Shown here in pieces: positions 1 to 64,000 of a stretch of 64,000 bases of DNA. Positions within the stretch are counted from its first letter, which is position 1. Every line of letters begins with the position of its first letter. The DNA lies in NCBI GenBank assembly GCA_014695325.1, contig JACJNZ010000039.1, positions 930,001 through 994,000 on the forward strand. The letters are read 5' to 3'. The translations under genes were made by a program, and so were the position numbers. Source of the DNA: Cyanobacteria bacterium FACHB-502. GTDB lineage: Bacteria > Cyanobacteriota > Cyanobacteriia > Elainellales > Elainellaceae. Under the pieces are notes generated by a model, which was not told the DNA's origin, searched no databases, and worked only from the letters and a program-made list of their open reading frames with translations.

Positions 1-113
1 ATCGCGTCGAGAGCAATCGTGCCTGGGAGGTGAAAGGACGGGTCAACGGTGCGCCCTTTATCGTACGGATTCGTGCCAGCGATGCCTATGTGCTGGGATT
101 TGATTTGTTTTAG
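1..113 (+). CDS. 3' end of an unidentified gene
   Basis: Reading from base 3, 36 codons stay open to a TAG at 111-113; the last residues are AYVLGFDLF. The rest of the gene lies before the window. Too little is visible to name a family. The stop lies 9 bases before the start of the next gene on the same strand, so the two are probably co-transcribed. Confidence 0.6.
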   Translation, partial: RVESNRAWEVKGRVNGAPFIVRIRASDAYVLGFDLF

Positions 114-122
114 TTTGAATTC

Positions 123-857
123 ATGAAACTCAAAGTTCTTTTTTCGGCGATGCTAGGTGGAGCGATCGCATCGATGGGTTGTTCTGCCCCTGAAAACCCC
201 AATGCCGGTTCGCCTTTTGCTGCACCCGCAAATTCTTCAACGGTTGCGGATTCGCGTGTGATTAGCAGCCCGGTCATTTCGGCTCCGGCTCAAGATGCCA
301 CTGCTCCGGCAGCCGAGTTTTTGATTGTCCCCGGAGCGCGAGTCGGGCAGATTACAGCCGCAACAGCATTTGACGATCTGGTGAATCTCTATGGCTCGGA
401 GCAATTAACAAATCAGCAGTTTTCCGTGGGCGAAGGCGAAATGCGCCCCGCAACACGAGTAGATCTGGGCGAAACGCGATCGTTCACCGTGATCTGGCGC
501 GATGAAAGCCGGACGCAAGCCGAAGCCGTCTCGCAGTTGGGCACAGAGTGGAAAACGGCTGAGGGTATCGGCATGGAAGCCACCCTGATGGATTTACAGG
601 CAGCTTTGGGACCGTTTCAGCTTTATGGCTTCGGCTGGGATTATTCAGGAACAGTTGTGCTTACCGGAACTCGGCTGGCTCAATATGAGGACTTGCTCAT
701 TCTGCGGCTGGCTCCTCAGCCAGGAACGATCGAAATGCGATCGGCTGACTTCGAGGCAGTCATGGGAGACCAGCTTTTTGACTCTGATAATCCTCACCTG
801 GAAGCCCTTTATCCGACGGTGAATCGAATGATTGTCAGGCTGACTAAAGCTCCTTAG
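123..857 (+). CDS. Putative lipoprotein of unknown function
   Basis: A 244-residue protein with a short lysine-containing N-terminus, a hydrophobic stretch and a lipobox-like SMGC ending at Cys20, which predicts export and lipid attachment at the membrane. Residues 21-65 are rich in Ala, Ser and Pro and look like a flexible linker. The rest (about 65-244) looks like a compact globular domain, with segments such as VGQITAATAFDDLVNLYG and a Trp/Gly-rich centre. I do not recognise the family. The gene starts 9 bases after the preceding gene on the same strand. The -3 lipobox residue is Ser rather than the usual Leu, so lipidation is probable but not certain. Confidence 0.75.
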   Translation: MKLKVLFSAMLGGAIASMGCSAPENPNAGSPFAAPANSSTVADSRVISSPVISAPAQDATAPAAEFLIVPGARVGQITAATAFDDLVNLYGSEQLTNQQFSVGEGEMRPATRVDLGETRSFTVIWRDESRTQAEAVSQLGTEWKTAEGIGMEATLMDLQAALGPFQLYGFGWDYSGTVVLTGTRLAQYEDLLILRLAPQPGTIEMRSADFEAVMGDQLFDSDNPHLEALYPTVNRMIVRLTKAP

Positions 858-912
858 CCTGAATACCTAGCCTGTCCACATCAGGCATTCTTGTGAGCAT
901 TTTCAGGTTGGC

Positions 913-939
913 AGCCCCCCAAATCCTCCAGGGGGACTT
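913..939. repeat. Short C-rich/G-rich inverted intergenic repeat
   Basis: AGCCCCCC and GGGGGACT flank a short A/T- and C-containing spacer and can pair as a hairpin. Related C-run/G-run hairpins lie at 36690-36720 and 51307-51329, with looser ones near 12800 and 31576-31620. All are in gaps between genes. They resemble the dispersed C-run/G-run intergenic palindromes common in filamentous cyanobacteria; function unknown. Confidence 0.55.
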
Positions 940-1086
940 TCAACTCCGAATTAGGCTCGGTTTCTTCCAGAATTAAGGGGTTAGGGGGCAAGCAGTAGCA
1001 ATTTGAACCTGGGTAGCAAGATGGAGGTACACCGTAGTCTCTCTACAGCAGGGATTAGCGGAAATCAAGCTCCTTGAAAGCTCACC

Positions 1087-1290
1087 CTAAGCCTTGATCC
1101 ATTGTTCGGGTTGGGAGCCTTGCACCCATTGATAGCCATTGCAAGCAAGCCAGGAAGTCACATTGCCGCGAATCGGAGAGATAAAGACAGGCGTGGGGGC
1201 ACTGTCTCCGTTTTGCACATCAACAGGAAGGACCTGAAACCGGGTCGAAGGGGTTTCAGGATTAAAGACAACGGTCACTGTTTGAGCCAT
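1087..1290 (-). CDS. Small conserved-looking hypothetical protein
   Basis: A 67-residue protein beginning MAQTVTVVFNPETPSTRF with balanced composition, no signal peptide and no membrane segment. An open frame of almost the same extent lies on the opposite strand (1102-1302); I prefer the minus strand because its product has a normal hydrophobic/polar pattern while the other is dominated by Arg, His and Lys. No Shine-Dalgarno is visible before the start, which is common in cyanobacteria. It is convergent with the lipoprotein gene at 123-857. Function unknown. Confidence 0.5.
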   Translation of the reverse strand: MAQTVTVVFNPETPSTRFQVLPVDVQNGDSAPTPVFISPIRGNVTSWLACNGYQWVQGSQPEQWIKA

Positions 1291-1410
1291 AGGAGGGAAT
1301 GAAAAAGTACTTAATTTTTGCCAAACCGAGGGTGCTTTTATTATCTAATGTTGTGTTGTGTTAGCGATCAGATTGCCTAATCTGTAAGACAACCGAATGG
1401 GTGACGCAAC

Positions 1411-2805
1411 CTAATCAGCAGGACTGATGCGATCGATCCGCTTAAACTGCCCGCGATCGTCTACCGTCCAGACATCGTAGTTGCCTTTGACATCCCCAGC
1501 GCGATCGATGTCGACTTTGCCGCTGACTCCGTTGTAGTTAATTTCTTGTCCGTTCTTGAGTAGAGCCAGCCCTTCGCACACATGGTTCACCGTCATCCCT
1601 GGAGGATTGGCAACCTCTCTCAGCTTTGCCTGGATTTCCTCACGGCTGTTTGATTTTGCTGCCTGAGCCGCCAGCATCACTAGGGCAGCAGCATCCCAGG
1701 TTTGCCCCACAAATAGTCCCGGAGGGCTGCCAAACTGCTCCTGCCACAGTTTCGCTAAATCAGAAAAGGCTGAACCATCTGATGCCGGAGCCGTCCCGAT
1801 CGCTCCTGACAGAAGAGACGTGCCATCCGTCGCTTTGCCCACTCGTTGAACAAAAGCATCGATGCGAACTTCGTCTGTCAGCACGACTGGAACTCCCTCT
1901 GTTAACCCCATCTCAGCCGCAGATTTTAGCAGCGACGCACCTGCTCCCGGATCAAGAATAGCGATGACTGCATCAGGCGGATCAAAGGGACGAAACGCAG
2001 CATAGGCAAACTCTTCCAGTGTAAAGGGGTCAGCGTTAACGGCGTAGCGCAGGGGTTGAGTTTTATCAAGTACAGTGCCGCCTTGCTTTTCAAAAGCCGC
2101 AATAAATGCTTGTTCAAGAGCGATCGCATCGGGCTTGCTAACCGTAATCGTTGTGACGGTGCGAAAGCCGCGTTTCTGGGCGAGCTGTGCCAGAGCGATC
2201 GCTTCCTCCGTTTCGGAAGGAACCGTTCTTGCCCAAAATCCTTTGTATGTTCCCTGCTGGGCACGATTAGTCAATGAGGAGCTAACGCTGGCAGGCGAAA
2301 TCAGCAGTACTTTATTCTGAACAGCAACGGGTAGGGCTATCGCAGTTACCTCGCTCGAAAACGCTCCTACAATCGCGCTGACTCGATCGGCTTCGACAAG
2401 CTTGTCCAGGGTCAGTGCTCCATCGAGTGGTTTAACAGCTTGGTCTTCGACCACCAGAGAAACAAAGGCATTATTCACGCCGCCGCAGCGATTGACCGTA
2501 TCCACCAGGAGGGGCAACGTTTGAAGCATCGGTCGTCCTACCTGACCCAAATCTCCGGTGACAGGCAGCATTGCCCCTAGCTTTAATCCGCCCTCGCTGC
2601 GGGGCTGGCGATCGGGGCGTTGGGAATTGTTCTGCTGATTGTGCTGGCTCCAAAACGGACGCTCGCCCAGCAGTACCGAAGAGTGACAGCCTACCAGCAG
2701 GAATCCCAGGAGACTGGAGCCGATTACCCGGTAGGGAAAACCGCTTCGCAACGCCGCAGGGCTGAACTCGCGAAGCCAGGATGTGAAATCGCGCAATAGG
2801 GGCAT
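1411..2805 (-). CDS. ABC transporter substrate-binding protein, branched-chain amino acid (LivK/Peripla_BP_6) type
   Basis: A 464-residue periplasmic-binding-protein-fold lipoprotein. The N-terminus has a basic region, a hydrophobic core and a clean lipobox LVGC with Cys40. The mature domain opens LKLGAMLPVTGDLGQVG, the usual first strand and ligand loop of type I binding proteins. VSAIVGAFSSEVTAIALPVA and VLLISPASVSSSLT follow, matching the family's ligand-contact strands. Family members deliver amino acids, amides or urea to an ABC permease or act as sensor modules; the ligand cannot be read from the sequence. No permease or ATPase gene is adjacent, so it is an orphan binding protein here. 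Confidence 0.85.
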   Translation of the reverse strand: MPLLRDFTSWLREFSPAALRSGFPYRVIGSSLLGFLLVGCHSSVLLGERPFWSQHNQQNNSQRPDRQPRSEGGLKLGAMLPVTGDLGQVGRPMLQTLPLLVDTVNRCGGVNNAFVSLVVEDQAVKPLDGALTLDKLVEADRVSAIVGAFSSEVTAIALPVAVQNKVLLISPASVSSSLTNRAQQGTYKGFWARTVPSETEEAIALAQLAQKRGFRTVTTITVSKPDAIALEQAFIAAFEKQGGTVLDKTQPLRYAVNADPFTLEEFAYAAFRPFDPPDAVIAILDPGAGASLLKSAAEMGLTEGVPVVLTDEVRIDAFVQRVGKATDGTSLLSGAIGTAPASDGSAFSDLAKLWQEQFGSPPGLFVGQTWDAAALVMLAAQAAKSNSREEIQAKLREVANPPGMTVNHVCEGLALLKNGQEINYNGVSGKVDIDRAGDVKGNYDVWTVDDRGQFKRIDRISPAD

Positions 2806-2891
2806 AGGCTACATTCAGCAGAACAAAGATTCAGGGATGAGCGTCCTTTGACGAGCCTATCATGGCACAACCCTCAGCTTGCACCACAACC

Positions 2892-3899
2892 CTAGAGTTT
2901 AATTTGTTTGAGCTGAGCGCGGGGATCGGTGCTGCGGTTATCGCGCAGGGTTTCGTATGCCTGCTGCTCGATCGGGCTAAGGCTGGTTGACGGTACAATC
3001 ACCACTCGCACCATCTGATCACCTCTGCCGCCCTTGGGATTGAGCCAGCCCTTACCCCGTAGCCGCAAAGTTTGACCTGATCGAATTCCGGCAGGAATGT
3101 TCATCGTGACGCTGCCATCGGGAGTAGGAATTTCGATCAACGCACCCAGAACCGCTTCATCGGGAGCGATCGGCACTTCGCAGGTCAAATTGTCGCCCTC
3201 AAACTTAAAGAAGGGGTGAGACTGCACTTCCACAGTTAGGTAAAGATTACCGCGCTGCTGATTGTAAGGATTCACCTGTCCCTTGCCGCGAATGGTCATG
3301 CGGCTGCCCGGTTTGACTCCGGCAGGAATCCGCACCTTGATGTCTTCAGTGCCGACGCGCAGATTTTTTTGAACGCCATGAAAGGCTTCTGAGAGGGTCA
3401 GGGTCAGGGTAGCTTCCAGATCAGTCGGAACGTTAGCGGCGGAATTTCCAAAGTCTGCATAATCGCTGAATCCACCATATCCAGAACTGCCCGGATTGGT
3501 GCGATAGGTGTAGGCGCGACGACCCCCGCCCGGTGCACCCGCAGTGCCGCCAAATTTACCCAGCAGCTCGTTAATAAATTCGTCAAAGCTGCCGTACTGA
3601 CTGAAATCAAATCCGCCAAAATCTGCGCCCGGAGTTCCGGTCGGACTACTGCTTGGAGTGCCAACCCGGTTCCAGTACTGACCAAACTGATCGTACTTGC
3701 GCCGCTTATCAGTATCAGATAAGACTTCGTATGCTTCGTTGACTTCTTTAAATTTTGACTCTGCCGATTTATCCCCTGGATTTACATCAGGGTGATATTT
3801 CCGCGCCAGTCGTCGGAATGCCTGCTTAATTTCATCTGCACTGGCAGTTTTGTTGACTCCCAGGACAGCGTAGTAGTCTTTAAAGTCGGTTGCTGCCAT
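2892..3899 (-). CDS. J-domain co-chaperone, class B DnaJ/CbpA type
   Basis: A 335-residue DnaJ-family co-chaperone expected to stimulate the ATPase of a DnaK partner and deliver unfolded clients in the cytoplasm. The J domain occupies residues 1-70 and holds the HPD motif at 36-38. A Gly/Phe-rich region follows (about 85-150, rich in GFGG and YG), then two C-terminal beta-sandwich substrate-binding domains (about 155-320), seen as [15 protein letters not shown] and [15 protein letters not shown]. The four CxxCxGxG zinc motifs of class A DnaJ are absent, so it is class B. Cyanobacteria usually have several dnaJ paralogues; no dnaK or grpE is in this window. Confidence 0.92.
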
Positions 3900-4125
3900 T
3901 CAGCCAATTCCTTTAAGCACTTAAATATAGCATCTGCCTATAAGCTATCAGGATTCTGACCTGCTGCGGGTTCGGTTGCAAGGCAGGAAATAGGGAAATT
4001 CCCGTACTTTAGCCCGTTAGAAATTCAGCGTTTGGGGTTCAGAACTTTAGCAGGGCAGGGATATCTATAGCTCTTATCGATCGAATGGGTATAAAAGCTC
4101 CACCGTTCCGAATTCCGAATTATTC

Positions 4126-6441
4126 CTACGCTAGTTCTTGAGTCATAATTCGCCGCAGGATTTCTGTGACTTCTGCCGCAACTCTGGCATCGAGCTGTCT
4201 GGCTTCTTCGGCTGCATTATTAAGAGCTTTGGCAGCTCGCAGCGCAAGGCTAAAGGTACGCAGGACGGCAGGTTTCCCTGCTTGAACCGGACGATGATCT
4301 CCTAAAGGGAGGTGCTTCGTATCAATAAACCAAACCAGCCCTACATAGCAAAGCTCAGTGCGATCGCGAATTTGACTGCGCCCAAACCCCACTTTAGAGA
4401 CAATTACCGGAGCCTGAATGCTGCTGCTCAGGTGCAGCCGCTCGATCGCCCCATCTAGATAGCGAGCGTTATCCATTGCCATTGCCCGCACCACCGTTTC
4501 TAAACTGCTCCACTGCGCCGCTGGCAAACTGGCAGCCGTCGGTAAATAATTATGCCAGCCTAACATCGCGGCGAATCGTGCCAGATCGCAGGTTGAAATG
4601 GCATTTGTGCCCAGATGATCGCTGTAGGCAGATTTAAGCAGCACGGCTTTTGTGGTCTGGCTCCAGAGGTCGGGGTTTTGGATAAAGGGCGGTTCGTCGT
4701 AGCGTCCGGTAAAGTCGAGATAGCGATTGCCTGTCAGGTTTCTCACCCAGTTTTCCAGTTCTGGCGGGGTAAAAAATTGCTTAAAGGTTGCCGCCGCTGC
4801 ATTTGATGACGCGATCGCGCGTTGATAGCTCATCGGATCCACTGCCAGATTATAAAATCCATACCCTTCTGGGCTGCCCACCGGACGCACCAAACAATCT
4901 CGCACGTTCGCGTCGGGCTGGACTGCGTTTGCCTGACAAACCACATTGAGCAGGGGAATGATTTTTGTCGTACTCCACATTTCAACGTTATCCAGTGCGT
5001 TTCTGCCTGACCAGTGGGTTTGCATTGTGCCGTTGACAAGGCTGCCAACGCAGAGGCAAGCCTCTTGAATATCGGGATGAAGAAAGTCTAAGCCAGTGCT
5101 ATCGATCGCGGGCAGTGTGCCGTATTCAGGAAACGGAGTAAAGAAAACCCGCTGATTCGTTCCCGTTAAAACATTGCTGTCGCCCAGCGAGGCGATACGA
5201 AGCCGTTCCGCCGAGGGGGTAATTACCTCTTCGTCTAGTTTTGCGGCTAAACGGGCTGGAAACTGCGAGATATCAGCAAAGTAGCGTGAACTGGCAGCCC
5301 CGCGATCGAGAAATGCCAGCCGATTGCCGGGATAAGCGACTTCCTGCGCCAAAAATTCTTTGTAGACTGCGTTTCGATCTTGCGCCGATGCCAGAAAATA
5401 GTCGATCGGGTCAGCGTGGGTGAGCGTCCAGCCCAGCTTTTCATCCAGCACGCCTGTTTTCATCGTGTTTAGACTGTAGAAATCACAAAACGTGGTTAAA
5501 CCCTGCTCGGTCTCAAAATTGTATTCCCCGTTAATGCGATCGGCTGGATAAAACTGAAAATTGGCAAGCACCGTTTGAATGTCCTGCATCAGCCGGGCAC
5601 TGCCGCGCCATTGCGGAAAGGCAACCGTGACATTCCCCTTCAGGTCATTAATTCCTAAACCACAGGTGGAATACGCAAGCGGTACTGCATGATTTAGCTT
5701 GAGAACACGACACAAAATCGCGGCAACCTCGCCTCGTGTAGCGTTCTGATCGGGATAGAACTGCCGCACATCCGGATAGCTCACCACAATATCTTGCAGA
5801 ATTGCTGCCGCAGTGGGCCAGCGCGTCCAGTCGGGAATGCGATCGGCATCTTTAAAGTAAAGCTTCAAAATTTGCAGTGGATGAGCAGGCGACTCAAAGC
5901 CCAGTGCCGTCCCCAAAACCGCCATAACCTGAGTACGTGAAATCGGTTGATTGGGTAGAAACGTCCCATTGTGATAGCCCGAAAACCAGCCGTTCAGGGA
6001 GGCTTGCTCAATGCCAGAATATGCCCAGTAAGCCGCAGGAACATCAGAAAACGCGATCGCTCCATTGATCGCCCCATTGAGTGCCCCATTAAGGGAACTG
6101 CTTTGCATCGGCTCACGCACAGGCTCGGCGTCAAGAAAAATGAGCGACAAAATGACTGCAAATTCCGCTCTGGTCAGGAAACTGTCCGGGCGAAAGGTTT
6201 GGTCTGGATAGCCGTTGAGGATACCCCGTTTCGCGATCGCCTGAATTGAGGCTTCTGCCCAGTGATTTTGAATATCTGAAAACAAAGAAGAAGTTCGATC
6301 GCTTGCGATACCACTGCCCCCGATCAGGCGTTCAACTTTGCGGTAGCCCAAGACAAGGGAGGCAAAACTAAAACTTAAGACAAGAAACTGACGGCGAAAG
6401 ATCACACGCATCGCATTCGCGTTGACTCCGCCTCTTTTCAT
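4126..6441 (-). CDS. SLH-domain protein with C-terminal beta-lactamase-like serine hydrolase domain
   Basis: A 771-residue envelope protein. Residues 1-42 contain a basic stretch and a hydrophobic segment consistent with a signal or anchor. Three S-layer-homology units follow: about 52-102 (FSDIQNHWAEASIQAIAKRG), 128-180 and 194-246, each with the conserved F-x-D, W and Y/F-x-P-D-x-x-x-T-R pattern. SLH domains bind pyruvylated cell-wall polymer. About 275-345 resembles a degenerate peptidoglycan-binding repeat. The C-terminal half has STTK at 490-493, matching the SxxK nucleophile motif of the penicillin-binding-protein/class A beta-lactamase fold, and KVG at 683-685, which could replace the KTG box. 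The hydrolase reading is an inference from these two motifs and their spacing; SLH recognition is firm. A cell-wall-tethered DD-peptidase or esterase is the likeliest role. Confidence 0.75.
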   Translation of the reverse strand: MKRGGVNANAMRVIFRRQFLVLSFSFASLVLGYRKVERLIGGSGIASDRTSSLFSDIQNHWAEASIQAIAKRGILNGYPDQTFRPDSFLTRAEFAVILSLIFLDAEPVREPMQSSSLNGALNGAINGAIAFSDVPAAYWAYSGIEQASLNGWFSGYHNGTFLPNQPISRTQVMAVLGTALGFESPAHPLQILKLYFKDADRIPDWTRWPTAAAILQDIVVSYPDVRQFYPDQNATRGEVAAILCRVLKLNHAVPLAYSTCGLGINDLKGNVTVAFPQWRGSARLMQDIQTVLANFQFYPADRINGEYNFETEQGLTTFCDFYSLNTMKTGVLDEKLGWTLTHADPIDYFLASAQDRNAVYKEFLAQEVAYPGNRLAFLDRGAASSRYFADISQFPARLAAKLDEEVITPSAERLRIASLGDSNVLTGTNQRVFFTPFPEYGTLPAIDSTGLDFLHPDIQEACLCVGSLVNGTMQTHWSGRNALDNVEMWSTTKIIPLLNVVCQANAVQPDANVRDCLVRPVGSPEGYGFYNLAVDPMSYQRAIASSNAAAATFKQFFTPPELENWVRNLTGNRYLDFTGRYDEPPFIQNPDLWSQTTKAVLLKSAYSDHLGTNAISTCDLARFAAMLGWHNYLPTAASLPAAQWSSLETVVRAMAMDNARYLDGAIERLHLSSSIQAPVIVSKVGFGRSQIRDRTELCYVGLVWFIDTKHLPLGDHRPVQAGKPAVLRTFSLALRAAKALNNAAEEARQLDARVAAEVTEILRRIMTQELA

Positions 6442-6546
6442 GCCAGTAAAGATGGTTTAAACGATATAGAGAATGGCACAGAAAACAAATCGAATCGACA
6501 TTCAATTCATCAAGGCGTCAGTGCATCTTCTCATTATGCAGCGCGA

Positions 6547-7179
6547 TTAATTTTGGTTAATTAAAAAGGACTCAATTTCCTGATTTTTGACTTGATTCAT
6601 CAGAGCAATGCGCTGAATCAGCCGATCGAATCCCTCCTCTAAGCTGGGCGGCGCACCTGCAAGCTGACGGTGCATTCGCAAAATCACTTCTGGAGGAACC
6701 TGGCGCCATCGATTCTGGTTGCGTTCTAGACAAAGGGCAAAGGGCGTATCAACCCAAAATCCCGTGATTGAGTTGAAGCCGATCAATCGAACTTGCTGTA
6801 GGAATCGTCGACGATCGCGACGACGGACATTGGTGGCATCATAAATTGCGCCCTGAAGTCTGCCCTGCCGAATTGCGCCGATCGCCTGCCGGAACTGTCG
6901 CTGCACTTCTCGCTGAACAAGATTCCAGTCGCCCTGAATCGCTTCGTTGCCAAAAAGCTGTTCCCGAATTTGATCGGTCGAGATGACCCACTGCTGACTT
7001 TCCTGGGCAAGTTGAGCAGCTAGGGTAGATTTTCCGCTTCCCGGCAAGCCGATCATCAGCGTCAGCGGGATCTGAGAAACAGAGAGAATTTCTTCTGTAC
7101 CGGAGAGGGAAGCGATTGCCCCTTGAGAAAACGGCGAGGCGATCGAATTCTGGGACGGGTGAGGCGGCTGGAATGACAC
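6547..7179 (-). CDS. P-loop ATP-binding kinase (AAA_33/polynucleotide-kinase-like)
   Basis: A 210-residue protein whose Walker A motif GLPGSGKS lies at residues 44-51. After it come VISTDQIREQLFG, typical of the second strand of small-molecule and polynucleotide kinases, and AIYDATNVRRRDRR, the Walker-B-like DATN segment of the AAA_33 group. FWVDTPFALCLERNQNR fits the lid and adenine-binding region. The substrate cannot be predicted; relatives include tRNA/polynucleotide kinases and zeta-toxin-like phosphotransferases. The first 35 residues are Ser/Gln-rich and may be a tail. It lies 173 bases downstream of glgC on the same strand and may share its transcript. Confidence 0.8.
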   Translation of the reverse strand: MSFQPPHPSQNSIASPFSQGAIASLSGTEEILSVSQIPLTLMIGLPGSGKSTLAAQLAQESQQWVISTDQIREQLFGNEAIQGDWNLVQREVQRQFRQAIGAIRQGRLQGAIYDATNVRRRDRRRFLQQVRLIGFNSITGFWVDTPFALCLERNQNRWRQVPPEVILRMHRQLAGAPPSLEEGFDRLIQRIALMNQVKNQEIESFLINQN

Positions 7180-7352
7180 AGATGGCTGCCCCCTTTGTTC
7201 CTCTATATAACTGTTGTGGACAGTACACCGTTATGGACACCGTAGCCGAATTGAGAGAGGCAGGGGGACAATTCGGATGATAACCATGACGGTTCCAAAC
7301 CGCCTTTCGTCCTGGAAAATTATCGCCGGGAAACCGATCGCTCAATCATCCC

Positions 7353-8642
7353 CTAAATAATCGTCCCATCTGGAATGACAGCGTTCTTAAACACGACCAC
7401 AATGCCATTGCGAATGTAGAATCCCTCTTCTTCGCGCATGGCTTCTTCAACGCGGTCTTTGTTAATGATCTGCACATCGCAGCCAATATGGGCATTCTTA
7501 TCGACAATTGCCCGTCGAATCGTCGAGTTTGCACCAATTCCCAGAGGAATTTCGTGCTGTTCGCAGTCGGTCTGCCGTTCTGCAAAGGGCTGATAAAAGT
7601 CAGATCCCATGATTAGCGAATCTTGAATGACTGCGCCTGCTTCAACGCGGCTGCGAATGCCCAAAACAGAGTGATGAATCTGGCATCTTTTCAGAATGCA
7701 GCCTTCACCAATCATCGATTCAGTGATCTGGCAGTCGAGCATTTTGGTCGGAGGAAGCGATCGACCCCTGGTGTAAATCGGGGCTTTTTCGTCATAGAAA
7801 CTAAAGGGCGGCTGCGGTTGCCGAGTCAGTGCCAGGTTTGCTTCGTAGAAGGCTTCGATCGTTCCGATGTCTTCCCAGTAGCCCTTAAACAGGTACGCCT
7901 GAATATTGTGGGTTTGGGCAGCGGCGGGAATGATTTCTTTGCCAAAGTCGGTCTGGGATGGGAACTGCTTCAGCAGATCGATCAGCACCTGCCGCTTGAA
8001 GACATAAATCCCCATCGACGCGATAAAGGGCTGCTCTTTTGCTTCTTCGGGGGTGAGTCCCAGAATAGTGGTATCTACCATTGCCTGCTTCAAGGCATCG
8101 CCTTTGGGCTTTTCGCTAAAGGAGAGAATGCGCCCCTGCTCGTTGATTTTGATCAGTCCAAAATCCGATGCTCGCTTCTCGTCCATCGGCAGCACTGAAA
8201 TCGTGATATCAGCGTTGGTTTCCCGATGGCGGCGAACAAAGTCGGAGTAGTCCATCCGATAAAGATGGTCGCCTGACAAAATCAGGTATTCATCGACATC
8301 CCATTCCTCAAACAGCCAGATATACTGCCGCACGGCATCTGCCGTTCCCTGGAACCAATTGGGGTTTTCTGGCGTTTGCTGCGCTGCCAGAACTTCGACA
8401 AAGCTTTCCTGGAAACTCGTGCCGTTGTAGGTTCGGGAAATGTGTCGGTTCAGCGAAGCAGAGTTAAACTGCGTCAGAACGTAGATCTTGTAAATTTCCG
8501 AGTTAATGCAATTACTGACTGGAATATCAATCAGCCGATATTTCCCAGCAAGGGGAACAGCAGGCTTTGCCCGAAGTTTGGTGAGCGGGTAGAGACGGGT
8601 ACCAGCACCCCCACCCAGAATGATTGCTAAAACTTTTTTCAC
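7353..8642 (-). CDS. glgC: Glucose-1-phosphate adenylyltransferase (ADP-glucose pyrophosphorylase)
   Basis: Makes ADP-glucose from ATP and glucose-1-phosphate, the committed step of glycogen synthesis in the cytoplasm. The protein is 429 residues, the exact length of the Anabaena enzyme. The N-terminal nucleotidyltransferase domain starts with [20 protein letters not shown], contains the substrate loop FSEKPKG, and is followed by a left-handed beta-helix domain. Lys382 (in DKNAHIG) and Lys419 (in FKNAVIP) match the two activator-site lysines known from Anabaena, so activation by 3-phosphoglycerate, coupling glycogen synthesis to carbon fixation, is expected. It is divergent from the peptidase gene at 8780. 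glgA is 41 kb away. Confidence 0.97.
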
Positions 8643-8779
8643 GACAACCTCTTAACCGCTGATTAACACACCATTTTTCCTCAACTACAGTGTCTAACTG
8701 TCGGTAGCAGTTGGCAATAGTCTAAAGGGATAAGATTATCCTATGGAATTTAGATTTTTCTTCAACACTGCCTTAATTC

Positions 8780-10159
8780 ATGCAAACGCTCCTTCCCTCG
8801 CTCCCAAAAATTCTGCGTCAGCGGAGACAGCAGCTTGCTCAGCAGGTTAATTTTCCGGTTGTCCTATGGTCTGGGCGGCAGAGTTCGCGCAATTTTCCGG
8901 CAAATCACTTTCCGTTTCGCGCCAGCAGCCATTTTCTTTACTTTGCAGGGATGCCGATCGAGAATGCGGCGATTCGGCTGGAGGGCGGCAGACTGGAACT
9001 GTTTGTCGATGACCCTACCCCGGCAAGCATCCTCTGGCATGGAGAAACGGTGCGCCGGGATGAGCTAGCGGCCCAAATTGGCGCAGATGCTGCCTATCCG
9101 TTCGCGAAGCTTCAATCCAGAGTTCACGATGCGGCGACGATTCCCGTGCAAGATGCTGCCACTCAGCTTCAGCAGTCCCAGATCCTCGATCGCATGATAG
9201 CTTCGACAAACCAGCTTCAAGAGCGCGATCGATTGCTGGCAGAAGCGATCGTCCAGATCCGGCTGATCCACGATGCGGGGGCAATTGCCGAACTGCGTAA
9301 AGCCGCAGCCGTCAGCGTTGAGGCACATTGGGCAGGCATAATCGCCACGCGTCAGGCAAAAAATGAGGCACAGGTTCGCGCTGTGATGGAAAGCGTGATT
9401 CTATCGCACAATATGACCCCGGCTTACGGCAGTATTGTCACGGTTCAGGGCGAAGTGCTGCACAACGATCGCTATCACCATCCTTTGAAACCCGGCGATT
9501 TGTTGCTGGCAGACGTGGGCGCAGAGGCGGAGTCCGGCTGGGCATCGGATGTTACACGCACCTGGCCAGTTTCGGGCAAATTCTCACCGACACAGCGCGA
9601 TCTGTATCAGGTGGTACTGGCAGCGCACGATCGCTGTATTGAGGCAGTTCGTCCGGGGGTGGAATATCGATCGATTCATCTGCTAGGCGCAAAGGTGCTG
9701 GCAGAAGGACTGGTCGAACTGGGCATTTTCAAAGGTCAACCCGAAGATTTGGTGGAACAGGATGCCCACGCGCTGTTCTTTCCGCACGGGATTGGGCATC
9801 TGCTCGGACTGGATGTGCATGACATGGAAGACCTCGGCGATCTGGCAGGTTATGCGCCTGGAAGAACTCGCAGCGATCGGTTTGGCTTGGGCTATTTACG
9901 GCTCGATCGAACCTTGCAGGCCGGCATGGCAGTGACGATCGAACCCGGCTTCTATCAAGTTCCGGCAATTCTCAATGACCCAGAGCGGCGTGAAACCTAC
10001 CGGAATGTGGTGAACTGGGAGCGGCTCAATCAGTTTGCCGACGTGCGGGGAATTCGGATTGAGGATGATGTGCTAGTAACCGAAAACGGCTCTGAGGTGC
10101 TGACGGCTGCTTTGCCGACTCAAATTGAAGCGATCGAGCAAATGCTAGCGAACCCATAA
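8780..10159 (+). CDS. pepP: Xaa-Pro aminopeptidase (aminopeptidase P family)
   Basis: A 459-residue M24 metallopeptidase predicted to remove N-terminal residues preceding proline. An N-terminal creatinase-like domain (about 1-170) precedes the pita-bread catalytic domain. The five metal ligands of the family are visible: Asp245, Asp257, His340 (GIGHLLG), Glu388 (TIEPGF) and Glu428 (RIEDDV). The Asp-Asp spacing is one residue longer than usual but both contexts are intact. The ATG at 8780 gives the full N-terminal domain. It is divergent from glgC, with 137 bases between; that gap holds an imperfect inverted repeat, GATAAGATTATC, near 8730. Confidence 0.93.
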   Translation: MQTLLPSLPKILRQRRQQLAQQVNFPVVLWSGRQSSRNFPANHFPFRASSHFLYFAGMPIENAAIRLEGGRLELFVDDPTPASILWHGETVRRDELAAQIGADAAYPFAKLQSRVHDAATIPVQDAATQLQQSQILDRMIASTNQLQERDRLLAEAIVQIRLIHDAGAIAELRKAAAVSVEAHWAGIIATRQAKNEAQVRAVMESVILSHNMTPAYGSIVTVQGEVLHNDRYHHPLKPGDLLLADVGAEAESGWASDVTRTWPVSGKFSPTQRDLYQVVLAAHDRCIEAVRPGVEYRSIHLLGAKVLAEGLVELGIFKGQPEDLVEQDAHALFFPHGIGHLLGLDVHDMEDLGDLAGYAPGRTRSDRFGLGYLRLDRTLQAGMAVTIEPGFYQVPAILNDPERRETYRNVVNWERLNQFADVRGIRIEDDVLVTENGSEVLTAALPTQIEAIEQMLANP

Positions 10160-10265
10160 CGCGCTGTGTTGCTTAATGCTGAACCTCTAGATTTCCCGTG
10201 GAATAGGCATCGGGTCTAATCCAATAAATCAGCCGCTCACGTCCGCTCATCTTCTAGGAGTGATG

Positions 10266-10330
10266 CACAAGTCACACAGATACATAAGTCGCACAGATAC
10301 ATAAGTCGCACAGATACATAAGTCGCACAG
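10266..10330. repeat. 17-bp tandem repeat, about 3.8 copies
   Basis: The unit acataagtcgcacagat repeats nearly perfectly; the first copy has one base change and a small deletion and the last is truncated. It lies between the aminopeptidase gene and the acetyltransferase gene and ends 16 bases before the latter's start codon, so copy-number change would alter that gene's leader. Confidence 0.85.
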
Positions 10331-10346
10331 TCGGTTCACTGCTTTT

Positions 10347-10835
10347 ATGGATCGCTTTTATCGCACTTTTTGCATCCGCAACTGGCAACCTGCCGATCGC
10401 CAAACTGCCGCCGATCTGATTGCTTCTGTTCTCACCGAGTACGGGCTGGGATGTGAACCCTGTGGGGCAGATCAGGATGTGCTGAACGTGGAGCAAGCCT
10501 ACTGGAAAACCGGGGGCGAATTTTGGGTGGTCGAGCAAGCGGATCGCCTCGTGGGGACTGCTGCCTTTTATCCGATCGCCAGGGGGAACCAGGCGGTTGA
10601 AATTCGCAAAATGTATTTGCTTCCCGCAGTGCGGGGACAGGGGCTCGGACGGTTTTTGCTGCAAGCGTTAGAAGCCACGATCGTCACCCAGGGCTATGAG
10701 GAAATCTGGATCGAAACGGCAACCGTGCTGAAGGAGGCAGTTCAGCTTTACGAAAACAGCGGTTATCAGGCTACGACAGGCGTTGAAACGGCAAGATGCG
10801 ATCGAGTTTACGTGAAGCGAATCAGACAGCACTGA
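10347..10835 (+). CDS. GNAT-family N-acetyltransferase
   Basis: A 162-residue acetyl-CoA-dependent N-acetyltransferase. The acetyl-CoA pyrophosphate loop RGQGLG is at 96-101, following the beta strand IRKMYLLP, and is followed by EIWIETATVLKEAVQLYENSGY, the family's usual motif B. The acceptor substrate cannot be inferred. The start lies just after a 17-bp tandem repeat array, so the leader is short and unusually repetitive. Confidence 0.88.
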   Translation: MDRFYRTFCIRNWQPADRQTAADLIASVLTEYGLGCEPCGADQDVLNVEQAYWKTGGEFWVVEQADRLVGTAAFYPIARGNQAVEIRKMYLLPAVRGQGLGRFLLQALEATIVTQGYEEIWIETATVLKEAVQLYENSGYQATTGVETARCDRVYVKRIRQH

Positions 10836-10960
10836 GCAAATTCGATGCAGTTCATTAAAAATACTTATACTCTTTTACTCTTTCTATCCAGAAGTACAAG
10901 TCTTAATCAGCAATCTTCTGTCAAAGTTAAGCTGATGAAGCGCATGGGAGATTGGGACTA

Positions 10961-11191
10961 ATGAAACGGAATCTATTCATACTGGGACTGCCGATCGTGG
11001 CTGGACTGAGCCTGACCCTAGCAAGCTGCGGCGGCTCTGCCGAACAAGAAGGCGGACTGCAACAGCCCGGAGCAGCTCCAACCCAGATCACGGACGATGA
11101 AGAAGACAATAACGTACCGGGTAAGGTGACTGACCAGGACGAAGATGAAAACGAAGACAACGAAGACGGCGAAAACAACAACGACGAATAG
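10961..11191 (+). CDS. Small lipoprotein with highly acidic tail
   Basis: A 76-residue protein starting MKRNLF, with a hydrophobic signal and a textbook lipobox LASC (Cys23). A TTG three codons upstream is in frame, but the ATG at 10961 fits a signal peptide better. After a short Gln/Gly/Ala linker the last 35 residues are dominated by Asp, Glu and Asn, ending NNNDE, giving a strongly negative surface-exposed tail. No catalytic domain is present. A cation-binding or spacer role is possible but is only inference. It is convergent with ribD. Confidence 0.7.
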   Translation: MKRNLFILGLPIVAGLSLTLASCGGSAEQEGGLQQPGAAPTQITDDEEDNNVPGKVTDQDEDENEDNEDGENNNDE

Positions 11192-11223
11192 GAACCTTTT
11201 GAATCGCCTGCCTCTCCCCCAGC

Positions 11224-12387
11224 CTAGGACGTAAGCGATCTTTTAATCCTGCCCTCTACCAGCAGATCAGACCCGATTACCCCATCGGGGGAACTGCTCT
11301 GTATCGCCTGCCACTTCACGTCTTCTAGCTCGATCGCCTCGGTCATTCGCTCGAAGCCCAGATCGCCGACCGGAGAAGGAGCCGCCGCACCGCCAATCAG
11401 CTTGGGGGCAATAAAGGCAAGGATTTTTTGCACTGACCCGTCTCGAATGGCAGCCGCCGCCAGCGTACCGCCGCATTCCCACAGCACCGAGAGGAAGCCG
11501 CGATCGAATAAATTTGCCATTACCGCAGCCGGAGAAAGATTGGGCACTTCGACCACCTCTACGCCGCGATCGCTCAGGAACTGCTGAAAATCTGGCTTTG
11601 CTCCGGCTTCGGTAAAAACAACGGTGGGGGCTTCTGTCATCTTCCAGAGTTGGGCGACTCTGGGGAGGTCGAGCGATCGGCTCATCACCACCCGCAGCGG
11701 ATTGTGTCCCTGTCCGTGGCTGGTCAGCAAAGGATTATCCTGCCGAACTGTGTTGCCGCCGATAATCACTGCATCACAGCCTGCCCGCAGGAAATGCACC
11801 TGCTGCCGCGATTCGGGTCTGGTGATCCAAGCACTGTGTCCGGTGGTAGTGGCAATCTTGCCGTCTAGCGTCATCCCATACTTTAAAGTTCCCAGCGGAC
11901 GCTGATGCAGAATGCGATAGATAAATGCCTCATTGAGTTGGCGACAGGCAGCTTCTTCCACGCCTACCACCACGTCGATTCCGGCATTTCGCAGGCGATC
12001 GACTCCCGCCCCTGACACTTTAGGATTGGGGTCAATCATCCCCACCACGACTCGGCTCACTTTGGCGGCAATCAGAGCATCAGCACAAGGCGGAGTGCGT
12101 CCAAAGTGGCTGCACGGCTCCAGGTTGACATACACTGTTGCTCCCTCGGCTCGATCGCCTGCCGCTCTCAGGGCAAATACTTCCGCATGGGGCTGTCCGG
12201 CTCCTGGATGAAACCCTTCCCCCACAATTTCCCCGTCTTGCACGACGACCGAACCCACCATCGGATTCGGCGCAGTTTGTCCCCTGGCTTGTCGCGCTAG
12301 CTCAAGACATCGCTGCATCGTGTGCCGATCGAGCAGATCGCCTGTATCATGAAACATCAAATCGTTTGCAGGAGGGTCTTGAGTCAT
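11224..12387 (-). CDS. ribD: Bifunctional riboflavin biosynthesis protein RibD (deaminase/reductase)
   Basis: A 387-residue cytoplasmic enzyme carrying out the second and third steps of riboflavin synthesis: deamination of the GTP-derived pyrimidine, then NADPH-dependent reduction of its ribosyl side chain. The zinc-dependent deaminase domain (about 20-165) shows HAE at 67-69 and Cys92 and Cys101 in PCSHFGRTPPC, the complete zinc site. The reductase domain (about 165-385) contains GKIATTTGHSAWIT and DAVIIGGNTVRQDNP. In-frame ATGs also occur at codons 11 and 24; all precede the domain. No other rib gene is adjacent. Confidence 0.95.
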   Translation of the reverse strand: MTQDPPANDLMFHDTGDLLDRHTMQRCLELARQARGQTAPNPMVGSVVVQDGEIVGEGFHPGAGQPHAEVFALRAAGDRAEGATVYVNLEPCSHFGRTPPCADALIAAKVSRVVVGMIDPNPKVSGAGVDRLRNAGIDVVVGVEEAACRQLNEAFIYRILHQRPLGTLKYGMTLDGKIATTTGHSAWITRPESRQQVHFLRAGCDAVIIGGNTVRQDNPLLTSHGQGHNPLRVVMSRSLDLPRVAQLWKMTEAPTVVFTEAGAKPDFQQFLSDRGVEVVEVPNLSPAAVMANLFDRGFLSVLWECGGTLAAAAIRDGSVQKILAFIAPKLIGGAAAPSPVGDLGFERMTEAIELEDVKWQAIQSSSPDGVIGSDLLVEGRIKRSLTS

Positions 12388-12931
12388 CGCATTATCTGCT
12401 CCTTACTCTGGAGAGCTTTTTACTGCTCACAAAATATCTTGACGATTCTTGATAATTCTTTGATTGAAGGGAAGTGAGAATGGGCACTTTAGGGTCGTTC
12501 CAGCTCAATTGATGCAGAAGGGTTGCTGCTTGCTGATTTGAGGCACTTCCACCCAGGTTTTAACCAGCGCTCCATCCTCTTACGGCGATCGCTTTTAGCA
12601 AATCAATCTGAATCTGGCGATCGATTCTAGTTCCAGGCTGGGGCACGGCTACTCCAACGGTAGCAAGAATGGGATGAAACATCACTACTGATAGAGTTTT
12701 CTCCCGCTTAAACTCACCAAAACGATAAATCCCATGAAAATCGGGAAATCCGTATAGTAATTGAGCAAGCATTCGTTAGAATTTATCCCAATGCTGTCGC
12801 TACCCCCCAATTCCCCTTATCTTGGAACTCCCTTGATTTCTTGCCTCCTCCAACTAAACCTGCTCCGCTAAATTTACCGCTTCAATTCTCTTCTTTCCGG
12901 TCATTACTCCTTTCACAGATTCCCCAAGTTC
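12388..12931. other. Intergenic region between ribD and a PP2C gene
   Basis: About 540 bases between two divergent genes. It holds one weak open frame on the minus strand (12560-12772, listed separately) and a C-rich stretch at about 12797-12826 resembling the C-run repeats seen elsewhere. No tRNA or clear promoter was recognised. Confidence 0.6.
12560..12772 (-). CDS. Doubtful small ORF
   Basis: Seventy codons, MLAQLLYGFPDFHGIY through KAIAVRGWSAG. The composition is protein-like and not Arg/Ser-dominated as in most spurious frames, but I recognise no family, motif or ribosome-binding site. It could be a small gene, a remnant or chance. Confidence 0.25.
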   Translation of the reverse strand: MLAQLLYGFPDFHGIYRFGEFKREKTLSVVMFHPILATVGVAVPQPGTRIDRQIQIDLLKAIAVRGWSAG

Positions 12932-14377
12932 ATGACTGCTGTGCCTGCTCCTCGCCAGCCCTCCCAATCGTCTGACTTCCCTGGTGGCTCCTCGTCGCCA
13001 GCAGACATTACGCCTGTCTTTGCGCTGAAGGAGCTGGTTTCGCGGCTGCACCGGGAGCAAAACAAAATCCAGGACTTGCTGAGTTCGCTAGGGTTTGCGC
13101 TTCGCAGTTTCAAAAACCTGAACCAGTTTCTCGAACTGACGCCCCTGATTGCGGCAAGAGTTACCGATGCCGATGGGGGTGCGCTGGTGCTGTTTAAGCC
13201 TAACGGTCAAATGCGGCTGGAGCGGCTTCACTGTCAAGACAATCAGTGCCAGGATGTAAAGGTGGCGATCGAGACTGCAACCCGTCAGCTCACGGCGGTC
13301 GCTAATGCCCACTACAACGGCAAAATCACTGCAATTCCGAACCGCACTGCGACGCTGGATTATCACGTTAATCATTTCTTAGGAACCTCGGTTCAGCTTT
13401 TTGGCACGGCAATTCTGACGAAAAACGTGGAGCGAGGCAGGCTCTATGTTTTCAGCCGCGACCCCGACTACACCTGGACAGAAACCCGCCAAAAGCTGGT
13501 GCGCCTGGTCGCTGACCAAACCGCCGTAGCGATCGAAAACGACGAACTCACGGTCGAACTGCGGAAAAAAGAAAGGCTCGATCGCGAACTCGAAATCGGC
13601 GCAGAAATTCAGTATCAGCTTTTGCCGCGCCAGTGTCCGATGATCGACGGTCTATCGCTGGCGGCCCGGTGCAAAACCGCAAACCGGGTAGGCGGTGACT
13701 ATTACGATTTCATCCCGGCGAAGTATGACCAGATTCGCAAAACAAAATCGGGACAAATCGAGTCAGATAAGTGGAGTGTGGCGATCGGCGATGTGATGGG
13801 CAAGGGGGTTCCCGCCGGACTGATTATGACCATGCTGCGGGGAATGCTGCGGGCAGAAGTGCTCAACGCCCACTCGCCGTCAAAGATTTTGCAGCACCTG
13901 AATCATGTGATGTATGCGGATCTGGAGAACTCTAACCGCTTCGTGACACTGTTTTACTCAGAGTACGACAAGCAGACCCGCACCCTGTCTTTTAGCAATG
14001 CTGCCCATCACCCGCCCCTGCTCTGGCAGGCAGCCACCGGAGCGATCGTCCGCCTTGACACGATCGGAATGCTGATCGGACTCGATATGGACAGCAAATA
14101 CCACGAAAACAAGGTTCAGCTTCAGCCCGGAGACACCATCATCTATTACACCGATGGCTTCACCGACGCGTCAAACCAGCAGGGCGAACGCTTCGACGAG
14201 GGAAATCTGATGCGCCATTTCCAGTGGGCGTGCCGTCACTGCGAAACCCCCCAGGCAATCCTGGAATATCTCTTCGATCAGGTACAGCGTTTTGTGGGAG
14301 CCGATCGAACCAATGATGATGATATGACGCTCATTGTGATGCAGGTTAAGCCAGAGCAGAGCCAGGCGGAGGGTTAG
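12932..14377 (+). CDS. GAF domain-PP2C (SpoIIE/RsbU-type) serine phosphatase
   Basis: A 481-residue cytoplasmic protein with a GAF sensor domain (about 45-205) and a C-terminal PPM/SpoIIE phosphatase domain (about 220-475). The metal-binding motifs are intact: GGDYYDF, IGDVMGKGVPAGL, YTDGFTDASNQQG and NDDDMTLIV, so it should be catalytically active. RsbU-type enzymes dephosphorylate anti-sigma-factor antagonists in partner-switching pathways, with the GAF domain setting activity in response to a ligand. No antagonist or switch-kinase gene is adjacent, so its partner is elsewhere. It is divergent from ribD. Confidence 0.92.
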   Translation: MTAVPAPRQPSQSSDFPGGSSSPADITPVFALKELVSRLHREQNKIQDLLSSLGFALRSFKNLNQFLELTPLIAARVTDADGGALVLFKPNGQMRLERLHCQDNQCQDVKVAIETATRQLTAVANAHYNGKITAIPNRTATLDYHVNHFLGTSVQLFGTAILTKNVERGRLYVFSRDPDYTWTETRQKLVRLVADQTAVAIENDELTVELRKKERLDRELEIGAEIQYQLLPRQCPMIDGLSLAARCKTANRVGGDYYDFIPAKYDQIRKTKSGQIESDKWSVAIGDVMGKGVPAGLIMTMLRGMLRAEVLNAHSPSKILQHLNHVMYADLENSNRFVTLFYSEYDKQTRTLSFSNAAHHPPLLWQAATGAIVRLDTIGMLIGLDMDSKYHENKVQLQPGDTIIYYTDGFTDASNQQGERFDEGNLMRHFQWACRHCETPQAILEYLFDQVQRFVGADRTNDDDMTLIVMQVKPEQSQAEG

Positions 14378-14560
14378 TCTCACTCCCAGTCTGCTTACGA
14401 CAGATCAGAACTTACGTTATCAACAGAACTTGCAGCAAGCTGGAATAGCAGTCATTGTTCTCGTAGCACCCAGCAATAGACTCCCTAATCTCGTTCCTCT
14501 CATAGCAAATGTTCGTGACGTGCTAGACATCATTGCTCTGGGAGAAGTAACGGAAGTTAC

Positions 14561-16849
14561 TCAGGAAACATCAGCGTAAACAGCCACGGGAACGCGCTTA
14601 TAAGCAGGAGTACCTGACTTAGGATCAATTTTTGCCTTAAAAATGACATTCACTTCCGGGTAAAACATCATTGCTGCGCCTGCTCGAATGCCGCCGAAGA
14701 TAATTTCGACATTTTCCAGTTTTCCGGCATCGCCCTGGACTGTGACGCGCTGGTGTTCCTCGAACCCTGCTTTGGCTGCGTCCGATCGATTCATCAAGAT
14801 ACAGTTGCGGTGAGGCATTCCGCGATATTTGTCTCCTGGTTTATAAACGACGGTGTTGTGCTGCGAGTAGCTTCTGCCCGTGCCCAAAATTAAGATCATT
14901 GCCTGTTTCGTCTGAAGAATTCCAAAGTCTTGCAGCGTGGGCAGCATGAGTTGGGGAAGGGGTGTAGTAAACATTGCAGCTTTGCCGGAAGCAGTGGCAA
15001 ACGTGGGCTGATCGAAGACCCGGTTGGCGATCGTAAATTCGGTTTGGGTGTCGTCCATCAAGGCGATCGCTTCATAGCCGGGAATGGTTTGGGCGATGAG
15101 TTGGCGCACGTAGCGAGTGTCCTGCAGTTTGCGCCAGTTGATGGGATTTGTACCGTGAATACGGTGGGCAATTTCGGTCAACAGTTCCACTTCGGAGATC
15201 AGGTCTGCGTCGTGCAAATGGCTTTTGCCTTCGTCGTTAAGCCGCACGAAACTGTTGCCAGATTCGGTGGTTGTTTGGTGGGGATTCTCAAAGCGGTTGA
15301 AGACAGGCAGGATCAGGGTGTTTTGCCGCGCTAATCCGTGGAAGTGCCCCAGGTTGGGCTTGGTTGCGACATAGAAAATGGTGTCGATGTTGCCGAGGGC
15401 ACGTTTTGCCTGATGCAGATCGGGATTTGCCGCGTAAAAATTGCCGCCGAGACAAAGCAGCATATCGACTCGATTGTGGTCAGCGGCTTCCATCAGCGCA
15501 CGAGCATCGTAGCCCTGAACGCGACTGAGCGATCGTCCAAGCAGTTTTTCTAAGGCCTGCTGAATTTCCTGCCGCAGGCGCACTGTGACGCCCATCGAGC
15601 CAAAACCCTGCACATTAGAATGTCCCCGGATTGGCATTGTGCCTGCACCCGGTTTTCCGGCATTGCCGCTTATTAAGGCAGTATTGGCGATGCTGAATAC
15701 GTTATCCGTGCCGTTGCTATGGTGGGTGATGCCCATTGCCCAGGCAAAAACGACCGCTTTTGAAGTACCAATCATCTGCGCGGCAACCTGGATTTCTGCC
15801 CGATCGATTCCGCAGATAGAGGTAATGGTTTCCCAGGAAGTCGATCGCGCCTGATCTACGACCGCTTCCCACCCTTCGGTGTGTGCCTTGAGGTAATCCC
15901 ACCGCACAAGGTTTTGCTCAATCAGGGCTTTTTGTATGCCTACCAACAGAGCCGTATCGCTGCCGGGAACAGGCTGAAGGTAAAGCGAAGAAATTTCTGA
16001 TCCACCGCTTAAAAGCGACTTTATTGGGTAAGCAGGCGAAGCGAATTTCACCAAGCCGACTTCAATCACGGGATTGATCACAATCACCTTGCCACCCCGA
16101 TCGCGGATCTGAATCAGCTCATTCATCAATCGCGGATGGTTTGCCGGAGCATTCGAGCCAATCAGCACCACACAATCGCTCTGCTTCAGGCTTTCCAGAC
16201 TCACCATCGACGTACCGGAACCAAACATCTGCTTCAGTCCCACCGTGGAAGGCGCATGACACAAATCCGAGCAGTCCGCCAGATTGTTCGACCCCATTGC
16301 CCGCAGCATTAACTGCAACAAAAACGCTGCCTCATTCGACGATCGCCCGGAACTGTAGGACGCAACCCGCTCTGACGGCTGCCGAAATGCCGTTTCTGCA
16401 ATGTTAAACACTTCATCCCAGGAAATGCGCTCGTAGTGCGACTGTCCCGCCCGCAAAATCACCGGAAAACTTAAACGTCCCAGGCGATCGGCTTCCAGCG
16501 AAGTGAGCCGCTGAAGTTCGGCAACACTGTACTGATCAAAGAAATGGGGCGTAAGTCCGGGCTGAAGTTCGGCAACGATCGCCTCGACGCTTTTCATACA
16601 TCGCTGCACTTTTTCGCCCAGTTCGTTCGTGAAGCCGCCTTTTTGTCCGCCCGTACCCCAGGCGCAAGAGAGGCAGGCACTTTTGTGGGTCAAGGTCTGC
16701 CACAGTTTCACACCCTCTGGAGACAGCGTTTTTTCTGCCCAGTATTGAATGATGGGAAATCCGCCGCCTGCCTCAGGCACATCCGAGTCGATCGATGAAG
16801 CAGACAATGGGCCAGCTCCGGTTTCGGGCTTTGGGGCATCCATTAGCAT
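14561..16849 (-). CDS. FdhF/YdeP-family molybdopterin oxidoreductase
   Basis: A 762-residue enzyme of the DMSO-reductase superfamily that binds bis-molybdopterin guanine dinucleotide. Cys59, Cys62 and Cys84 near the N-terminus are candidate Fe-S ligands. Cys197 in DLCHAPSTVGL aligns with selenocysteine 140 of E. coli FDH-H (VUHGPSVAGL), so a cysteine Mo ligand is likely. IGSNAPANHP, GNAGKPGAGTMPIRGHSNVQG and the C-terminal cofactor domain from about 640 are typical. The family is often annotated formate dehydrogenase alpha, but the real substrate is unknown. No electron-transfer subunit or FdhD gene is adjacent. It is followed on the same strand by nothing before the PP2C gene's end. Confidence 0.88.
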   Translation of the reverse strand: MLMDAPKPETGAGPLSASSIDSDVPEAGGGFPIIQYWAEKTLSPEGVKLWQTLTHKSACLSCAWGTGGQKGGFTNELGEKVQRCMKSVEAIVAELQPGLTPHFFDQYSVAELQRLTSLEADRLGRLSFPVILRAGQSHYERISWDEVFNIAETAFRQPSERVASYSSGRSSNEAAFLLQLMLRAMGSNNLADCSDLCHAPSTVGLKQMFGSGTSMVSLESLKQSDCVVLIGSNAPANHPRLMNELIQIRDRGGKVIVINPVIEVGLVKFASPAYPIKSLLSGGSEISSLYLQPVPGSDTALLVGIQKALIEQNLVRWDYLKAHTEGWEAVVDQARSTSWETITSICGIDRAEIQVAAQMIGTSKAVVFAWAMGITHHSNGTDNVFSIANTALISGNAGKPGAGTMPIRGHSNVQGFGSMGVTVRLRQEIQQALEKLLGRSLSRVQGYDARALMEAADHNRVDMLLCLGGNFYAANPDLHQAKRALGNIDTIFYVATKPNLGHFHGLARQNTLILPVFNRFENPHQTTTESGNSFVRLNDEGKSHLHDADLISEVELLTEIAHRIHGTNPINWRKLQDTRYVRQLIAQTIPGYEAIALMDDTQTEFTIANRVFDQPTFATASGKAAMFTTPLPQLMLPTLQDFGILQTKQAMILILGTGRSYSQHNTVVYKPGDKYRGMPHRNCILMNRSDAAKAGFEEHQRVTVQGDAGKLENVEIIFGGIRAGAAMMFYPEVNVIFKAKIDPKSGTPAYKRVPVAVYADVS

Positions 16850-17151
16850 TCACTCCAAACCGTTTACAGTGAAACGACGATTACCGCTCAGGGGGAACTG
16901 CTTCGCATCGCTCTATCTGAAAAGTAGCCGATTCCCCCCACGGACGGTAGCGTGAAAGATTACAAATTCTGACAGCCGCAATCAGCACATTACGACAAAG
17001 AGCCGATCGAATGGCTCGCTTGCTAGGCAGATTCGAATGCTAGGCTGAAATGTTATGAACCTCCGACCGTTTGCGGATGAGCAGCGATCGGAAAATCTCT
17101 ACAATAATAAAAAGAGTAAAAATCAACCGAGTAGAAACCAACGAGAGCGGA
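16850..17151. other. Divergent intergenic region
   Basis: About 300 bases between the molybdoenzyme and flavoprotein genes. It contains the 21-base word ggggaactgcttcgcatcgct (16892-16912), which recurs with two changes at 51085-51105. An A/T-rich stretch near 17098-17120 precedes the flavoprotein start. No RNA gene recognised. Confidence 0.5.
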
Positions 17152-18492
17152 ATGACCAGCCAACTGTATGACGTTGTTGTAATTGGGGGAGGCGTTGCGG
17201 GAACTGCCCTGCTATATTCGCTGGCAAAGTTTACCGACCTGAAGCGAGTTGCGCTGGTTGAAAAATATAGTGGCGTGGCAGCAGTAAACTCCAAGGCGAC
17301 GAACAATAGCCAGACTATTCACTGCGGAGATATTGAAACCAACTACAGCCTGGAAAAGGCGTTGAAAGTGCGGCGATCGGCGCAGATGGTAGTGCGCTAC
17401 GGCGCAGAATTGTCTGATGAGATGCGCGATCGGGTGATTTACAAGTTTCCCAAGATGGTGCTGGGTGTTGGTTCCCAGGAGTGTGAATTTTTGCGGCAGC
17501 GATACGAGCAGTTCAAGCCCCACTTCACTGGAATGAGTCTGCTCGAAAAATCCCAGATTGCCGAAGTCGAACCCCATGTGGTGCAGGTCAATGGACAAGC
17601 TCGACCAGAAGAACTGGTGGCGATCGGGATTCAGGATGAATATACCGCGGTGAACTACGGGGCACTATCGCAGTCGTTTGTCGAGCTGGCGCAAACCGTC
17701 GAAGGCAAAACGATCGACCTGAAGCTGGGTACGCTAGTGCAGGCGATCGAAACGGCAGGAGCGAATTACCGCATTGTCACGCCCAATGAAACGCTGACCG
17801 CTCGCTTTGTTGTGGTTTCTGCAGGGGGACACAGCCTGCTGTTTGCTCACAAAATGGGCATTGGGCTGGAATATTCCTGTCTGCCGATCGCGGGTAATTT
17901 CTACTTCACGCCGCAAGTGCTGAACGGTAAGGTCTACACGGTGCAGAACGACAAGCTGCCCTTTGCCGCGATTCACGGCGATCCTGATGTCACGGTTCCC
18001 GGCAAAACGCGCTTTGGTCCGACTGCGCTGCCCATGCCCCTGCTGGAGCGATATGACTGGAAAACTGCCTTCGATTACCTGCAAGTGCTGCGGCTCGATT
18101 CAACCGTGATGGCAGTGCTATGGGATTTGTTCAAAGTGCGGGACATTCGCAATTACATCTTCAAAAACATGGCGTTTGAAATGCCCGTGGTCGATCGCCG
18201 CCTGTTCCTCCAGGATGTGCGAAAGATTGTGCCTTCGTTGCAGCTTGAGGATCTGGAGTTTGCTCGCGGCGTGGGCGGCATTCGTCCGCAGTTAATCGAT
18301 CGCACCCAGCGCAAGCTGATTTTGGGACAGGCAGAAATCGATCCGGGCAATGGTATTCGGTTCAACATCACGCCTTCTCCGGGTGCAACCACCTGTTTGG
18401 GCAACGCCGAGCACGACATTTTGCGAATTCAAGAGCACCTGGGCTGTGAGTTCGATCGATCGTGGTTTGAGGCGGAGACGGTGGCAGCCTAG
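17152..18492 (+). CDS. FAD-dependent malate:quinone oxidoreductase-like protein
   Basis: A 446-residue flavoprotein beginning MTSQLYDVVVIGGGVAGTAL, the dinucleotide-binding fold for FAD. The overall pattern resembles the Mqo family, which oxidises malate to oxaloacetate and passes electrons to quinone at the membrane surface. NNSQTIHCGDIETNY, YTAVNYGALSQSFVELAQ and the C-terminal GIRFNITPSPGATTCLGNAEHD are clear. Mqo and related 2-hydroxyacid oxidases are not separable by eye, so malate as substrate is a guess. The frame is open further upstream to 17071, but ATG 17152 places the first beta strand at residue 5, as usual for this fold. Confidence 0.82.
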   Translation: MTSQLYDVVVIGGGVAGTALLYSLAKFTDLKRVALVEKYSGVAAVNSKATNNSQTIHCGDIETNYSLEKALKVRRSAQMVVRYGAELSDEMRDRVIYKFPKMVLGVGSQECEFLRQRYEQFKPHFTGMSLLEKSQIAEVEPHVVQVNGQARPEELVAIGIQDEYTAVNYGALSQSFVELAQTVEGKTIDLKLGTLVQAIETAGANYRIVTPNETLTARFVVVSAGGHSLLFAHKMGIGLEYSCLPIAGNFYFTPQVLNGKVYTVQNDKLPFAAIHGDPDVTVPGKTRFGPTALPMPLLERYDWKTAFDYLQVLRLDSTVMAVLWDLFKVRDIRNYIFKNMAFEMPVVDRRLFLQDVRKIVPSLQLEDLEFARGVGGIRPQLIDRTQRKLILGQAEIDPGNGIRFNITPSPGATTCLGNAEHDILRIQEHLGCEFDRSWFEAETVAA

Positions 18493-18596
18493 CAGAGCGG
18501 TGGATTGGGGGCGAGTGGGTGGCTGAGTGAAGCTGAAGCGTGCCATGATTCTTGGGAATACTGCACGCAAACCCTCAGGAGCCTCTTGAGAAACCG

Positions 18597-19676
18597 ATGA
18601 ACCTTAAGAATCTCATCTTTACTGTCTTACTTGTCTTTGTGCCCATTTCGGTTCTTGCCGACGCGCTGCACTGGGGAGCACTGGTGATTTTTATTAGTGC
18701 CTGTCTGGCGATCCTGCCCCTGGCAGCCTGGATGGGAACTGCAACTGAAGAAATCGCGATCGTCACTGGGCCCTCGATCGGCGGTTTGCTAAACGCGACC
18801 TTTGGCAATGCTACAGAGCTAATCATCGCGCTGGTTGCCCTGAAAAGCGGTGTTGTAAACGTGGTCAAAGCCAGCCTCACGGGGTCGATTATCGGCAATT
18901 TGCTGCTGGTGATGGGCTTCTCGATGCTGCTGGGTGGACTGCGCCACAAAGAACAAAGCTTTGAGCCAACGATCGCCCGCATTAATGCTTCAACAATGAA
19001 TTTGGCAGTGGTGGCAATGCTTTTGCCGACGGCAGTGGACTATACCTCTCCGAGCATTGATCAACTGACGCTGCAAAAGCTGTCGATCGTGGTTGCCATT
19101 GCGCTGATCACGGTGTATCTGCTCACGCTGCTGTTCTCGATGAAAACGCACAGCTATCTATATGATGTGGGGATTGCCGAAGAAGAAGGAGAAGGACTCG
19201 TCCCCGAAGGCAAAAAACCCAATCTGCTGCTATGGGTGGGGGTGCTGCTGGTTGTGACCGTTCTGGTGGCGATCGAGTCAGAAATACTGGTTGGTTCCCT
19301 AGAGGAAGCCACAAAACAGCTAGGGCTGACCGAACTGTTTACCGGAATTGTGCTGCTGCCGATTATTGGCAATGCGGCAGAGCATGCAACAGCGGTGGTC
19401 GTTGCCGTGAAAAACAAGATGGATCTGGCAGTTTCAGTCGCCGTGGGATCGAGTCTGCAAATCGCGCTGTTTGTTGCCCCCGTGCTGGTGATCGCAGGCT
19501 ATTTCTGGGGACAGCCGATGGATCTCAACTTTAATCCGTTTGAACTGGTTTCCGTTGCAGTGGCAGTGTTTATTGCCAATTCGGTCAGTGCCGATGGGCG
19601 ATCGAACTGGCTGGAAGGAACGCTGCTGTTAGCGACTTACGTGGTGATTGGGGCAGCGTTTTTCTTTCATCCTTAA
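18597..19676 (+). CDS. Calcium/proton exchanger (CaCA superfamily, Cax type)
   Basis: A 359-residue polytopic inner-membrane antiporter with about eleven hydrophobic segments. The two alpha repeats carry the family's signatures: GNATELIIALVALKSG (first half) and GNAAEHATAVVVAVKNKMDL (second half), whose acidic residues bind Ca2+ during H+/Ca2+ exchange. A short acidic loop (EEEGEGLVPEGKK) separates the halves. An in-frame TTG exists at 18552, but the ATG at 18597 gives the normal short N-terminus. The stop codon lies inside a duplicated 15-bp sequence. Confidence 0.93.
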   Translation: MNLKNLIFTVLLVFVPISVLADALHWGALVIFISACLAILPLAAWMGTATEEIAIVTGPSIGGLLNATFGNATELIIALVALKSGVVNVVKASLTGSIIGNLLLVMGFSMLLGGLRHKEQSFEPTIARINASTMNLAVVAMLLPTAVDYTSPSIDQLTLQKLSIVVAIALITVYLLTLLFSMKTHSYLYDVGIAEEEGEGLVPEGKKPNLLLWVGVLLVVTVLVAIESEILVGSLEEATKQLGLTELFTGIVLLPIIGNAAEHATAVVVAVKNKMDLAVSVAVGSSLQIALFVAPVLVIAGYFWGQPMDLNFNPFELVSVAVAVFIANSVSADGRSNWLEGTLLLATYVVIGAAFFFHP

Positions 19677-19693
19677 AGCTTTCATCCTTAAAG
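19664..19693. repeat. 15-bp perfect tandem duplication over a stop codon
   Basis: ctttcatccttaaag occurs twice head to tail. The first copy contains the last codons and TAA of the antiporter gene; the second lies just after it, so the duplication adds a decoy stop region without changing the protein. Confidence 0.85.
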
Positions 19694-19710
19694 ACGCTAC
19701 TCTACCGAGC

Positions 19711-20040
19711 CTATTCCGACTGAGGAGACTGGAGATCCGCCAGCAGCAGATTAATTCGTTCTGCAACATCTGCTCTCCCTTCTGGCGGAGCGTCGCGCAG
19801 AAAAACATCGATAATAAACCAGCGACAAAGCAGCGGATCGATCGGAACCAAATGCAAGATGACTTGATTTAAGACTTCCGTCAGCAGCGTGTCGGGAAGC
19901 CGATGCAATTCATCCCGAATCACAATCGCCTCTTCTAAATCATGGGTTTGTCCGACTTTTAAAACCGCTTTGACCACAGCCTCAATCAGATGATTGAAAT
20001 CTTCAGTGTTAAGGGTTTCGTTAAAAGGCTGATTTGACAA
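19711..20040 (-). CDS. Conserved-looking hypothetical protein
   Basis: A 109-residue, mostly helical, acidic protein with no signal or membrane segment. It has alternating hydrophobic patches (FNHLIEAVVKAVLKVGQ, TLLTEVLNQVILHLVPIDPLL). I do not recognise the family. It is convergent with the antiporter gene, with 34 bases between, and is transcribed away from the poly-HAMP kinase gene. Confidence 0.6.
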   Translation of the reverse strand: MSNQPFNETLNTEDFNHLIEAVVKAVLKVGQTHDLEEAIVIRDELHRLPDTLLTEVLNQVILHLVPIDPLLCRWFIIDVFLRDAPPEGRADVAERINLLLADLQSPQSE

Positions 20041-20601
20041 GCAACAATTCCTTGATTCGCTTAATGATTCAAACCGAGTGCTGACCGATCGGGAGCACTT
20101 TCCTCAGCTTTATGTCCTTAGCTTAATCTAAGAGAATGTTTAAAAAGTATCAAAAGTGCTGGGTTGTCCCCATACCCCCAAATGCTGAGGAACTTTGAGC
20201 GTGAGGAGAGATGGCTCGGTTCCCCTCAAAGTTAATTCCGTATCGGGGATGGTTCGGGTAACAGCAATCGCTTTTCAACCCTCCTCTTAATCCATGCCAC
20301 CAATTTTTTTCGCTATGAATTAAACGCTAACGAAGATTAAGCTTTTGATTCAGCAGTGAAAGAGCAAACTTTTGAGAGCAGAATCGAGAGCAGAGTTGAA
20401 ATTAAAATTTGGGCTATCACAAATAATAGCTGCGCCTCAATCAGCGTCCTCTAGCCTAAGGTAGAGTAAAGACAAAGTTACGCCCATAGGTAGAAGCGAT
20501 CGACCTGAACGAAGCAGGGATAATGAATCGATGTATGCCTGTGGCAGGACTTCTAGCCAGTGACGTACTCATCCTGACCTACCGCGAAAGTTACACCCGC
20601 T
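20041..20601. other. Long divergent intergenic region before the poly-HAMP kinase
   Basis: About 560 bases. A C-rich/G-rich interrupted segment lies at about 20163-20240 and A/T-rich tracts at 20295-20430. The final 130 bases lack another obvious gene. No convincing consensus -35/-10 pair, tRNA or riboswitch was found. Its size leaves room for regulatory input to the kinase cluster. Confidence 0.5.
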
Positions 20602-23600
20602 ATGACCACCGCTTCTCGCACCCCCAATTCCGATACCCTCGATCTCCAGCAGCTCCTCAAAACGCTGGTTGAAATAAAAAAGGGTAATTTCTCTGCTCGG
20701 ATGCCACTCGACCAGACCGGTATTGCAGGCAAGATCGCCGATACGCTCAACGACATCATTGAGATGAATGAGCACATGGCAACTGAACTGGAACACATTA
20801 GCCAGGTGGTTGGTAAGGAAGGCAAAATTAGCGAACGCGCCTCGCTCCAGAATGCGAAGGGAGCATGGAAGGCATCGATCGGCTCGGTCAATGCGCTGAT
20901 CACTGATCTGGTGCAGCCGATGACTGAAACCACGCGAGTAATTCGGGCGGTTGCCACTGGAAACTTGACGCAGACAATCGCCACCGAAATTGACGGCAAA
21001 CGGCTGCAAGGCGAGTTTCTGCAAACGGCTCAAATCGTCAACACGATGGTGGATCAGCTCAACTCCTTTGCTTCAGAAGTAACACGGGTGGCGCGGGAAG
21101 TAGGAACTGAAGGAAAACTCGGCGTGCAGGCAGATGTGCCCGGAGTAGCGGGAACCTGGAAGGATTTGACCGACAGCGTAAACTCGATGGCAGGCAACCT
21201 GACCGCACAGGTACGAAACATTGCTGAAGTAACAACGGCGGTGGCAAACGGAGACCTCTCTAAGAAAATCACCGTGGATGTGAAAGGCGAAATCCTGGAG
21301 CTGAAAAACACCATTAACACCATGGTGGATCAGCTCAACTCGTTTGCTTCAGAAGTAACACGGGTAGCGCGGGAAGTAGGAACTGAAGGAAAACTCGGGG
21401 TACAGGCAGATGTACGCGGAGTAGCGGGAACCTGGAAGGATTTGACCGACAGCGTAAACTCGATGGCAGGTAACCTGACCGCACAGGTACGAAACATTGC
21501 TGAAGTGACAACGGCGGTGGCAAATGGGGATTTGTCGAAGAAAATCACTGTAGATGTGAAAGGCGAAATCCTGGAGCTGAAAAATACGGTCAACACGATG
21601 GTGGATCAGCTCAACTCGTTTGCTTCAGAAGTAACACGGGTGGCGCGGGAAGTCGGAGCAGAAGGAAAACTGGGCGGACAGGCGCAAGTTCGCGGAGTAG
21701 CCGGAACCTGGAAAGACCTGACCGACAGCGTGAACTTCATGGCAGGCAGCTTAACCGCACAGGTACGAAACATCGCCGAAGTAACAACGGCGGTGGCAAA
21801 CGGAGACCTCTCCAAGAAAATCACCGTGAACGTGAAAGGTGAAATCTTGGAGCTGAAAAACACCATTAACATCATGGTGGATCAGCTCAACTCGTTTGTG
21901 TCTGAAGTGACGCGAGTGGCGCGGGAAGTGGGAACCGAAGGAAAGCTTGGCGTGCAGGCGCAAGTTCGCGGAGTAGCCGGAACCTGGAAAGACCTGACCG
22001 ACAGCGTGAACTTCATGGCAGGCAACCTGACCGCACAGGTACGAAACATTGCTGAAGTGACAACGGCGGTGGCAAATGGGGATTTGTCGAAGAAAATCAC
22101 CGTGGATGTGAAAGGCGAAATCCTGGAGCTGAAAAACACCATTAACACCATGGTGGATCAGCTTAGTTCCTTTGCCTCGGAAGTAACACGGGTGGCGCGG
22201 GAAGTGGGTTCTGAAGGAAAACTCGGGGTACAGGCAGATGTACGCGGAGTAGCCGGAACCTGGAAAGACCTGACCGACAGCGTGAACTTCATGGCAGGCA
22301 GCTTAACCGCACAGGTACGAAATATTGCGGCGGTAACAACGGCGGTGGCAAATGGGGATTTGTCGAAGAAAATTACCGTGGATGTGAAAGGCGAAATCCT
22401 GGAGCTGAAAAATACGGTCAACACGATGGTGGATCAGCTCAACTCGTTTGCTTCAGAAGTAACACGGGTGGCACGGGAAGTGGGTTCTGAAGGAAAACTC
22501 GGCGTGCAGGCGGAAGTAAAAGGCGTAGCCGGAACCTGGAAAGACCTGACCGACAGCGTGAACTTCATGGCAGGCAGCTTAACCGCACAGGTACGAAACA
22601 TCGCCGAAGTGACAACGGCGGTGGCAAACGGAGACCTCTCCAAGAAAATCACCGTGGATGTGAAAGGCGAAATCTTGGAGCTGAAAAACACCATTAACAC
22701 CATGGTGGATCAGCTCAACTCGTTTGCCTCGGAAGTAACACGGGTGGCACGGGAAGTGGGAACCGAAGGAAAACTCGGGGTGCAGGCATACGTCCGCGGC
22801 GTGGGTGGAACCTGGAAGGATTTGACTGATAACGTGAACTCAATGGCAGGCAACCTGACCGCACAGGTACGAAACATCGCCGAAGTGGCAACGGCGATCG
22901 CGAACGGGGACCTCTCCAAGAAAATCACCGTGGATGTGAAAGGTGAAATTCTCGATCTGAAAAACACCATTAACACCATGGTGGATCAGCTCAGTTCCTT
23001 TGCCTCGGAAGTAACACGGGTGGCACGGGAAGTAGGAACCGAAGGCAAGCTGGGCGGTCAGGCGCAGGTGATTGGCGTTGCAGGAACCTGGAAGGATCTC
23101 ACTGACAATGTGAACTCGATGGCAAGCAACCTTACAGCCCAGGTGCGAGGCATTGCGCGAGTGGTGACAGCGGTGGCGAACGGAAACCTGAAGCTCAAGC
23201 TGATGCTAGATGCCAAAGGCGAAATCGAAACGTTAGCCGACACTATCAACGAAATGATTGACACGCTGGCAACGTTTGCCGAACAGGTTACGACCGTTGC
23301 CCGAGAAGTAGGAAGCGAAGGAAAACTCGGTGGACAGGCAAAAGTGCCGGGAGCATCGGGAACTTGGCGCGATTTGACCGATAACGTGAACGAGCTGGCA
23401 GCGAATCTAACGACGCAGGTGCGAGCGATCGCCGAAGTAGCAACAGCGGTGACTAAGGGCGATTTGACGCGATCGATTTCCGTCGAAGCAAAAGGGGAAG
23501 TGGCAGTCCTCAAAGACAACATCAACCAGATGATTGCCAACCTGCGCGAAACAACGCAGAAGAACACCGAGCAAGACTGGCTCAAGACCAACTTGGCGAA

Positions 23601-26433
23601 ATTCACCCGTATGTTGCAGGGGCAGCGCGACCTTGAAACAGTGTCCAAGCTGATTCTGTCCGAATTGGCTCCGCTGGTTTCGGCGCAACACGGGGTCTTT
23701 TACCTGATGGAAGCCAACGAAACCCACACGTCCTATCTCAAGCTGATCAGCACCTACGCCTACAAAGAGCGCAAGCACTTAGGCAACCGCTTCGAGCTAG
23801 GACAGGGACTAATCGGGCAGTGCGCTTTAGAAAAGGAGCGCATTCTCCTGACTGAAGTTCCAGCAGACTACATCAGAATTAGTTCTGGACTGGGTGAAGC
23901 AACCCCGCTGAATGCGGTTGCGCTGCCTGTTTTATTTGAAGGACAGGTGACTGCGGTGATCGAGCTTGCTTCGTTCTCGCGGTTCAGCGACATTCACTTA
24001 ACGTTCTTCGACCAGTTGACCGAGAGTATTGCGATCGTCCTCAACACGATTGCCGCTAGTATGCGAACTGAAGAACTGCTGAAACAGTCGCAGTCACTGG
24101 CAGAAGAACTGCAAACCCAGCAGAAAGAGCTAACGGGAACCAACCAGCGATTAGAGCAGCAGGCGCAGTCACTCAAAGCCTCGGAGGAACTGCTCAAGAA
24201 TCAGCAGGAACAGCTTCAGCAAACCAACGAGGAATTACAGGAGAAAGCCGAACTATTAGCCGTTCAAAACCGGGAGGTGGAACGCAAAAATCAAGAAATT
24301 GAACAGGCGCGTCGATCGCTGGAAGAAAAAGCCGAACAGCTTGCCCTCAGTTCCAGATACAAATCGGAATTCTTGGCAAATATGTCGCATGAACTGCGAA
24401 CGCCGCTCAACAGTTTACTGATTCTGGCACGACTTTTTGCCGAAAACAGCGACGGCAACTTAAGCGATAAGCAAATCGAATATGCCCGTACGATTTATTC
24501 TGCCGGAAACGATTTACTTGGACTCATCAACGACATTCTGGATTTGGCAAAAATTGAGTCGGGAACGATGTCAATCGAAACAGAGCCAATGTCGATTAAT
24601 GACTTCCGCAATCACCTCGATCGCACATTCCGCCAGGTCGCCCAGGATCGTAATCTCGAATTTCAGATGAACTTTGATCCGCAGTTGCCGCGCACTTTGT
24701 ACACCGATGCCAAGCGGCTTCAGCAAGTTCTAAAAAACCTGCTCTCGAACGCCTTTAAGTTCACCGAGCAGGGTCAGGTCAGCCTCAACGTAAGCCTCGC
24801 AACGGGGGGCTGGAGTTTTGATAAAGAAACGCTGAATCGTGCCGATCGCGTAATTGCCTTTGCGGTTACTGATACGGGAATCGGCATTGCGCCAGATAAG
24901 CAGCAGGTCATCTTCGAAGCGTTTCAGCAGGCAGATGGCACAACCTCCCGGAAGTATGGGGGAACGGGCTTAGGCTTGTCGATTAGCCGAGAAATTACCC
25001 GTCTACTAGGCGGTGAAATTCGCCTTAAGAGTGAGCTGGGTTGCGGCAGCACGTTCACGCTTTATCTGCCCCAAAGCGAGGGAGAACGCTGGAGTTTACC
25101 GATTCCTACCCTCGCTACCTCATCCTTGCAATCCACGATCGTCCGACCTTCCACGGTGCTAGCAGCAGGGCAACCAGCGACAGCAGGCAATCAGCCCGAA
25201 CCAATGGCACTGATGCGCGAGCGGGCGATCGAAGACGATCGAGACTCTATTCAACCGGGCGACCTGACCTTGTTGATCGTTGAAGATGACCTGAACTTTG
25301 CCGGCATTCTGCTAGATCTGGCACGACAGCAAGGCTTTAAGGGACTGGTCGCCACTCGCGGTAACGTCGGGCTGGAAATGGCACAGCAGCTCAAACCCAC
25401 CGCAATTATGCTCGATGTTCGCCTTCCGGTTCTCGATGGCTGGATGGTGCTGGATCGGCTGAAGCATCACGCTGACACCCGCCATATTCCAGTCCACATG
25501 ATGTCGGTAGAAGAGGGATTGCAGCGCAGTTTGCGGCAGGGAGCAATCGCGTATCTGCAAAAGCCTGTTAACAGCGAGTCATTGCTCAACGCCCTGGCAA
25601 GCATTAAGGAGTTTGTCGAGCGTCCGATGAAAAATTTGCTGATCGTCGAAGATGATGACGTTCAACGCCAAAGCCTGGTTGAACTGATTGGCAATAGCGA
25701 CGTAGCAATTACCGCGATCGGCACAGGTGCAGAAGCGCTTGAGACATTGCGATCAGGTCACTTTGACTGCCTCGTGCTCGATCTGGGACTACCCGACATG
25801 GATGGGTTTGCCTTCCTTGAGCAGATTAAACATGACTCCAGCCTGGCCCACTTGCCGATCATTATCTACACCGGAAAAGATCTATCGGCTCAAGAAGAAC
25901 GGGAACTCCGAGGCATTTCTGACACGATCATTCTTAAGGATGTCCGATCGCCCGAACGTCTGCTGGATGAAACTGCCCTCTTCCTGCATCGGGTTCAGGC
26001 AGACCTACCAGACCTTCAGCGACAAATGCTGGAACGATCGCAGCAGCAAGATCCAACGCTGGCAGGCAAAAAAATTCTCATTGTCGATGATGACGTGCGG
26101 AATATTTTTGCCCTCACCAGTGTATTAGAACGCTATCAAATGGAGATTCTGTACGCTGAAAACGGTCGAGAAGGCATTAGCGTATTACAAAATCACCCGG
26201 ATCTTGATTTGGTGTTGATGGATGTGATGATGCCCGAAATGGATGGGTATGAAACGACGCAAGCCATTCGGGAAATTCCCCAATTCGCTCATCTGCCTAT
26301 CATTGCGTTAACGGCAAAAGCCATGCGCGGCGATCGGGAAAAATGCATCGAATCGGGAGCTTCGGACTACATCACTAAACCTGTTGAAACCGATCAGCTC
26401 TTGTCTGTACTTCGGGTTTGGCTCCACCAATAA
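20602..26433 (+). CDS. Poly-HAMP hybrid histidine kinase with three receiver domains
   Basis: A 1943-residue soluble sensor kinase with no signal peptide or membrane segment. Residues about 10-1000 are roughly eleven HAMP units of 92 residues, recognised by the recurring G-(D/N)-L motif followed by K-G-E-(I/V)-x-x-L-K-x-x-(I/V)-N. Units three to nine are nearly identical and the outer ones diverged. Then come a GAF domain (about 1009-1160), a Gln/Glu-rich coiled coil (about 1165-1255), a HisKA domain with phospho-acceptor His1263 (SHELRTP), an ATPase domain with DTGIGI and GGTGLGLSI, and three receivers with phospho-acceptors Asp1605, Asp1727 and Asp1874. The poly-HAMP part closely resembles group III fungal hybrid kinases (Nik1/Os-1), which sense osmotic stress. 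Signal and output are unknown. A CheR-like gene follows after 25 bases. Confidence 0.95.
21046..23253 (+). repeat. Eight tandem 276-bp coding repeats (HAMP units)
   Basis: The word atggtggatcagct, or a close variant of it, recurs at 21046, 21322, 21598, 21874, 22150, 22426, 22702 and 22978, exactly 276 bases apart. Each unit encodes 92 residues (one HAMP plus linker). Diverged units continue in register at 23254 and 23530. The copies share long identical DNA blocks but swap short variants (GVQADVRG or [15 protein letters not shown] or NFMAGSL) in a mosaic order, the pattern expected from unequal crossing-over and gene conversion. Confidence 0.95.
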
Positions 26434-26458
26434 TCCAACTGCTTTATCAGGAACCTTT

Positions 26459-27295
26459 ATGCCCGTCCTTATGCAGCTTGCCGAACTTGAGGATCTCGAA
26501 ATTCAGCTTCTTTTAGAGGGAGTGAATCGCTACTATGGCTTCGACTTTCGAAGTTACTCGAGCGCGTTAATTAAACGTCAGATTCGAGATCTCATTCAAA
26601 CCGACAAGCTGCCCAACATCTCTCGACTGCAAGAAAAGATTTTGCATGAACGTGCCTATATGGAGCGTTTTTTGCTGAATCTGTCTGCAAATCGTACAGG
26701 GATGTTTCATGACCCCAGCTTTTACCTGGCATTTAGAACTCAGGTTGTGCCGCTGCTGCGAACTTATCCATCCGTTCGGATCTGGTATGCCGGATGCATG
26801 ACCGGGGAAGAAGTGTATGCAATGGCAATCCTACTGTGGGAGGAGGGCATTTATCCTCGCTGCCGCATCTACGCAACTGATATCAATGAATCTGCTCTCG
26901 CTCAAGCACGAACGGGCGTTTTTACCCTTGGACGGACACAGGAGTATGCACTCCTCTATCAACAGGCAGGGGGAGAACAACTGCTTTCGGAGTACTATAC
27001 AGTTAGAAACGATAGTGCAATCGTCCACTCATTTCTAAAGGAGAACCTTGTCTTCGCAGCCCACAACCTAGTGACGGATGCTTCTTTTAATGAATTTAAT
27101 GTCATTCTCTGTCGCAATGTTTTAACCTTCTTAAATTCTGAGCTTCAGGCAAAGATTCATCAGTTATTCCACGACAGTTTAGGGAGATTTGGGATTCTAG
27201 GCTTGGGACAGCAGGAAAGCTTGAAGTTTTCACCGTATCAGCAGTGCTATGAGCTATTCGATCCTCAAGCACAGCTCTATCGGAGAATTGCCTGA
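26459..27295 (+). CDS. CheR-type protein methyltransferase
   Basis: A 278-residue S-adenosylmethionine-dependent methyltransferase of the CheR family, which methylates glutamates in chemoreceptors or related signalling proteins. Family features: an N-terminal helical domain, WYAGCMTGEEVYAMAILL (SAM-binding motif I), IYATDINESALAQARTGVF, and NEFNVILCRNVLTFLN near the end. The usual N-x-T-x-F-F-R segment reads NRTGMFHD, so Phe-Phe-Arg is changed to Met-Phe-His. The start at 26459 has AGGA seven bases upstream; a second ATG is four codons later. It is 25 bases after the poly-HAMP kinase and 37 before the next kinase. No CheB demethylase is present. Confidence 0.87.
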   Translation: MPVLMQLAELEDLEIQLLLEGVNRYYGFDFRSYSSALIKRQIRDLIQTDKLPNISRLQEKILHERAYMERFLLNLSANRTGMFHDPSFYLAFRTQVVPLLRTYPSVRIWYAGCMTGEEVYAMAILLWEEGIYPRCRIYATDINESALAQARTGVFTLGRTQEYALLYQQAGGEQLLSEYYTVRNDSAIVHSFLKENLVFAAHNLVTDASFNEFNVILCRNVLTFLNSELQAKIHQLFHDSLGRFGILGLGQQESLKFSPYQQCYELFDPQAQLYRRIA

Positions 27296-27332
27296 TCACC
27301 AAGCGACCGTGATTGTCAAGGGTAAATTAGGG

Positions 27333-28646
27333 ATGACTCAACAAATCCACCATGTATTATCAACTCCTGCTTCTTCTCTAATCACGCCGGAATCGAAAGT
27401 GAATGTCCTCCTTGTGGACGATCGCATCGAAAATCTAGTTACGCTAGAGCGTGTATTACAGAGCCTGGGGCAGAACTTGGTCAAAGTGCAGTCGGGAGCT
27501 GCCGCATTAAAATATTTACTTCAGCATGATGTCGCTGTGATCCTGCTGGATGTGCAGATGCCCGGTATGGATGGCTTTGAAACAGCAAGGCTCATTCGTC
27601 AGCGCGGTCGATCGCAGCACACTCCCATTATTTTTCTAACTGCGTTTGCGGAAAGCGACGATTTGCGCTCTCAGGGCTATACGTTGGGCGCAGTCGATTA
27701 TTTATATAAGCCGATCGAACCTACCATTTTGACTTCTAAAGTCTCTGTTTTTATTGATTTATTCAAAAAGAATCTCGAAGTTCAGCATCAGGCAGCCCAA
27801 CTGATTGCTCAAAACGCAGAACTTATCCGTGCTCAGGTTGCTCGCCAGCAAGCCGAAGAAGCAAACCGCATAAAAGATGAATTTTTAGCGATCGTCTCTC
27901 ACGAACTGCGAACGCCCCTGAACTCAATTTTGGGCTGGTCGCAGCTCTTGCTGAAGCGGGAGTTTGAGCCTGCTAGAATGCGACGGGCACTCGAAACGAT
28001 CGTATACAATGCCCAGGCTCAGGTGCGGCTGATCGAAGACATCCTCGACGTATCTAGGCTGATGCGCGGCAAGGTTGAACTGTCGATTCACCCGATCGAC
28101 CTACCCTCTTTTATTGAGGCAACCGTAGAATCGATTCGTCCCCAAGCCGAGGTGAAATCGATCCGGCTCGACGTGCAGCTTGATCCGACCGTGGCAAGCG
28201 TGAGAGCAGATTCAGTGCGGTTGCGTCAAATTCTCTTGAATTTACTCACCAATGCAATTAAGTTCACCTGCGAAGGCGGAAACGTTAGCTTACAGGTTCG
28301 ATCGAATGCTAATGGCATAATCAGGCTGCACGTCAGGGATACGGGAATCGGCATCGACCCAGAATTTCTACCTTATATCTTTGATCACTTTCGCCAAGCC
28401 GATAGTTCTTCCACTCGCAGCCACGGTGGATTAGGACTCGGACTTGCGATCGTCCGTCAGCTCGTCGAACTGCACAACGGCACAATCGAAGCCCATAGCG
28501 ACGGCTGCCACCAGGGAACCACGTTTACGGTGCATCTGCCAATCGGCGATCGTCAGCAAGAAGAGATTGCTGAACTTTTACCAGAAATCATGGCATCAAC
28601 CTGTGAAAGGCTCAGCTCCCTGGAAAGATATGAAGCTCAAGCGTGA
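27333..28646 (+). CDS. Response-regulator/histidine-kinase hybrid (REC-HisKA-HATPase)
   Basis: A 437-residue cytoplasmic kinase. The N-terminal receiver (about 22-140) has Asp73 in LLDVQMPGMDG and the conserved KPIEP lysine segment. A coiled coil leads to HisKA with His190 (SHELRTP) and an ATPase domain with DTGIGIDPEFLPYIFDHF and GGLGLGLAI. A receiver placed before the kinase core suggests that phosphorylation from an upstream kinase controls its activity. The frame is open from 27249, inside the CheR gene; the ATG at 27333 is preceded by a TTAGGG stretch and gives the usual short N-terminus. It is the third gene of the cluster. Confidence 0.93.
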   Translation: MTQQIHHVLSTPASSLITPESKVNVLLVDDRIENLVTLERVLQSLGQNLVKVQSGAAALKYLLQHDVAVILLDVQMPGMDGFETARLIRQRGRSQHTPIIFLTAFAESDDLRSQGYTLGAVDYLYKPIEPTILTSKVSVFIDLFKKNLEVQHQAAQLIAQNAELIRAQVARQQAEEANRIKDEFLAIVSHELRTPLNSILGWSQLLLKREFEPARMRRALETIVYNAQAQVRLIEDILDVSRLMRGKVELSIHPIDLPSFIEATVESIRPQAEVKSIRLDVQLDPTVASVRADSVRLRQILLNLLTNAIKFTCEGGNVSLQVRSNANGIIRLHVRDTGIGIDPEFLPYIFDHFRQADSSSTRSHGGLGLGLAIVRQLVELHNGTIEAHSDGCHQGTTFTVHLPIGDRQQEEIAELLPEIMASTCERLSSLERYEAQA

Positions 28647-28767
28647 GAATTAATGCGGGATGCAATCAATGCGGGACACGATCGAGAATCGACAGCCTAT
28701 GCTGACAAAAACCCGTATTCTAAAAACCGCATTCTAGCAAGTACCTTTTAATAGGAAAGAAGAACTT

Positions 28768-29538
28768 TTAACTCGATGTGCCGCTCAGTTCCTCTTGCAG
28801 CATCGCCTCATAAAGCTGCGGCAGTCGATCGCTCATGTCGTTTGTTTCAATTCCATAGCCCAAACTAGTCCAGACGGGCGAAAGAATTTGCAGTACTTCT
28901 GAAAGCTGTCCCTGTTGCAGCAGCGCAGATAAATCCACTCCCCAGACTTCCGAGTCGCTGAGCCAGCGATAGACCACCTCATCCTGATACTGTGGCTCAA
29001 AGCTGTAGTGCTGCCAGAACCAGAGCCCAGACGGATCAGGATGGTATTTTTCTGCCTGCTCTTCCCAGGTGGTGGTAATAAACTGGTAGCGTCCGGCTGC
29101 CGTGGTACAGTCGCCCTGATTCACACCAACTGTAATCGGCACACAGCGATCGGGATGCTGGTTAAAATCCTCAAAATGTTCGCCACCAAACAGCAGCGTA
29201 TAGGGCTTGGGACCGTTCGATTCACTCGCAGAGATCGTTCGCATTAAAGCGCGGATGTAGGGGTCGCCGCCTTGCTTCACGAGGGGCGGGTAGTTGCTGC
29301 CGTCTAACTCAAAGCTCGATCGTGGTTTTGAGGGAATAGCATTCCAGAGAATACTGACGGTTCCCAGGGCAATTAACCCTGCCGTTAGCTGGCGCAGCAG
29401 CAACCCAACCGAAGAGGGAGACTTTTTGTTTCGCTGGGACAATCGCCCTGAAACGCCATCAGGAATAGAAGACTCAGGAGCAACAGAATCAGAAACAACA
29501 GAATTAGGAACAGAAGACTCAGGATGGTTTGAAGTCAC
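28768..29538 (-). CDS. Membrane-anchored lambda-endolysin-type muralytic protein (GH104-like)
   Basis: A 256-residue protein with a Ser/Pro-rich N-terminus, one membrane segment (about 46-66) and an extracytoplasmic domain that can be aligned by eye with phage lambda endolysin R. The pattern LMRTISASESNG contains Glu106, matching the catalytic Glu of lambda R (AWSEGTDNG). FGGEHFEDFNQHP matches VGGELFTDYSDHP, AAGRYQFITTTW matches GAGRYQLLSRWW, and VWTSLGYG matches IWASLPGAGYG. A lytic transglycosylase acting on peptidoglycan at the outer face of the inner membrane is expected. Two cysteines in the insert before AAGRYQF could form a disulfide. It is convergent with the kinase cluster and not part of a phage region. 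Confidence 0.85.
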   Translation of the reverse strand: MTSNHPESSVPNSVVSDSVAPESSIPDGVSGRLSQRNKKSPSSVGLLLRQLTAGLIALGTVSILWNAIPSKPRSSFELDGSNYPPLVKQGGDPYIRALMRTISASESNGPKPYTLLFGGEHFEDFNQHPDRCVPITVGVNQGDCTTAAGRYQFITTTWEEQAEKYHPDPSGLWFWQHYSFEPQYQDEVVYRWLSDSEVWGVDLSALLQQGQLSEVLQILSPVWTSLGYGIETNDMSDRLPQLYEAMLQEELSGTSS

Positions 29539-29630
29539 AGCTCAATTAAACTTGACCAGGACAAATCTTTCCCATCCTAGCCTAGTCGGGCTGCCTTGAG
29601 TTCCTGCCGATCGATCTCCCAATCTATCCA

Positions 29631-30290
29631 CTAAGCCACCCCCGCAAACATCGCCTCATAGGACAAAGCCGGTGCGTCGGGCTTGGCAACAATTTCCACG
29701 ATTTTATTTTTTGCTTCTGGCTGCGATAAAGCCTCCACACAAACCTGCGCGACTTTCGATCGCGGAATACTGCCATCAAAGAGCGTGTCTGCTTTAGACA
29801 TAACGATCGCATCGGTATTGTCTTCGTTTTTGAGCCCTCCCGGTCGAACGATCGTGTAGCTCAAGCCGCTTTGCTGCAAATATTCTTCTGCCCGCTTTTT
29901 CCACACTAAAATCAGCCAGAACAAATTGAGCGGATGCAGCAGTTGAGAGGTACAGAGCGAAGACACCATGACAAACTGCTGGATTCCCTTCTCCTTTGCC
30001 ACATCAACAAGATGCTTGGTTCCCTCATAGTCCACCTTGTATGGACCTGTGGGGTCAAAACTGGGGGCGGCTCCCGTCGCAGATAGCACCACCGTACAAT
30101 CTGCCATCGCTGTCCGCAGAGTTTCTGGTTCCAGCACATCTCCCACCACGCATTCTGCCTCTGGGGGCAAAATTTGCTTTGCCTTATCTAGATTTCGCAC
30201 CAGTGCTCGCACCGAAATGTTACGGCTCACCAGTTCCTGCACAATCCGCCGTCCGGTTTCACCTGTAGCCCCTGCTACAAACACTTTCAT
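29631..30290 (-). CDS. NAD(P)-binding atypical short-chain dehydrogenase
   Basis: A 219-residue Rossmann-fold protein with the glycine motif GATGETG at 7-13 and the SDR_a5/NmrA-like pattern: VRALVRNLDKAKQIL, then VVGDVLEP, then FVMVSSL. The Tyr of YTIVRPGGL sits in the usual late strand. Related proteins include Ycf39/HCF173-type assembly factors and NAD(P)H-dependent regulators; at 219 residues this one is shorter than Ycf39. The substrate is unknown. The product is likely cytoplasmic or peripheral on the thylakoid membrane. It is 92 bases upstream of the endolysin-like gene on the same strand. Confidence 0.88.
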   Translation of the reverse strand: MKVFVAGATGETGRRIVQELVSRNISVRALVRNLDKAKQILPPEAECVVGDVLEPETLRTAMADCTVVLSATGAAPSFDPTGPYKVDYEGTKHLVDVAKEKGIQQFVMVSSLCTSQLLHPLNLFWLILVWKKRAEEYLQQSGLSYTIVRPGGLKNEDNTDAIVMSKADTLFDGSIPRSKVAQVCVEALSQPEAKNKIVEIVAKPDAPALSYEAMFAGVA

Positions 30291-30817
30291 ACGCTGCCCC
30301 TTTACTAGAAATTAGACGATTGAGTGAGTCGATCGAATCAAACAATTGAATCAGAGAATCGAATTACCTGATGAATGAGTCAAATCCTGAATTTAAGCGA
30401 TCGACCTTAAATAATGAACTCCGGCTCCTCAGAATTTTACAAGAGTAAATTTGTGGCTTGGCTGCTCCAGTTTAGTGAAAATTCAGTAAATCAGTTACTG
30501 GCAATTAACAATCTCTATCAGTCGCTGCTTTTGCGGATGCATTCCGCTGTCGCCCCTGCTAAATCTATGCTTACCAGCTTTCTATCCGTAGATCGATCGA
30601 GGGCATCCTTACTCGGACAGGATATGCTAGACAAGATTTTAGTCTCATCTCTCCCCTGACAGACTGTTTGCCTGAGGTTTAAGATCTACAGTCAGAGCGA
30701 TCGGCAGGATTGTTGAAAGCAACCCTGAGGAAAACTGGAGCGCGTCCTCCTTGAAAGGCGCCGAGAAAGAAGCCGACCTACAGCCAAGATTGCAGGACTA
30801 TCGCAGGAACGGAGCGT
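30291..30817. other. Intergenic region without a supported gene
   Basis: About 530 bases between divergent genes. An 81-codon frame on the plus strand (30414-30659) has no recognisable motif and a Ser/Leu-rich product, so I do not call it. No tRNA or clear promoter seen. Confidence 0.5.
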
Positions 30818-31549
30818 ATGCAGTCAAACCCAGCAGAACATTACTCCATTGATGCTTCTCCGATTTTGGAAGCCAGTGCCCACCGGACAGAAGGGCATTC
30901 CCTTAATGCGGAGCAGCTTTCCCGACGAGGTCGTCCTACCGAAGATTGCCTCAGCAGCGAGCCAACCCGCTTTCATGGCACGTTTGCCAGCAGCATGGAA
31001 ATGTATGCCGAAGCGCGAATGGTTGCCCAATACCTGGATGAGCATCGGGAATGGTTTCCGCGCTGTGCTCATCCAATGCAGTCTGAGTCGATCGGGGAAA
31101 CAGGTTATGCCCTTACCGTCGGTCGATTTGGCGCGTTTGGCTATGATGTCGAACCCAAAGTCGGACTCGATCTACTGCCGCAGCAGGCAGGCATTTATCG
31201 CATTGCTACGGTTTCAGTGCCAGGATACGAACCGCCCGGATACGATGTTGATTTTCAGGCAGCCCTTCAGCTTGTCGAAATTGAACCGGATCGGTCGCTT
31301 TTTGCGGCAAAAGAGCGGGCACAGCTCCCCGACAAAATTACCCACGTCGAATGGGAACTCGATTTGCAAGTGTTCCTCCACTTTCCCCGCTTCATCCAGG
31401 CTTTGCCCAAGTCCCTAGTCCAGTCCACAGGCGATCGTCTCCTGAACCAAATTGTGCGCCAAGTCTCCCGACGACTAACCCAGAAGGTACAAGAAGATTT
31501 TCATACCACTGCTGGAGTGCCCTTCTACAAAAAGAAAAAAGGTCTTTAG
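30818..31549 (+). CDS. DUF1997 family protein
   Basis: A 243-residue protein of the DUF1997 family, found in cyanobacteria and plastid-bearing organisms. The conserved part (about 50-230) includes YALTVGRFGAFGYDVEPKVGLDLLP and IYRIATVSVPGYEPPGYDVDF. The first 45 residues look disordered. There is no signal peptide. The function of the family is unknown to me. A shorter product starting at Met60 is possible, but the frame continues to ATG 30818 with plausible codon use. Confidence 0.82.
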   Translation: MQSNPAEHYSIDASPILEASAHRTEGHSLNAEQLSRRGRPTEDCLSSEPTRFHGTFASSMEMYAEARMVAQYLDEHREWFPRCAHPMQSESIGETGYALTVGRFGAFGYDVEPKVGLDLLPQQAGIYRIATVSVPGYEPPGYDVDFQAALQLVEIEPDRSLFAAKERAQLPDKITHVEWELDLQVFLHFPRFIQALPKSLVQSTGDRLLNQIVRQVSRRLTQKVQEDFHTTAGVPFYKKKKGL

Positions 31550-32054
31550 CGAGCGTCAGAGCAGGCTGCGAGTTGAAGTTTAGGGGGTTAAGTCTCCCCC
31601 TAATTCTCCCTAAATGGCTACTGGGTACACACTAAGCGAGTTTATTCGTATTTGAGGTACTGCAGCCCTCTAAATCCCTAATCTTGGGGAATTTCCGAAC
31701 CCACAATCAGCTCAGTTCCGCCCAGCATTGACCCGTCAGGACGTTCAGAGCCATTTCACCCGCTGGTCAGACTGATCAGTACACAGTCGCTTTAGGAGCT
31801 GTATAACCCGCTTACTGAAGAAACACTTCCTGCCAGGTGTAGTTCTCTCTCAGCTGCTCGGTATAAAACTCCCTATAAAAAAGACAAAGTAAGGTAGGGG
31901 AAAGTAGCAGGCTCTCTCACTCGCAATTTCTCAACCTGCTCACGCTCTCCTCAAACCTTACTATGGGCAACCTTACTATGGGCGATCGAGGAAAGAAAGC
32001 ACAAGAACAAAACATACGCCCACTCTCACCTCCCATCCCTTATTCCCTCATCCC
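31550..32054. other. Convergent intergenic region with repeats
   Basis: About 505 bases. Contains a C-run/G-run element near 31576-31620, a second looser one near 31668-31695, and a 15-bp tandem duplication at 31954-31983. No gene supported. Confidence 0.55.
31954..31983. repeat. 15-bp perfect tandem duplication
   Basis: aaccttactatgggc occurs twice in direct succession in a non-coding gap. Same unit length as the duplication at 19664-19693 but unrelated sequence. Confidence 0.85.
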
Positions 32055-32867
32055 CTACATCGGCGCAGCCAAAACTTGTGTCCAATAATGATTCCAGTTC
32101 TCAGTGCCCGTATCACTTGGCATAAAGTAATACCCAACTCCGATTTCCCTTAGTTTGGGGTCAAGCAAATTAGCCCGATGTCCGGGACTATTGATCCAGC
32201 CTTGCACCACACTGACAGCTGTTGTATGTCCTGCACCAATATTTTCAGCCACCCGCGACCAGCGATAGCCTGCGGCAGTTGCTCGTTGACCGGGCGTAAC
32301 GCCAGTGGGGCTGGTGTGATCGAAGTAATCCTCCAATGCCATGTTCTGGCTTTGGGTTTGGGCAGCCGTGCCTAACAGCGGATTCAGCGTCACGGGGGGC
32401 AAGCCATTTTGACGGCGAAAATCGTTGGTAAGCGACACAATTTGATCGATCACACTCACACTCACAGGCTGGGGTGCGGGTAAGCCAGTTTGCAGCGAGC
32501 TGCTGTTAGACGACGCACTGGTTTCAAGATTAAGCTGATAGCGGTTTGCTCCTTGTCCTCCAGCAGAAACCTGGAGGTAATAGGTTCCGGCTGCTAATTG
32601 AGAGCGGCTTACCTCTTTTTGCTGAAAACTTATCTGAGCCGATTGCACAATTTCGCCCGTATCAATTCGTCCGTTGAAATTGCGGTCTTGAACTAGCCTT
32701 AGGTTTGCTCCCTGCCTAGAGCTTCTAAACTTGATGCGAATGCCGCTGGGCTGTGCTAAATCAAACCGAAATAAATCGCTTGAGTTGCTGGAGTTCACTC
32801 GATCGCGAATTGCCGCCGTGCTGGGAATTCCTTTTGCAGCACTGAGGTCAGAAAGAGTTCTACGCAT
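32055..32867 (-). CDS. CAP (SCP/PR1)-domain protein with N-terminal prepeptidase-like module
   Basis: A 270-residue protein. The N-terminal module (about 1-118) matches the beta-sandwich type common in secreted cyanobacterial proteins, ending AGTYYLQVSAGGQGANRYQLNL. Inside it lies DRNFNGRIDTGE at 61-72, which fits the EF-hand calcium-loop consensus at all key positions (D61, N63, N65, G66, I68, E72). The CAP domain (139-268) shows LTNDFRRQNGLPPV, ENIGAG, GWINSPGHRANLLDP and a final NHYWTQVLA, as in the bacterial CAP group. Bacterial CAP proteins are usually extracellular and of uncertain function. No classical signal peptide is visible, so export may be non-Sec or absent. Confidence 0.88.
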   Translation of the reverse strand: MRRTLSDLSAAKGIPSTAAIRDRVNSSNSSDLFRFDLAQPSGIRIKFRSSRQGANLRLVQDRNFNGRIDTGEIVQSAQISFQQKEVSRSQLAAGTYYLQVSAGGQGANRYQLNLETSASSNSSSLQTGLPAPQPVSVSVIDQIVSLTNDFRRQNGLPPVTLNPLLGTAAQTQSQNMALEDYFDHTSPTGVTPGQRATAAGYRWSRVAENIGAGHTTAVSVVQGWINSPGHRANLLDPKLREIGVGYYFMPSDTGTENWNHYWTQVLAAPM

Positions 32868-33150
32868 GATTTCTCCTAAAGCAAACGCAAGCTGCGTTCA
32901 CCGATAGCAAGTTACAGTGAGCGATCGTCTTGCCAAGATTCAGAAGTCAAGGCGCATAGACGAATAAATTTGGGGAAATTGACAAAATAAGAGTTCCTGC
33001 AAAGCTTGGGGCAAAGCTCTGAATCGATGTTTGAGCGAAAGGTTGAGTCAAGGATTCCCTGAGTCAGAGATGCAGCCAGGGAATCAACAGGGAATGCAGG
33101 AAACGTTGGGGCAAAAGGTCAACAGGGGAATTGCCGTTTCTCAGTCGTCA

Positions 33151-34983
33151 TCAAACAGGGCTAAAGCTGTACTGAGCAGCCCAAGCATCAAAGCTACCCT
33201 GATTATTTATACCGCCATTTAGGAAAGTTCCTTGAGTTTGTCCCGCTAGGTAAACCGTGTACGGCGAGTTGAGCGCGGCGTTAGGCGCAGGGTTCACAAC
33301 GATTAAACTGTACACATCATCGTCCTGCGGCGTACCGACCAGCGTACTGCCGAGCAGCGTTCCCGCCGAATCAAAGGTGGCAAGCCAGCCATCGGACAAG
33401 CCGAGTGGGGCATTGCCAAAGAGTGATCCGGTCGTTTCCCCGGCCAAATAAATTCGATCGCGATCGTCGATCGCAATTGCCTGAGATTCGTCAAGCTGAG
33501 CCGTCCCAAACTGTTTGATCCATTGGCGAGTGCCATTGGAATCGTACTTCGCCAGAAAGGCATCGCTGCCGCCTGCGCTCGTTTGTCCCGGAAGGGCACC
33601 GATCGTATCGCCCGTGATGTAGACATTACCACCGCTGTCAACAACGACTCCGCCCGCTAGATTTGTGCCCGGAGCCTCGATTGTTTGATGCCAGAGCCTT
33701 GCTCCATTGCCGTTTAATTTGGCGACAAAGGCATCGCCGCCGGTAAGCGGATCGGTCACATTAGGGGTTAGCGTAGCGTTGGTAATCCCACTGAGGTAGA
33801 TATTACCTTGAGCGTCGAGCGTGATATCCGTGCCGCTGCTGGAACCTGAAAGCTCATTCAGTTCTACCACCCATTGCTGATTTCCACTGCTGTTGTATTT
33901 GGCAATAAAGGCTCGACTGGGCTGACCGAAGCCCGCTACTGGGGGTAAGCCGCGCAGGAAGCCTGTGACATAAACGTTGCCCTGAGCGTCGATCGCAATT
34001 CGCGAGGCAGCATCGGCAGCCGGAATAGCAGCACCCGGCGCAACTGGAATATCAGTCGTTGTGGCGATCGTTGCTGACCAAAGCGGTGTTCCATTAGAAC
34101 CATATTTGACAGCGTAGCCATTGGGATTGGGAACTGGTCCCAGAAAAGGAATAGTCTCTGTTATTACATCAATACCGGAGACATAGTAATTGCCTGCGCT
34201 ATCGGCGACGATGTCGGCTGCTACATCCGTTCCCGATCGCCCAAACTGTCTCAGGATTGGGGCAGATCCTTCAGTGCTAAGCTGCGCGACATAGCTATCT
34301 CGATCGCCTGCATTTGCTCCGCCCAAATTACCGTTGGTAGACCCTGCAACAAAAAGCGTCCCGCCGTTGACTGCAATTCCATAGGCATAGTCATTGGCAC
34401 TGCTTCCAAACTGACGCACCCAGTTTCGGGTAAAGGACTGAGAAGCGGGTGGGTTCGTTGGCGGCGAAGGCGGGGAAGGAGGAGGAGGCGAAGGTGAAGC
34501 AGGAGGAGGAGGCGAAGGTGAAGCAGAAGGGGACGGTGAATCTGTTGGAAGCGGAAGCGGCGTTGCACTAGCCACCAGTCGATAAGCGGTAGAATTTTTG
34601 CGGAAGTAGAGCCGCAAATAGTATTCCCCTGCATCCAGCGTCAGGTTTACAGTGTTAGAGCTACCTGAAGTTGCTTTCGATCGCGACAGAAAAGTGAACT
34701 GCCGCCGCAAATCTTTTGGTTTGAGCTGTCCCAGATTAGTTTGGCGAAGCCGCTTCCACGGTTTACCAGCAGTGGATTTTGGGATAAATACGTCAACCCC
34801 GATCGCACTTTTGCGTTGAATCCCGCTCACTTGCAGCGTTAGGGTACTGCGACTGCTCAACCGAAGCCGGGCAACGTCATTCCGGTCTTGCCGATCTAAA
34901 GCATCTCGAAGAGAGACGGGGGCTGCAAGAGAGCCTAAGTTTCTTGCTGCTCGCAGGCGATTTCCGAGACGATCGGCTGGCAT
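33151..34983 (-). CDS. SBBP-repeat beta-propeller protein with Pro-rich linker
   Basis: A 610-residue protein. Residues 1-140 form a prepeptidase-like module comparable to that of the CAP protein 0.3 kb downstream (ending AGEYYLRLYFRKNSTAYRLVAS). Residues 141-181 are a Pro/Ser tract, and 187-605 carry about seven to eight SBBP (seven-bladed beta-propeller-type) repeats of 50-60 residues, with signatures such as GSSANDYAYGIAV, DAQGNVYVTG and DSGGNVYITGDT. Such repeats are common in extracellular adhesive or structural proteins. No Sec signal is visible at the N-terminus. It lies upstream of the CAP gene on the same strand, which suggests a shared export route. Confidence 0.85.
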   Translation of the reverse strand: MPADRLGNRLRAARNLGSLAAPVSLRDALDRQDRNDVARLRLSSRSTLTLQVSGIQRKSAIGVDVFIPKSTAGKPWKRLRQTNLGQLKPKDLRRQFTFLSRSKATSGSSNTVNLTLDAGEYYLRLYFRKNSTAYRLVASATPLPLPTDSPSPSASPSPPPPASPSPPPPSPPSPPTNPPASQSFTRNWVRQFGSSANDYAYGIAVNGGTLFVAGSTNGNLGGANAGDRDSYVAQLSTEGSAPILRQFGRSGTDVAADIVADSAGNYYVSGIDVITETIPFLGPVPNPNGYAVKYGSNGTPLWSATIATTTDIPVAPGAAIPAADAASRIAIDAQGNVYVTGFLRGLPPVAGFGQPSRAFIAKYNSSGNQQWVVELNELSGSSSGTDITLDAQGNIYLSGITNATLTPNVTDPLTGGDAFVAKLNGNGARLWHQTIEAPGTNLAGGVVVDSGGNVYITGDTIGALPGQTSAGGSDAFLAKYDSNGTRQWIKQFGTAQLDESQAIAIDDRDRIYLAGETTGSLFGNAPLGLSDGWLATFDSAGTLLGSTLVGTPQDDDVYSLIVVNPAPNAALNSPYTVYLAGQTQGTFLNGGINNQGSFDAWAAQYSFSPV

Positions 34984-35131
34984 GAGCCATGCTCCTCCTG
35001 AACGTACTGTAGACTCTAGCCTGCCCTAATTCCTCCGACGATCGATCAAAATGCTCCGTACTTATACAGAAATTTTCAGGTCTGTAAAATTTTACTCAAA
35101 GAAACCTCAGTATGATTGACGAAGCCTAGAC

Positions 35132-35896
35132 CTATCGTTCATTGTTAACAATTCGCTGTGTGCGAAATGTAACATTCACGCCCTCATTTGATTGTTCCAA
35201 TACCAGCAGAGGAGTGGGCTTTGCTTTTTGATCCCAGTGCATCGTGGCAATTCTGCCCTGAATCGTTGGCTGCCAGTTCTCCTCACCGCCCTGACTCATG
35301 TATTTTTCCATACACTCAATAATCTGGGCGATCGTGGTTGAGGTGGGCTGAGTCGGCAGCTTAGCAAGCTTGATCTGAATCCGAAACAGCACTCGTCGAT
35401 TCGTTCCTACAGGTGAGCCGGATGGGTCGTATTCCACATCAAAAATTTCGTCGATCATTCGTCCTGTTGCACTGGCAATGCCGACAATGCCGTTGTCTGC
35501 CTGGGAGGGACGTAAGGCGATCGTAATTTTTTCTTTGACTCTAATTTTAATTTGATTAACAATAGTAAAGTGAAACTGCTCTTCCTCCATCCGCATCCGC
35601 AGATAGTCAAGGTTAAACTCGCGGGAGTGGATCAGGTCCGGATTGCGCTCCATTTTGCTGATCGTGCCCAGTGCTAACTTCAGCTTTTTTTGCAGTTCTC
35701 GATTTTTGAATTCCTCAAACCGCCGCTGTTTTTCGAGCTTGGTCGTGCGGATTTTGTTGTAAATCGCTAGCCCGATTAGCAGCAGCGTGAGAATACCTGA
35801 CGTTGCCATCCAGATCTGCTGGAGCGAGAGTTCAGAGGCTGGGGTAGCAGGCTTTGCCTGAGCCAGATGAGGTTCGACATGAATCAGTAGAGACAT
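35132..35896 (-). CDS. Single-pass membrane protein with coiled coil, unknown function
   Basis: A 254-residue protein. After about 25 residues comes a membrane helix (about 28-45), then a basic coiled coil (KLEKQRRFEEFKNRELQKKLKLAL), then a soluble domain of mixed beta/alpha pattern to the end, including VKEKITIALRPSQADNGIVGIAS. Topology with the soluble domain in the cytoplasm is likely because of the Lys/Arg-rich stretch after the helix. I recognise no named family. It is divergent from the SRPBCC gene at 36162. Confidence 0.68.
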   Translation of the reverse strand: MSLLIHVEPHLAQAKPATPASELSLQQIWMATSGILTLLLIGLAIYNKIRTTKLEKQRRFEEFKNRELQKKLKLALGTISKMERNPDLIHSREFNLDYLRMRMEEEQFHFTIVNQIKIRVKEKITIALRPSQADNGIVGIASATGRMIDEIFDVEYDPSGSPVGTNRRVLFRIQIKLAKLPTQPTSTTIAQIIECMEKYMSQGGEENWQPTIQGRIATMHWDQKAKPTPLLVLEQSNEGVNVTFRTQRIVNNER

Positions 35897-36161
35897 GGCT
35901 AAGTGGGATCAGAGCGATCGACAGTTTTTGGTTGATATGAATTATGCAGTTAGGATGCCCCTGAGACATGGACAGAGAATCATCCTTACACACATCTTTC
36001 CAGGCAGCTTGCTGGGAACCCGTACAGTTTTTACAGGAACTTGTACTCATAGAGAAAAAAGCTAGTTGTTCGCAGCACCTTAGAGGAGGAATCGTTCCTT
36101 TCCTGCCGCTCGATTGCTAAAGTAATGCAAGAGTACGCCCGGTTTTAGATGTCAAATTTTT

Positions 36162-36614
36162 ATGTCAAATTGGCTTGAGCATAGTGTCCAGATCGAGGTT
36201 CCCGTTCCAATGGAGCAGGTTTGGGGGTTGTGGGCTGACCTGGAGCAGATGCCGAACTGGATGAAATGGATCGAGTCTGTGAAGGTGCTGGAAGACAATC
36301 CCGATCTGTCGCGCTGGAAGCTAGCAACCGGAGGACTAGAGTTTAGCTGGAAATCGCGCATTCTCAAGCAGATTCACCATCAGATTATCCAGTGGGAGTC
36401 GGTTGACGGGCTGCCTAACCGGGGCGCAATTCGGTTTTACGATCGCGGCGAGTACAGTATTGTGCGGCTCAGCGTGTCCTATGCAATTCCAGGCGTGATT
36501 GGCAAAATTATGGACAATTTGTTTTTGGGACGGGTGGTTGAATCGACGCTTATGGCAGATCTGGAGCGGTTTAAGGAATATGCGATCGCCGCTCACACAA
36601 ATTCGGCTGCTTAA
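36162..36614 (+). CDS. SRPBCC-fold (polyketide cyclase/dehydrase-like) protein
   Basis: A 150-residue START-related protein with a hydrophobic ligand pocket. SVQIEVPVPMEQVWGLWADLEQMPNWMKWIESVKVL is the family's opening strand and helix pair, followed by regular beta strands and a long C-terminal helix (STLMADLERFKEYAI). Ligand unknown. The first bases of the gene, atgtcaaatt, are duplicated at 36149-36158, 13 bases upstream, where the first copy opens only a nine-codon frame (MSNFYVKLA then stop) overlapping the true start; the ATG at 36162 is chosen because it continues into the domain. Confidence 0.85.
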   Translation: MSNWLEHSVQIEVPVPMEQVWGLWADLEQMPNWMKWIESVKVLEDNPDLSRWKLATGGLEFSWKSRILKQIHHQIIQWESVDGLPNRGAIRFYDRGEYSIVRLSVSYAIPGVIGKIMDNLFLGRVVESTLMADLERFKEYAIAAHTNSAA

Positions 36615-36689
36615 CTGAGTATTTTAATTGAGCAGTCATTTTTAATAGAGGGCGTGCAGTAAACGGTCAGCCTCAGTTCAAGGTTTTGC

Positions 36690-36720
36690 AGCCCCCCACA
36701 CCCTCAAAAGGGGGGACTTT
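36690..36720. repeat. C-run/G-run inverted intergenic repeat
   Basis: gcagccccccacaccctcaaaaggggggacttt can fold as a strong hairpin and closely matches the element at 913-939. It sits between two convergent genes and might also act as a transcript end. Confidence 0.6.
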
Positions 36721-36736
36721 ATAAGGTTGAGCAGAC

Positions 36737-37813
36737 CTAGGCTGACTGCCGATCGATCCATTCTAAAATTCGATTCCATGCCCACCAGGGGTCACAATCG
36801 CCGAAGCGACGTTGGCAGGCTTTGCTGCTGAAATAGCCCACATGACCCCCATATTGGGTCAACATCAGATCGATCGCTTCATTTGACGCGCAGGCAGCCT
36901 GGAGATCAGGAACGATCGTCGGGTCAAACAACGGATCGTCTGCTGCATACAGAATCAGCGTTGGCTTGGTCAGGTGAGGCAGCAGGGGTAAAGGACTACT
37001 GGCATCGTAGTACGCCTCAACCGAGGGAAAGCCTAATGGTTTAATCACCAGTTCGTGATCAAAGCCCCAGATACTATTTGCCCGATCGATCGCCGCTGGA
37101 TCGAGACTGCCCGGATGATATTGCCGAATTTCTAGGGCAAGCTGCTTAAGGGCACGGGCGATTCCCCGTTCCAGATGTTTTCCCAATGGATCATTCATCA
37201 GGTAGGCAAGCGATCGGTGGGAATCCAGACTGGGACAAATCACCGCTCCACCTCTTAGATCGGACGGCTCAATGCCCAAATCGGCAAAATTCTCAGCGTG
37301 AGATGCTTCCTGAATGCCCCAGAGCGCAAGCTGACCGCCCAATGAGTAGCCTGTAAACCAGAAAGGCGGCGGACAGCCCAACGCTTTTGCCTTTGCCGCG
37401 ATGTGAACGAAATCTTGCCCTTCATAGATTCCATCAGAAGTGAGCGTCGGCGACAGCTCTGCTGTTTTGCCATGTGCCCGCCAGTCGAATAAGACGACCG
37501 CATAGCCCTGAGCAAATGCCTTGCGTCCGAGAAGTTGCAGAAACCACTGATTTTCCAGCGTGCCCGTAATTCCGTAAGTTCCCACGATTGTCCCCTTAGG
37601 CGACTCTGGAACTGCCACCCATCCGAAAATTGGCACATTACCCTGCCCCAGAAATATCTGGGATCGATAGGAAGGCTCAGGGTCAATCGTCCACTGTTGC
37701 CACTGACGACTCGCTTGCAGGGCTATGAATACCGTCATCGCATAGCCATTGCGTAAGCCCCACGGCGGCAAAAAAGAAGTATCCAGAACACCTGAATTTT
37801 TGAGGGAACTCAT
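36737..37813 (-). CDS. Alpha/beta hydrolase, YheT-like
   Basis: A 358-residue alpha/beta-hydrolase. The nucleophile elbow GYSLGG puts Ser at residue 157; TLILYAADDPLFDP supplies a candidate Asp and QYGGHVGYF the His, completing the triad. LFDWRAHGKTAELSP is the usual oxyanion-loop region. It resembles the YheT/embryogenesis-associated group, whose substrates are unknown. Its ATG overlaps the stop of the preceding gene as TAATG, so translation of the two is probably coupled. Confidence 0.88.
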   Translation of the reverse strand: MSSLKNSGVLDTSFLPPWGLRNGYAMTVFIALQASRQWQQWTIDPEPSYRSQIFLGQGNVPIFGWVAVPESPKGTIVGTYGITGTLENQWFLQLLGRKAFAQGYAVVLFDWRAHGKTAELSPTLTSDGIYEGQDFVHIAAKAKALGCPPPFWFTGYSLGGQLALWGIQEASHAENFADLGIEPSDLRGGAVICPSLDSHRSLAYLMNDPLGKHLERGIARALKQLALEIRQYHPGSLDPAAIDRANSIWGFDHELVIKPLGFPSVEAYYDASSPLPLLPHLTKPTLILYAADDPLFDPTIVPDLQAACASNEAIDLMLTQYGGHVGYFSSKACQRRFGDCDPWWAWNRILEWIDRQSA

Positions 37814-38235
37814 TAAACTCCTGACGGTTCAAGGGCTTGTTTCACCTGACGCAAAATTCGGGCACGACTGGCGATCGTCGCCGTTTCGCCTTCAAGCTGC
37901 ACATAGATTTTACTGGGCGATAGGGTTCCTGCCGATCGCTCAAAAGTCAAAACCTCACCTTCTTCTGCCGTTTTTTCGTATCCCATCTGGCTCAGCGTAC
38001 TTTCAAGCTGATTTACAAATTTCTTTCTGCTTGCAACTGAAACCGTCAGCGTGGTCGTACGGTTGAAAGAGGTTCCCAGCCCCCCTGCAATCAGTCCGGC
38101 GATCACCCCCAGGATCTGCGGTACGCCTGTTTCTGAACCAAAATGCAACCCTCGAATTGTGACAAAACCGACAATGACTGCTGTTGCTGTGAAGTAGTAG
38201 AGAAACGTAGGCAGTACACCAGGTCCAAATTGCAT
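37813..38235 (-). CDS. Small membrane protein of unknown function, coupled to the hydrolase gene
   Basis: A 140-residue protein with two N-terminal hydrophobic segments (about 8-27 and 41-58) and a soluble C-terminal domain starting TLTVSVASRKKFVNQLESTL. The second half looks like a small alpha/beta domain. I recognise no named family. The stop codon and the next gene's start form TAATG at 37811-37815, so it is the first gene of a two-gene operon. Confidence 0.72.
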   Translation of the reverse strand: MQFGPGVLPTFLYYFTATAVIVGFVTIRGLHFGSETGVPQILGVIAGLIAGGLGTSFNRTTTLTVSVASRKKFVNQLESTLSQMGYEKTAEEGEVLTFERSAGTLSPSKIYVQLEGETATIASRARILRQVKQALEPSGV

Positions 38236-38425
38236 TGCGGGTAATTCCTAACTTCATTGTTTTTATAGCGTTTTTTGGGGAGGGGTGAGTCGGTGGGTAG
38301 GTGAGCGAGTGTACCTAGATACCCAACTTATCCGATAAACTTACTGGACTTTCTGTTGGCGATCGGTTAGTCTCAAATCCATAGTTGAGTATCCTGATTG
38401 ATTTACCGTATTTTGGAGGGCAAAG

Positions 38426-39493
38426 ATGTTTCAGATTCGTAAACTGCGGCGATTTGTGGCGCTGCTGCTGGCTGGGGTTAGCTTGAGCATTAGCCTTGCG
38501 GCCTGCACAGGCAGCGGAACAACCCAAACCACTGCATCTGGAGACGGCAATTCAGCAGGTCAGCCTGCCGAGCTAACGTTTGTCTCTTTTGCGGTAACTC
38601 AGGCTGCTTACGAAAAGATCATTCCGCTGTTTACGAATAAATGGAAGCAGGAACATAACCAGGACGTAACCTTTAACCAGAGCTACGGCGGTTCCGGTTC
38701 TCAAACTCGCGCGGTTATTGATGGACTGGAAGCCGATGTGGTTGCGCTGGCACTGGCACTCGATACACAGAAAATCGAGAAAGCAGGACTGATTGAGTCA
38801 GGTTGGGAAAAAGAACTACCCAACGACAGCATCGTGACGAAATCGGTGATTGCGCTGGTAACTCGCGAAGGCAATCCCAAGAATGTGAGATCCTGGCAAG
38901 ACTTAACCCGCAGCGATGTAAAAGTGATCACGGCGAATCCGAAAACTTCTGGAGGTGCGCGCTGGAACTTCCTAGGACTGTGGGGTTCGGTGTCACAAAA
39001 CGCTGAAGATGCGAAGGCACTGCAATACGCCACTGATGTTTTCAAGAACGTGCCCGTGCTACCCAAAGATGCTCGCGAATCAACTGATGTCTTCTTTAAG
39101 CAAAAGCAGGGCGATGTGCTGCTGAACTACGAGAACGAAGTGCTGCTGGCGAAACAAAAAGGCGAAGTGCTGCCCTATGTGATTCCTGACCCCAATATTT
39201 CGATCGACAATCCCATTGCAGTAGTCGATACCAATGTAGACAAGCACGGCACCAGGGAAGTTGCAGAAGCGTTTGTGCAGTTCCTTTACACCCCTGAGGC
39301 GCAGCGTGAGTTCGCGAAGGTTGGCTTCCGTCCTGTAGATACTTCCGTTGCTCAGGAGTTTGCCAGCGAATACCCCAAAATCAAAAATCTAAGCACTGTG
39401 CAGAATTTTGGCGGCTGGAGCCAGGTGCAGGAAAAGTTCTTCGATGATGGAGCTGCCTTTGACAAGATTCAGGCACAGGCTGGACAAGGCTAG
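38426..39493 (+). CDS. sbpA: Sulfate-binding protein of an ABC transporter
   Basis: A 355-residue periplasmic lipoprotein with signal and lipobox LAAC (Cys27). It binds sulfate (perhaps thiosulfate) for import. The ligand-binding segments FNQSYGGSGSQTRAVIDGLEADVV and ANPKTSGGARWNFLGLWG and the C-terminal FLYTPEAQREFAKVGFRPV are typical of the Sbp/CysP family. GGAGGG lies nine bases before the ATG, one of the stronger ribosome-binding sites in the window. The usual permease and ATPase genes cysT, cysW and cysA do not follow; the next gene is transketolase. Confidence 0.94.
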   Translation: MFQIRKLRRFVALLLAGVSLSISLAACTGSGTTQTTASGDGNSAGQPAELTFVSFAVTQAAYEKIIPLFTNKWKQEHNQDVTFNQSYGGSGSQTRAVIDGLEADVVALALALDTQKIEKAGLIESGWEKELPNDSIVTKSVIALVTREGNPKNVRSWQDLTRSDVKVITANPKTSGGARWNFLGLWGSVSQNAEDAKALQYATDVFKNVPVLPKDARESTDVFFKQKQGDVLLNYENEVLLAKQKGEVLPYVIPDPNISIDNPIAVVDTNVDKHGTREVAEAFVQFLYTPEAQREFAKVGFRPVDTSVAQEFASEYPKIKNLSTVQNFGGWSQVQEKFFDDGAAFDKIQAQAGQG

Positions 39494-39879
39494 TTTAGCA
39501 AGTACCAGTTATTTGCTCTGATTGTGGTGCCCAATCTTTTGAGCTTGCCACTCAGAACATCGCGTCAGATTCTCCTCTCTTTAGGACTCGATCGCTTTAC
39601 TCTCAACGAGTGGGGCGATCGATTCTTTAGGCGGGTTAGAAGCTATTGCAGGCATCCTCTCCCGGTTTCGATATCCTGCTGCTTAAGAGAAATCCGTTTT
39701 GTATTAGGTTTAAAAGGGACAAAGGATAGATCATTCGCCTCATAAGTTATAAACTATAAGCAATATCGATAAGTATAGTTACTTACTGTTTGTGATCCGG
39801 TCTTCGTGTACTGGACGCAGATTTTGAACTGCTGATCTCCTGTCCATCTCGCCAAGCCGTTTGTTGAATAGAGGAAGTC
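39494..39879. other. Intergenic region between sbpA and tkt
   Basis: About 390 bases on a same-strand junction. A/T-rich stretches at 39735-39790 probably hold the tkt promoter but no clean consensus pair is visible. No sulfate-permease coding remnant was found in it. No RNA gene recognised. Confidence 0.5.
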
Positions 39880-41892
39880 ATGGCTGTCGCAACAACCCAA
39901 TCGATTGAGGAATTGTGTGTTAATTCGATTCGCTTTCTAGCAGTCGATGCCGTTGAAAAGGCGAAATCGGGTCATCCCGGACTGCCTATGGGAGCTGCGC
40001 CGATGGCGTTTGTCCTGTGGGATCAGTTCATGCGGTTTAATCCCAAGAATCCCAAGTGGTACAACCGCGATCGGTTTGTGCTGTCTGCTGGACACGGCTG
40101 TATGTTGCAGTATGCCCTGATGCATCTGACGGGCTATGACAGCGTGACGCTGGACGATCTCAAGAGTTTCCGTCAGTGGGAGTCGAAAACCCCTGGACAC
40201 CCAGAGAACTTTGAAACGCTCGGAGTCGAAGTGACCACAGGTCCGCTGGGGCAGGGCATTGCAAATGCGGTGGGTCTGGCAATGGCAGAGGCACACATGG
40301 CGGCTCGCTTTAATAAGCCCGACAGCACGATTGTTGATCACTATACCTATGTGATTCTGGGCGATGGCTGCAATATGGAAGGCGTTTCCGGTGAGGCTTG
40401 CTCGCTGGCAGGACACCTGGGACTGGGCAAGCTGATCGCGCTGTACGACGACAACCATATTTCGATCGACGGCTCCACCGATGTGTCGTTCACCGAAGAC
40501 GTGAGCAAGCGGTTTGAGGCGTATGGCTGGCACACAATCCACGTTGAAAACGGCAATACGGACCTGAAGGCGATTGCGGCGGCGATCGAAGAAGCGAAGA
40601 AAGTCACCGACAAACCGACGATGATCAAGGTGACAACGACGATCGGCTATGGATCGCCCAACAAGGCAAATACGGCAGGCGTTCACGGTTCTCCGCTGGG
40701 CGGCGACGAAATTCAACTTACCCGCGACAAGCTGGGCTGGACCTATGGCTCGTTTGAAGTGCCCGAAGACGCGCTGAACCACTTCCGTCAGGCAGTCGAT
40801 CGCGGAGCCAGCCTGGAAGCCGAGTGGAACGAAACCTTTGCCCAGTACAAAACCAAGTACGCAGACGAAGCGGCTGAGTTTGAGCGCATGATCAGCGGCA
40901 AGTTGCCCGAAGGCTGGGACAAAGCTCTGCCTGTCTACAGCCCGGAAGACAAAGCACTGGCAACCCGTCAAACTTCAGAAAAAACGCTGAATGCCCTGGC
41001 TCCAGCACTGCCGGAACTGGTTGGCGGCTCGGCAGACCTGACCCACTCCAATCTCACCTATCTAAAGGGTTTTGGCGACTTCCAGAAAGGCAGCTTCGGC
41101 GGACGCAACCTCCGCTTTGGGGTACGGGAACACGGCATGGGCGCGATCTGCAACGGCATGGCCCTGCACGGATCGGGTTTGATTCCTTACGGCGCAACCT
41201 TCCTGGTGTTTACCGACTATATGCGGGCGGCAATTCGTTTGTCTGCGCTGTCACGCTGCGGCGTGATCTGGGTCATGACCCACGATTCGATCGCCCTGGG
41301 CGAAGATGGCCCGACGCACCAGCCGGTGGAGACGATCGCCTCACTGCGAACCATTCCGAATCTGACGGTGTTCCGTCCGGCTGACGGTAACGAAACCTCT
41401 GCGGCCTACAAAGTAGCAGTGGAGTACGCGAATCAGCACCGCCCGACGTTGATGGCAATGTCGCGTCAGGGTTTGCCCAACTTGGGTGGGTCGATCGAGC
41501 AGGCGACGAAGGGCGCGTATGTGTTGTCCGACAGCGAAGGCACACCGGATATTATCCTGATCGGCACGGGCAGCGAAGTTTCCCTCTGCGTTAAAGCGGC
41601 TGATCAGCTTCGGGGCGAAGGCAAGAAGGTGCGCGTCGTCTCCATGCCGTCGTGGGAAGTATTTGAAGAGCAGGATGCCGCCTACAAAGAGTCCGTTCTG
41701 CCAAAGAACGTGAAGAAGCGGTTGGCAGTGGAAGCCGGAATCAGCTTTGGCTGGTGTCGCTATGCCGGCAGCGAAGGCGATACGGTCAGCATCGATCGCT
41801 TTGGCGCATCGGCTCCGGGTAGCGTGTGTATGGAGAAGTTTGGCTTCACCGTTGATAACGTGGTGAGCAAAGCAAAAGCTCTGCTGGGCTAA
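39880..41892 (+). CDS. tkt: Transketolase
   Basis: A 670-residue thiamine-diphosphate enzyme of the Calvin cycle and pentose phosphate pathway that moves two-carbon ketol units between sugar phosphates. The TPP-binding motif is [49 protein letters not shown] and [19 protein letters not shown] mark the N-terminal and pyrimidine-binding domains. Length and domain order are normal. It is followed by a rho-independent-type hairpin at 41928-41955. Confidence 0.98.
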
Positions 41893-41927
41893 AGCAGTTT
41901 CATTGCTACATCTCCAATGAAATAACA

Positions 41928-41955
41928 GGGTGGGCTAATTGCCTGCCCTTTTTTT
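41928..41955 (+). terminator. Rho-independent-type terminator after tkt
   Basis: GGGTGGGC pairs with GCCTGCCC (eight pairs, two of them G-U) around a TAATT loop, followed by seven T residues. It lies 36 bases after the tkt stop. Confidence 0.75.
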
Positions 41956-42033
41956 GGCGATCGTGAGAATAGCAACCCATGCAGAAAAACCTGTAATACT
42001 AAAACTGAAACCGTTTTACATTCTCAATCGCCC

Positions 42034-42642
42034 GTGTCTCAAGCTTCTGACCTCACTGCTCCTAAGCTGGATTTAAACCAGCCGCAGGTGTTTCGCCTGT
42101 CACCCCTGATTCGGCTGACACTGCTGTTGCTCTACATTGCGCTGACGCTGCCCCTACCGTTTCTGGCAGATGTGACCGAGGCTTCGGTGTCATCCCGACT
42201 GCTGGCGATCGGTTTAGTCGTTGGGTTGGGGCTGCTGTATGTCGCGCTAACCGAGCGGGTGACGGTGGACGAGCAGGGCATTCGGGTGAGCTATCCGGGC
42301 TGGATTTCTTGGTTATGGCGCAGGGGATGGTCGCTTCAGTGGTCAGAGATTCAGGCGTTGAAGCCGCGATCGACCGGACAGGGCGGTATTGTCTATTACT
42401 TTCTTAGCCGGAGCAGTGATACGGAGCAGTTCCCCTATCAAGGTAAGCGGGCGTATCTGCTGCCGATGCGAATTGTCGGCTTTGCTCAGCTCGTTCGGAT
42501 TGTGGAAGCCAAAACGGGAATTGATACGCGAGATGTCAAGCCTCTGGCACAGCCCTGGATGTATCTGATTTTGCTGCTGTTGACCCTAATGCTGCTGGCA
42601 ATCGATGCCTGGACGATCACCACTGCGCTAGGGCAAGCATAA
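42034..42642 (+). CDS. Membrane protein with PH-like domain, unknown function
   Basis: A 202-residue protein beginning with a GTG start. Two adjacent hydrophobic segments (about 25-47 and 53-72) form a hairpin, then a soluble stretch (about 75-160) with VTVDEQGIRVSYPGW and LQWSEIQALKPRSTG, a pattern seen in bacterial PH-like domains, then a C-terminal membrane helix (about 175-198). The family is not known to me. Its stop overlaps the ATG of the ABC ATPase gene as TAATG, so the two are translationally coupled and probably act together. Confidence 0.7.
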   Translation: MSQASDLTAPKLDLNQPQVFRLSPLIRLTLLLLYIALTLPLPFLADVTEASVSSRLLAIGLVVGLGLLYVALTERVTVDEQGIRVSYPGWISWLWRRGWSLQWSEIQALKPRSTGQGGIVYYFLSRSSDTEQFPYQGKRAYLLPMRIVGFAQLVRIVEAKTGIDTRDVKPLAQPWMYLILLLLTLMLLAIDAWTITTALGQA

Positions 42643-43400
42643 TGCGATCGGCTGAAACCAATCCGCTTTTGCAATTAGAGCAGGTGAGCCTGCAAACGGG
42701 AATTGGGGCGCATTACCTGCTGCAAGACGTTTCATTTCAGGTATTTTCGGGCGATCGGGTGGCGATCGTGGGCGCGTCGGGCGCGGGCAAAACGACGCTG
42801 CTGCGGGTGCTGAATCGGCTAAGCGAAGTTTCTCAGGGGCAGGTGTTTTTTCAGCAGCAAGAAATTCGGCAAATTCCCCCGGTTGAGCTTCGGCAGCAGG
42901 TGGTGCTGGTTCTTCAAGAATCAAAATTGCTTGGAATGACGGTACGCGCCGCTTTGAAATATCCGCTCCAGCTTCGCAAATTGCCCCAGCGCGAGCTTGA
43001 ACAACGAATGCAGCTCTGGCTGGAACGACTGCACATTCCGCAAGAGTGGCTGGAGCGATCGGAGATTCAGCTTTCGGTGGGACAACGACAGCTTGTAGCG
43101 ATCGCTCGAGCATTAATGACTCAGCCAAAGGTGCTTTTGCTGGACGAGCCGACTTCTGCCCTTGATGCTGGACGCGCCCAAAATTTGCTGGAGGTGCTGA
43201 ACGATCTTTCACAGACAGAAGGCACGGCAATTTTGATGGTGAATCATCAGCTTGAGCTGGCGCAGCAGTTTTGCACCCGGATGCTCTTGCTCGATCGCGG
43301 TCGATTAGCCGCTGATGCCCCGATCGATCGCCTTGACTGGCACGAGGTGAAAGAAACTCTCCTTCAGAGGGAAGTCGAAGCAACGGAAGAGTGGGAGTAA
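42642..43400 (+). CDS. ABC transporter ATP-binding protein
   Basis: A 252-residue ABC ATPase. Walker A GASGAGKT is at 44-51, the signature motif reads LSVGQRQ, Walker B is VLLLDEPTSAL, and the switch histidine is in MVNHQLE. Length and sequence resemble the single-domain ATPases of YbbL/FetA-type and phosphate-type importers; the substrate is not readable. The only membrane partner nearby is the upstream coupled gene, which does not look like a normal permease. The following gene starts 34 bases later on the same strand. Confidence 0.87.
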   Translation: MRSAETNPLLQLEQVSLQTGIGAHYLLQDVSFQVFSGDRVAIVGASGAGKTTLLRVLNRLSEVSQGQVFFQQQEIRQIPPVELRQQVVLVLQESKLLGMTVRAALKYPLQLRKLPQRELEQRMQLWLERLHIPQEWLERSEIQLSVGQRQLVAIARALMTQPKVLLLDEPTSALDAGRAQNLLEVLNDLSQTEGTAILMVNHQLELAQQFCTRMLLLDRGRLAADAPIDRLDWHEVKETLLQREVEATEEWE

Positions 43401-43434
43401 GATTAGGATTCAGATCGTTAATCGAGATCCTGTT

Positions 43435-45318
43435 ATGACTTCCGCATCAGAGCAGTATCGGGAAATCGTTCGGCACTATGCTCCTAACGGGCTAATCTCG
43501 CCTGATGTCCGGCAAATTCTAGAGCGACAACAACGTTATCTAAAGCTATTAAGCCAGGAAGCTGAGGCGATCGAGCGATCGGTTTTACAGTTAGACTTTC
43601 AGGCGGATTCACAGACAGATTTGCAGGCGAATTCAAACTCGGATTCACAGGCGGATTTCCAGACGAGCTTTCAGAAGGACTTGCAGACAAGTTCACCGTT
43701 AGATTCACAAACGGATTTACCGTTAGATTTGCAGACGGATTCGCAGACGGATTCGCAGACGGATTCGCAGACAGATTCACTATTAGATTCACAGTCTGCC
43801 CAACAGCCCGATCCCAGCCCAGTTTTGCTTGCTGAACACAACCTCGATCAAGCGACCCATCAAAACAGCCCAGTTGCACCTACTCTAGAAAATTTGGCAG
43901 CACCCGCGAACGCTAGTCCTTCAGAGACTCACACTGCGCCAGAACCAGAGCCAGCAGCGGTCACGCCTGAGGAGCTGTCCAATCCAGAAGCCATTTCTCG
44001 TTATCAAGCTGCTTTTGCCCAGGCAATTCGGTTTCAGTTTCCGCTGAACGAAGTGCTGAAGTTAGGCTTGCGATCGTTGCAGCAAACGCTAAATCTGACC
44101 GATCAGCATATAGAGGCGATCGAAATTCGCAGCCTTGAGGCACTGGACGCAGAGCAGCAGCAGTACAAAGCAAACCTTGAGAAATATCGAGAAGAGTTTG
44201 AGGGTTCGAGAGCTTTTTTATATAGCGAGTCAGTGCAGGATGAGCTGTGGGAGCTTCAGCGCAAGCTCAAACTTCGGAGTGAAGATGTGCTGAGGCTAGA
44301 ACGGGAAGTCATGCAGGACGCAAGGCGCGATAGCCATCATGAGGCTTTTCCGCCGATCGAAGATTCCTTTGCCTCGGCAGGCATTCAGGCTCTCGAAGAC
44401 AAAATTAAAGATGAATTGTTTAACCCCACAAATTCTGAACCCGGTCATAGCACGTCTCGCCCCTTAGTTTCAACCGCTCACCTGAAGCCCGAAACGCGAG
44501 TGACCGAAGAAGCGGATGTCCTTTTCGCTGATAGTTCGTTGAATCAATCTCAACCTGGGTCCAAGGTCAGCGCAAATGCGAATGCTAAACCGAATACCCA
44601 GGAGAAAAATTCAGGCTCTCAGGAAGGTTCTACAGTTGGTTCTACAATTATCGTTCAATCGGAGCTGGAGCAAGCTTTTCAGGAATTAGAAAAGCATTTA
44701 GGCAAGGAAGGACAGCGCGACTGGTGGGAAGCAGACCAGATAACCTTCGAGATTTTGCTCAAGCTTTCCCCCAATCCCTCCCTGAACTGGCTCAATATGC
44801 AGGCGATCGAAACAATAACGCAGAACGATGCCCTGGAGCGAATCGATCGCCTATGGAGTGTTGCAAGCGAAGGCAGATACGGCTTATTCGCTCAGCAAGA
44901 GGTCTATAAGAAAGTGATCAAAGACCTGCAAGACGAGCATCAAAGCAAGCTGAAAGGCGATCGCTTACAGCAGCTTTATATCCAGGAATTTGTACGACGA
45001 ATTGGTTGGTGGGATAATCGGCTGCAATTTCTCAAGTTTTACAAATGGCTCGATTTCCATACAGATCTGGCAAGCCGTCCTGATATTCCGGCGGGGCAGT
45101 TTCCGGCTTACTGGTTCTGGGTAATTCCGCGTCCATACGCCTTTCAGCTTGGTGGCATCGGGTTCGGACAGGGAGGCTGGCGCGTTGATGTGTCGCGCTT
45201 ACGGGCATGGATGACCCGGCTGAGAAACTGCAAGCTAGAGCCGTATGAAAAATATGTTGCTTCTCCGTCCCAAAAACCTACGGCGAACTCATCGTTTGAG
45301 GATCTGCCGGACCTGTGA
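43435..45318 (+). CDS. GUN4-domain protein with a long repetitive N-terminal region
   Basis: A 627-residue soluble protein. Residues 53-121 are a low-complexity tract of about seventeen four-residue units of the type Q-T-D-S. Residues 180-310 are Gln/Glu-rich with coiled-coil character. The C-terminal part (about 409-610) matches GUN4: DWWEADQITFEILLKL, ALERIDRLWSVASEGRYGLFAQQEVY and FVRRIGWWDN, followed by a WLDFHTDLASRP segment. GUN4 proper binds protoporphyrin and stimulates Mg-chelatase; proteins with a divergent GUN4 module and added regions are common in cyanobacteria and their role is unclear. The 3' end overlaps the convergent LCP gene by 41 bases. Confidence 0.82.
   Translation: MTSASEQYREIVRHYAPNGLISPDVRQILERQQRYLKLLSQEAEAIERSVLQLDFQADSQTDLQANSNSDSQADFQTSFQKDLQTSSPLDSQTDLPLDLQTDSQTDSQTDSQTDSLLDSQSAQQPDPSPVLLAEHNLDQATHQNSPVAPTLENLAAPANASPSETHTAPEPEPAAVTPEELSNPEAISRYQAAFAQAIRFQFPLNEVLKLGLRSLQQTLNLTDQHIEAIEIRSLEALDAEQQQYKANLEKYREEFEGSRAFLYSESVQDELWELQRKLKLRSEDVLRLEREVMQDARRDSHHEAFPPIEDSFASAGIQALEDKIKDELFNPTNSEPGHSTSRPLVSTAHLKPETRVTEEADVLFADSSLNQSQPGSKVSANANAKPNTQEKNSGSQEGSTVGSTIIVQSELEQAFQELEKHLGKEGQRDWWEADQITFEILLKLSPNPSLNWLNMQAIETITQNDALERIDRLWSVASEGRYGLFAQQEVYKKVIKDLQDEHQSKLKGDRLQQLYIQEFVRRIGWWDNRLQFLKFYKWLDFHTDLASRPDIPAGQFPAYWFWVIPRPYAFQLGGIGFGQGGWRVDVSRLRAWMTRLRNCKLEPYEKYVASPSQKPTANSSFEDLPDL
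43591..43797 (+). repeat. Degenerate 12-bp coding minisatellite (QTDS repeat)
   Basis: About seventeen in-frame 12-base units. The core gat-tcg-cag-acg is repeated almost perfectly three to four times near 43730-43780; units on either side have diverged (cag-gcg-gat-tca, ccg-tta-gat-tca). It encodes the N-terminal low-complexity tract of the GUN4-domain protein. Unit gain or loss keeps the frame. Confidence 0.85.
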
Positions 45319-47047
45319 GACTTGAGGGGGAAGGGTTGACCGCCGGATCAGGAATGGTTTTCGGTTCCAGCGTGGGATCGGCAACCAGGGCAGGAGTAGG
45401 CTGAAACACATCCGTTCCCAGTCGAATCGTCACATCGGAATCTAGATCTCCGGTACTTTCGACCAGCACCTCCCCAAAGCCCAGACTTTGCCGGACTGCC
45501 TCAGCACTGGCAACATCGCCCCCCTGCGCCACAATTTGAGTTATCGTCAAGGGTTCGTTCCAGGGCTGATCAAGGTAGACATTCGCATAGCCGCCCGTTT
45601 TTAGCGTGGTCATGAGCTGATCGATTGCCCGATCGTTTCCGGTGCTGTTTTGTACCACAATCTGGGCAGTGGTCGGCGTGTGGGCAATGGTGCTGCTGGC
45701 AGCAGGGAGACCAAAATACTGCTGCATCATTTGAGCAATCTTGGCTTGGCTGGGCAGCCAGTAGCTCGCCTCAAACTCAGCACTGGAGCTAAAGCCACCC
45801 GGCAGCATCAGCATTTTCACGTTTGGACGATTTGTTTGAGCTGTGAATCCTGCCAGAGCAACCAGTTCTTCAACGTTTAGATTAGTATCCAGATTCGATT
45901 GAATCACGGAAAGCACCTGCGGCATTTTGGCAAGCGTGACAGGTTTAATCGCCTGTTCTACCAGTGCTCGCAGAAACATTTGCTGTCGCTGCACCCGCCC
46001 AATATCACCAAACTGGTCGTAGCGAAACCGGAGAAACTGAACTGCCTGATTACCGTTTAACCGCTGCTCACCCTGCTTGAGATTGATATAAAGATGCTGT
46101 GAATCGTCTTTGTACGACATATCCTGCGGCACGTTGATCTTTACACCGCCCAGTGCATCGATCAGTTTTTCAACCCCCTGCACGTTGATTCGCACATAGC
46201 GATCGATTTTGACGCCGCCCAGCAAGTCTGTCACCGATCGGGCAGCAAGTGCCGGACCGCCGTAAACATTGGCTTCATTGAGCTTGGTTAAGCCTGCACC
46301 ATCGATCCACGTGCGAGTGTCACGCGGCAGAGAAAGCACTGTAAGCTGATGAGTCTGAGGATCAAACCGCACCAGCAGCATCGAGTCTGATAAGCCATCC
46401 AACGAGTTCACGACGGCGTGATACCGCAAATCGCGCACCTCAGGCGGCGGATCCGAGATCTCGGAAGACAGCACCTTAATCCCCAGCACCAGCACAGTCA
46501 CCGGACGGGTCAACTGCGGTAACTGCAAATTCGTCCCGCTGGCGATCGGCTCATCCTGATTAAACGCTTTTGCGTCTTCCGCACTGAGCTTACTCTGCAT
46601 CAGCGGTGTGCCAGAAATTGCTACTGCCAGCAGCGCACCCGCCGAAGCCGAAACTGCCGCCACCACCGTCAGCCCCACCGTCAACCCCAGCCAACGCCAT
46701 TTGCCCGACCCGAAGCCGTTTTTCTTCGGCAATTCCTCTGCTGAAGCTGGCTCAACTCTCTCCGAAGTCTCTGCCCCCGGACTGGTTGCCGAATTTGCAG
46801 CGATCGGGTTCACACAGACCGGATTAGTATTCATCGAATCTAAATGATCCTCTAAATGATCCGCCTTGTCCGACTTAGCACCCATCTGATTGGAGGCAGC
46901 AGGAGTTGAAGCCACAGACGAACCACGAGACTGTTTTTGATTCTGGAAATCAGCGGGCAGAGAATCAGGTGAATTGCCAGCAGCGTTGGCAGCAGAATTA
47001 TTCAGCGACAGGAAGTTTTTCACACTCAGCAACTTTTCAATCAGCAC
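45278..47047 (-). CDS. LytR-CpsA-Psr (LCP) family protein with LytR_C domain
   Basis: A 589-residue cell-envelope protein. A disordered 117-residue cytoplasmic N-terminus leads to a membrane helix (about 118-145). The LCP domain (about 180-375) has catalytic-site residues in the expected places: SDSMLLVRFDP (Asp221), LSLPRDTRTWI (Arg242, Asp243) and LRFRYDQFGDIGRVQRQQ. A LytR_C domain follows (about 465-550) and then a Pro-rich tail. LCP enzymes transfer lipid-linked glycopolymers to peptidoglycan. The unusually long N-terminus is Ser/Asn/Ala-rich. Its last 13 codons overlap the convergent GUN4-domain gene. Confidence 0.92.
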   Translation of the reverse strand: MLIEKLLSVKNFLSLNNSAANAAGNSPDSLPADFQNQKQSRGSSVASTPAASNQMGAKSDKADHLEDHLDSMNTNPVCVNPIAANSATSPGAETSERVEPASAEELPKKNGFGSGKWRWLGLTVGLTVVAAVSASAGALLAVAISGTPLMQSKLSAEDAKAFNQDEPIASGTNLQLPQLTRPVTVLVLGIKVLSSEISDPPPEVRDLRYHAVVNSLDGLSDSMLLVRFDPQTHQLTVLSLPRDTRTWIDGAGLTKLNEANVYGGPALAARSVTDLLGGVKIDRYVRINVQGVEKLIDALGGVKINVPQDMSYKDDSQHLYINLKQGEQRLNGNQAVQFLRFRYDQFGDIGRVQRQQMFLRALVEQAIKPVTLAKMPQVLSVIQSNLDTNLNVEELVALAGFTAQTNRPNVKMLMLPGGFSSSAEFEASYWLPSQAKIAQMMQQYFGLPAASSTIAHTPTTAQIVVQNSTGNDRAIDQLMTTLKTGGYANVYLDQPWNEPLTITQIVAQGGDVASAEAVRQSLGFGEVLVESTGDLDSDVTIRLGTDVFQPTPALVADPTLEPKTIPDPAVNPSPSSLTGPADPQTMSSP

Positions 47048-47169
47048 AGAATCGCTATACCTGGTGTAACTATAGGCGCATTATCACCAAGTTGACCCAA
47101 TTCTAGAAGAAGATTTGCATTGCGATGAAAAAACTTTGCATTAGAGCTGGAATTTAATCGATTCTTTAA

Positions 47170-47520
47170 TCAATTCCTTCTCAGCAAATCGAGCGGCTGC
47201 CGTCGCCAGAGCCGAACCATCAGCCAAAGATTGGTCAAGAAATAGCCCGAAGTTAGCAGGCTTGCCAGGATCAGCAAAGGCACGATCGCCGCCTGATGAG
47301 TCTGCACTCCCACTTGCAACAGCAAATTTCCTACTAGCCAGCCCAGCGCGAGTTTTACGGCAAGTTGACTGGTCTGACGCTGTTCCCTTGTGCCGTTTCT
47401 GCAATAGAGCGTCCAGAGTGCCGGGAAAAAACCAACGATCGGAACGAGGCAGAGAAACATTTGCAGACGTTGAAGGTTTGCCTCACCGTAACGATCGTTC
47501 TCCATCCTGATTTCTCCCAT
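47170..47520 (-). CDS. Small membrane protein, unknown function
   Basis: A 116-residue protein beginning MGEIRMENDRYG, with three to four hydrophobic segments, starting LQMFLCLVPIVGFFPALWTLY. Resembles uncharacterised cyanobacterial membrane proteins. The frame is open to 47601, but that would overlap the serpin gene; ATG 47520 (or 47505) is preferred. It follows the serpin gene on the same strand after 14 bases, so the two likely form an operon. Confidence 0.65.
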   Translation of the reverse strand: MGEIRMENDRYGEANLQRLQMFLCLVPIVGFFPALWTLYCRNGTREQRQTSQLAVKLALGWLVGNLLLQVGVQTHQAAIVPLLILASLLTSGYFLTNLWLMVRLWRRQPLDLLRRN

Positions 47521-47534
47521 TTGATTACTTTTGC

Positions 47535-48800
47535 TTAGGTTAATGACTGAATCGTGCCGATAAATAGAATCGTGCCCGTTTGCTCGTCCCAGATTGCACA
47601 AAGGAAAGGACGATCGATCGTCATTTGAAAGGGCGGCTGGGGTAAAGCAGCACGAACGGCAACGGCAACTGAGGTAGCAGCAGCGGCTTCGGTTCCTTCT
47701 TCGTTCACTTCCAGCAGGGTTTTGTGCTGCACATCGCTAATATAGGCAGGCAAAGAACTCATTTCACCAAAATTGGCTTGCCGATCGTCAAACACGAGTT
47801 CCATACCAATCGCCTTCAGAGACTCGACCAAACTCGTGCCATATTCCACCTTAAAGCGCGGAAGCTGTACTGTACCAGGACGCGAAGAAAATTGATTCAT
47901 CCAGGTTTCCCAGTGGCTATGGCTCAAGCTTTGGGTCAATTGGTTCAGGCTGCTGGTCGGTTTCGGCAAAAAAATTGCCATCTGCCAGCGTTCGTTGCCG
48001 TAGGGTAGCCGCACTGCCTGAAACTGCTCAGTTTCTAGATAGTGAAACTTTCCCCGCTTTGTCATTAAAGGCTGCGTGATCGTCGTGCCGTCTCCCTGGT
48101 GAAAAGGGCGATCGAGCGTTTCATCAGGATTAAATGGATTTGTCCATTTGCCTTTGAAATAAATTGCGTTAATCAAAAACAAAATATCGTTGGGATTCAT
48201 TTGATTCAAAATCTTGTCGATCTTGCCTTGCGTCTGCTGATTCACCCAGTGATTAATGCGATCGATTGCACCCGGATCATTAAAGTTCAGATCCGTAACT
48301 TCTGCACCATAAAATTCCTGATTGCGCTTCAGAAACACCGGATTGAAATTGATGCCCGATCGTCCCCAGAGGGAATTTGCCACTGTTAGCTGCACTGCCG
48401 GGTCAGAACTTGTCCAGGCTTCCAGCAAGGCACGGTTTGCCTGATTAATTTCCGCTAGACTCATGCCCTGCATTTCCAGCGCGTTTTGCATGGCTTCCTG
48501 AGTCGCTGCACTTGCGCCGTTGTAAGTCATGCTGAGGGCGATCGATACGCTGCTCGGCGAAATCAAAACATTCTCACCCTGGTTTTGCTCTAGCAACTGG
48601 GCAAACAGCTTGAAACCAAAGCGCGTATTCGCTGCGACAAATGCTGGATCCACCGTCGAAGTTTGCATCGATGAAGGGGAGGGAGAAGGTGGCTGAGCCG
48701 TTGCCTGCTGTGGAATCTGTACTGCCCAATCGCCCACGATGCCAAGCAGTATAGTGCTAATCACAATGACCATCAGCCGTTGCGTTACAGAATAAAGCAT
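47535..48800 (-). CDS. Secreted serpin with predicted P1 arginine
   Basis: A 421-residue serine-protease inhibitor of the serpin family with an N-terminal hydrophobic signal (about 8-30). FGFKLFAQLL, NVLISPSSVSIALSMTYNGA, NAIYFKGKW and the final DRPFLCAIWDEQTGTILFIG are family hallmarks. The reactive-centre hinge EEGTEAAAATS has the small residues needed for loop insertion, so the protein should be inhibitory. Counting from the P17 Glu puts Arg383 at P1, predicting a trypsin-like target. Serpins act by irreversible trapping. In cyanobacteria they are sporadic, and the target, inside or outside the cell, is unknown. The neighbouring genes give no clue. Confidence 0.93.
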   Translation of the reverse strand: MLYSVTQRLMVIVISTILLGIVGDWAVQIPQQATAQPPSPSPSSMQTSTVDPAFVAANTRFGFKLFAQLLEQNQGENVLISPSSVSIALSMTYNGASAATQEAMQNALEMQGMSLAEINQANRALLEAWTSSDPAVQLTVANSLWGRSGINFNPVFLKRNQEFYGAEVTDLNFNDPGAIDRINHWVNQQTQGKIDKILNQMNPNDILFLINAIYFKGKWTNPFNPDETLDRPFHQGDGTTITQPLMTKRGKFHYLETEQFQAVRLPYGNERWQMAIFLPKPTSSLNQLTQSLSHSHWETWMNQFSSRPGTVQLPRFKVEYGTSLVESLKAIGMELVFDDRQANFGEMSSLPAYISDVQHKTLLEVNEEGTEAAAATSVAVAVRAALPQPPFQMTIDRPFLCAIWDEQTGTILFIGTIQSLT

Positions 48801-48846
48801 TTGTCGCCTCCGGTAAGTCGCCCGTTTTCAGGTTCTCTTTCACATT

Positions 48847-48888
48847 AAAGTGAGACCTGCAAAGTGAGACCCGCAAAGTGAGACTTGC
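48847..48888. repeat. 14-bp tandem repeat, three copies
   Basis: aaagtgagacctgc occurs three times with one or two changes. It lies between the divergent serpin and acetyltransferase genes and may fall in either leader. Confidence 0.85.
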
Positions 48889-48965
48889 AGGTAGAGACAC
48901 GGTACATTCGGGAAAGCTAGCCTCAGTCTCGTTTTCTTTCCTATCTTTTTCCGAGTTCCTACTTC

Positions 48966-49547
48966 ATGGTTCCTCAATTCCGTGCTGCTGAGCCTCGATC
49001 GTTGGTTGATCTACGCCACTACGATCAGTCCCACTTCGATCGCGGCCGATCGGGCTGGATAATTTTGCTGTGGTGGTTTTTGCAGGCGATCGTTTTTCCA
49101 ATCACGCCCCATTCGCTGCATCTACCGAGGATCTGGCTCTTGAGGTTATTTGGTGCAGCGATCGGGGAAGGCGTCATGATTCGTCCGACCGCACGATTTA
49201 CCTATCCGTGGAAAGTCAGCATCGGCGACTGGAGCTGGATTGGCGATGATGTGGTGATTTACAGCCTCGATCGCGTTCACATTGGCTCCCACTGCGTCAT
49301 CTCACAAAAAAGCTACCTTTGCACCGGTAGCCATGATATTCGCGATCGGGCTTTTGCCCTTAAAACGGCTCCGATCGCGATCGAAGATGGAGTTTGGATT
49401 GCGGCAGATTGCTTTATCGCGCCTGGAGTGACGATCGGGGCAAATGCGGTGATTGGGGCAAGAAGTACCGTCTTCAAATCTATGCCAGAGCAAATGGTTT
49501 GCTGGGGAAACCCGTGCCAGCCCCAAGCCAGACGCGAACTAACTTAA
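48966..49547 (+). CDS. WcaF-type colanic-acid/polysaccharide acetyltransferase
   Basis: A 193-residue left-handed-beta-helix acyltransferase. The hexapeptide repeats run from about 95 to 180 (IGDWSWIGDDVVIYS, IAADCFIAPGVTIGANAVIG) and the catalytic His is probably in YLCTGSHDI. WcaF-like enzymes O-acetylate exopolysaccharide precursors; a role in capsule or sheath polymer is plausible. The N-terminal 60 residues are hydrophobic around FLQAIVFPITPHSLHLPRIWLL. The stop codon overlaps a 13-bp repeat shared with the end of glgA. Confidence 0.88.
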   Translation: MVPQFRAAEPRSLVDLRHYDQSHFDRGRSGWIILLWWFLQAIVFPITPHSLHLPRIWLLRLFGAAIGEGVMIRPTARFTYPWKVSIGDWSWIGDDVVIYSLDRVHIGSHCVISQKSYLCTGSHDIRDRAFALKTAPIAIEDGVWIAADCFIAPGVTIGANAVIGARSTVFKSMPEQMVCWGNPCQPQARRELT

Positions 49548-49584
49548 GAAATTAGCTCCTGAAACTAGCTCAAGAAATTAGCTC
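49546..49584. repeat. 13-bp tandem repeat over two convergent stop codons
   Basis: aagaaattagctc, ctgaaactagctc, aagaaattagctc. The first copy contains the end of the acetyltransferase stop codon and the last encodes the C-terminal residues of glgA, so the glgA tail (ELIS) derives from the repeat. Confidence 0.8.
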
Positions 49585-51030
49585 AGGCTGCATATCTTCC
49601 GGTGCGTCTGCGGCTCCGCCATTAAGTGAGGGTTCAGGCTGGAGCGGGTCAGCTTCGGGCAATCCCAGTACTCGACGATATGCCCGATCGTATTCCACCG
49701 CTGACTTTTCCCAGCCAAAGTTTTGCGCCATACCGCGCTGCTGTAGCTCTCGCCACTGGTCTTTAAAGTGATATGCCTCGTAAGCCCGCACCATACTGGT
49801 AAACAGATCTAGCGGCTCGTAGCGATCGAAGCAGTAGCCTGTGCCTTCATGCTCCATCGAGTTATTGTGCGTCACCGTATCAACCAGTCCACCGGTTCGC
49901 CGCACGATCGGCACAGAGCCATAACGCAGGGCAATGAGCTGGCTAATGCCGCAAGGCTCAAACCGAGAAGGCATCAGGAAGGCATCGCTTCCGGCATAAA
50001 CGCGCCGTGCCAGAGTGTCGTTGTGTAGCAAATAGGCGGCAACCCGTCCGGGAAAGCGTGAAGCCAACTGCCAGAGCTGAGTTTCGTAATAGCGATCGCC
50101 CGTTCCCAGCACCACAAACTGTGCGTCTGTGTAGGAGATGAAGCGATCCATTACCTGAATAATCAGATCCAAGCCTTTTTGCTCGACCAGTCGGGACACC
50201 ATGCCGACGAGAAACGCATTGGAATTGACTTCCAGCCCCAGTTCTTCTTGCAGCGCGATCTTGTTGGAGAGCTTATCGTCCAGTTTTTCAGCAGAATAGT
50301 TTTCCTGAATGCGGCGATCGGTTTCGGGGTTAAACAGGTCGCGATCGATGCCGTTGAGAATGCCAACAAGCTTACCGCTAACAAAAGATAGTAAACCCTC
50401 AAGCTGTTCTCCGTAGGCAGGGGTTTTAATCTGATCAGCATAGGTGGGAGAGACAGTTGTTACTAAATCAGCAAACTGAACTGCCGCTGCCATCGTGTTG
50501 TGTCCCTGCATATACCACGGACACCAGGCAAACTGCTCCAGCCGCCACCGCCACGGACCCTGATATGCCAGGTTGTGAATCGTAAAGATAGTTTTAATAT
50601 CGGGTGTTTCATGCATCCACACTGGGATCATGCCTGTGTGCCAGTCGTGGCAGTGGATGATGTCAGGCTTCCAATAGTTCCAGCAAAACTCAGCCGCTCC
50701 ATTGGCAAACAGCGTGAACCGCCAGTCTTCATCTTCACCAAAATAGACTTGGCGCGGAGCGAAGGAGGGATGGGAAAACAGGTAAAGCGGCACCTCTGAG
50801 TTGGGCAGCTTTGACTCGAAGACCTGAAATTCTTGAAACATCGCAGTTCCCTTCCAGAGGGGCTGCTTCGGAACTTTGATTTTGTCCGAGACAAAGCCGT
50901 AATAGGGCATGAAGACTCGCACATCGTGCCCCATTTTTTGCAGCACCTTAGGAAGTGCGCCTACGACATCTCCCATGCCGCCCACTTTGGCAATCGGAGC
51001 CGCTTCCGCCGCTACAAACAGAATCCGCAT
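49570..51030 (-). CDS. glgA: Glycogen synthase (ADP-glucose type)
   Basis: A 486-residue GT5 glycosyltransferase that extends alpha-1,4-glucan chains from ADP-glucose. [28 protein letters not shown] holds the N-terminal KxGG nucleotide-binding motif; [15 protein letters not shown] and [36 protein letters not shown] are typical of the C-terminal domain. Length is normal apart from a 20-residue acidic tail. It uses the product of glgC, 41 kb away, so the pathway genes are scattered. Confidence 0.96.
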
Positions 51031-51358
51031 ACTCGCCTTGTGTCCCCTGCAATGAAAGAACCTGTGACTCTCGATTTCCCCTAAGGGGAACTGCTTTACA
51101 TCGCTTAAAAACCGAGAGTTTTACAGTCCTTATCAATCTACAACAATCCAGGGACAAAACCGCGATCGATTCTATGGGGCTGTCTTGCAGGAGAACTCAT
51201 AAAGCCTTTGATTCCCCCTAACCTCCTTGGGAAAAAGGAGAATTGAAAAAGGAGAACCGAACCTGTTGAAAGCTCTTATGCAGCAAAAGGTTCTTTAAAA
51301 ACTCAAAGTCCCCCTTTTGGAGGGGGATTAAGGAGAATCTCAATTCTGCCGTTTAGGG
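51031..51358. other. Intergenic region holding dispersed repeat elements
   Basis: About 330 bases between hemC and glgA, which are on the same strand. Contains ggggaactgctttacatcgct (51085-51105), a near copy of a word at 16892-16912, and two C-run/G-run elements near 51212-51240 and 51307-51329. Probably includes the glgA promoter. No gene supported. Confidence 0.55.
51307..51329. repeat. C-run/G-run hairpin downstream of hemC
   Basis: AGTCCCCC and GGGGGATT flank a short spacer and can pair closely. On the minus strand it follows hemC by 30 bases and is followed by a T-containing stretch, so it could serve as the hemC transcript end. Confidence 0.5.
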
Positions 51359-52321
51359 TTAAGCTTCTGGACGAACCTCAGCAAAAATCTGCTGAAGAAT
51401 TTCGGTCGCGCCCTGATCCCGGAGCTGATGAGCAAGCTGAATCCCGATCGCCTCCGCGTCTGTGGCTGCACCCGTTACGGTGTCTTTGATCAGGCGTTGT
51501 CCATCGACGCTAGCAACCATACCTGTTAATGTCAGCGAATCGCCATTGAGAGTGGTGTTGACACCGATCGGAACCTGACACCCGCCTTCGAGTTCGCGTA
51601 GGAATGCCCGCTCCGCATAGCAGCGATAGGCTGTGGGCTGGTGTTGCAGAAGCTTCAGCAGATTCAGAATTTCCGGATCGTTGGTACGGCACTCAATTCC
51701 TAGCGCACCCTGGCCAACCGCATGAAGCGACACTTCTGAAGAGATGACCTGATGAACCCGATCGCCCATGCCCAAGCGCCGCAGTCCAGCAACCGCCAGG
51801 ATAATGGCATCAAATTCGCCCGAATCCAGCTTTTGCAAGCGGGTATTCAGGTTGCCGCGAATGTCTTTGAACGCCAGGTGGGGGTAGTGATGGCGCAACT
51901 GTGCCAATCGCCGGAGGGAAGACGTTCCCACGACGGTTCCTTCGGGCAGCGTATCAAGCTGTTTGTCTTTAAACTTTTCATGCACCACAAGGGCATCTGC
52001 CGGATCTTCCCGTTCAGTGACGCAGCCCAGCATTAAGCCTTCGGGTAGACGAGTCGGCAAATCTTTAAGCGAGTGGACAGCAAAGTCGATGTCTCCGTTC
52101 AACATTCCGACTTCGAGTTCTTTCGTAAACAGTCCCTTATCGCCAATTTTGGACAGTGCCACGTCCAGGATTTTATCGCCCTGGGTACTCATGGTATGAA
52201 CTTCAAAATTGCGATCACTAAATAGTCTCTGGAGTTCTGCTTGAACCCAGTGGGTTTGAACAAGGGCGAGCTGACTCTTGCGGGAGCCGATGCGAATGGA
52301 ACGGGGAAGACTTGCAACCAT
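51359..52321 (-). CDS. hemC: Porphobilinogen deaminase (hydroxymethylbilane synthase)
   Basis: A 320-residue cytoplasmic enzyme that polymerises four porphobilinogen units into hydroxymethylbilane, on the path to heme and chlorophyll. [18 protein letters not shown] and [17 protein letters not shown] are family signatures, and Cys248 in [10 protein letters not shown] should carry the dipyrromethane cofactor. Length normal. Confidence 0.97.
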
Positions 52322-52470
52322 TTTTGTAAAGGGTTATCTCGAAAGACTGCGAAATGTTAATAAAGGCAGGGCTTTTTCCGCCTAAATCAGCTTACCGCAG
52401 TGTGTACCCGATCGTGGGGGCAGAGTATCGAGAGGAAATTAGTTGTAACAAGGAGTTTGTATCCGATCGC

Positions 52471-52499
52471 TTGACAGCTTTTAATGTCTATTCTTTACT
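52471..52499 (+). promoter_or_regulatory. Candidate sigma-70-type promoter
   Basis: A perfect -35 TTGACA (52471-52476), a 17-base spacer and a weak -10 TTTACT (52494-52499, four of six consensus bases). It points to the gene at 52756 and would give a leader of about 250 bases that includes the 18-bp repeats. Confidence 0.4.
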
Positions 52500-52621
52500 T
52501 AACTTGAAACTTTTTTCCTTTCATAAAGGCATGACAATCCGTTGGGTTGCTGTCATTGATTGCTTCACAAGCTTCGGAGGAGCCGTCGCGCTGAAGGGTT
52601 TTTTCGTTCAGCCCCTGCCCA

Positions 52622-52675
52622 AAGTTTGAGCAAAATCTGAAGTTTGAGTAAAATCTGAAGTTTGAGCAAAATCTG
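52622..52675. repeat. 18-bp tandem repeat, three copies
   Basis: aagtttgagcaaaatctg three times in a row, the middle copy with one change (c to t). Non-coding. Confidence 0.88.
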
Positions 52676-52755
52676 TATCAGTTCGGGTTTTTCTTTATCG
52701 ATTCCGCTTGATTAACAATCAACAAAACATCAACAAAATAGGAGATAAGAACTCG

Positions 52756-53130
52756 ATGAATTTCCTCATTCCCTTTCTGATTGGCGTTGCCGTCACCGCC
52801 ATTAGCTTGCTGATTATTTCAAAGATTCCCTTTATCGGGGTCGAGGTCGATAATGTGGGCAAGGCTCTGACTGCGGGTGTCGTGTTTGGCGTGCTGAACT
52901 GGCTGCTGGGTTGGATTGCAGGTTCCACAATTCTAAATGTTTTGACGCTGGGCATTCTCTGGCTAGTTGTCAACACAATTGTTTTTGGTTTATCTGCAAA
53001 GCTCGTTGAAGGCTTCCGTTTGCGTTTGGGAATTTGGAGTGCAATTCTGGGAGCGATCGCCCTCACCATTGTCAATTCCATTTTGTTTAATATTCTGAGC
53101 AGCATTTTCCGGCTTGCCGTTCGCGCCTAG
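52756..53130 (+). CDS. Small phage-holin-family-IV-like membrane protein
   Basis: A 124-residue protein with four hydrophobic helices and short loops, resembling the phage holin family IV/YvlD-type membrane proteins found in many bacteria (LNWLLGWIAGSTILNVLTLGILWLVVNTIVFGL). Members are often stress-linked and not true phage holins. AGGAG lies 11 bases before the ATG, supporting this start. It is not near a lysis or phage gene. Confidence 0.78.
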   Translation: MNFLIPFLIGVAVTAISLLIISKIPFIGVEVDNVGKALTAGVVFGVLNWLLGWIAGSTILNVLTLGILWLVVNTIVFGLSAKLVEGFRLRLGIWSAILGAIALTIVNSILFNILSSIFRLAVRA

Positions 53131-53167
53131 CGATCGTTACTCTTAGAGCTGAATTGACTGCAAGGCT

Positions 53168-53222
53168 AGCCTCGCTCACTTTCACACCGAAGGTAAGCGG
53201 GGCTTATTTAATCCATTTTTTT
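53168..53222 (+). terminator. Candidate bidirectional terminator
   Basis: AGCCTCGCT (53168-53176) pairs with AGCGGGGCT (53196-53204), nine pairs with one G-U, around a 19-base loop; T residues follow at 53216-53222. It sits between convergent genes ending at 53130 and 53229. Confidence 0.5.
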
Positions 53223-53228
53223 ACAGTT

Positions 53229-54209
53229 CTAGCGTCCACCGTAAGCGGCGATCGGCTCCTTAATAAACCGAATATAGAAATGGCGAAACGTAGACTTCAG
53301 TACACGCGGCAGTCCGAAGTCGATCGGCATCAGTTTTTCGGGCAGCTTCCAGTCTGTGACGCGCAGTTCCGCAGGGGTGAGCGCAGGAAACTCAATTTGG
53401 TCTAAATCTGGACAAAAGCCCAGCCGTATCGAAGCTGCCACCGTTGGAATCATGGCGGGATCAGCACTCAGCACTTCCACTAACGCCCGATCGACTGCAA
53501 ACACATTCGCCGATGCCGCTAAAACTCCAAGCGGTCGAGGTTCGCCACCGCTGGGTCCGTTGCCTTCGTGCCCAATAATGCCGTCCACGATCGTCAAATC
53601 AGGAGCAATTGCCCTTGCCGTTTCTGCCAGCATATTGCTAAACCGCACCCTGTCTTTTCCGGCTTCCATATGCCACCAAGCTTTCATCTTGCCAGGAACG
53701 CAGCCAAACAGATTTTTTACGCCCATGGTCAGGGTGAGCTGAACATGAGATTTAATTTTTGGCAGATTGATGACGACATCTGCCTCGATCGCCTCTTTGC
53801 TCAACAACAGGTGATTAAACTCCTTGCTCACCGTTTCGTAGCGTTGACCCTGAAAGTCGATAATCGATAGATTTAGCTCCTCCAAAATTGGTGCATAACC
53901 ATTTGCCACAGCAACTCCCTTCGCGCTGCCAAATGCCGGACTGTCCCCTAAAAAAGGCTCACCCCCCGCTTCCTGCACCAGTTTTGCCACCCAGTAAACC
54001 ACTTCTGGTCGAGTCGTACATTCCTTGCCCGGACGTGCCCCGGTCAGCAAGTTGGGCTTAAGCAGCACTCGATCGCCGGGTTTCACGAATGCACTCATTC
54101 CTCCTAATGGCTCTAGCAGGGCACGCAGAGCCGCTTCTAATGGCGATCGATCGTAGGACGCTGCCCGAACCAGACTAACGGTTGCTTTGTGAGGCTGCTG
54201 ATTAGACAT
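53229..54209 (-). CDS. DUF362 domain protein
   Basis: A 326-residue protein with the DUF362 pattern: VSLVRAASYDRSPLEAALRALLEPLGG, then DRVLLKPNLLTG, then NLPKIKSHVQLTLTMGVKNLFGCVPG and PDLTIVDGIIGHEGNGP. Members are sometimes linked to iron-sulfur cluster proteins, but no cysteine-rich ferredoxin motif is present here. The family's function is not established to my knowledge. No signal peptide. Confidence 0.86.
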   Translation of the reverse strand: MSNQQPHKATVSLVRAASYDRSPLEAALRALLEPLGGMSAFVKPGDRVLLKPNLLTGARPGKECTTRPEVVYWVAKLVQEAGGEPFLGDSPAFGSAKGVAVANGYAPILEELNLSIIDFQGQRYETVSKEFNHLLLSKEAIEADVVINLPKIKSHVQLTLTMGVKNLFGCVPGKMKAWWHMEAGKDRVRFSNMLAETARAIAPDLTIVDGIIGHEGNGPSGGEPRPLGVLAASANVFAVDRALVEVLSADPAMIPTVAASIRLGFCPDLDQIEFPALTPAELRVTDWKLPEKLMPIDFGLPRVLKSTFRHFYIRFIKEPIAAYGGR

Positions 54210-54244
54210 CGTATTGCTCCTAAGGGTGGGTTGTAGAAGACCTG

Positions 54245-54538
54245 CTAGCGCGATCGATTTAAAGCCGTCACTCGCTCCACGTCTGAGAAAATACCTTCTC
54301 CCTGAAGCTGAGCAAGGGTGGGCTTCACTTCAACTTTGGTCACGTTTGCAATATTGATCATGACCGTTTGCTCTGGCAAGTTCAAAATCCACCAATCGCG
54401 CTGGAGCAAGTGCCGCACTTCGAGCTGTAGCCCCTGCGGAGTCGTATTGTCGATCGACTCGAACAAGTTAAACGACTCGGTGTGACCGTTGAGGTAGTGG
54501 AAGGTGATTTGAGTTGTCGTGGTGTTTTGGCTGTGCAT
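54245..54538 (-). CDS. Conserved-looking hypothetical protein
   Basis: A 97-residue protein beginning MHSQNTTTTQITFHYLNGHTESFNLF. Mixed beta-strand pattern (ITFHYLNG, LNLPEQTVMINIANVTKVEVK) ending with a helix. Family not recognised. It lies 35 bases upstream of the DUF362 gene on the same strand, so co-transcription is likely. Confidence 0.65.
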   Translation of the reverse strand: MHSQNTTTTQITFHYLNGHTESFNLFESIDNTTPQGLQLEVRHLLQRDWWILNLPEQTVMINIANVTKVEVKPTLAQLQGEGIFSDVERVTALNRSR

Positions 54539-54593
54539 AGAGAGGGGTGAGTTGGGGATGAGGGATCAGGGGAGGGAAGGGGGAAACTTAATC

Positions 54594-54627
54594 TTTGTGA
54601 GACAGTTTTCTTTGTGAGACAGTTTTT
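54594..54627. repeat. 17-bp tandem duplication
   Basis: tttgtgagacagttttc and tttgtgagacagttttt in direct succession; one base differs. Non-coding. Confidence 0.82.
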
Positions 54628-54809
54628 TGATTGGCACTCTCGCTATGCTGAGGCGATCGATTGAGGAATCGTTGGGATCAAGGGATTTCTTAGGGTTTGG
54701 TGCATTCCGCCCAAAGGTATCTGTTTCGGGAACTTGGTACGGGGGAAAAATCGTCCTTTCTCTTCAAGTTAATTCTTTCGCTTCAATTACAAATTTCTAT
54801 AGAGAGACC

Positions 54810-54838
54810 TTGTTCCCGCACTGAGTTTTCCATATAAT
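54810..54838 (+). promoter_or_regulatory. Candidate promoter upstream of sigG
   Basis: TTGTTC (54810-54815), a 17-base spacer, and a perfect TATAAT (54833-54838). It points to sigG and gives a leader of about 295 bases. The strongest promoter-like match I found in the window. Confidence 0.6.
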
Positions 54839-54851
54839 GAATGTTCAGAAA

Positions 54852-54998
54852 CTTCTGAAACTTCAGAAGGTTAGATAAGAAGTATTCAAGAATTCTTCAG
54901 GGTCAACCCCTCAAGGCGGCATCCTAACAGGGCAGCATACTGCTAGCAACGTTCAAGCCCTTCTAAATCTTTAGAATTAGTTGGCTTTCAACGTTCAA
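54852..54998 (+). promoter_or_regulatory. Repeat-rich leader of sigG
   Basis: Just after the candidate -10 lies a perfect inverted repeat CTTCTGAA-ac-TTCAGAAG (54852-54869). Further on is TTCTAAA-tc-TTTAGAA (54961-54976), also perfect. The 10-mer CAACGTTCAA occurs at 54947 and again at 54989, each followed by a TTCTAAA-like word. These could be operator sites or leader RNA stems; they are seen in sequence, their role is inferred. Confidence 0.45.
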
Positions 54999-55139
54999 AG
55001 TTTTCTAAAACTTCCGAATAAGCGGATCTCAGTAATCGTGCCAACCAAGGCTCAGACAGTTTAAGAACCTAAGAACCTCCAGCCCAGAGCGAACGCATTG
55101 CTTATTCACCTTCAATTAACATTGGGGAACATCTCACAA

Positions 55140-55847
55140 ATGACAGCGTCACATCATACTGGAATCCCACAGAGCCGAGTTCTGTCCATGAGTAGCGAAT
55201 CTCTTCCTGTGTCCTGGTCAGCGGTTGAGGCAATTGCCCCCCAGGCTGCTATGCCAGTTGAAAAACTGTCTAACTTCGACCTAATTTTGCAATGCCAGGA
55301 AGGTCTACGTCCTGGAAAAGCTGTCTTCGCTGAACTGATTCGTCGCTATCACTCCCATGTCGAAAAGGTGCTTTATCACCTTGCCCCTGACTGGACTGAT
55401 CGGGCAGACTTGTCTCAGGAAGTGTGGATTCGGGTCTACCGGAATATTAAGCGGCTTCAGGAACCCGGAAAGTTTCGGGGCTGGCTGAGCCGGATCGCGA
55501 CCAATCTATTTTACGACGAGCTGCGAAAGCGGAAGCGGGTTAATGCGCCTTTGTCATTAGATGCACCGCTTAGCGTAGAAGACGGAGAAATGGATTGGGA
55601 GATTGCCTCAGACGATCCGGGCCCGGCAGAGCAACTGGCAACGCAGGAATTTTACGATCAGCTCCGGTCAGCAATTGCTGACCTACCGGAAGTCTTTCGG
55701 ACTACGATCGTCCTGCGTGAGATTGAAGGCATGGCATATGAGGAAATCGCCGAAATCACAGGCGTTACCCTCGGAACCGTCAAATCTCGCATTGCCAGAG
55801 CGCGACAACGCCTCCAGTCTCAGCTTCAGGGCTATTTGGAGGACTAG
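55140..55847 (+). CDS. sigG: SigG-type ECF RNA polymerase sigma factor
   Basis: A 235-residue sigma factor of the extracytoplasmic-function group. Region 2 is EKVLYHLAPDWTDRADLSQEVWIRVYRN with the core-binding DLSQEVW motif; region 4 is YDQLRSAIADLPEVFRTTIVLREIEGMAYEEIAEITGVTLGTVKSRIARARQRL, a typical helix-turn-helix. The frame is open to 55098 and a second ATG lies at 55188; 55140 is chosen as the first ATG. The gene downstream encodes a membrane anti-sigma-like protein, the arrangement reported for Synechocystis sigG and its partner. A candidate promoter and repeat-rich leader precede it. Confidence 0.9.
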   Translation: MTASHHTGIPQSRVLSMSSESLPVSWSAVEAIAPQAAMPVEKLSNFDLILQCQEGLRPGKAVFAELIRRYHSHVEKVLYHLAPDWTDRADLSQEVWIRVYRNIKRLQEPGKFRGWLSRIATNLFYDELRKRKRVNAPLSLDAPLSVEDGEMDWEIASDDPGPAEQLATQEFYDQLRSAIADLPEVFRTTIVLREIEGMAYEEIAEITGVTLGTVKSRIARARQRLQSQLQGYLED

Positions 55848-56061
55848 TTGCCTCAGCTAGCGGTCTAAAGAAACTGTAAAGAAACTGTGATGCTCTTTAC
55901 GATGCATGACATTCTGTTTCGCTACAGTCTATTTATTGATGTCACTCACCCGATCGCTAGCCTGTAATAGAGGTAGCTGTTTAGCGTAGTATCCTGCTGA
56001 TGGGTGCAATATTTGAGGCTGAATAGCTTGGTTCTCGTACTAACTGCTTGAGACGCTGAAA

Positions 56062-56613
56062 ATGTCTAACTTTGACGAATTCGATCGCTTAAATCCCCAC
56101 CCTAAACAGGGACAAAACCCTGAGCCACTGCCGTCTGTTATAAGCGATAACCTGACAAAGCGCGATCGATTTGAGCTGTTAAGTGCCTATCTGGACGGAG
56201 AAGTCACTGCTACAGAACGCCGTCAGATCGAAGCATGGCTGAAAACTGACTACAAAACACAGCAGTTGTACGCCCGCCTGCTGAAGCTGCGCCAGGGTCT
56301 ACGCGCGCTGCCGATGCCCCCTTCCGAGCAGCCCGTAGAACAAGTCGTTCAGCAGGTTTCTGCGAAGCTGCACCGCACTCCGAAGCGGCTTATTTGGGGC
56401 GGACTGGCATTCGCCGCGCTGGTTGTGGGTTCTGTGGTCGGCACACTGCCCCGCGAGTTTGGCTCACCCCAGATGGCAAACGCCCCTCAAAATTCTGAGC
56501 GGGCAATTCCCCAAGATGGCTTGATGATCGCGCTCGATCGCCCGGTGATTGAAATCCCCAAAGCAGCCGTTTCTAGCCCTAATCCGGCAATGAAGCAAAG
56601 TACGCTGCAATAA
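56062..56613 (+). CDS. Putative anti-sigma factor (SigG partner)
   Basis: A 183-residue protein with an N-terminal anti-sigma-type domain RFELLSAYLDGEVTATERRQIEAWL (about 36-60), a membrane helix at about 110-129, and a short extracytoplasmic tail. The helical domain lacks the zinc-binding His/Cys set of ZAS-type anti-sigma factors, so binding is zinc-free. Membrane tethering of the sigma factor until a signal releases it is the expected mechanism. The gap to sigG is 214 bases, longer than usual for such pairs, and holds an 11-bp duplication (55866-55887). Confidence 0.85.
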   Translation: MSNFDEFDRLNPHPKQGQNPEPLPSVISDNLTKRDRFELLSAYLDGEVTATERRQIEAWLKTDYKTQQLYARLLKLRQGLRALPMPPSEQPVEQVVQQVSAKLHRTPKRLIWGGLAFAALVVGSVVGTLPREFGSPQMANAPQNSERAIPQDGLMIALDRPVIEIPKAAVSSPNPAMKQSTLQ

Positions 56614-56625
56614 ACGGGCAGTGAA

Positions 56626-57039
56626 TTAGGAACAGTGGTCGATCGAGTTTCGATGCCAGCTTCCTTCAGGTAAAATCACTCCTCCCAGACGTTCAGCCTG
56701 CTCCTGGGTCATCTCATAGACCCACGCCCAGCCCAACGGCTGCTGATGCAGGTCAAACGTCTGGATTTCTTTGCGCTGATATTCGTTTTGCTCGATCGGG
56801 CGATCGGGCATATAGTCTTCGAGTTGATCCAGCAAGTTCAGCACTTCTAGATCTTCAAAGGTAAACACATATCCCCGAACTGGATGATTGCCGGGAACGA
56901 TCGCCGGATAGCCCATCGGCAAATCATAAAGCTGAGCGTAGACGATCGCTTCCTGCATTGCCGTGAGATAGGCAGCACAGTAGCGATCGAAGTATTGTTC
57001 TCCCGGCTTCAGGCTTCCGTACACAAAGACTTGCAGCAT
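56626..57039 (-). CDS. Gamma-glutamylcyclotransferase-like protein
   Basis: A 137-residue protein of the GGCT-like fold with the signature FVYGSLKPGEQYFDRY near the start, then VPGNHPVRGYVFTFEDLEVLNLLDQLEDY. Family members cyclise gamma-glutamyl groups to 5-oxoproline or act on related amines; the exact substrate is not inferable. Convergent with the anti-sigma gene, 12 bases apart. Confidence 0.88.
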   Translation of the reverse strand: MLQVFVYGSLKPGEQYFDRYCAAYLTAMQEAIVYAQLYDLPMGYPAIVPGNHPVRGYVFTFEDLEVLNLLDQLEDYMPDRPIEQNEYQRKEIQTFDLHQQPLGWAWVYEMTQEQAERLGGVILPEGSWHRNSIDHCS

Positions 57040-57069
57040 TGTCTTGGATCGTTAGCTTGTGCTGCTATT

Positions 57070-57272
57070 TTAATAGTTTGCTATTTGCTGCTGGATCGCA
57101 GCCCCTATTTTGCTGTCAAAGTCTAGGGGCATTGATGGTTGTGACGATAGGATATGAACGCTCCCTAGGCCTTGCCAAATACGCTTGAAAAGCCGCAGTA
57201 TCTTCTCGATGAGTCAGGAAAATAACGCCTCAACTCCTGGTATGACATTGCCGCATAATCCACTGAACTCAT
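57070..57272 (-). pseudogene. Degenerate DUF6887-like gene, two frameshifts
   Basis: Read in three frame pieces, the product is a 66-residue protein beginning MSSVDYAAMSYQELRRYF, with THREDTAAFQAYLARP and TTINAPDFD further on. This matches my memory of the small cyanobacterial DUF6887 family. One extra base near 57218 and one near 57125 break the frame; without them it runs to TAA at 57070-57072. Its ATG overlaps the stop of the upstream partner (TGATG, 57270-57274), the normal coupled layout of this pair. The family name is from memory. Confidence 0.75.
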
Positions 57273-57448
57273 CACAGCACCTCCCCAGTTGGAGCCACTT
57301 CGAACTCAACTTCCTCGTTTTGCCCTGCTAAAACATACAGATTTTGGGTTCAATCGTCGATACAAACAAGACGAATGGGTTAAAGCATCGAGTAGGTCAA
57401 ATAGTAGCTAATTCGATACAAGCATCCCAACTGTACAGTCGTTGGCAT
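57272..57448 (-). pseudogene. Degenerate DUF6888-like gene, two internal stops
   Basis: From ATG at 57446-57448 the frame reads MPTTVQLGCLYRISYYLTYSML, stop (TAA, 57380-57382), PIRLVCIDD, stop (TGA, 57350-57352), TQNLYVLAGQNEEVEFEVAPTGEVL, then the normal end at 57272-57274. Length (58 codons) and pattern fit the DUF6888 family, usually adjacent to DUF6887. There is no frameshift; both lesions are single codons. Function of the pair is unknown; genomic context elsewhere suggests a small accessory module. Confidence 0.75.
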
Positions 57449-57531
57449 TCCACTCTTTAAGGAAGATTTCTTTAGTATAGCTAGCTCTATTTGTCCGCTC
57501 GAATGCTATAAACCACTTGTGGTTAACTGTT

Positions 57532-57651
57532 TTATGTCTCGTCCTTCACTTTGAGGGGCAAATCATCGCCCTGAATTGCCTTATCAATCGATCGCCCACA
57601 GGCAAGCACTTCCTTAAATGCGAGTTCATCCTTAAAAGACTCGGTGATAGA
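57532..57651 (-). pseudogene. Gene remnant of unknown family
   Basis: Thirty-nine codons without a start, preceded by an in-frame TAA: the product begins SITESFKDELAFKEVLACG and ends LPLKVKDET. Composition is protein-like, so it appears to be the C-terminus of a decayed gene. Family not recognised. It lies directly upstream of the degenerate pair. Confidence 0.45.
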
Positions 57652-57683
57652 TTAGAGCCAGTTATTCGATTAAAGTTATTCGC

Positions 57684-57785
57684 TTAAGAAGTTGCAGCCT
57701 GTTTCTGCAACTCAGCGATCGCCCTTTCTACTGCTGCAAGCCGTTCTTCTAAAGAAATAGGTAACTCACCACCGGAATTTAAGGA
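57684..57785 (-). pseudogene. Gene remnant with coiled-coil-like C-terminus
   Basis: Thirty-three codons, no start codon, stop upstream, containing SLEERLAAVERAIAELQKQ and ending at TAA 57684-57686. It begins 13 bases after the glcF stop on the same strand. Probably the tail of a decayed small gene; family not recognised. Confidence 0.4.
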
Positions 57786-57797
57786 TTAACTATTTAT

Positions 57798-59183
57798 TCA
57801 GCATCTTGTATCAGCCGCTTGTAAAGGAATACCGCGAATTGAGAGATCCAGTAGCGCGATCGGGTGAAACAACGACATCGTTTTACCCTGTAATTCCAAA
57901 TGTTTTAGGATTTGTAGCGAGCAGCCCGGATTAGAAGAAGCGATCAGACTGGCTCCCGTGTTGAGAAGATTTCGCACCTTTTGCTGACCCAGTTCTTCCG
58001 CCACTTCTGGCTGGAGCATATTGTAAACGCCTGCACTACCGCAGCAAAGGGCTGCATCGATCGGCTCTTTCAAAGTTACACCCGGAATTTGCCGCAGGAG
58101 TTGGCGAGGCTGGAGGCTGATCTTTTGTCCGTGGAGCAGGTGACAGGCATCCTGATAGACGATTGCTAGAGGTTCGCTTTGCAAGGGGGAGAGTTTGGCA
58201 GTTAAGCCGATCGCCCACAAAAATTCCTGTACATCTTTGACTTTGGCAGAAAATGCTTTCGCCTTCTCACGATACGCTGGGTCGTCCTGCAACAGGTGTC
58301 CGTAGTCCTTCAGCGTGTGACCACATCCCGCAGCGTTAATGATGATTGCATCGACTCCCGTATCCTCGAAGCTGTCGATCATCTGGCGGGCAAGTGCCTG
58401 GGCATCGGCTTCCTGTCCCTGGTGGTGGGGGAGTGCGGCACAGCAACCCTGAGATTTGGGAATCACCACTTCGCAGCCGTTCGCAGTCAGGACTCTGGCA
58501 GTGGCTTCGTTCACGTCGCTAAAAAACAATCGCTGCACACAGCCGAGAATCATGCCCACCCGATACCGCTTTTCGCCCTTCGCCGGAACGATCGTCGGCA
58601 AATTGTCCTGGAAAGATTTCACTGTCACTTCGGGCAACAGCGTTTCCATTGCCGCCAGCCGGGGAGAGAATTTTTTCAGCAACCCCGTTGCCCGCACCAA
58701 CTGAGGCATTCCCAGTTTCTGATAGAGCATCAGGGGAGCCAGCAGCATTCTCAGGCGATCGGGATGGGGGAAAAAGGTGAACAGAAGTTGACGGAAAAGA
58801 CGATCACCCAAACTGCGGGAATAGTTGCGCTCAATCTGGGGACGGGTCGCGGCAATCAGCTTGTCGTACTGTACGCCCGATGGACAGGTGGTGACGCAGG
58901 CAAGGCAGCCCAGACAGGAATCGAAGTGCTGCACCGTTGCCTCGTTCAGGGGAGCCCGACCCTCGTTGATTGCATCCATCAGATAAATGCGTCCGCGCGG
59001 CGAGTCCATCTCTTTGCCGATCACGCGATAGCTGGGGCAGGTGGAGAGGCAAAAGCCACAGTGAACGCAGGCATCGATTAGCTTGGGATCGGGCGGATGC
59101 TGCGCGTCAAAGTTTTTTTCTGAGGGAGCCAGAGCAGACTCAGGACTATAGGACGTATCAGGAATTCTGTATTCTGTGGTCAT
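57798..59183 (-). CDS. glcF: Glycolate oxidase iron-sulfur subunit
   Basis: A 461-residue cytoplasmic electron-transfer subunit. Two four-cysteine [4Fe-4S] motifs are complete: CVHCGFCLSTCP and CLGCLACVTTCP. The CCG-domain pairs (GCCAALPHHQ, CCGSAGVYN) follow, as in GlcF and heterodisulfide-reductase-like subunits. It oxidises glycolate from photorespiration together with the FAD subunit encoded just upstream. glcE ends only three bases before this gene starts. Confidence 0.93.
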   Translation of the reverse strand: MTTEYRIPDTSYSPESALAPSEKNFDAQHPPDPKLIDACVHCGFCLSTCPSYRVIGKEMDSPRGRIYLMDAINEGRAPLNEATVQHFDSCLGCLACVTTCPSGVQYDKLIAATRPQIERNYSRSLGDRLFRQLLFTFFPHPDRLRMLLAPLMLYQKLGMPQLVRATGLLKKFSPRLAAMETLLPEVTVKSFQDNLPTIVPAKGEKRYRVGMILGCVQRLFFSDVNEATARVLTANGCEVVIPKSQGCCAALPHHQGQEADAQALARQMIDSFEDTGVDAIIINAAGCGHTLKDYGHLLQDDPAYREKAKAFSAKVKDVQEFLWAIGLTAKLSPLQSEPLAIVYQDACHLLHGQKISLQPRQLLRQIPGVTLKEPIDAALCCGSAGVYNMLQPEVAEELGQQKVRNLLNTGASLIASSNPGCSLQILKHLELQGKTMSLFHPIALLDLSIRGIPLQAADTRC

Positions 59184-59186
59184 GGG

Positions 59187-60509
59187 TTAAATTCCACCGA
59201 CGAACCGACCGGAACTGAAAAGGAATTGCGGGTCAAACTGTTGCTTAATGCGACGCATCAGATCCAACGAAGAACCAGAACTGCCCCACACATCGATCGC
59301 TTGTTTAAGAGCCAGAGGAGCCGCCTGCACTGAGAGAAAGCCACCCTGTGCCTGGCAGATCGATCGCAGCTTCAGCAGCGCATCGAGGGTGATCGATTCA
59401 AACCGCAAAACGCCTAAACCACTTCCGGCGTGAATCTGAGCAACTGTCATATCAGCACCGATCTGGCTGAACTGCGCCAACGTCTGGACTGCTTGAGCGG
59501 GTAACACTCCTATTTTGCAGGTTACGGTAGACGGTTGGGGGTCAGTTTCGATTCTTTCTCGTAATTGTTGCCACAGAGCCATTTCATCATCGCCGGATTG
59601 CACCGTTACCGCTAAACCCAGATTCTGTTCCAGGGCAAAAAGCTGCTCCGTTTGTTTCTTGATACTGACTTCGATCGTCTGAAAGCGACTCATCAGTCCC
59701 ACGCCTTCCCCCAGTCCCAAGGCTCCTACTGTGCGGTCATCAATGAGATCGATCGCGCTCGGAGTCAAGCTAGACGCAAGCAGAGTGGAGGCTGCCTGAG
59801 CAATCGCCGCTGAATTCCCTGTGAGAACCACTGTTTGAGAAGCGGCAGGTAAGGGATAAATGCGGAAGGTAATCTGGCTAATCATACCGAGCGTTCCGTA
59901 AGAACCCGTGAGCAGCTTCATCAGGTCGTAGCCCGCAACGTTTTTCACGACCCGTCCGCCTGCTTTTGCCACCTGGCCATCCGATCGTATAAAAGAAATG
60001 CCGATCACCATATCCCGGACGCTGTTGTATCGCTGGCGCAGTGAGCCTGTATCTCCGGTTGCCACAATACCGCCGACCGTTGCTTGGCCTGGATAGGCAG
60101 GATCGATCGCGAGAAGCTGTCCTTCTTTCCCCAGGATTGCCCGAAGGTCTGCCAGCCGCATTCCTGCTTCTACGGTAACGGTGAGATCGCCAATGGCATG
60201 TTCGATCAGGCGATTCATCCGAGCGGTGCTGATCACTAAATTAATTCCGCCCGCCAGTCCGCCCCAGTGCAGCTTGCTGCCACTTCCGCAGGGGAACACT
60301 CGCCAGCGATTTTGTGCCGCGCAGGCTATGAGTTCGGCAAGCTGTTCCTGCGTTTCAGGATAGGCAATACAGTCAATTTGAGTGCTGGGAGTGACTGCCT
60401 GGGAAATTTGCGATCGAAGCATCAGATCAGCCGCATCCCACGAAACGACTCCCCCTGCACCGAGAATGCGTTCAACCGATTGGGCAAGACTTGGGGCGAT
60501 CGAACTCAT
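59187..60509 (-). CDS. glcE: Glycolate oxidase FAD-binding subunit (GlcE/GlcD-like)
   Basis: A 440-residue FAD-linked oxidase of the PCMH/VAO type. INLVISTARMNRLIEHAIGDLTVTVEAGM and GGIVATGDTGSLRQRYNSVRDMVIGISFIRSDG mark the FAD-binding domain, and KNVAGYDLMKLLTGSYGTLGMISQITFRIYPLP closes it. It is shorter than GlcD (about 500) and longer than E. coli GlcE (about 350); no second flavoprotein gene is adjacent. Operon with glcF, spacing three bases. Confidence 0.88.
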   Translation of the reverse strand: MSSIAPSLAQSVERILGAGGVVSWDAADLMLRSQISQAVTPSTQIDCIAYPETQEQLAELIACAAQNRWRVFPCGSGSKLHWGGLAGGINLVISTARMNRLIEHAIGDLTVTVEAGMRLADLRAILGKEGQLLAIDPAYPGQATVGGIVATGDTGSLRQRYNSVRDMVIGISFIRSDGQVAKAGGRVVKNVAGYDLMKLLTGSYGTLGMISQITFRIYPLPAASQTVVLTGNSAAIAQAASTLLASSLTPSAIDLIDDRTVGALGLGEGVGLMSRFQTIEVSIKKQTEQLFALEQNLGLAVTVQSGDDEMALWQQLRERIETDPQPSTVTCKIGVLPAQAVQTLAQFSQIGADMTVAQIHAGSGLGVLRFESITLDALLKLRSICQAQGGFLSVQAAPLALKQAIDVWGSSGSSLDLMRRIKQQFDPQFLFSSGRFVGGI

Positions 60510-60643
60510 GGCAACTCATCAGCGTCCAGACGACTCTTCCCCACTCTATCAGGAGGCGAGGCGAATCCCGTGAAAATTCTCAGGCGGGCAACCCTTGTGC
60601 CTGGATAGACTGCGGACAATTATTTTTAGATGCAGTGCAGCTT

Positions 60644-61543
60644 ATGCAATACATTACAGCCAGCAGTATCACAGCCAGCAGTCTCGAGTTAAAACCATCA
60701 CCCCAGTCGTCAATTAGCTCGTCCATTCAGCCGCTGAATCAGGCGATCGGACAAGCCTTGATCATTGCCTACCGCGAAAATACCGATCGACTGGAAGCAG
60801 TTCTCACCTTCCTGGGATTTGACTGTGAAGTGCTGCGACAAAACGATAGCCCTGAATATCAGGATTGTGCTGCGACCTATCGCTGTATGCTGAACCATCA
60901 GCACGCCTGGAAGCAAGCCGCCCAGTCCGATCGCCCGACGCTGATTGTTGAAGCAGATTTTGTGCCTGTGGTAGGCATGGGGAACTTGCCGCTTCCATTT
61001 AATTTAGAGCAGCCAAACGTCGGCATCTGCTGGCTTTATACCTGTGCGCCTCAGGTATATTCCCTCTCGACAGACGGCTATGCCGAAGGATTTTCGACGG
61101 GACTGGTCGCTTATATTCTCACCCCAGAAGGGGCAGCAACGCTTTGCGGACTGGCCGATCAGGTCACCGAGAAGCAGGGCACAGGCTACTGTACCTTCGA
61201 CTCTAATATCGAGAAATATCTGCGAATTCGCGGCTTTAAAAACTACATCGCCTATCGTAACTATGGCGAACATGGAGGACGATCGAATCCTGAACATCAG
61301 CAGAACGGGATGAGCGGCATTCATCGAGCCGATGTGTTAGCCGGAAAACTGGCATTTCTGCCCGATTACGCAGGCACAAGCTCAAATCGCTACTGGCATT
61401 TTTATCAGGCACGCCTTTATGCTCGGCTCAAGGGCATCGGACGGCTGCTCACCGGGCGATTTCTGCGCTGGAAACTCCTGAGATACAGCAAAACACCCGA
61501 TCGACTGCTAAAGTTTGCGATCGGGCGACAGATTGTTTTCTAG
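60644..61543 (+). CDS. Glycosyltransferase-family-25-like protein
   Basis: A 299-residue protein whose central region resembles the GT25 (LPS-biosynthesis, LpsA/LOS) group: ALIIAYRENTDRLEAVLTFLGFDCEVLRQ, then LNHQHAWKQAAQSDRPTLIVEADFVPV, with YILTPEGAATLCGLADQV further on. VEADFVP replaces the usual DDD/EDD acidic motif, so the fold is recognised but activity is uncertain. The frame is open upstream to 60491 over the glcE start; the ATG at 60644 avoids that overlap. N-terminal ITASSITASS is a small in-frame DNA duplication. Divergent from glcE. Confidence 0.68.
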   Translation: MQYITASSITASSLELKPSPQSSISSSIQPLNQAIGQALIIAYRENTDRLEAVLTFLGFDCEVLRQNDSPEYQDCAATYRCMLNHQHAWKQAAQSDRPTLIVEADFVPVVGMGNLPLPFNLEQPNVGICWLYTCAPQVYSLSTDGYAEGFSTGLVAYILTPEGAATLCGLADQVTEKQGTGYCTFDSNIEKYLRIRGFKNYIAYRNYGEHGGRSNPEHQQNGMSGIHRADVLAGKLAFLPDYAGTSSNRYWHFYQARLYARLKGIGRLLTGRFLRWKLLRYSKTPDRLLKFAIGRQIVF

Positions 61544-61717
61544 AAAACTCCAGGAAACGGAGCAGTGCACTACTGCTACATCTCGCCTCCTAGTGCCACC
61601 CGGTCTGGAAGAAACTGAGCTGGATTCAGCATTCAAACTTCTCCAGTTTTGGGAGTCTAGGAGGCTACTCAAGCTGGAACCCTCACAGAAATTGACTTGT
61701 TTCTCTACAGTCGCTTC

Positions 61718-62512
61718 CTAAGCCGGAACTAAAGCGGGCGGTAGCGTGAGAATGTCTACGCCGTCTTCAGTCACTGCCACCGTGTGTTCAAACTGGGCAG
61801 ATAACTTGCGATCGATCGTCACAGCAGTCCATTTGTCCCCTAGCACTTCAATTTCCCAGGTTCCTTCGTTGATCATGGGTTCGATCGTAAAGACCATGCC
61901 GGGACGGAGCTTTTTGCCTTTGCCGCGTGTGCCGTAATGGGGAATCTGCGGAGCGGTGTGAAAGGTGCGCCCGACTCCATGCCCAACAAAATCTCGCACC
62001 ACCGAGAAGCCCTGAGACTCGGCATATTCCTGAATCGCTGCGCCAATGTCACCAATTTTCGCGTTGGGTTTGACTTCGCGGATTCCGCGCCATAAGCATT
62101 CTTCCGTCACTTCGACCAGCTTACGAGCGATCGGGGAAGGAGTGCCCACAAAAAAGGTTTTCGACGTATCGCCGTGATAACCGTCCACCAGGGGCGTGAC
62201 ATCGATATTAATAATGTCACCATCCCGTAAAATCTGCTTGATGTTGGGGATGCCGTGACAGACTACTTCATTCACACTCGTACAGATCGATCGCGGAAAG
62301 GGATTGCTACTGCCGTTCGGATAGCCCAAAGGCGCGCTTTTTGCCCCTCGCTTTTGCGTCCATTCTTCTGCCGCGTCGTTGAGTTCCTGAGTCGTGACTC
62401 CGGGCTTTACCATTGGCTCCAGATATGCCAGCAGCTCAGCTGCCGTTTGCCCCGCCTGTCGCATCTTTTCGATCTCCCGACTGGACATAAGGACGATCGG
62501 TTCGTTATCCAT
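61718..62512 (-). CDS. map: Methionine aminopeptidase
   Basis: A 264-residue type I methionine aminopeptidase that removes the initiator Met. The five metal ligands are in INIDVTPLVDGYHGDTSKTF (two Asp), GHGVGRTFH (His), FTIEPMIN (Glu) and QFEHTVAVTEDG (Glu). The substrate-binding His is in VCHGIPN. No N-terminal zinc-finger extension, length normal. Confidence 0.97.
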   Translation of the reverse strand: MDNEPIVLMSSREIEKMRQAGQTAAELLAYLEPMVKPGVTTQELNDAAEEWTQKRGAKSAPLGYPNGSSNPFPRSICTSVNEVVCHGIPNIKQILRDGDIINIDVTPLVDGYHGDTSKTFFVGTPSPIARKLVEVTEECLWRGIREVKPNAKIGDIGAAIQEYAESQGFSVVRDFVGHGVGRTFHTAPQIPHYGTRGKGKKLRPGMVFTIEPMINEGTWEIEVLGDKWTAVTIDRKLSAQFEHTVAVTEDGVDILTLPPALVPA

Positions 62513-62664
62513 GAATTCCTGCCGCTGCTTTAAGGTCTCTTTTCTCTACTCTAGCGGTTTCAGAAATTAGACACAAACGGAAAAGGCAATGCAAAGTAGG
62601 ATTATTCTTTCTCGCCAACTCATTTCACGCAGCAGTGCAGCTTTACTAATTTGATTTGTGAACC

Positions 62665-64000
62665 CTAGTGCCAGACAAACACTTGCGCCTCGTATTCGCC
62701 GAGGTCGATCGTCAACAAACCATTCTTGGCTTCAATGTCGTAGTTTTTCGTCCATTCGTGCCACATTCCATCTTCAGGAAAATGGGAAATTTGGTAACCT
62801 GCGAGAAACTGATCGGAGAGGTTGACGACGACGACAATCCGTGAGCCTTCTTCGTTCCAGCGCACATAGGCAAAAACCTTGGCATCAGGATTTCCGTGAA
62901 AGAAATCAATGTTGGTTGTATGCAGGGCGCGGTTGTTTTTCCGCAGCGCGATCAATCCCTGATAGTACTTAAACAAACCCAGATTCTCTTCGTTTTTCAA
63001 CAGCGTCCAGTCCAGTTTGGCGGGGTCGGTTGTTTTCAGTTTGTATTCACCAAACTCTTCGCCCATCCAGAGCATTGGCACACCTACAGAAGTCATCACC
63101 AGCACTGCACCCAGCTTGCGGCGACGAAAGGCTGCTTCGCCTAAAATTCCTCGATCGCCAAAATCTGCCATCACGTGATTGTGATCGTGGTTTGACAGAT
63201 AGTGAATTACGTTCGTCACGCCCAGAAAACCCTGACGTTTGGGATCGATCGCATCCTTCAGCCGTTCCAGGTCGAACATATCGCCGAGAATATGGGGCAG
63301 GACGGTGTGGTAAAAGCTGTCGTGCCAGCAGCCATCCATCGGACCATCTACATTGGTAATCGCAGGATTTTCAGGAATGTATTCGGCAATGTTGTAAAAC
63401 GGTTTCGCGCCTGCGGTTTGCTTGGCTTCCTGCACAATCCAGTGCAAGAAGTCAAAGTTAGCAATTTGACGGGCAGCATCATATCGAATGCCATCCAGGT
63501 GATACTCGGATACCCAATAGCGCACAGTATCACCGACAAAGCGACGCGCCGGATAGGTTTGCAGGTTTTCGTCGTAATGCTCGTAGTTGAACTCTGGTCC
63601 CCAATTGAACTCTGCGTCTTTGGGATCGTGGTGATACCAGTAGTCGTGATCGATTTGGGTTAGGGGAGATGATGACTCGGAGTGGTTATAAATTCCGTCC
63701 ATGATGACGCGAATTCCGCGAGCGTGGCATTCGTCAATCATCTGCTTCAGTTCTGCGGTTGTGCCGTAGCTTGTCTCAGGGGCGAAGAAGTGGCGCGGAT
63801 TGTAGCCCCAGCTATAGCTCCCCGGATATTCCTTTACAGGCATTAGCTCGATCGCATTAATTCCCAATTCACACAAATAGTCGAGCTTTTCGATGACGTG
63901 CTTGTATTTACCACGCGGATAGGGATCATCTTCGCCGCCTGAAAAATCGGCAATGTGCATCTCATAAATCACCAGTTCGTGATCGGCGGGCAGCGGGCGA
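62665..64000 (-). CDS. GH13 alpha-glucan enzyme, 5' end beyond the window
   Basis: At least 445 residues of a GH13 (alpha-amylase superfamily) enzyme; the reading frame continues past base 64000 as RPLPADHELVIYEMH, so the true start is outside. The (beta/alpha)8 motifs are all visible: VIMDGIYNHSE (region I), DGIRYDAARQ (region II, nucleophile Asp), NIAEY (region III, acid/base Glu), LSNHDHNHV (region IV, stabilising Asp). It resembles branching enzymes and trehalohydrolases; exact activity cannot be settled without the N-terminus. A glycogen-metabolism role would match glgA and glgC in this window. Confidence 0.88.
   Translation of the reverse strand, partial: RPLPADHELVIYEMHIADFSGGEDDPYPRGKYKHVIEKLDYLCELGINAIELMPVKEYPGSYSWGYNPRHFFAPETSYGTTAELKQMIDECHARGIRVIMDGIYNHSESSSPLTQIDHDYWYHHDPKDAEFNWGPEFNYEHYDENLQTYPARRFVGDTVRYWVSEYHLDGIRYDAARQIANFDFLHWIVQEAKQTAGAKPFYNIAEYIPENPAITNVDGPMDGCWHDSFYHTVLPHILGDMFDLERLKDAIDPKRQGFLGVTNVIHYLSNHDHNHVMADFGDRGILGEAAFRRRKLGAVLVMTSVGVPMLWMGEEFGEYKLKTTDPAKLDWTLLKNEENLGLFKYYQGLIALRKNNRALHTTNIDFFHGNPDAKVFAYVRWNEEGSRIVVVVNLSDQFLAGYQISHFPEDGMWHEWTKNYDIEAKNGLLTIDLGEYEAQVFVWH

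Follow-up and report, generated by a model that had tools for sequence, protein, structure and literature searches.

Inhibitory serpins are suicide substrates: on cleavage their hinge moves into beta-sheet A, and the protease, held as an acyl-enzyme, ends up trapped at the far pole of the molecule. The window, by which we mean the whole stretch of 64,000 nucleotides that was analysed, contains a serpin gene, and the question raised by this locus is whether its product is an inhibitor and what kind of protease its loop would catch. An earlier note had proposed a serpin with an inhibitory hinge and Arg383 at P1; as a whole, this observation holds. We consider the gene product likely to be an inhibitory serpin that is exported and encoded in single copy, with Arg383-Ala384 as the bait for an Arg-preferring protease. 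The features referred to below are as follows.

47535..48800, minus strand: serpin coding sequence, 421 aa (open reading frame; Pfam, 389.9 bits; AlphaFold2; PDB match miropin 5ncs)
47670..47702, minus strand: inhibitory-type hinge EEGTEAAAATS, residues 367-377 (sequence and conservation in 75 relatives)
47652..47654, minus strand: Arg383, P1, codon CGT (hinge count, ungapped chloropin alignment, codon)
48696..48800, minus strand: probable Sec signal peptide, residues 1-35, cut between ATA and Q (read by eye)
47170..47505, minus strand: small hydrophobic protein of 111 aa, probably in the membrane (start ATG 29 bp past the serpin stop)
45278..47047, minus strand: LytR-CpsA-Psr (LCP) glycopolymer transferase (PF03816, 157.3 bits; LytR_C, 44.6 bits)
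48847..48889, no strand assigned: 14-bp tandem repeat AAAGTGAGACCTGC, 3.1 copies (TRF score 72)

The serpin and its reactive loop

The serpin reading frame runs from an ATG on the minus strand, a detail missing from the earlier note; frame 1 of the plus strand across the same positions is interrupted by stops. The Pfam Serpin profile (PF00079) matched residues 57-417 over profile positions 2-367 of 370, and its score, set against a curated cut-off of 27 bits, rules out a chance match. It was the sole Pfam match of the protein at E <= 0.001, and an NCBIfam search of the protein returned no match. A Serpin profile search of the source genome found this one serpin. Structure modelling, proposed earlier as a check, was performed in AlphaFold2 with the window's serpin and 43 relatives as input. 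The model had the canonical serpin fold (mean pLDDT 86.4, pTM 0.83). Values of pLDDT below 50 were confined to two segments, residues 1-20 and loop 373-386; low confidence in the latter is expected, since the reactive loop is exposed and mobile. Foldseek against the PDB gave 415 matches with E <= 0.001, and the best 50 of these were led by miropin and antithrombin, with native miropin (5ncs) at the top (E 4.3e-41, TM 0.81/0.90) and antithrombin next. In a phmmer search of the PDB, which returned 204 distinct sequences, miropin 5ncs (4.2e-69) and the consensus-designed conserpin stood at the head, and chloropin (8gxv) ranked eighth with the full-length query. Judged by sequence and model, the protein is a genuine, typical bacterial serpin of inhibitory type.

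The hinge EEGTEAAAATS (P17-P7) was correctly recognized in the earlier note; it agrees with the inhibitory hinge consensus ExGTEAAAA, given for P17-P9 in PMC8233489. As in inhibitory serpins, EEGTEAAAA occupies P17-P9 and the span from P17 to P1 is 17 residues. Because Gly369 is P15, the hinge count places Arg383 at P1 and Ala384 at P1'. Chloropin was the top PDB match for the C-terminal 101 residues, and Arg383 aligned without gaps with the Arg of its loop. The hinge count and this alignment together make Arg383 a well-supported candidate for P1; the earlier note had allowed that an alignment might point to a different residue, and the alignment to 8gxv gave the same one. Its figure of 16 residues from P1 to the conserved RPF was a miscount, which leaves P1 unaffected: Arg383 is separated from Arg397 of this motif by 13 residues (384-396).

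Chloropin, from Chlorobium limicola, carries its P1 Arg at the same distance from the hinge, but its P1' residue is Ser where the window's serpin has Ala. It has been reported with a signal peptide, and the peptide that it releases had a mass consistent with its P1, also numbered Arg383 (PMC10090351). Acceleration of chloropin by DNA or heparin has been described as well (PMC10090351). Such acceleration, and with it a chloropin-like DNA cofactor, would not be expected here, because the stretch that we read by eye as helix D (residues 98-135) is acidic, with a net charge of about -4. The mature protein has a pI of 5.06. Miropin (Tannerella forsythia) is the top full-length match in both sequence and fold and has the hinge EEGTEAAA in common with the window's serpin. 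The miropin loop reads VKTSS, with Lys at P2 and Thr at P1 by hinge count, whereas the window's serpin has V-R-A.

P1 residues among relatives and the distribution of serpins

Two sets of relatives were compared. The first comprised 98 distinct, aligned serpin reading frames of at least 300 aa, taken from most of the strong Serpin matches in 386 genomes that sample the phylum evenly; it left out G016, G029, G047, G320, G004:C43, G172:C93, the second match of G018:C64, and all Serpin matches under about 32 bits. A pattern scan of genome contigs with the single protein gave nine stretches and no relatives. An alignment-based scan gave at least 594 stretches with at least 586 relatives, and the best 80 of these, all from named genomes, contributed 79 distinct proteins as the second set, bringing the total to 177 rows. 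A close subset consisted of the 75 first-set rows with at least 42% identity to the window's serpin, itself included.

Threonine was the prevailing P1 residue by hinge count in the first set (Thr 59, Arg 9, Ser 8, Leu 6, others 16) and in the 177 serpins obtained by adding the proteins of the best 80 relatives (Thr 116, Arg 11). The 136 rows from the window's phylum contributed 86 Thr and 10 Arg, and the 41 others 30 Thr and 1 Arg. In the close subset the hinge count gave Thr 57, Arg 4, Leu 4, Ser 4, and others 6 at P1, and Ser 60 and Ala 9 at P1'. By alignment column, Arg was found at P1 in 5 of the 75 rows instead of 4, because one sequence (L009) is gap-shifted and its Arg is P2 by count. 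In the main cyanobacterial subfamily P1-P1' is thus mostly Thr-Ser, against Arg-Ala in the window's serpin; the 23 proteins that were aligned to the window's are 46-74% identical to it. The Thr-Ser serpins have a similar gene neighbourhood in many genomes of the family and in some Nostoc-like ones. Two to three serpin genes in tandem or in a cluster, with differing P1 residues, were observed on single stretches in some genomes of the phylum (L081, L090, L106, L107).

A quick tree of the 177 rows was built with the loop columns excluded; support is SH-aLRT only. The window's serpin forms one clade with those of G411 (same genus, 74% identical) and G388 (58% identical), with SH-aLRT values of 99 and 96, checked as bipartitions. 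All three members have Arg at P1 and Ala at P1'. The next branches outside are mostly Thr, with weak support (61-86). Another Arg serpin (L102) was found in a neighbouring group of eight tips, and five more (L011, L014, L035, L100, L110) are distant from the window's, at 145-265 bits. Arg versus any other residue at P1 needs at least seven changes on the 177-row tree. From this number and the scatter of the distant Arg serpins, it follows most simply that P1 Arg arose more than once. In the window's lineage the residue presumably changed from Thr to Arg. The departure of this three-member lineage from a mostly conserved Thr-Ser bait is the more interesting point.

According to a review, serpins of cyanobacteria are confined to rare families (PMC6718151). 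In our sample a Serpin match over the cut-off was detected in 70 of 386 genomes, three of which (G210, G269, G279) have only a weak C-terminal match. At E <= 0.001 the number rises to 116 of 386; the additional 46 are mostly weak C-terminal matches from one family (f31). The window's order consists of one family of 36 genomes, and 24 of these, the source genome included, have a match over the cut-off, one of them (G386) being a fragment of 25 positions at a contig end. The description of bacterial serpins as sporadic in the earlier note is misleading for this order. Among the papers listed in the literature searches (few of them by subscription), titles and opening abstract lines revealed no dedicated study of a cyanobacterial serpin; two of the papers mention one in passing. 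Proteins of a different kind were encoded at L219:345-1376, L222:375-1487, and L223:856-1908, in members of the phylum that have small genomes and do not belong to the window's class. These are 343-370 aa long, with a signal-like N-terminus, a Serpin match over the last quarter only, and by eye no GTEAAA hinge; weak matches of this kind recur in two families (f31 and f40). They possibly represent a diverged, non-inhibitory serpin-like family.

Export and gene neighbourhood

The signal peptide noted earlier, and with it export, is probable on our own reading of the N-terminus by eye: residues from about 9 to 29 are hydrophobic and are followed by QQATA/QPP, which fits a Sec signal peptide. The sister proteins of G411 and G388 show EA/Q and LA/Q at the corresponding position. 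A scan of 98 N-termini with a loose lipobox pattern gave no lipobox Cys in the window's serpin or its two sisters, in contrast to 45 of the 98 in the wider cyanobacterial set, some of which are probably chance matches (one lies 463 residues before the domain). The predicted site of action of the window's serpin is most likely the periplasm or the cell surface.

The ATG of the small gene downstream of the serpin gene is preceded by GGAGAAATCAGG, and its product had no Pfam family over the cut-off. Of the 23 family genomes with a full-length serpin, 16 have the small gene 3' of it, on the same strand and no more than 2 kb away, and 7 do not; the spacing between match ends was 12-276 bp. An LCP gene lies 3' of the small gene in 31 of the 33 family genomes that have it. 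Eleven family genomes have the small gene and lack a full serpin. The small-LCP pair is kept in 10 of them, one of which (G386) carries its serpin fragment beside the pair at the contig end. Among the loci of the best 80 of at least 586 relatives (flanks of up to 3 kb), the strand of the serpin carries the small gene in 14 and the LCP gene in 15. The five of those named loci that were examined showed an oppositely oriented gene between the serpin and the small gene, which we take to encode an AI-2E-type transporter. Across the phylum, the small gene was detected at 3 of 71 serpin loci, one of them the window's own; flanks there reached about 1.5 kb at most. With flanks of about 7 kb, neither the small gene nor the LCP gene was present at two loci from family f6 (G125, G340). 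Nine other genes of the window were not conserved beside serpins, save for weak ABC and acetyltransferase matches (26-34%).

Within the family the linkage of serpin, small gene, and LCP gene is genuine; in other groups it is patchy, and the small-LCP pair also exists without a serpin. The linkage is a hint of an envelope role for the serpin and no proof of one. Given the LCP linkage within the family and the lipobox-like motif in relatives, a cell-envelope protein fits the data at least as well as the defence against external proteases suggested in the earlier note. Several roles are possible, and outward defence is just one of them.

The gap of 165 bp between the serpin gene and a divergent HpsU-like acetyltransferase gene (NCBIfam HpsU) contains the 14-bp tandem repeat. 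Three matches to the repeat were found in the window against 0.07 expected, and none elsewhere with up to one mismatch. It is possibly regulatory, or else a strain-specific short repeat. Promoter-like signals near the serpin gene (3, against 1.7 +- 1.4 in shuffles) and terminator-like signals (4, against 2.7 +- 1.8) were in little excess. The gene at 20602-26433 encodes a sensor kinase of 1943 aa. Many tandem repeats, nearly identical to one another and HAMP-like by eye, lie in the N-terminal half of this protein, and parts that resemble a kinase and a receiver (also by eye) come after them. The gene at 43435-45318 encodes a protein of 627 aa with low-complexity repeats rich in Gln, Asp, Ser, and Thr at about residues 55-120.

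Candidate target proteases

Inhibition, Arg specificity, export, and an envelope location are what we infer for the window's serpin. Once a protease that prefers Arg at P1 attacked the exposed loop at Arg383-Ala384, the hinge with its small residues would insert into beta-sheet A, and the acyl-enzyme would be pulled to the far pole of the serpin and trapped. With the Arg-Ala bait, a conserved scaffold would be turned on trypsin-like proteases (S1) or on others specific for Arg. The serpin is perhaps produced together with the small membrane protein and the LCP enzyme. Because the bait is Arg where most relatives have Thr, the protease that the window's serpin catches is probably of another kind than the targets of most serpins in cyanobacteria. 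The trypsin-like target predicted in the earlier note is a supported first guess: chloropin, also with P1 Arg, forms complexes with trypsin, thrombin, FXIa, KLK1, KLK7, and elastase (PMC10090351, section 3.2). From P1 Arg, trypsin-like enzymes are the best guess, and elastase-type enzymes may be targets as well. The source genome has 12 Trypsin-family, five subtilase-family, and eight C14 matches, and all three types were also detected in the other two P1-Arg genomes. C14 peptidases and the Trypsin family were matched in every one of the 36 genomes of the family. No protease family is therefore singled out as the target. Gene content was rejected as an explanation of P1 Arg: no presence/absence difference was seen between P1-Arg and P1-Thr genomes.

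A broader, miropin-like trap is possible but doubtful. Several bonds of AVAVRAAL would then be used, with Val382, Ala381, or Ala384 as P1 for elastase- or subtilisin-like enzymes. The sequence around Arg383 is indeed rich in Ala and Val and would be good bait for an elastase or a subtilisin too, and the nearest solved relative by full-length sequence and fold is miropin, which reportedly inhibits via different peptide bonds. Elastase is also among the enzymes complexed by chloropin, which has P1 Arg (PMC10090351). Conservation in the subfamily speaks for one preferred scissile bond: in the 75 close rows, the column entropy of P1 has percentile rank 44 and that of P1' rank 36, whereas P3, P2, and P2'-P5' are more variable (76th to 98th percentile), the P' columns being less certain because loop length after P1 varies.

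The bait could also be directed inward, at the Arg/Lys-specific cysteine proteases of the cell itself (orthocaspases, C14). This would be the bacterial counterpart of the control of a metacaspase by a P1-Arg serpin in plants. Such a target would suit the eight C14 matches of the source genome, and C14B enzymes cut after basic residues (PMC6426788). We regard it as improbable: C14 peptidases occur in every family genome with or without a serpin, the serpin appears to be exported, and the literature found that joins orthocaspase, arginine, and serpin concerns only a green alga. Least probable of all, to the point of being very unlikely, is a non-inhibitory serpin or plain substrate with another role, such as storage or chaperoning. 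Against it stands the inhibitory character of the hinge, in which P17, P15, P14, P12, and P8 show the same residue in 73-75 of the 75 relatives; P16 and P9 vary.

A wider and so far unlikely, speculative reading is that cyanobacterial serpins are a conserved component that serves envelope homeostasis and not outward defence. The mostly constant Thr-Ser bait would mark one conserved endogenous envelope protease, regulated together with the small membrane protein and the LCP enzyme, and the window's lineage would have switched both bait and target. If true, the change from Thr-Ser to Arg-Ala would amount to a swap of specificity that nature has carried out between close relatives. According to the Discussion of PMC10090351, it is unknown what chloropin and many other bacterial serpins target physiologically. 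Relatives that differ at P1 (Arg versus Thr) and often share their genomic context offer a clean comparison of the proteases trapped, and the LCP neighbourhood points to the envelope as the place to look for the target. In Nodularia spumigena at lower salinity, a serpin-annotated gene, which may not be an orthologue, was reported as the most up-regulated (PMC5853447); this response makes a role in the envelope or in osmotic stress testable.
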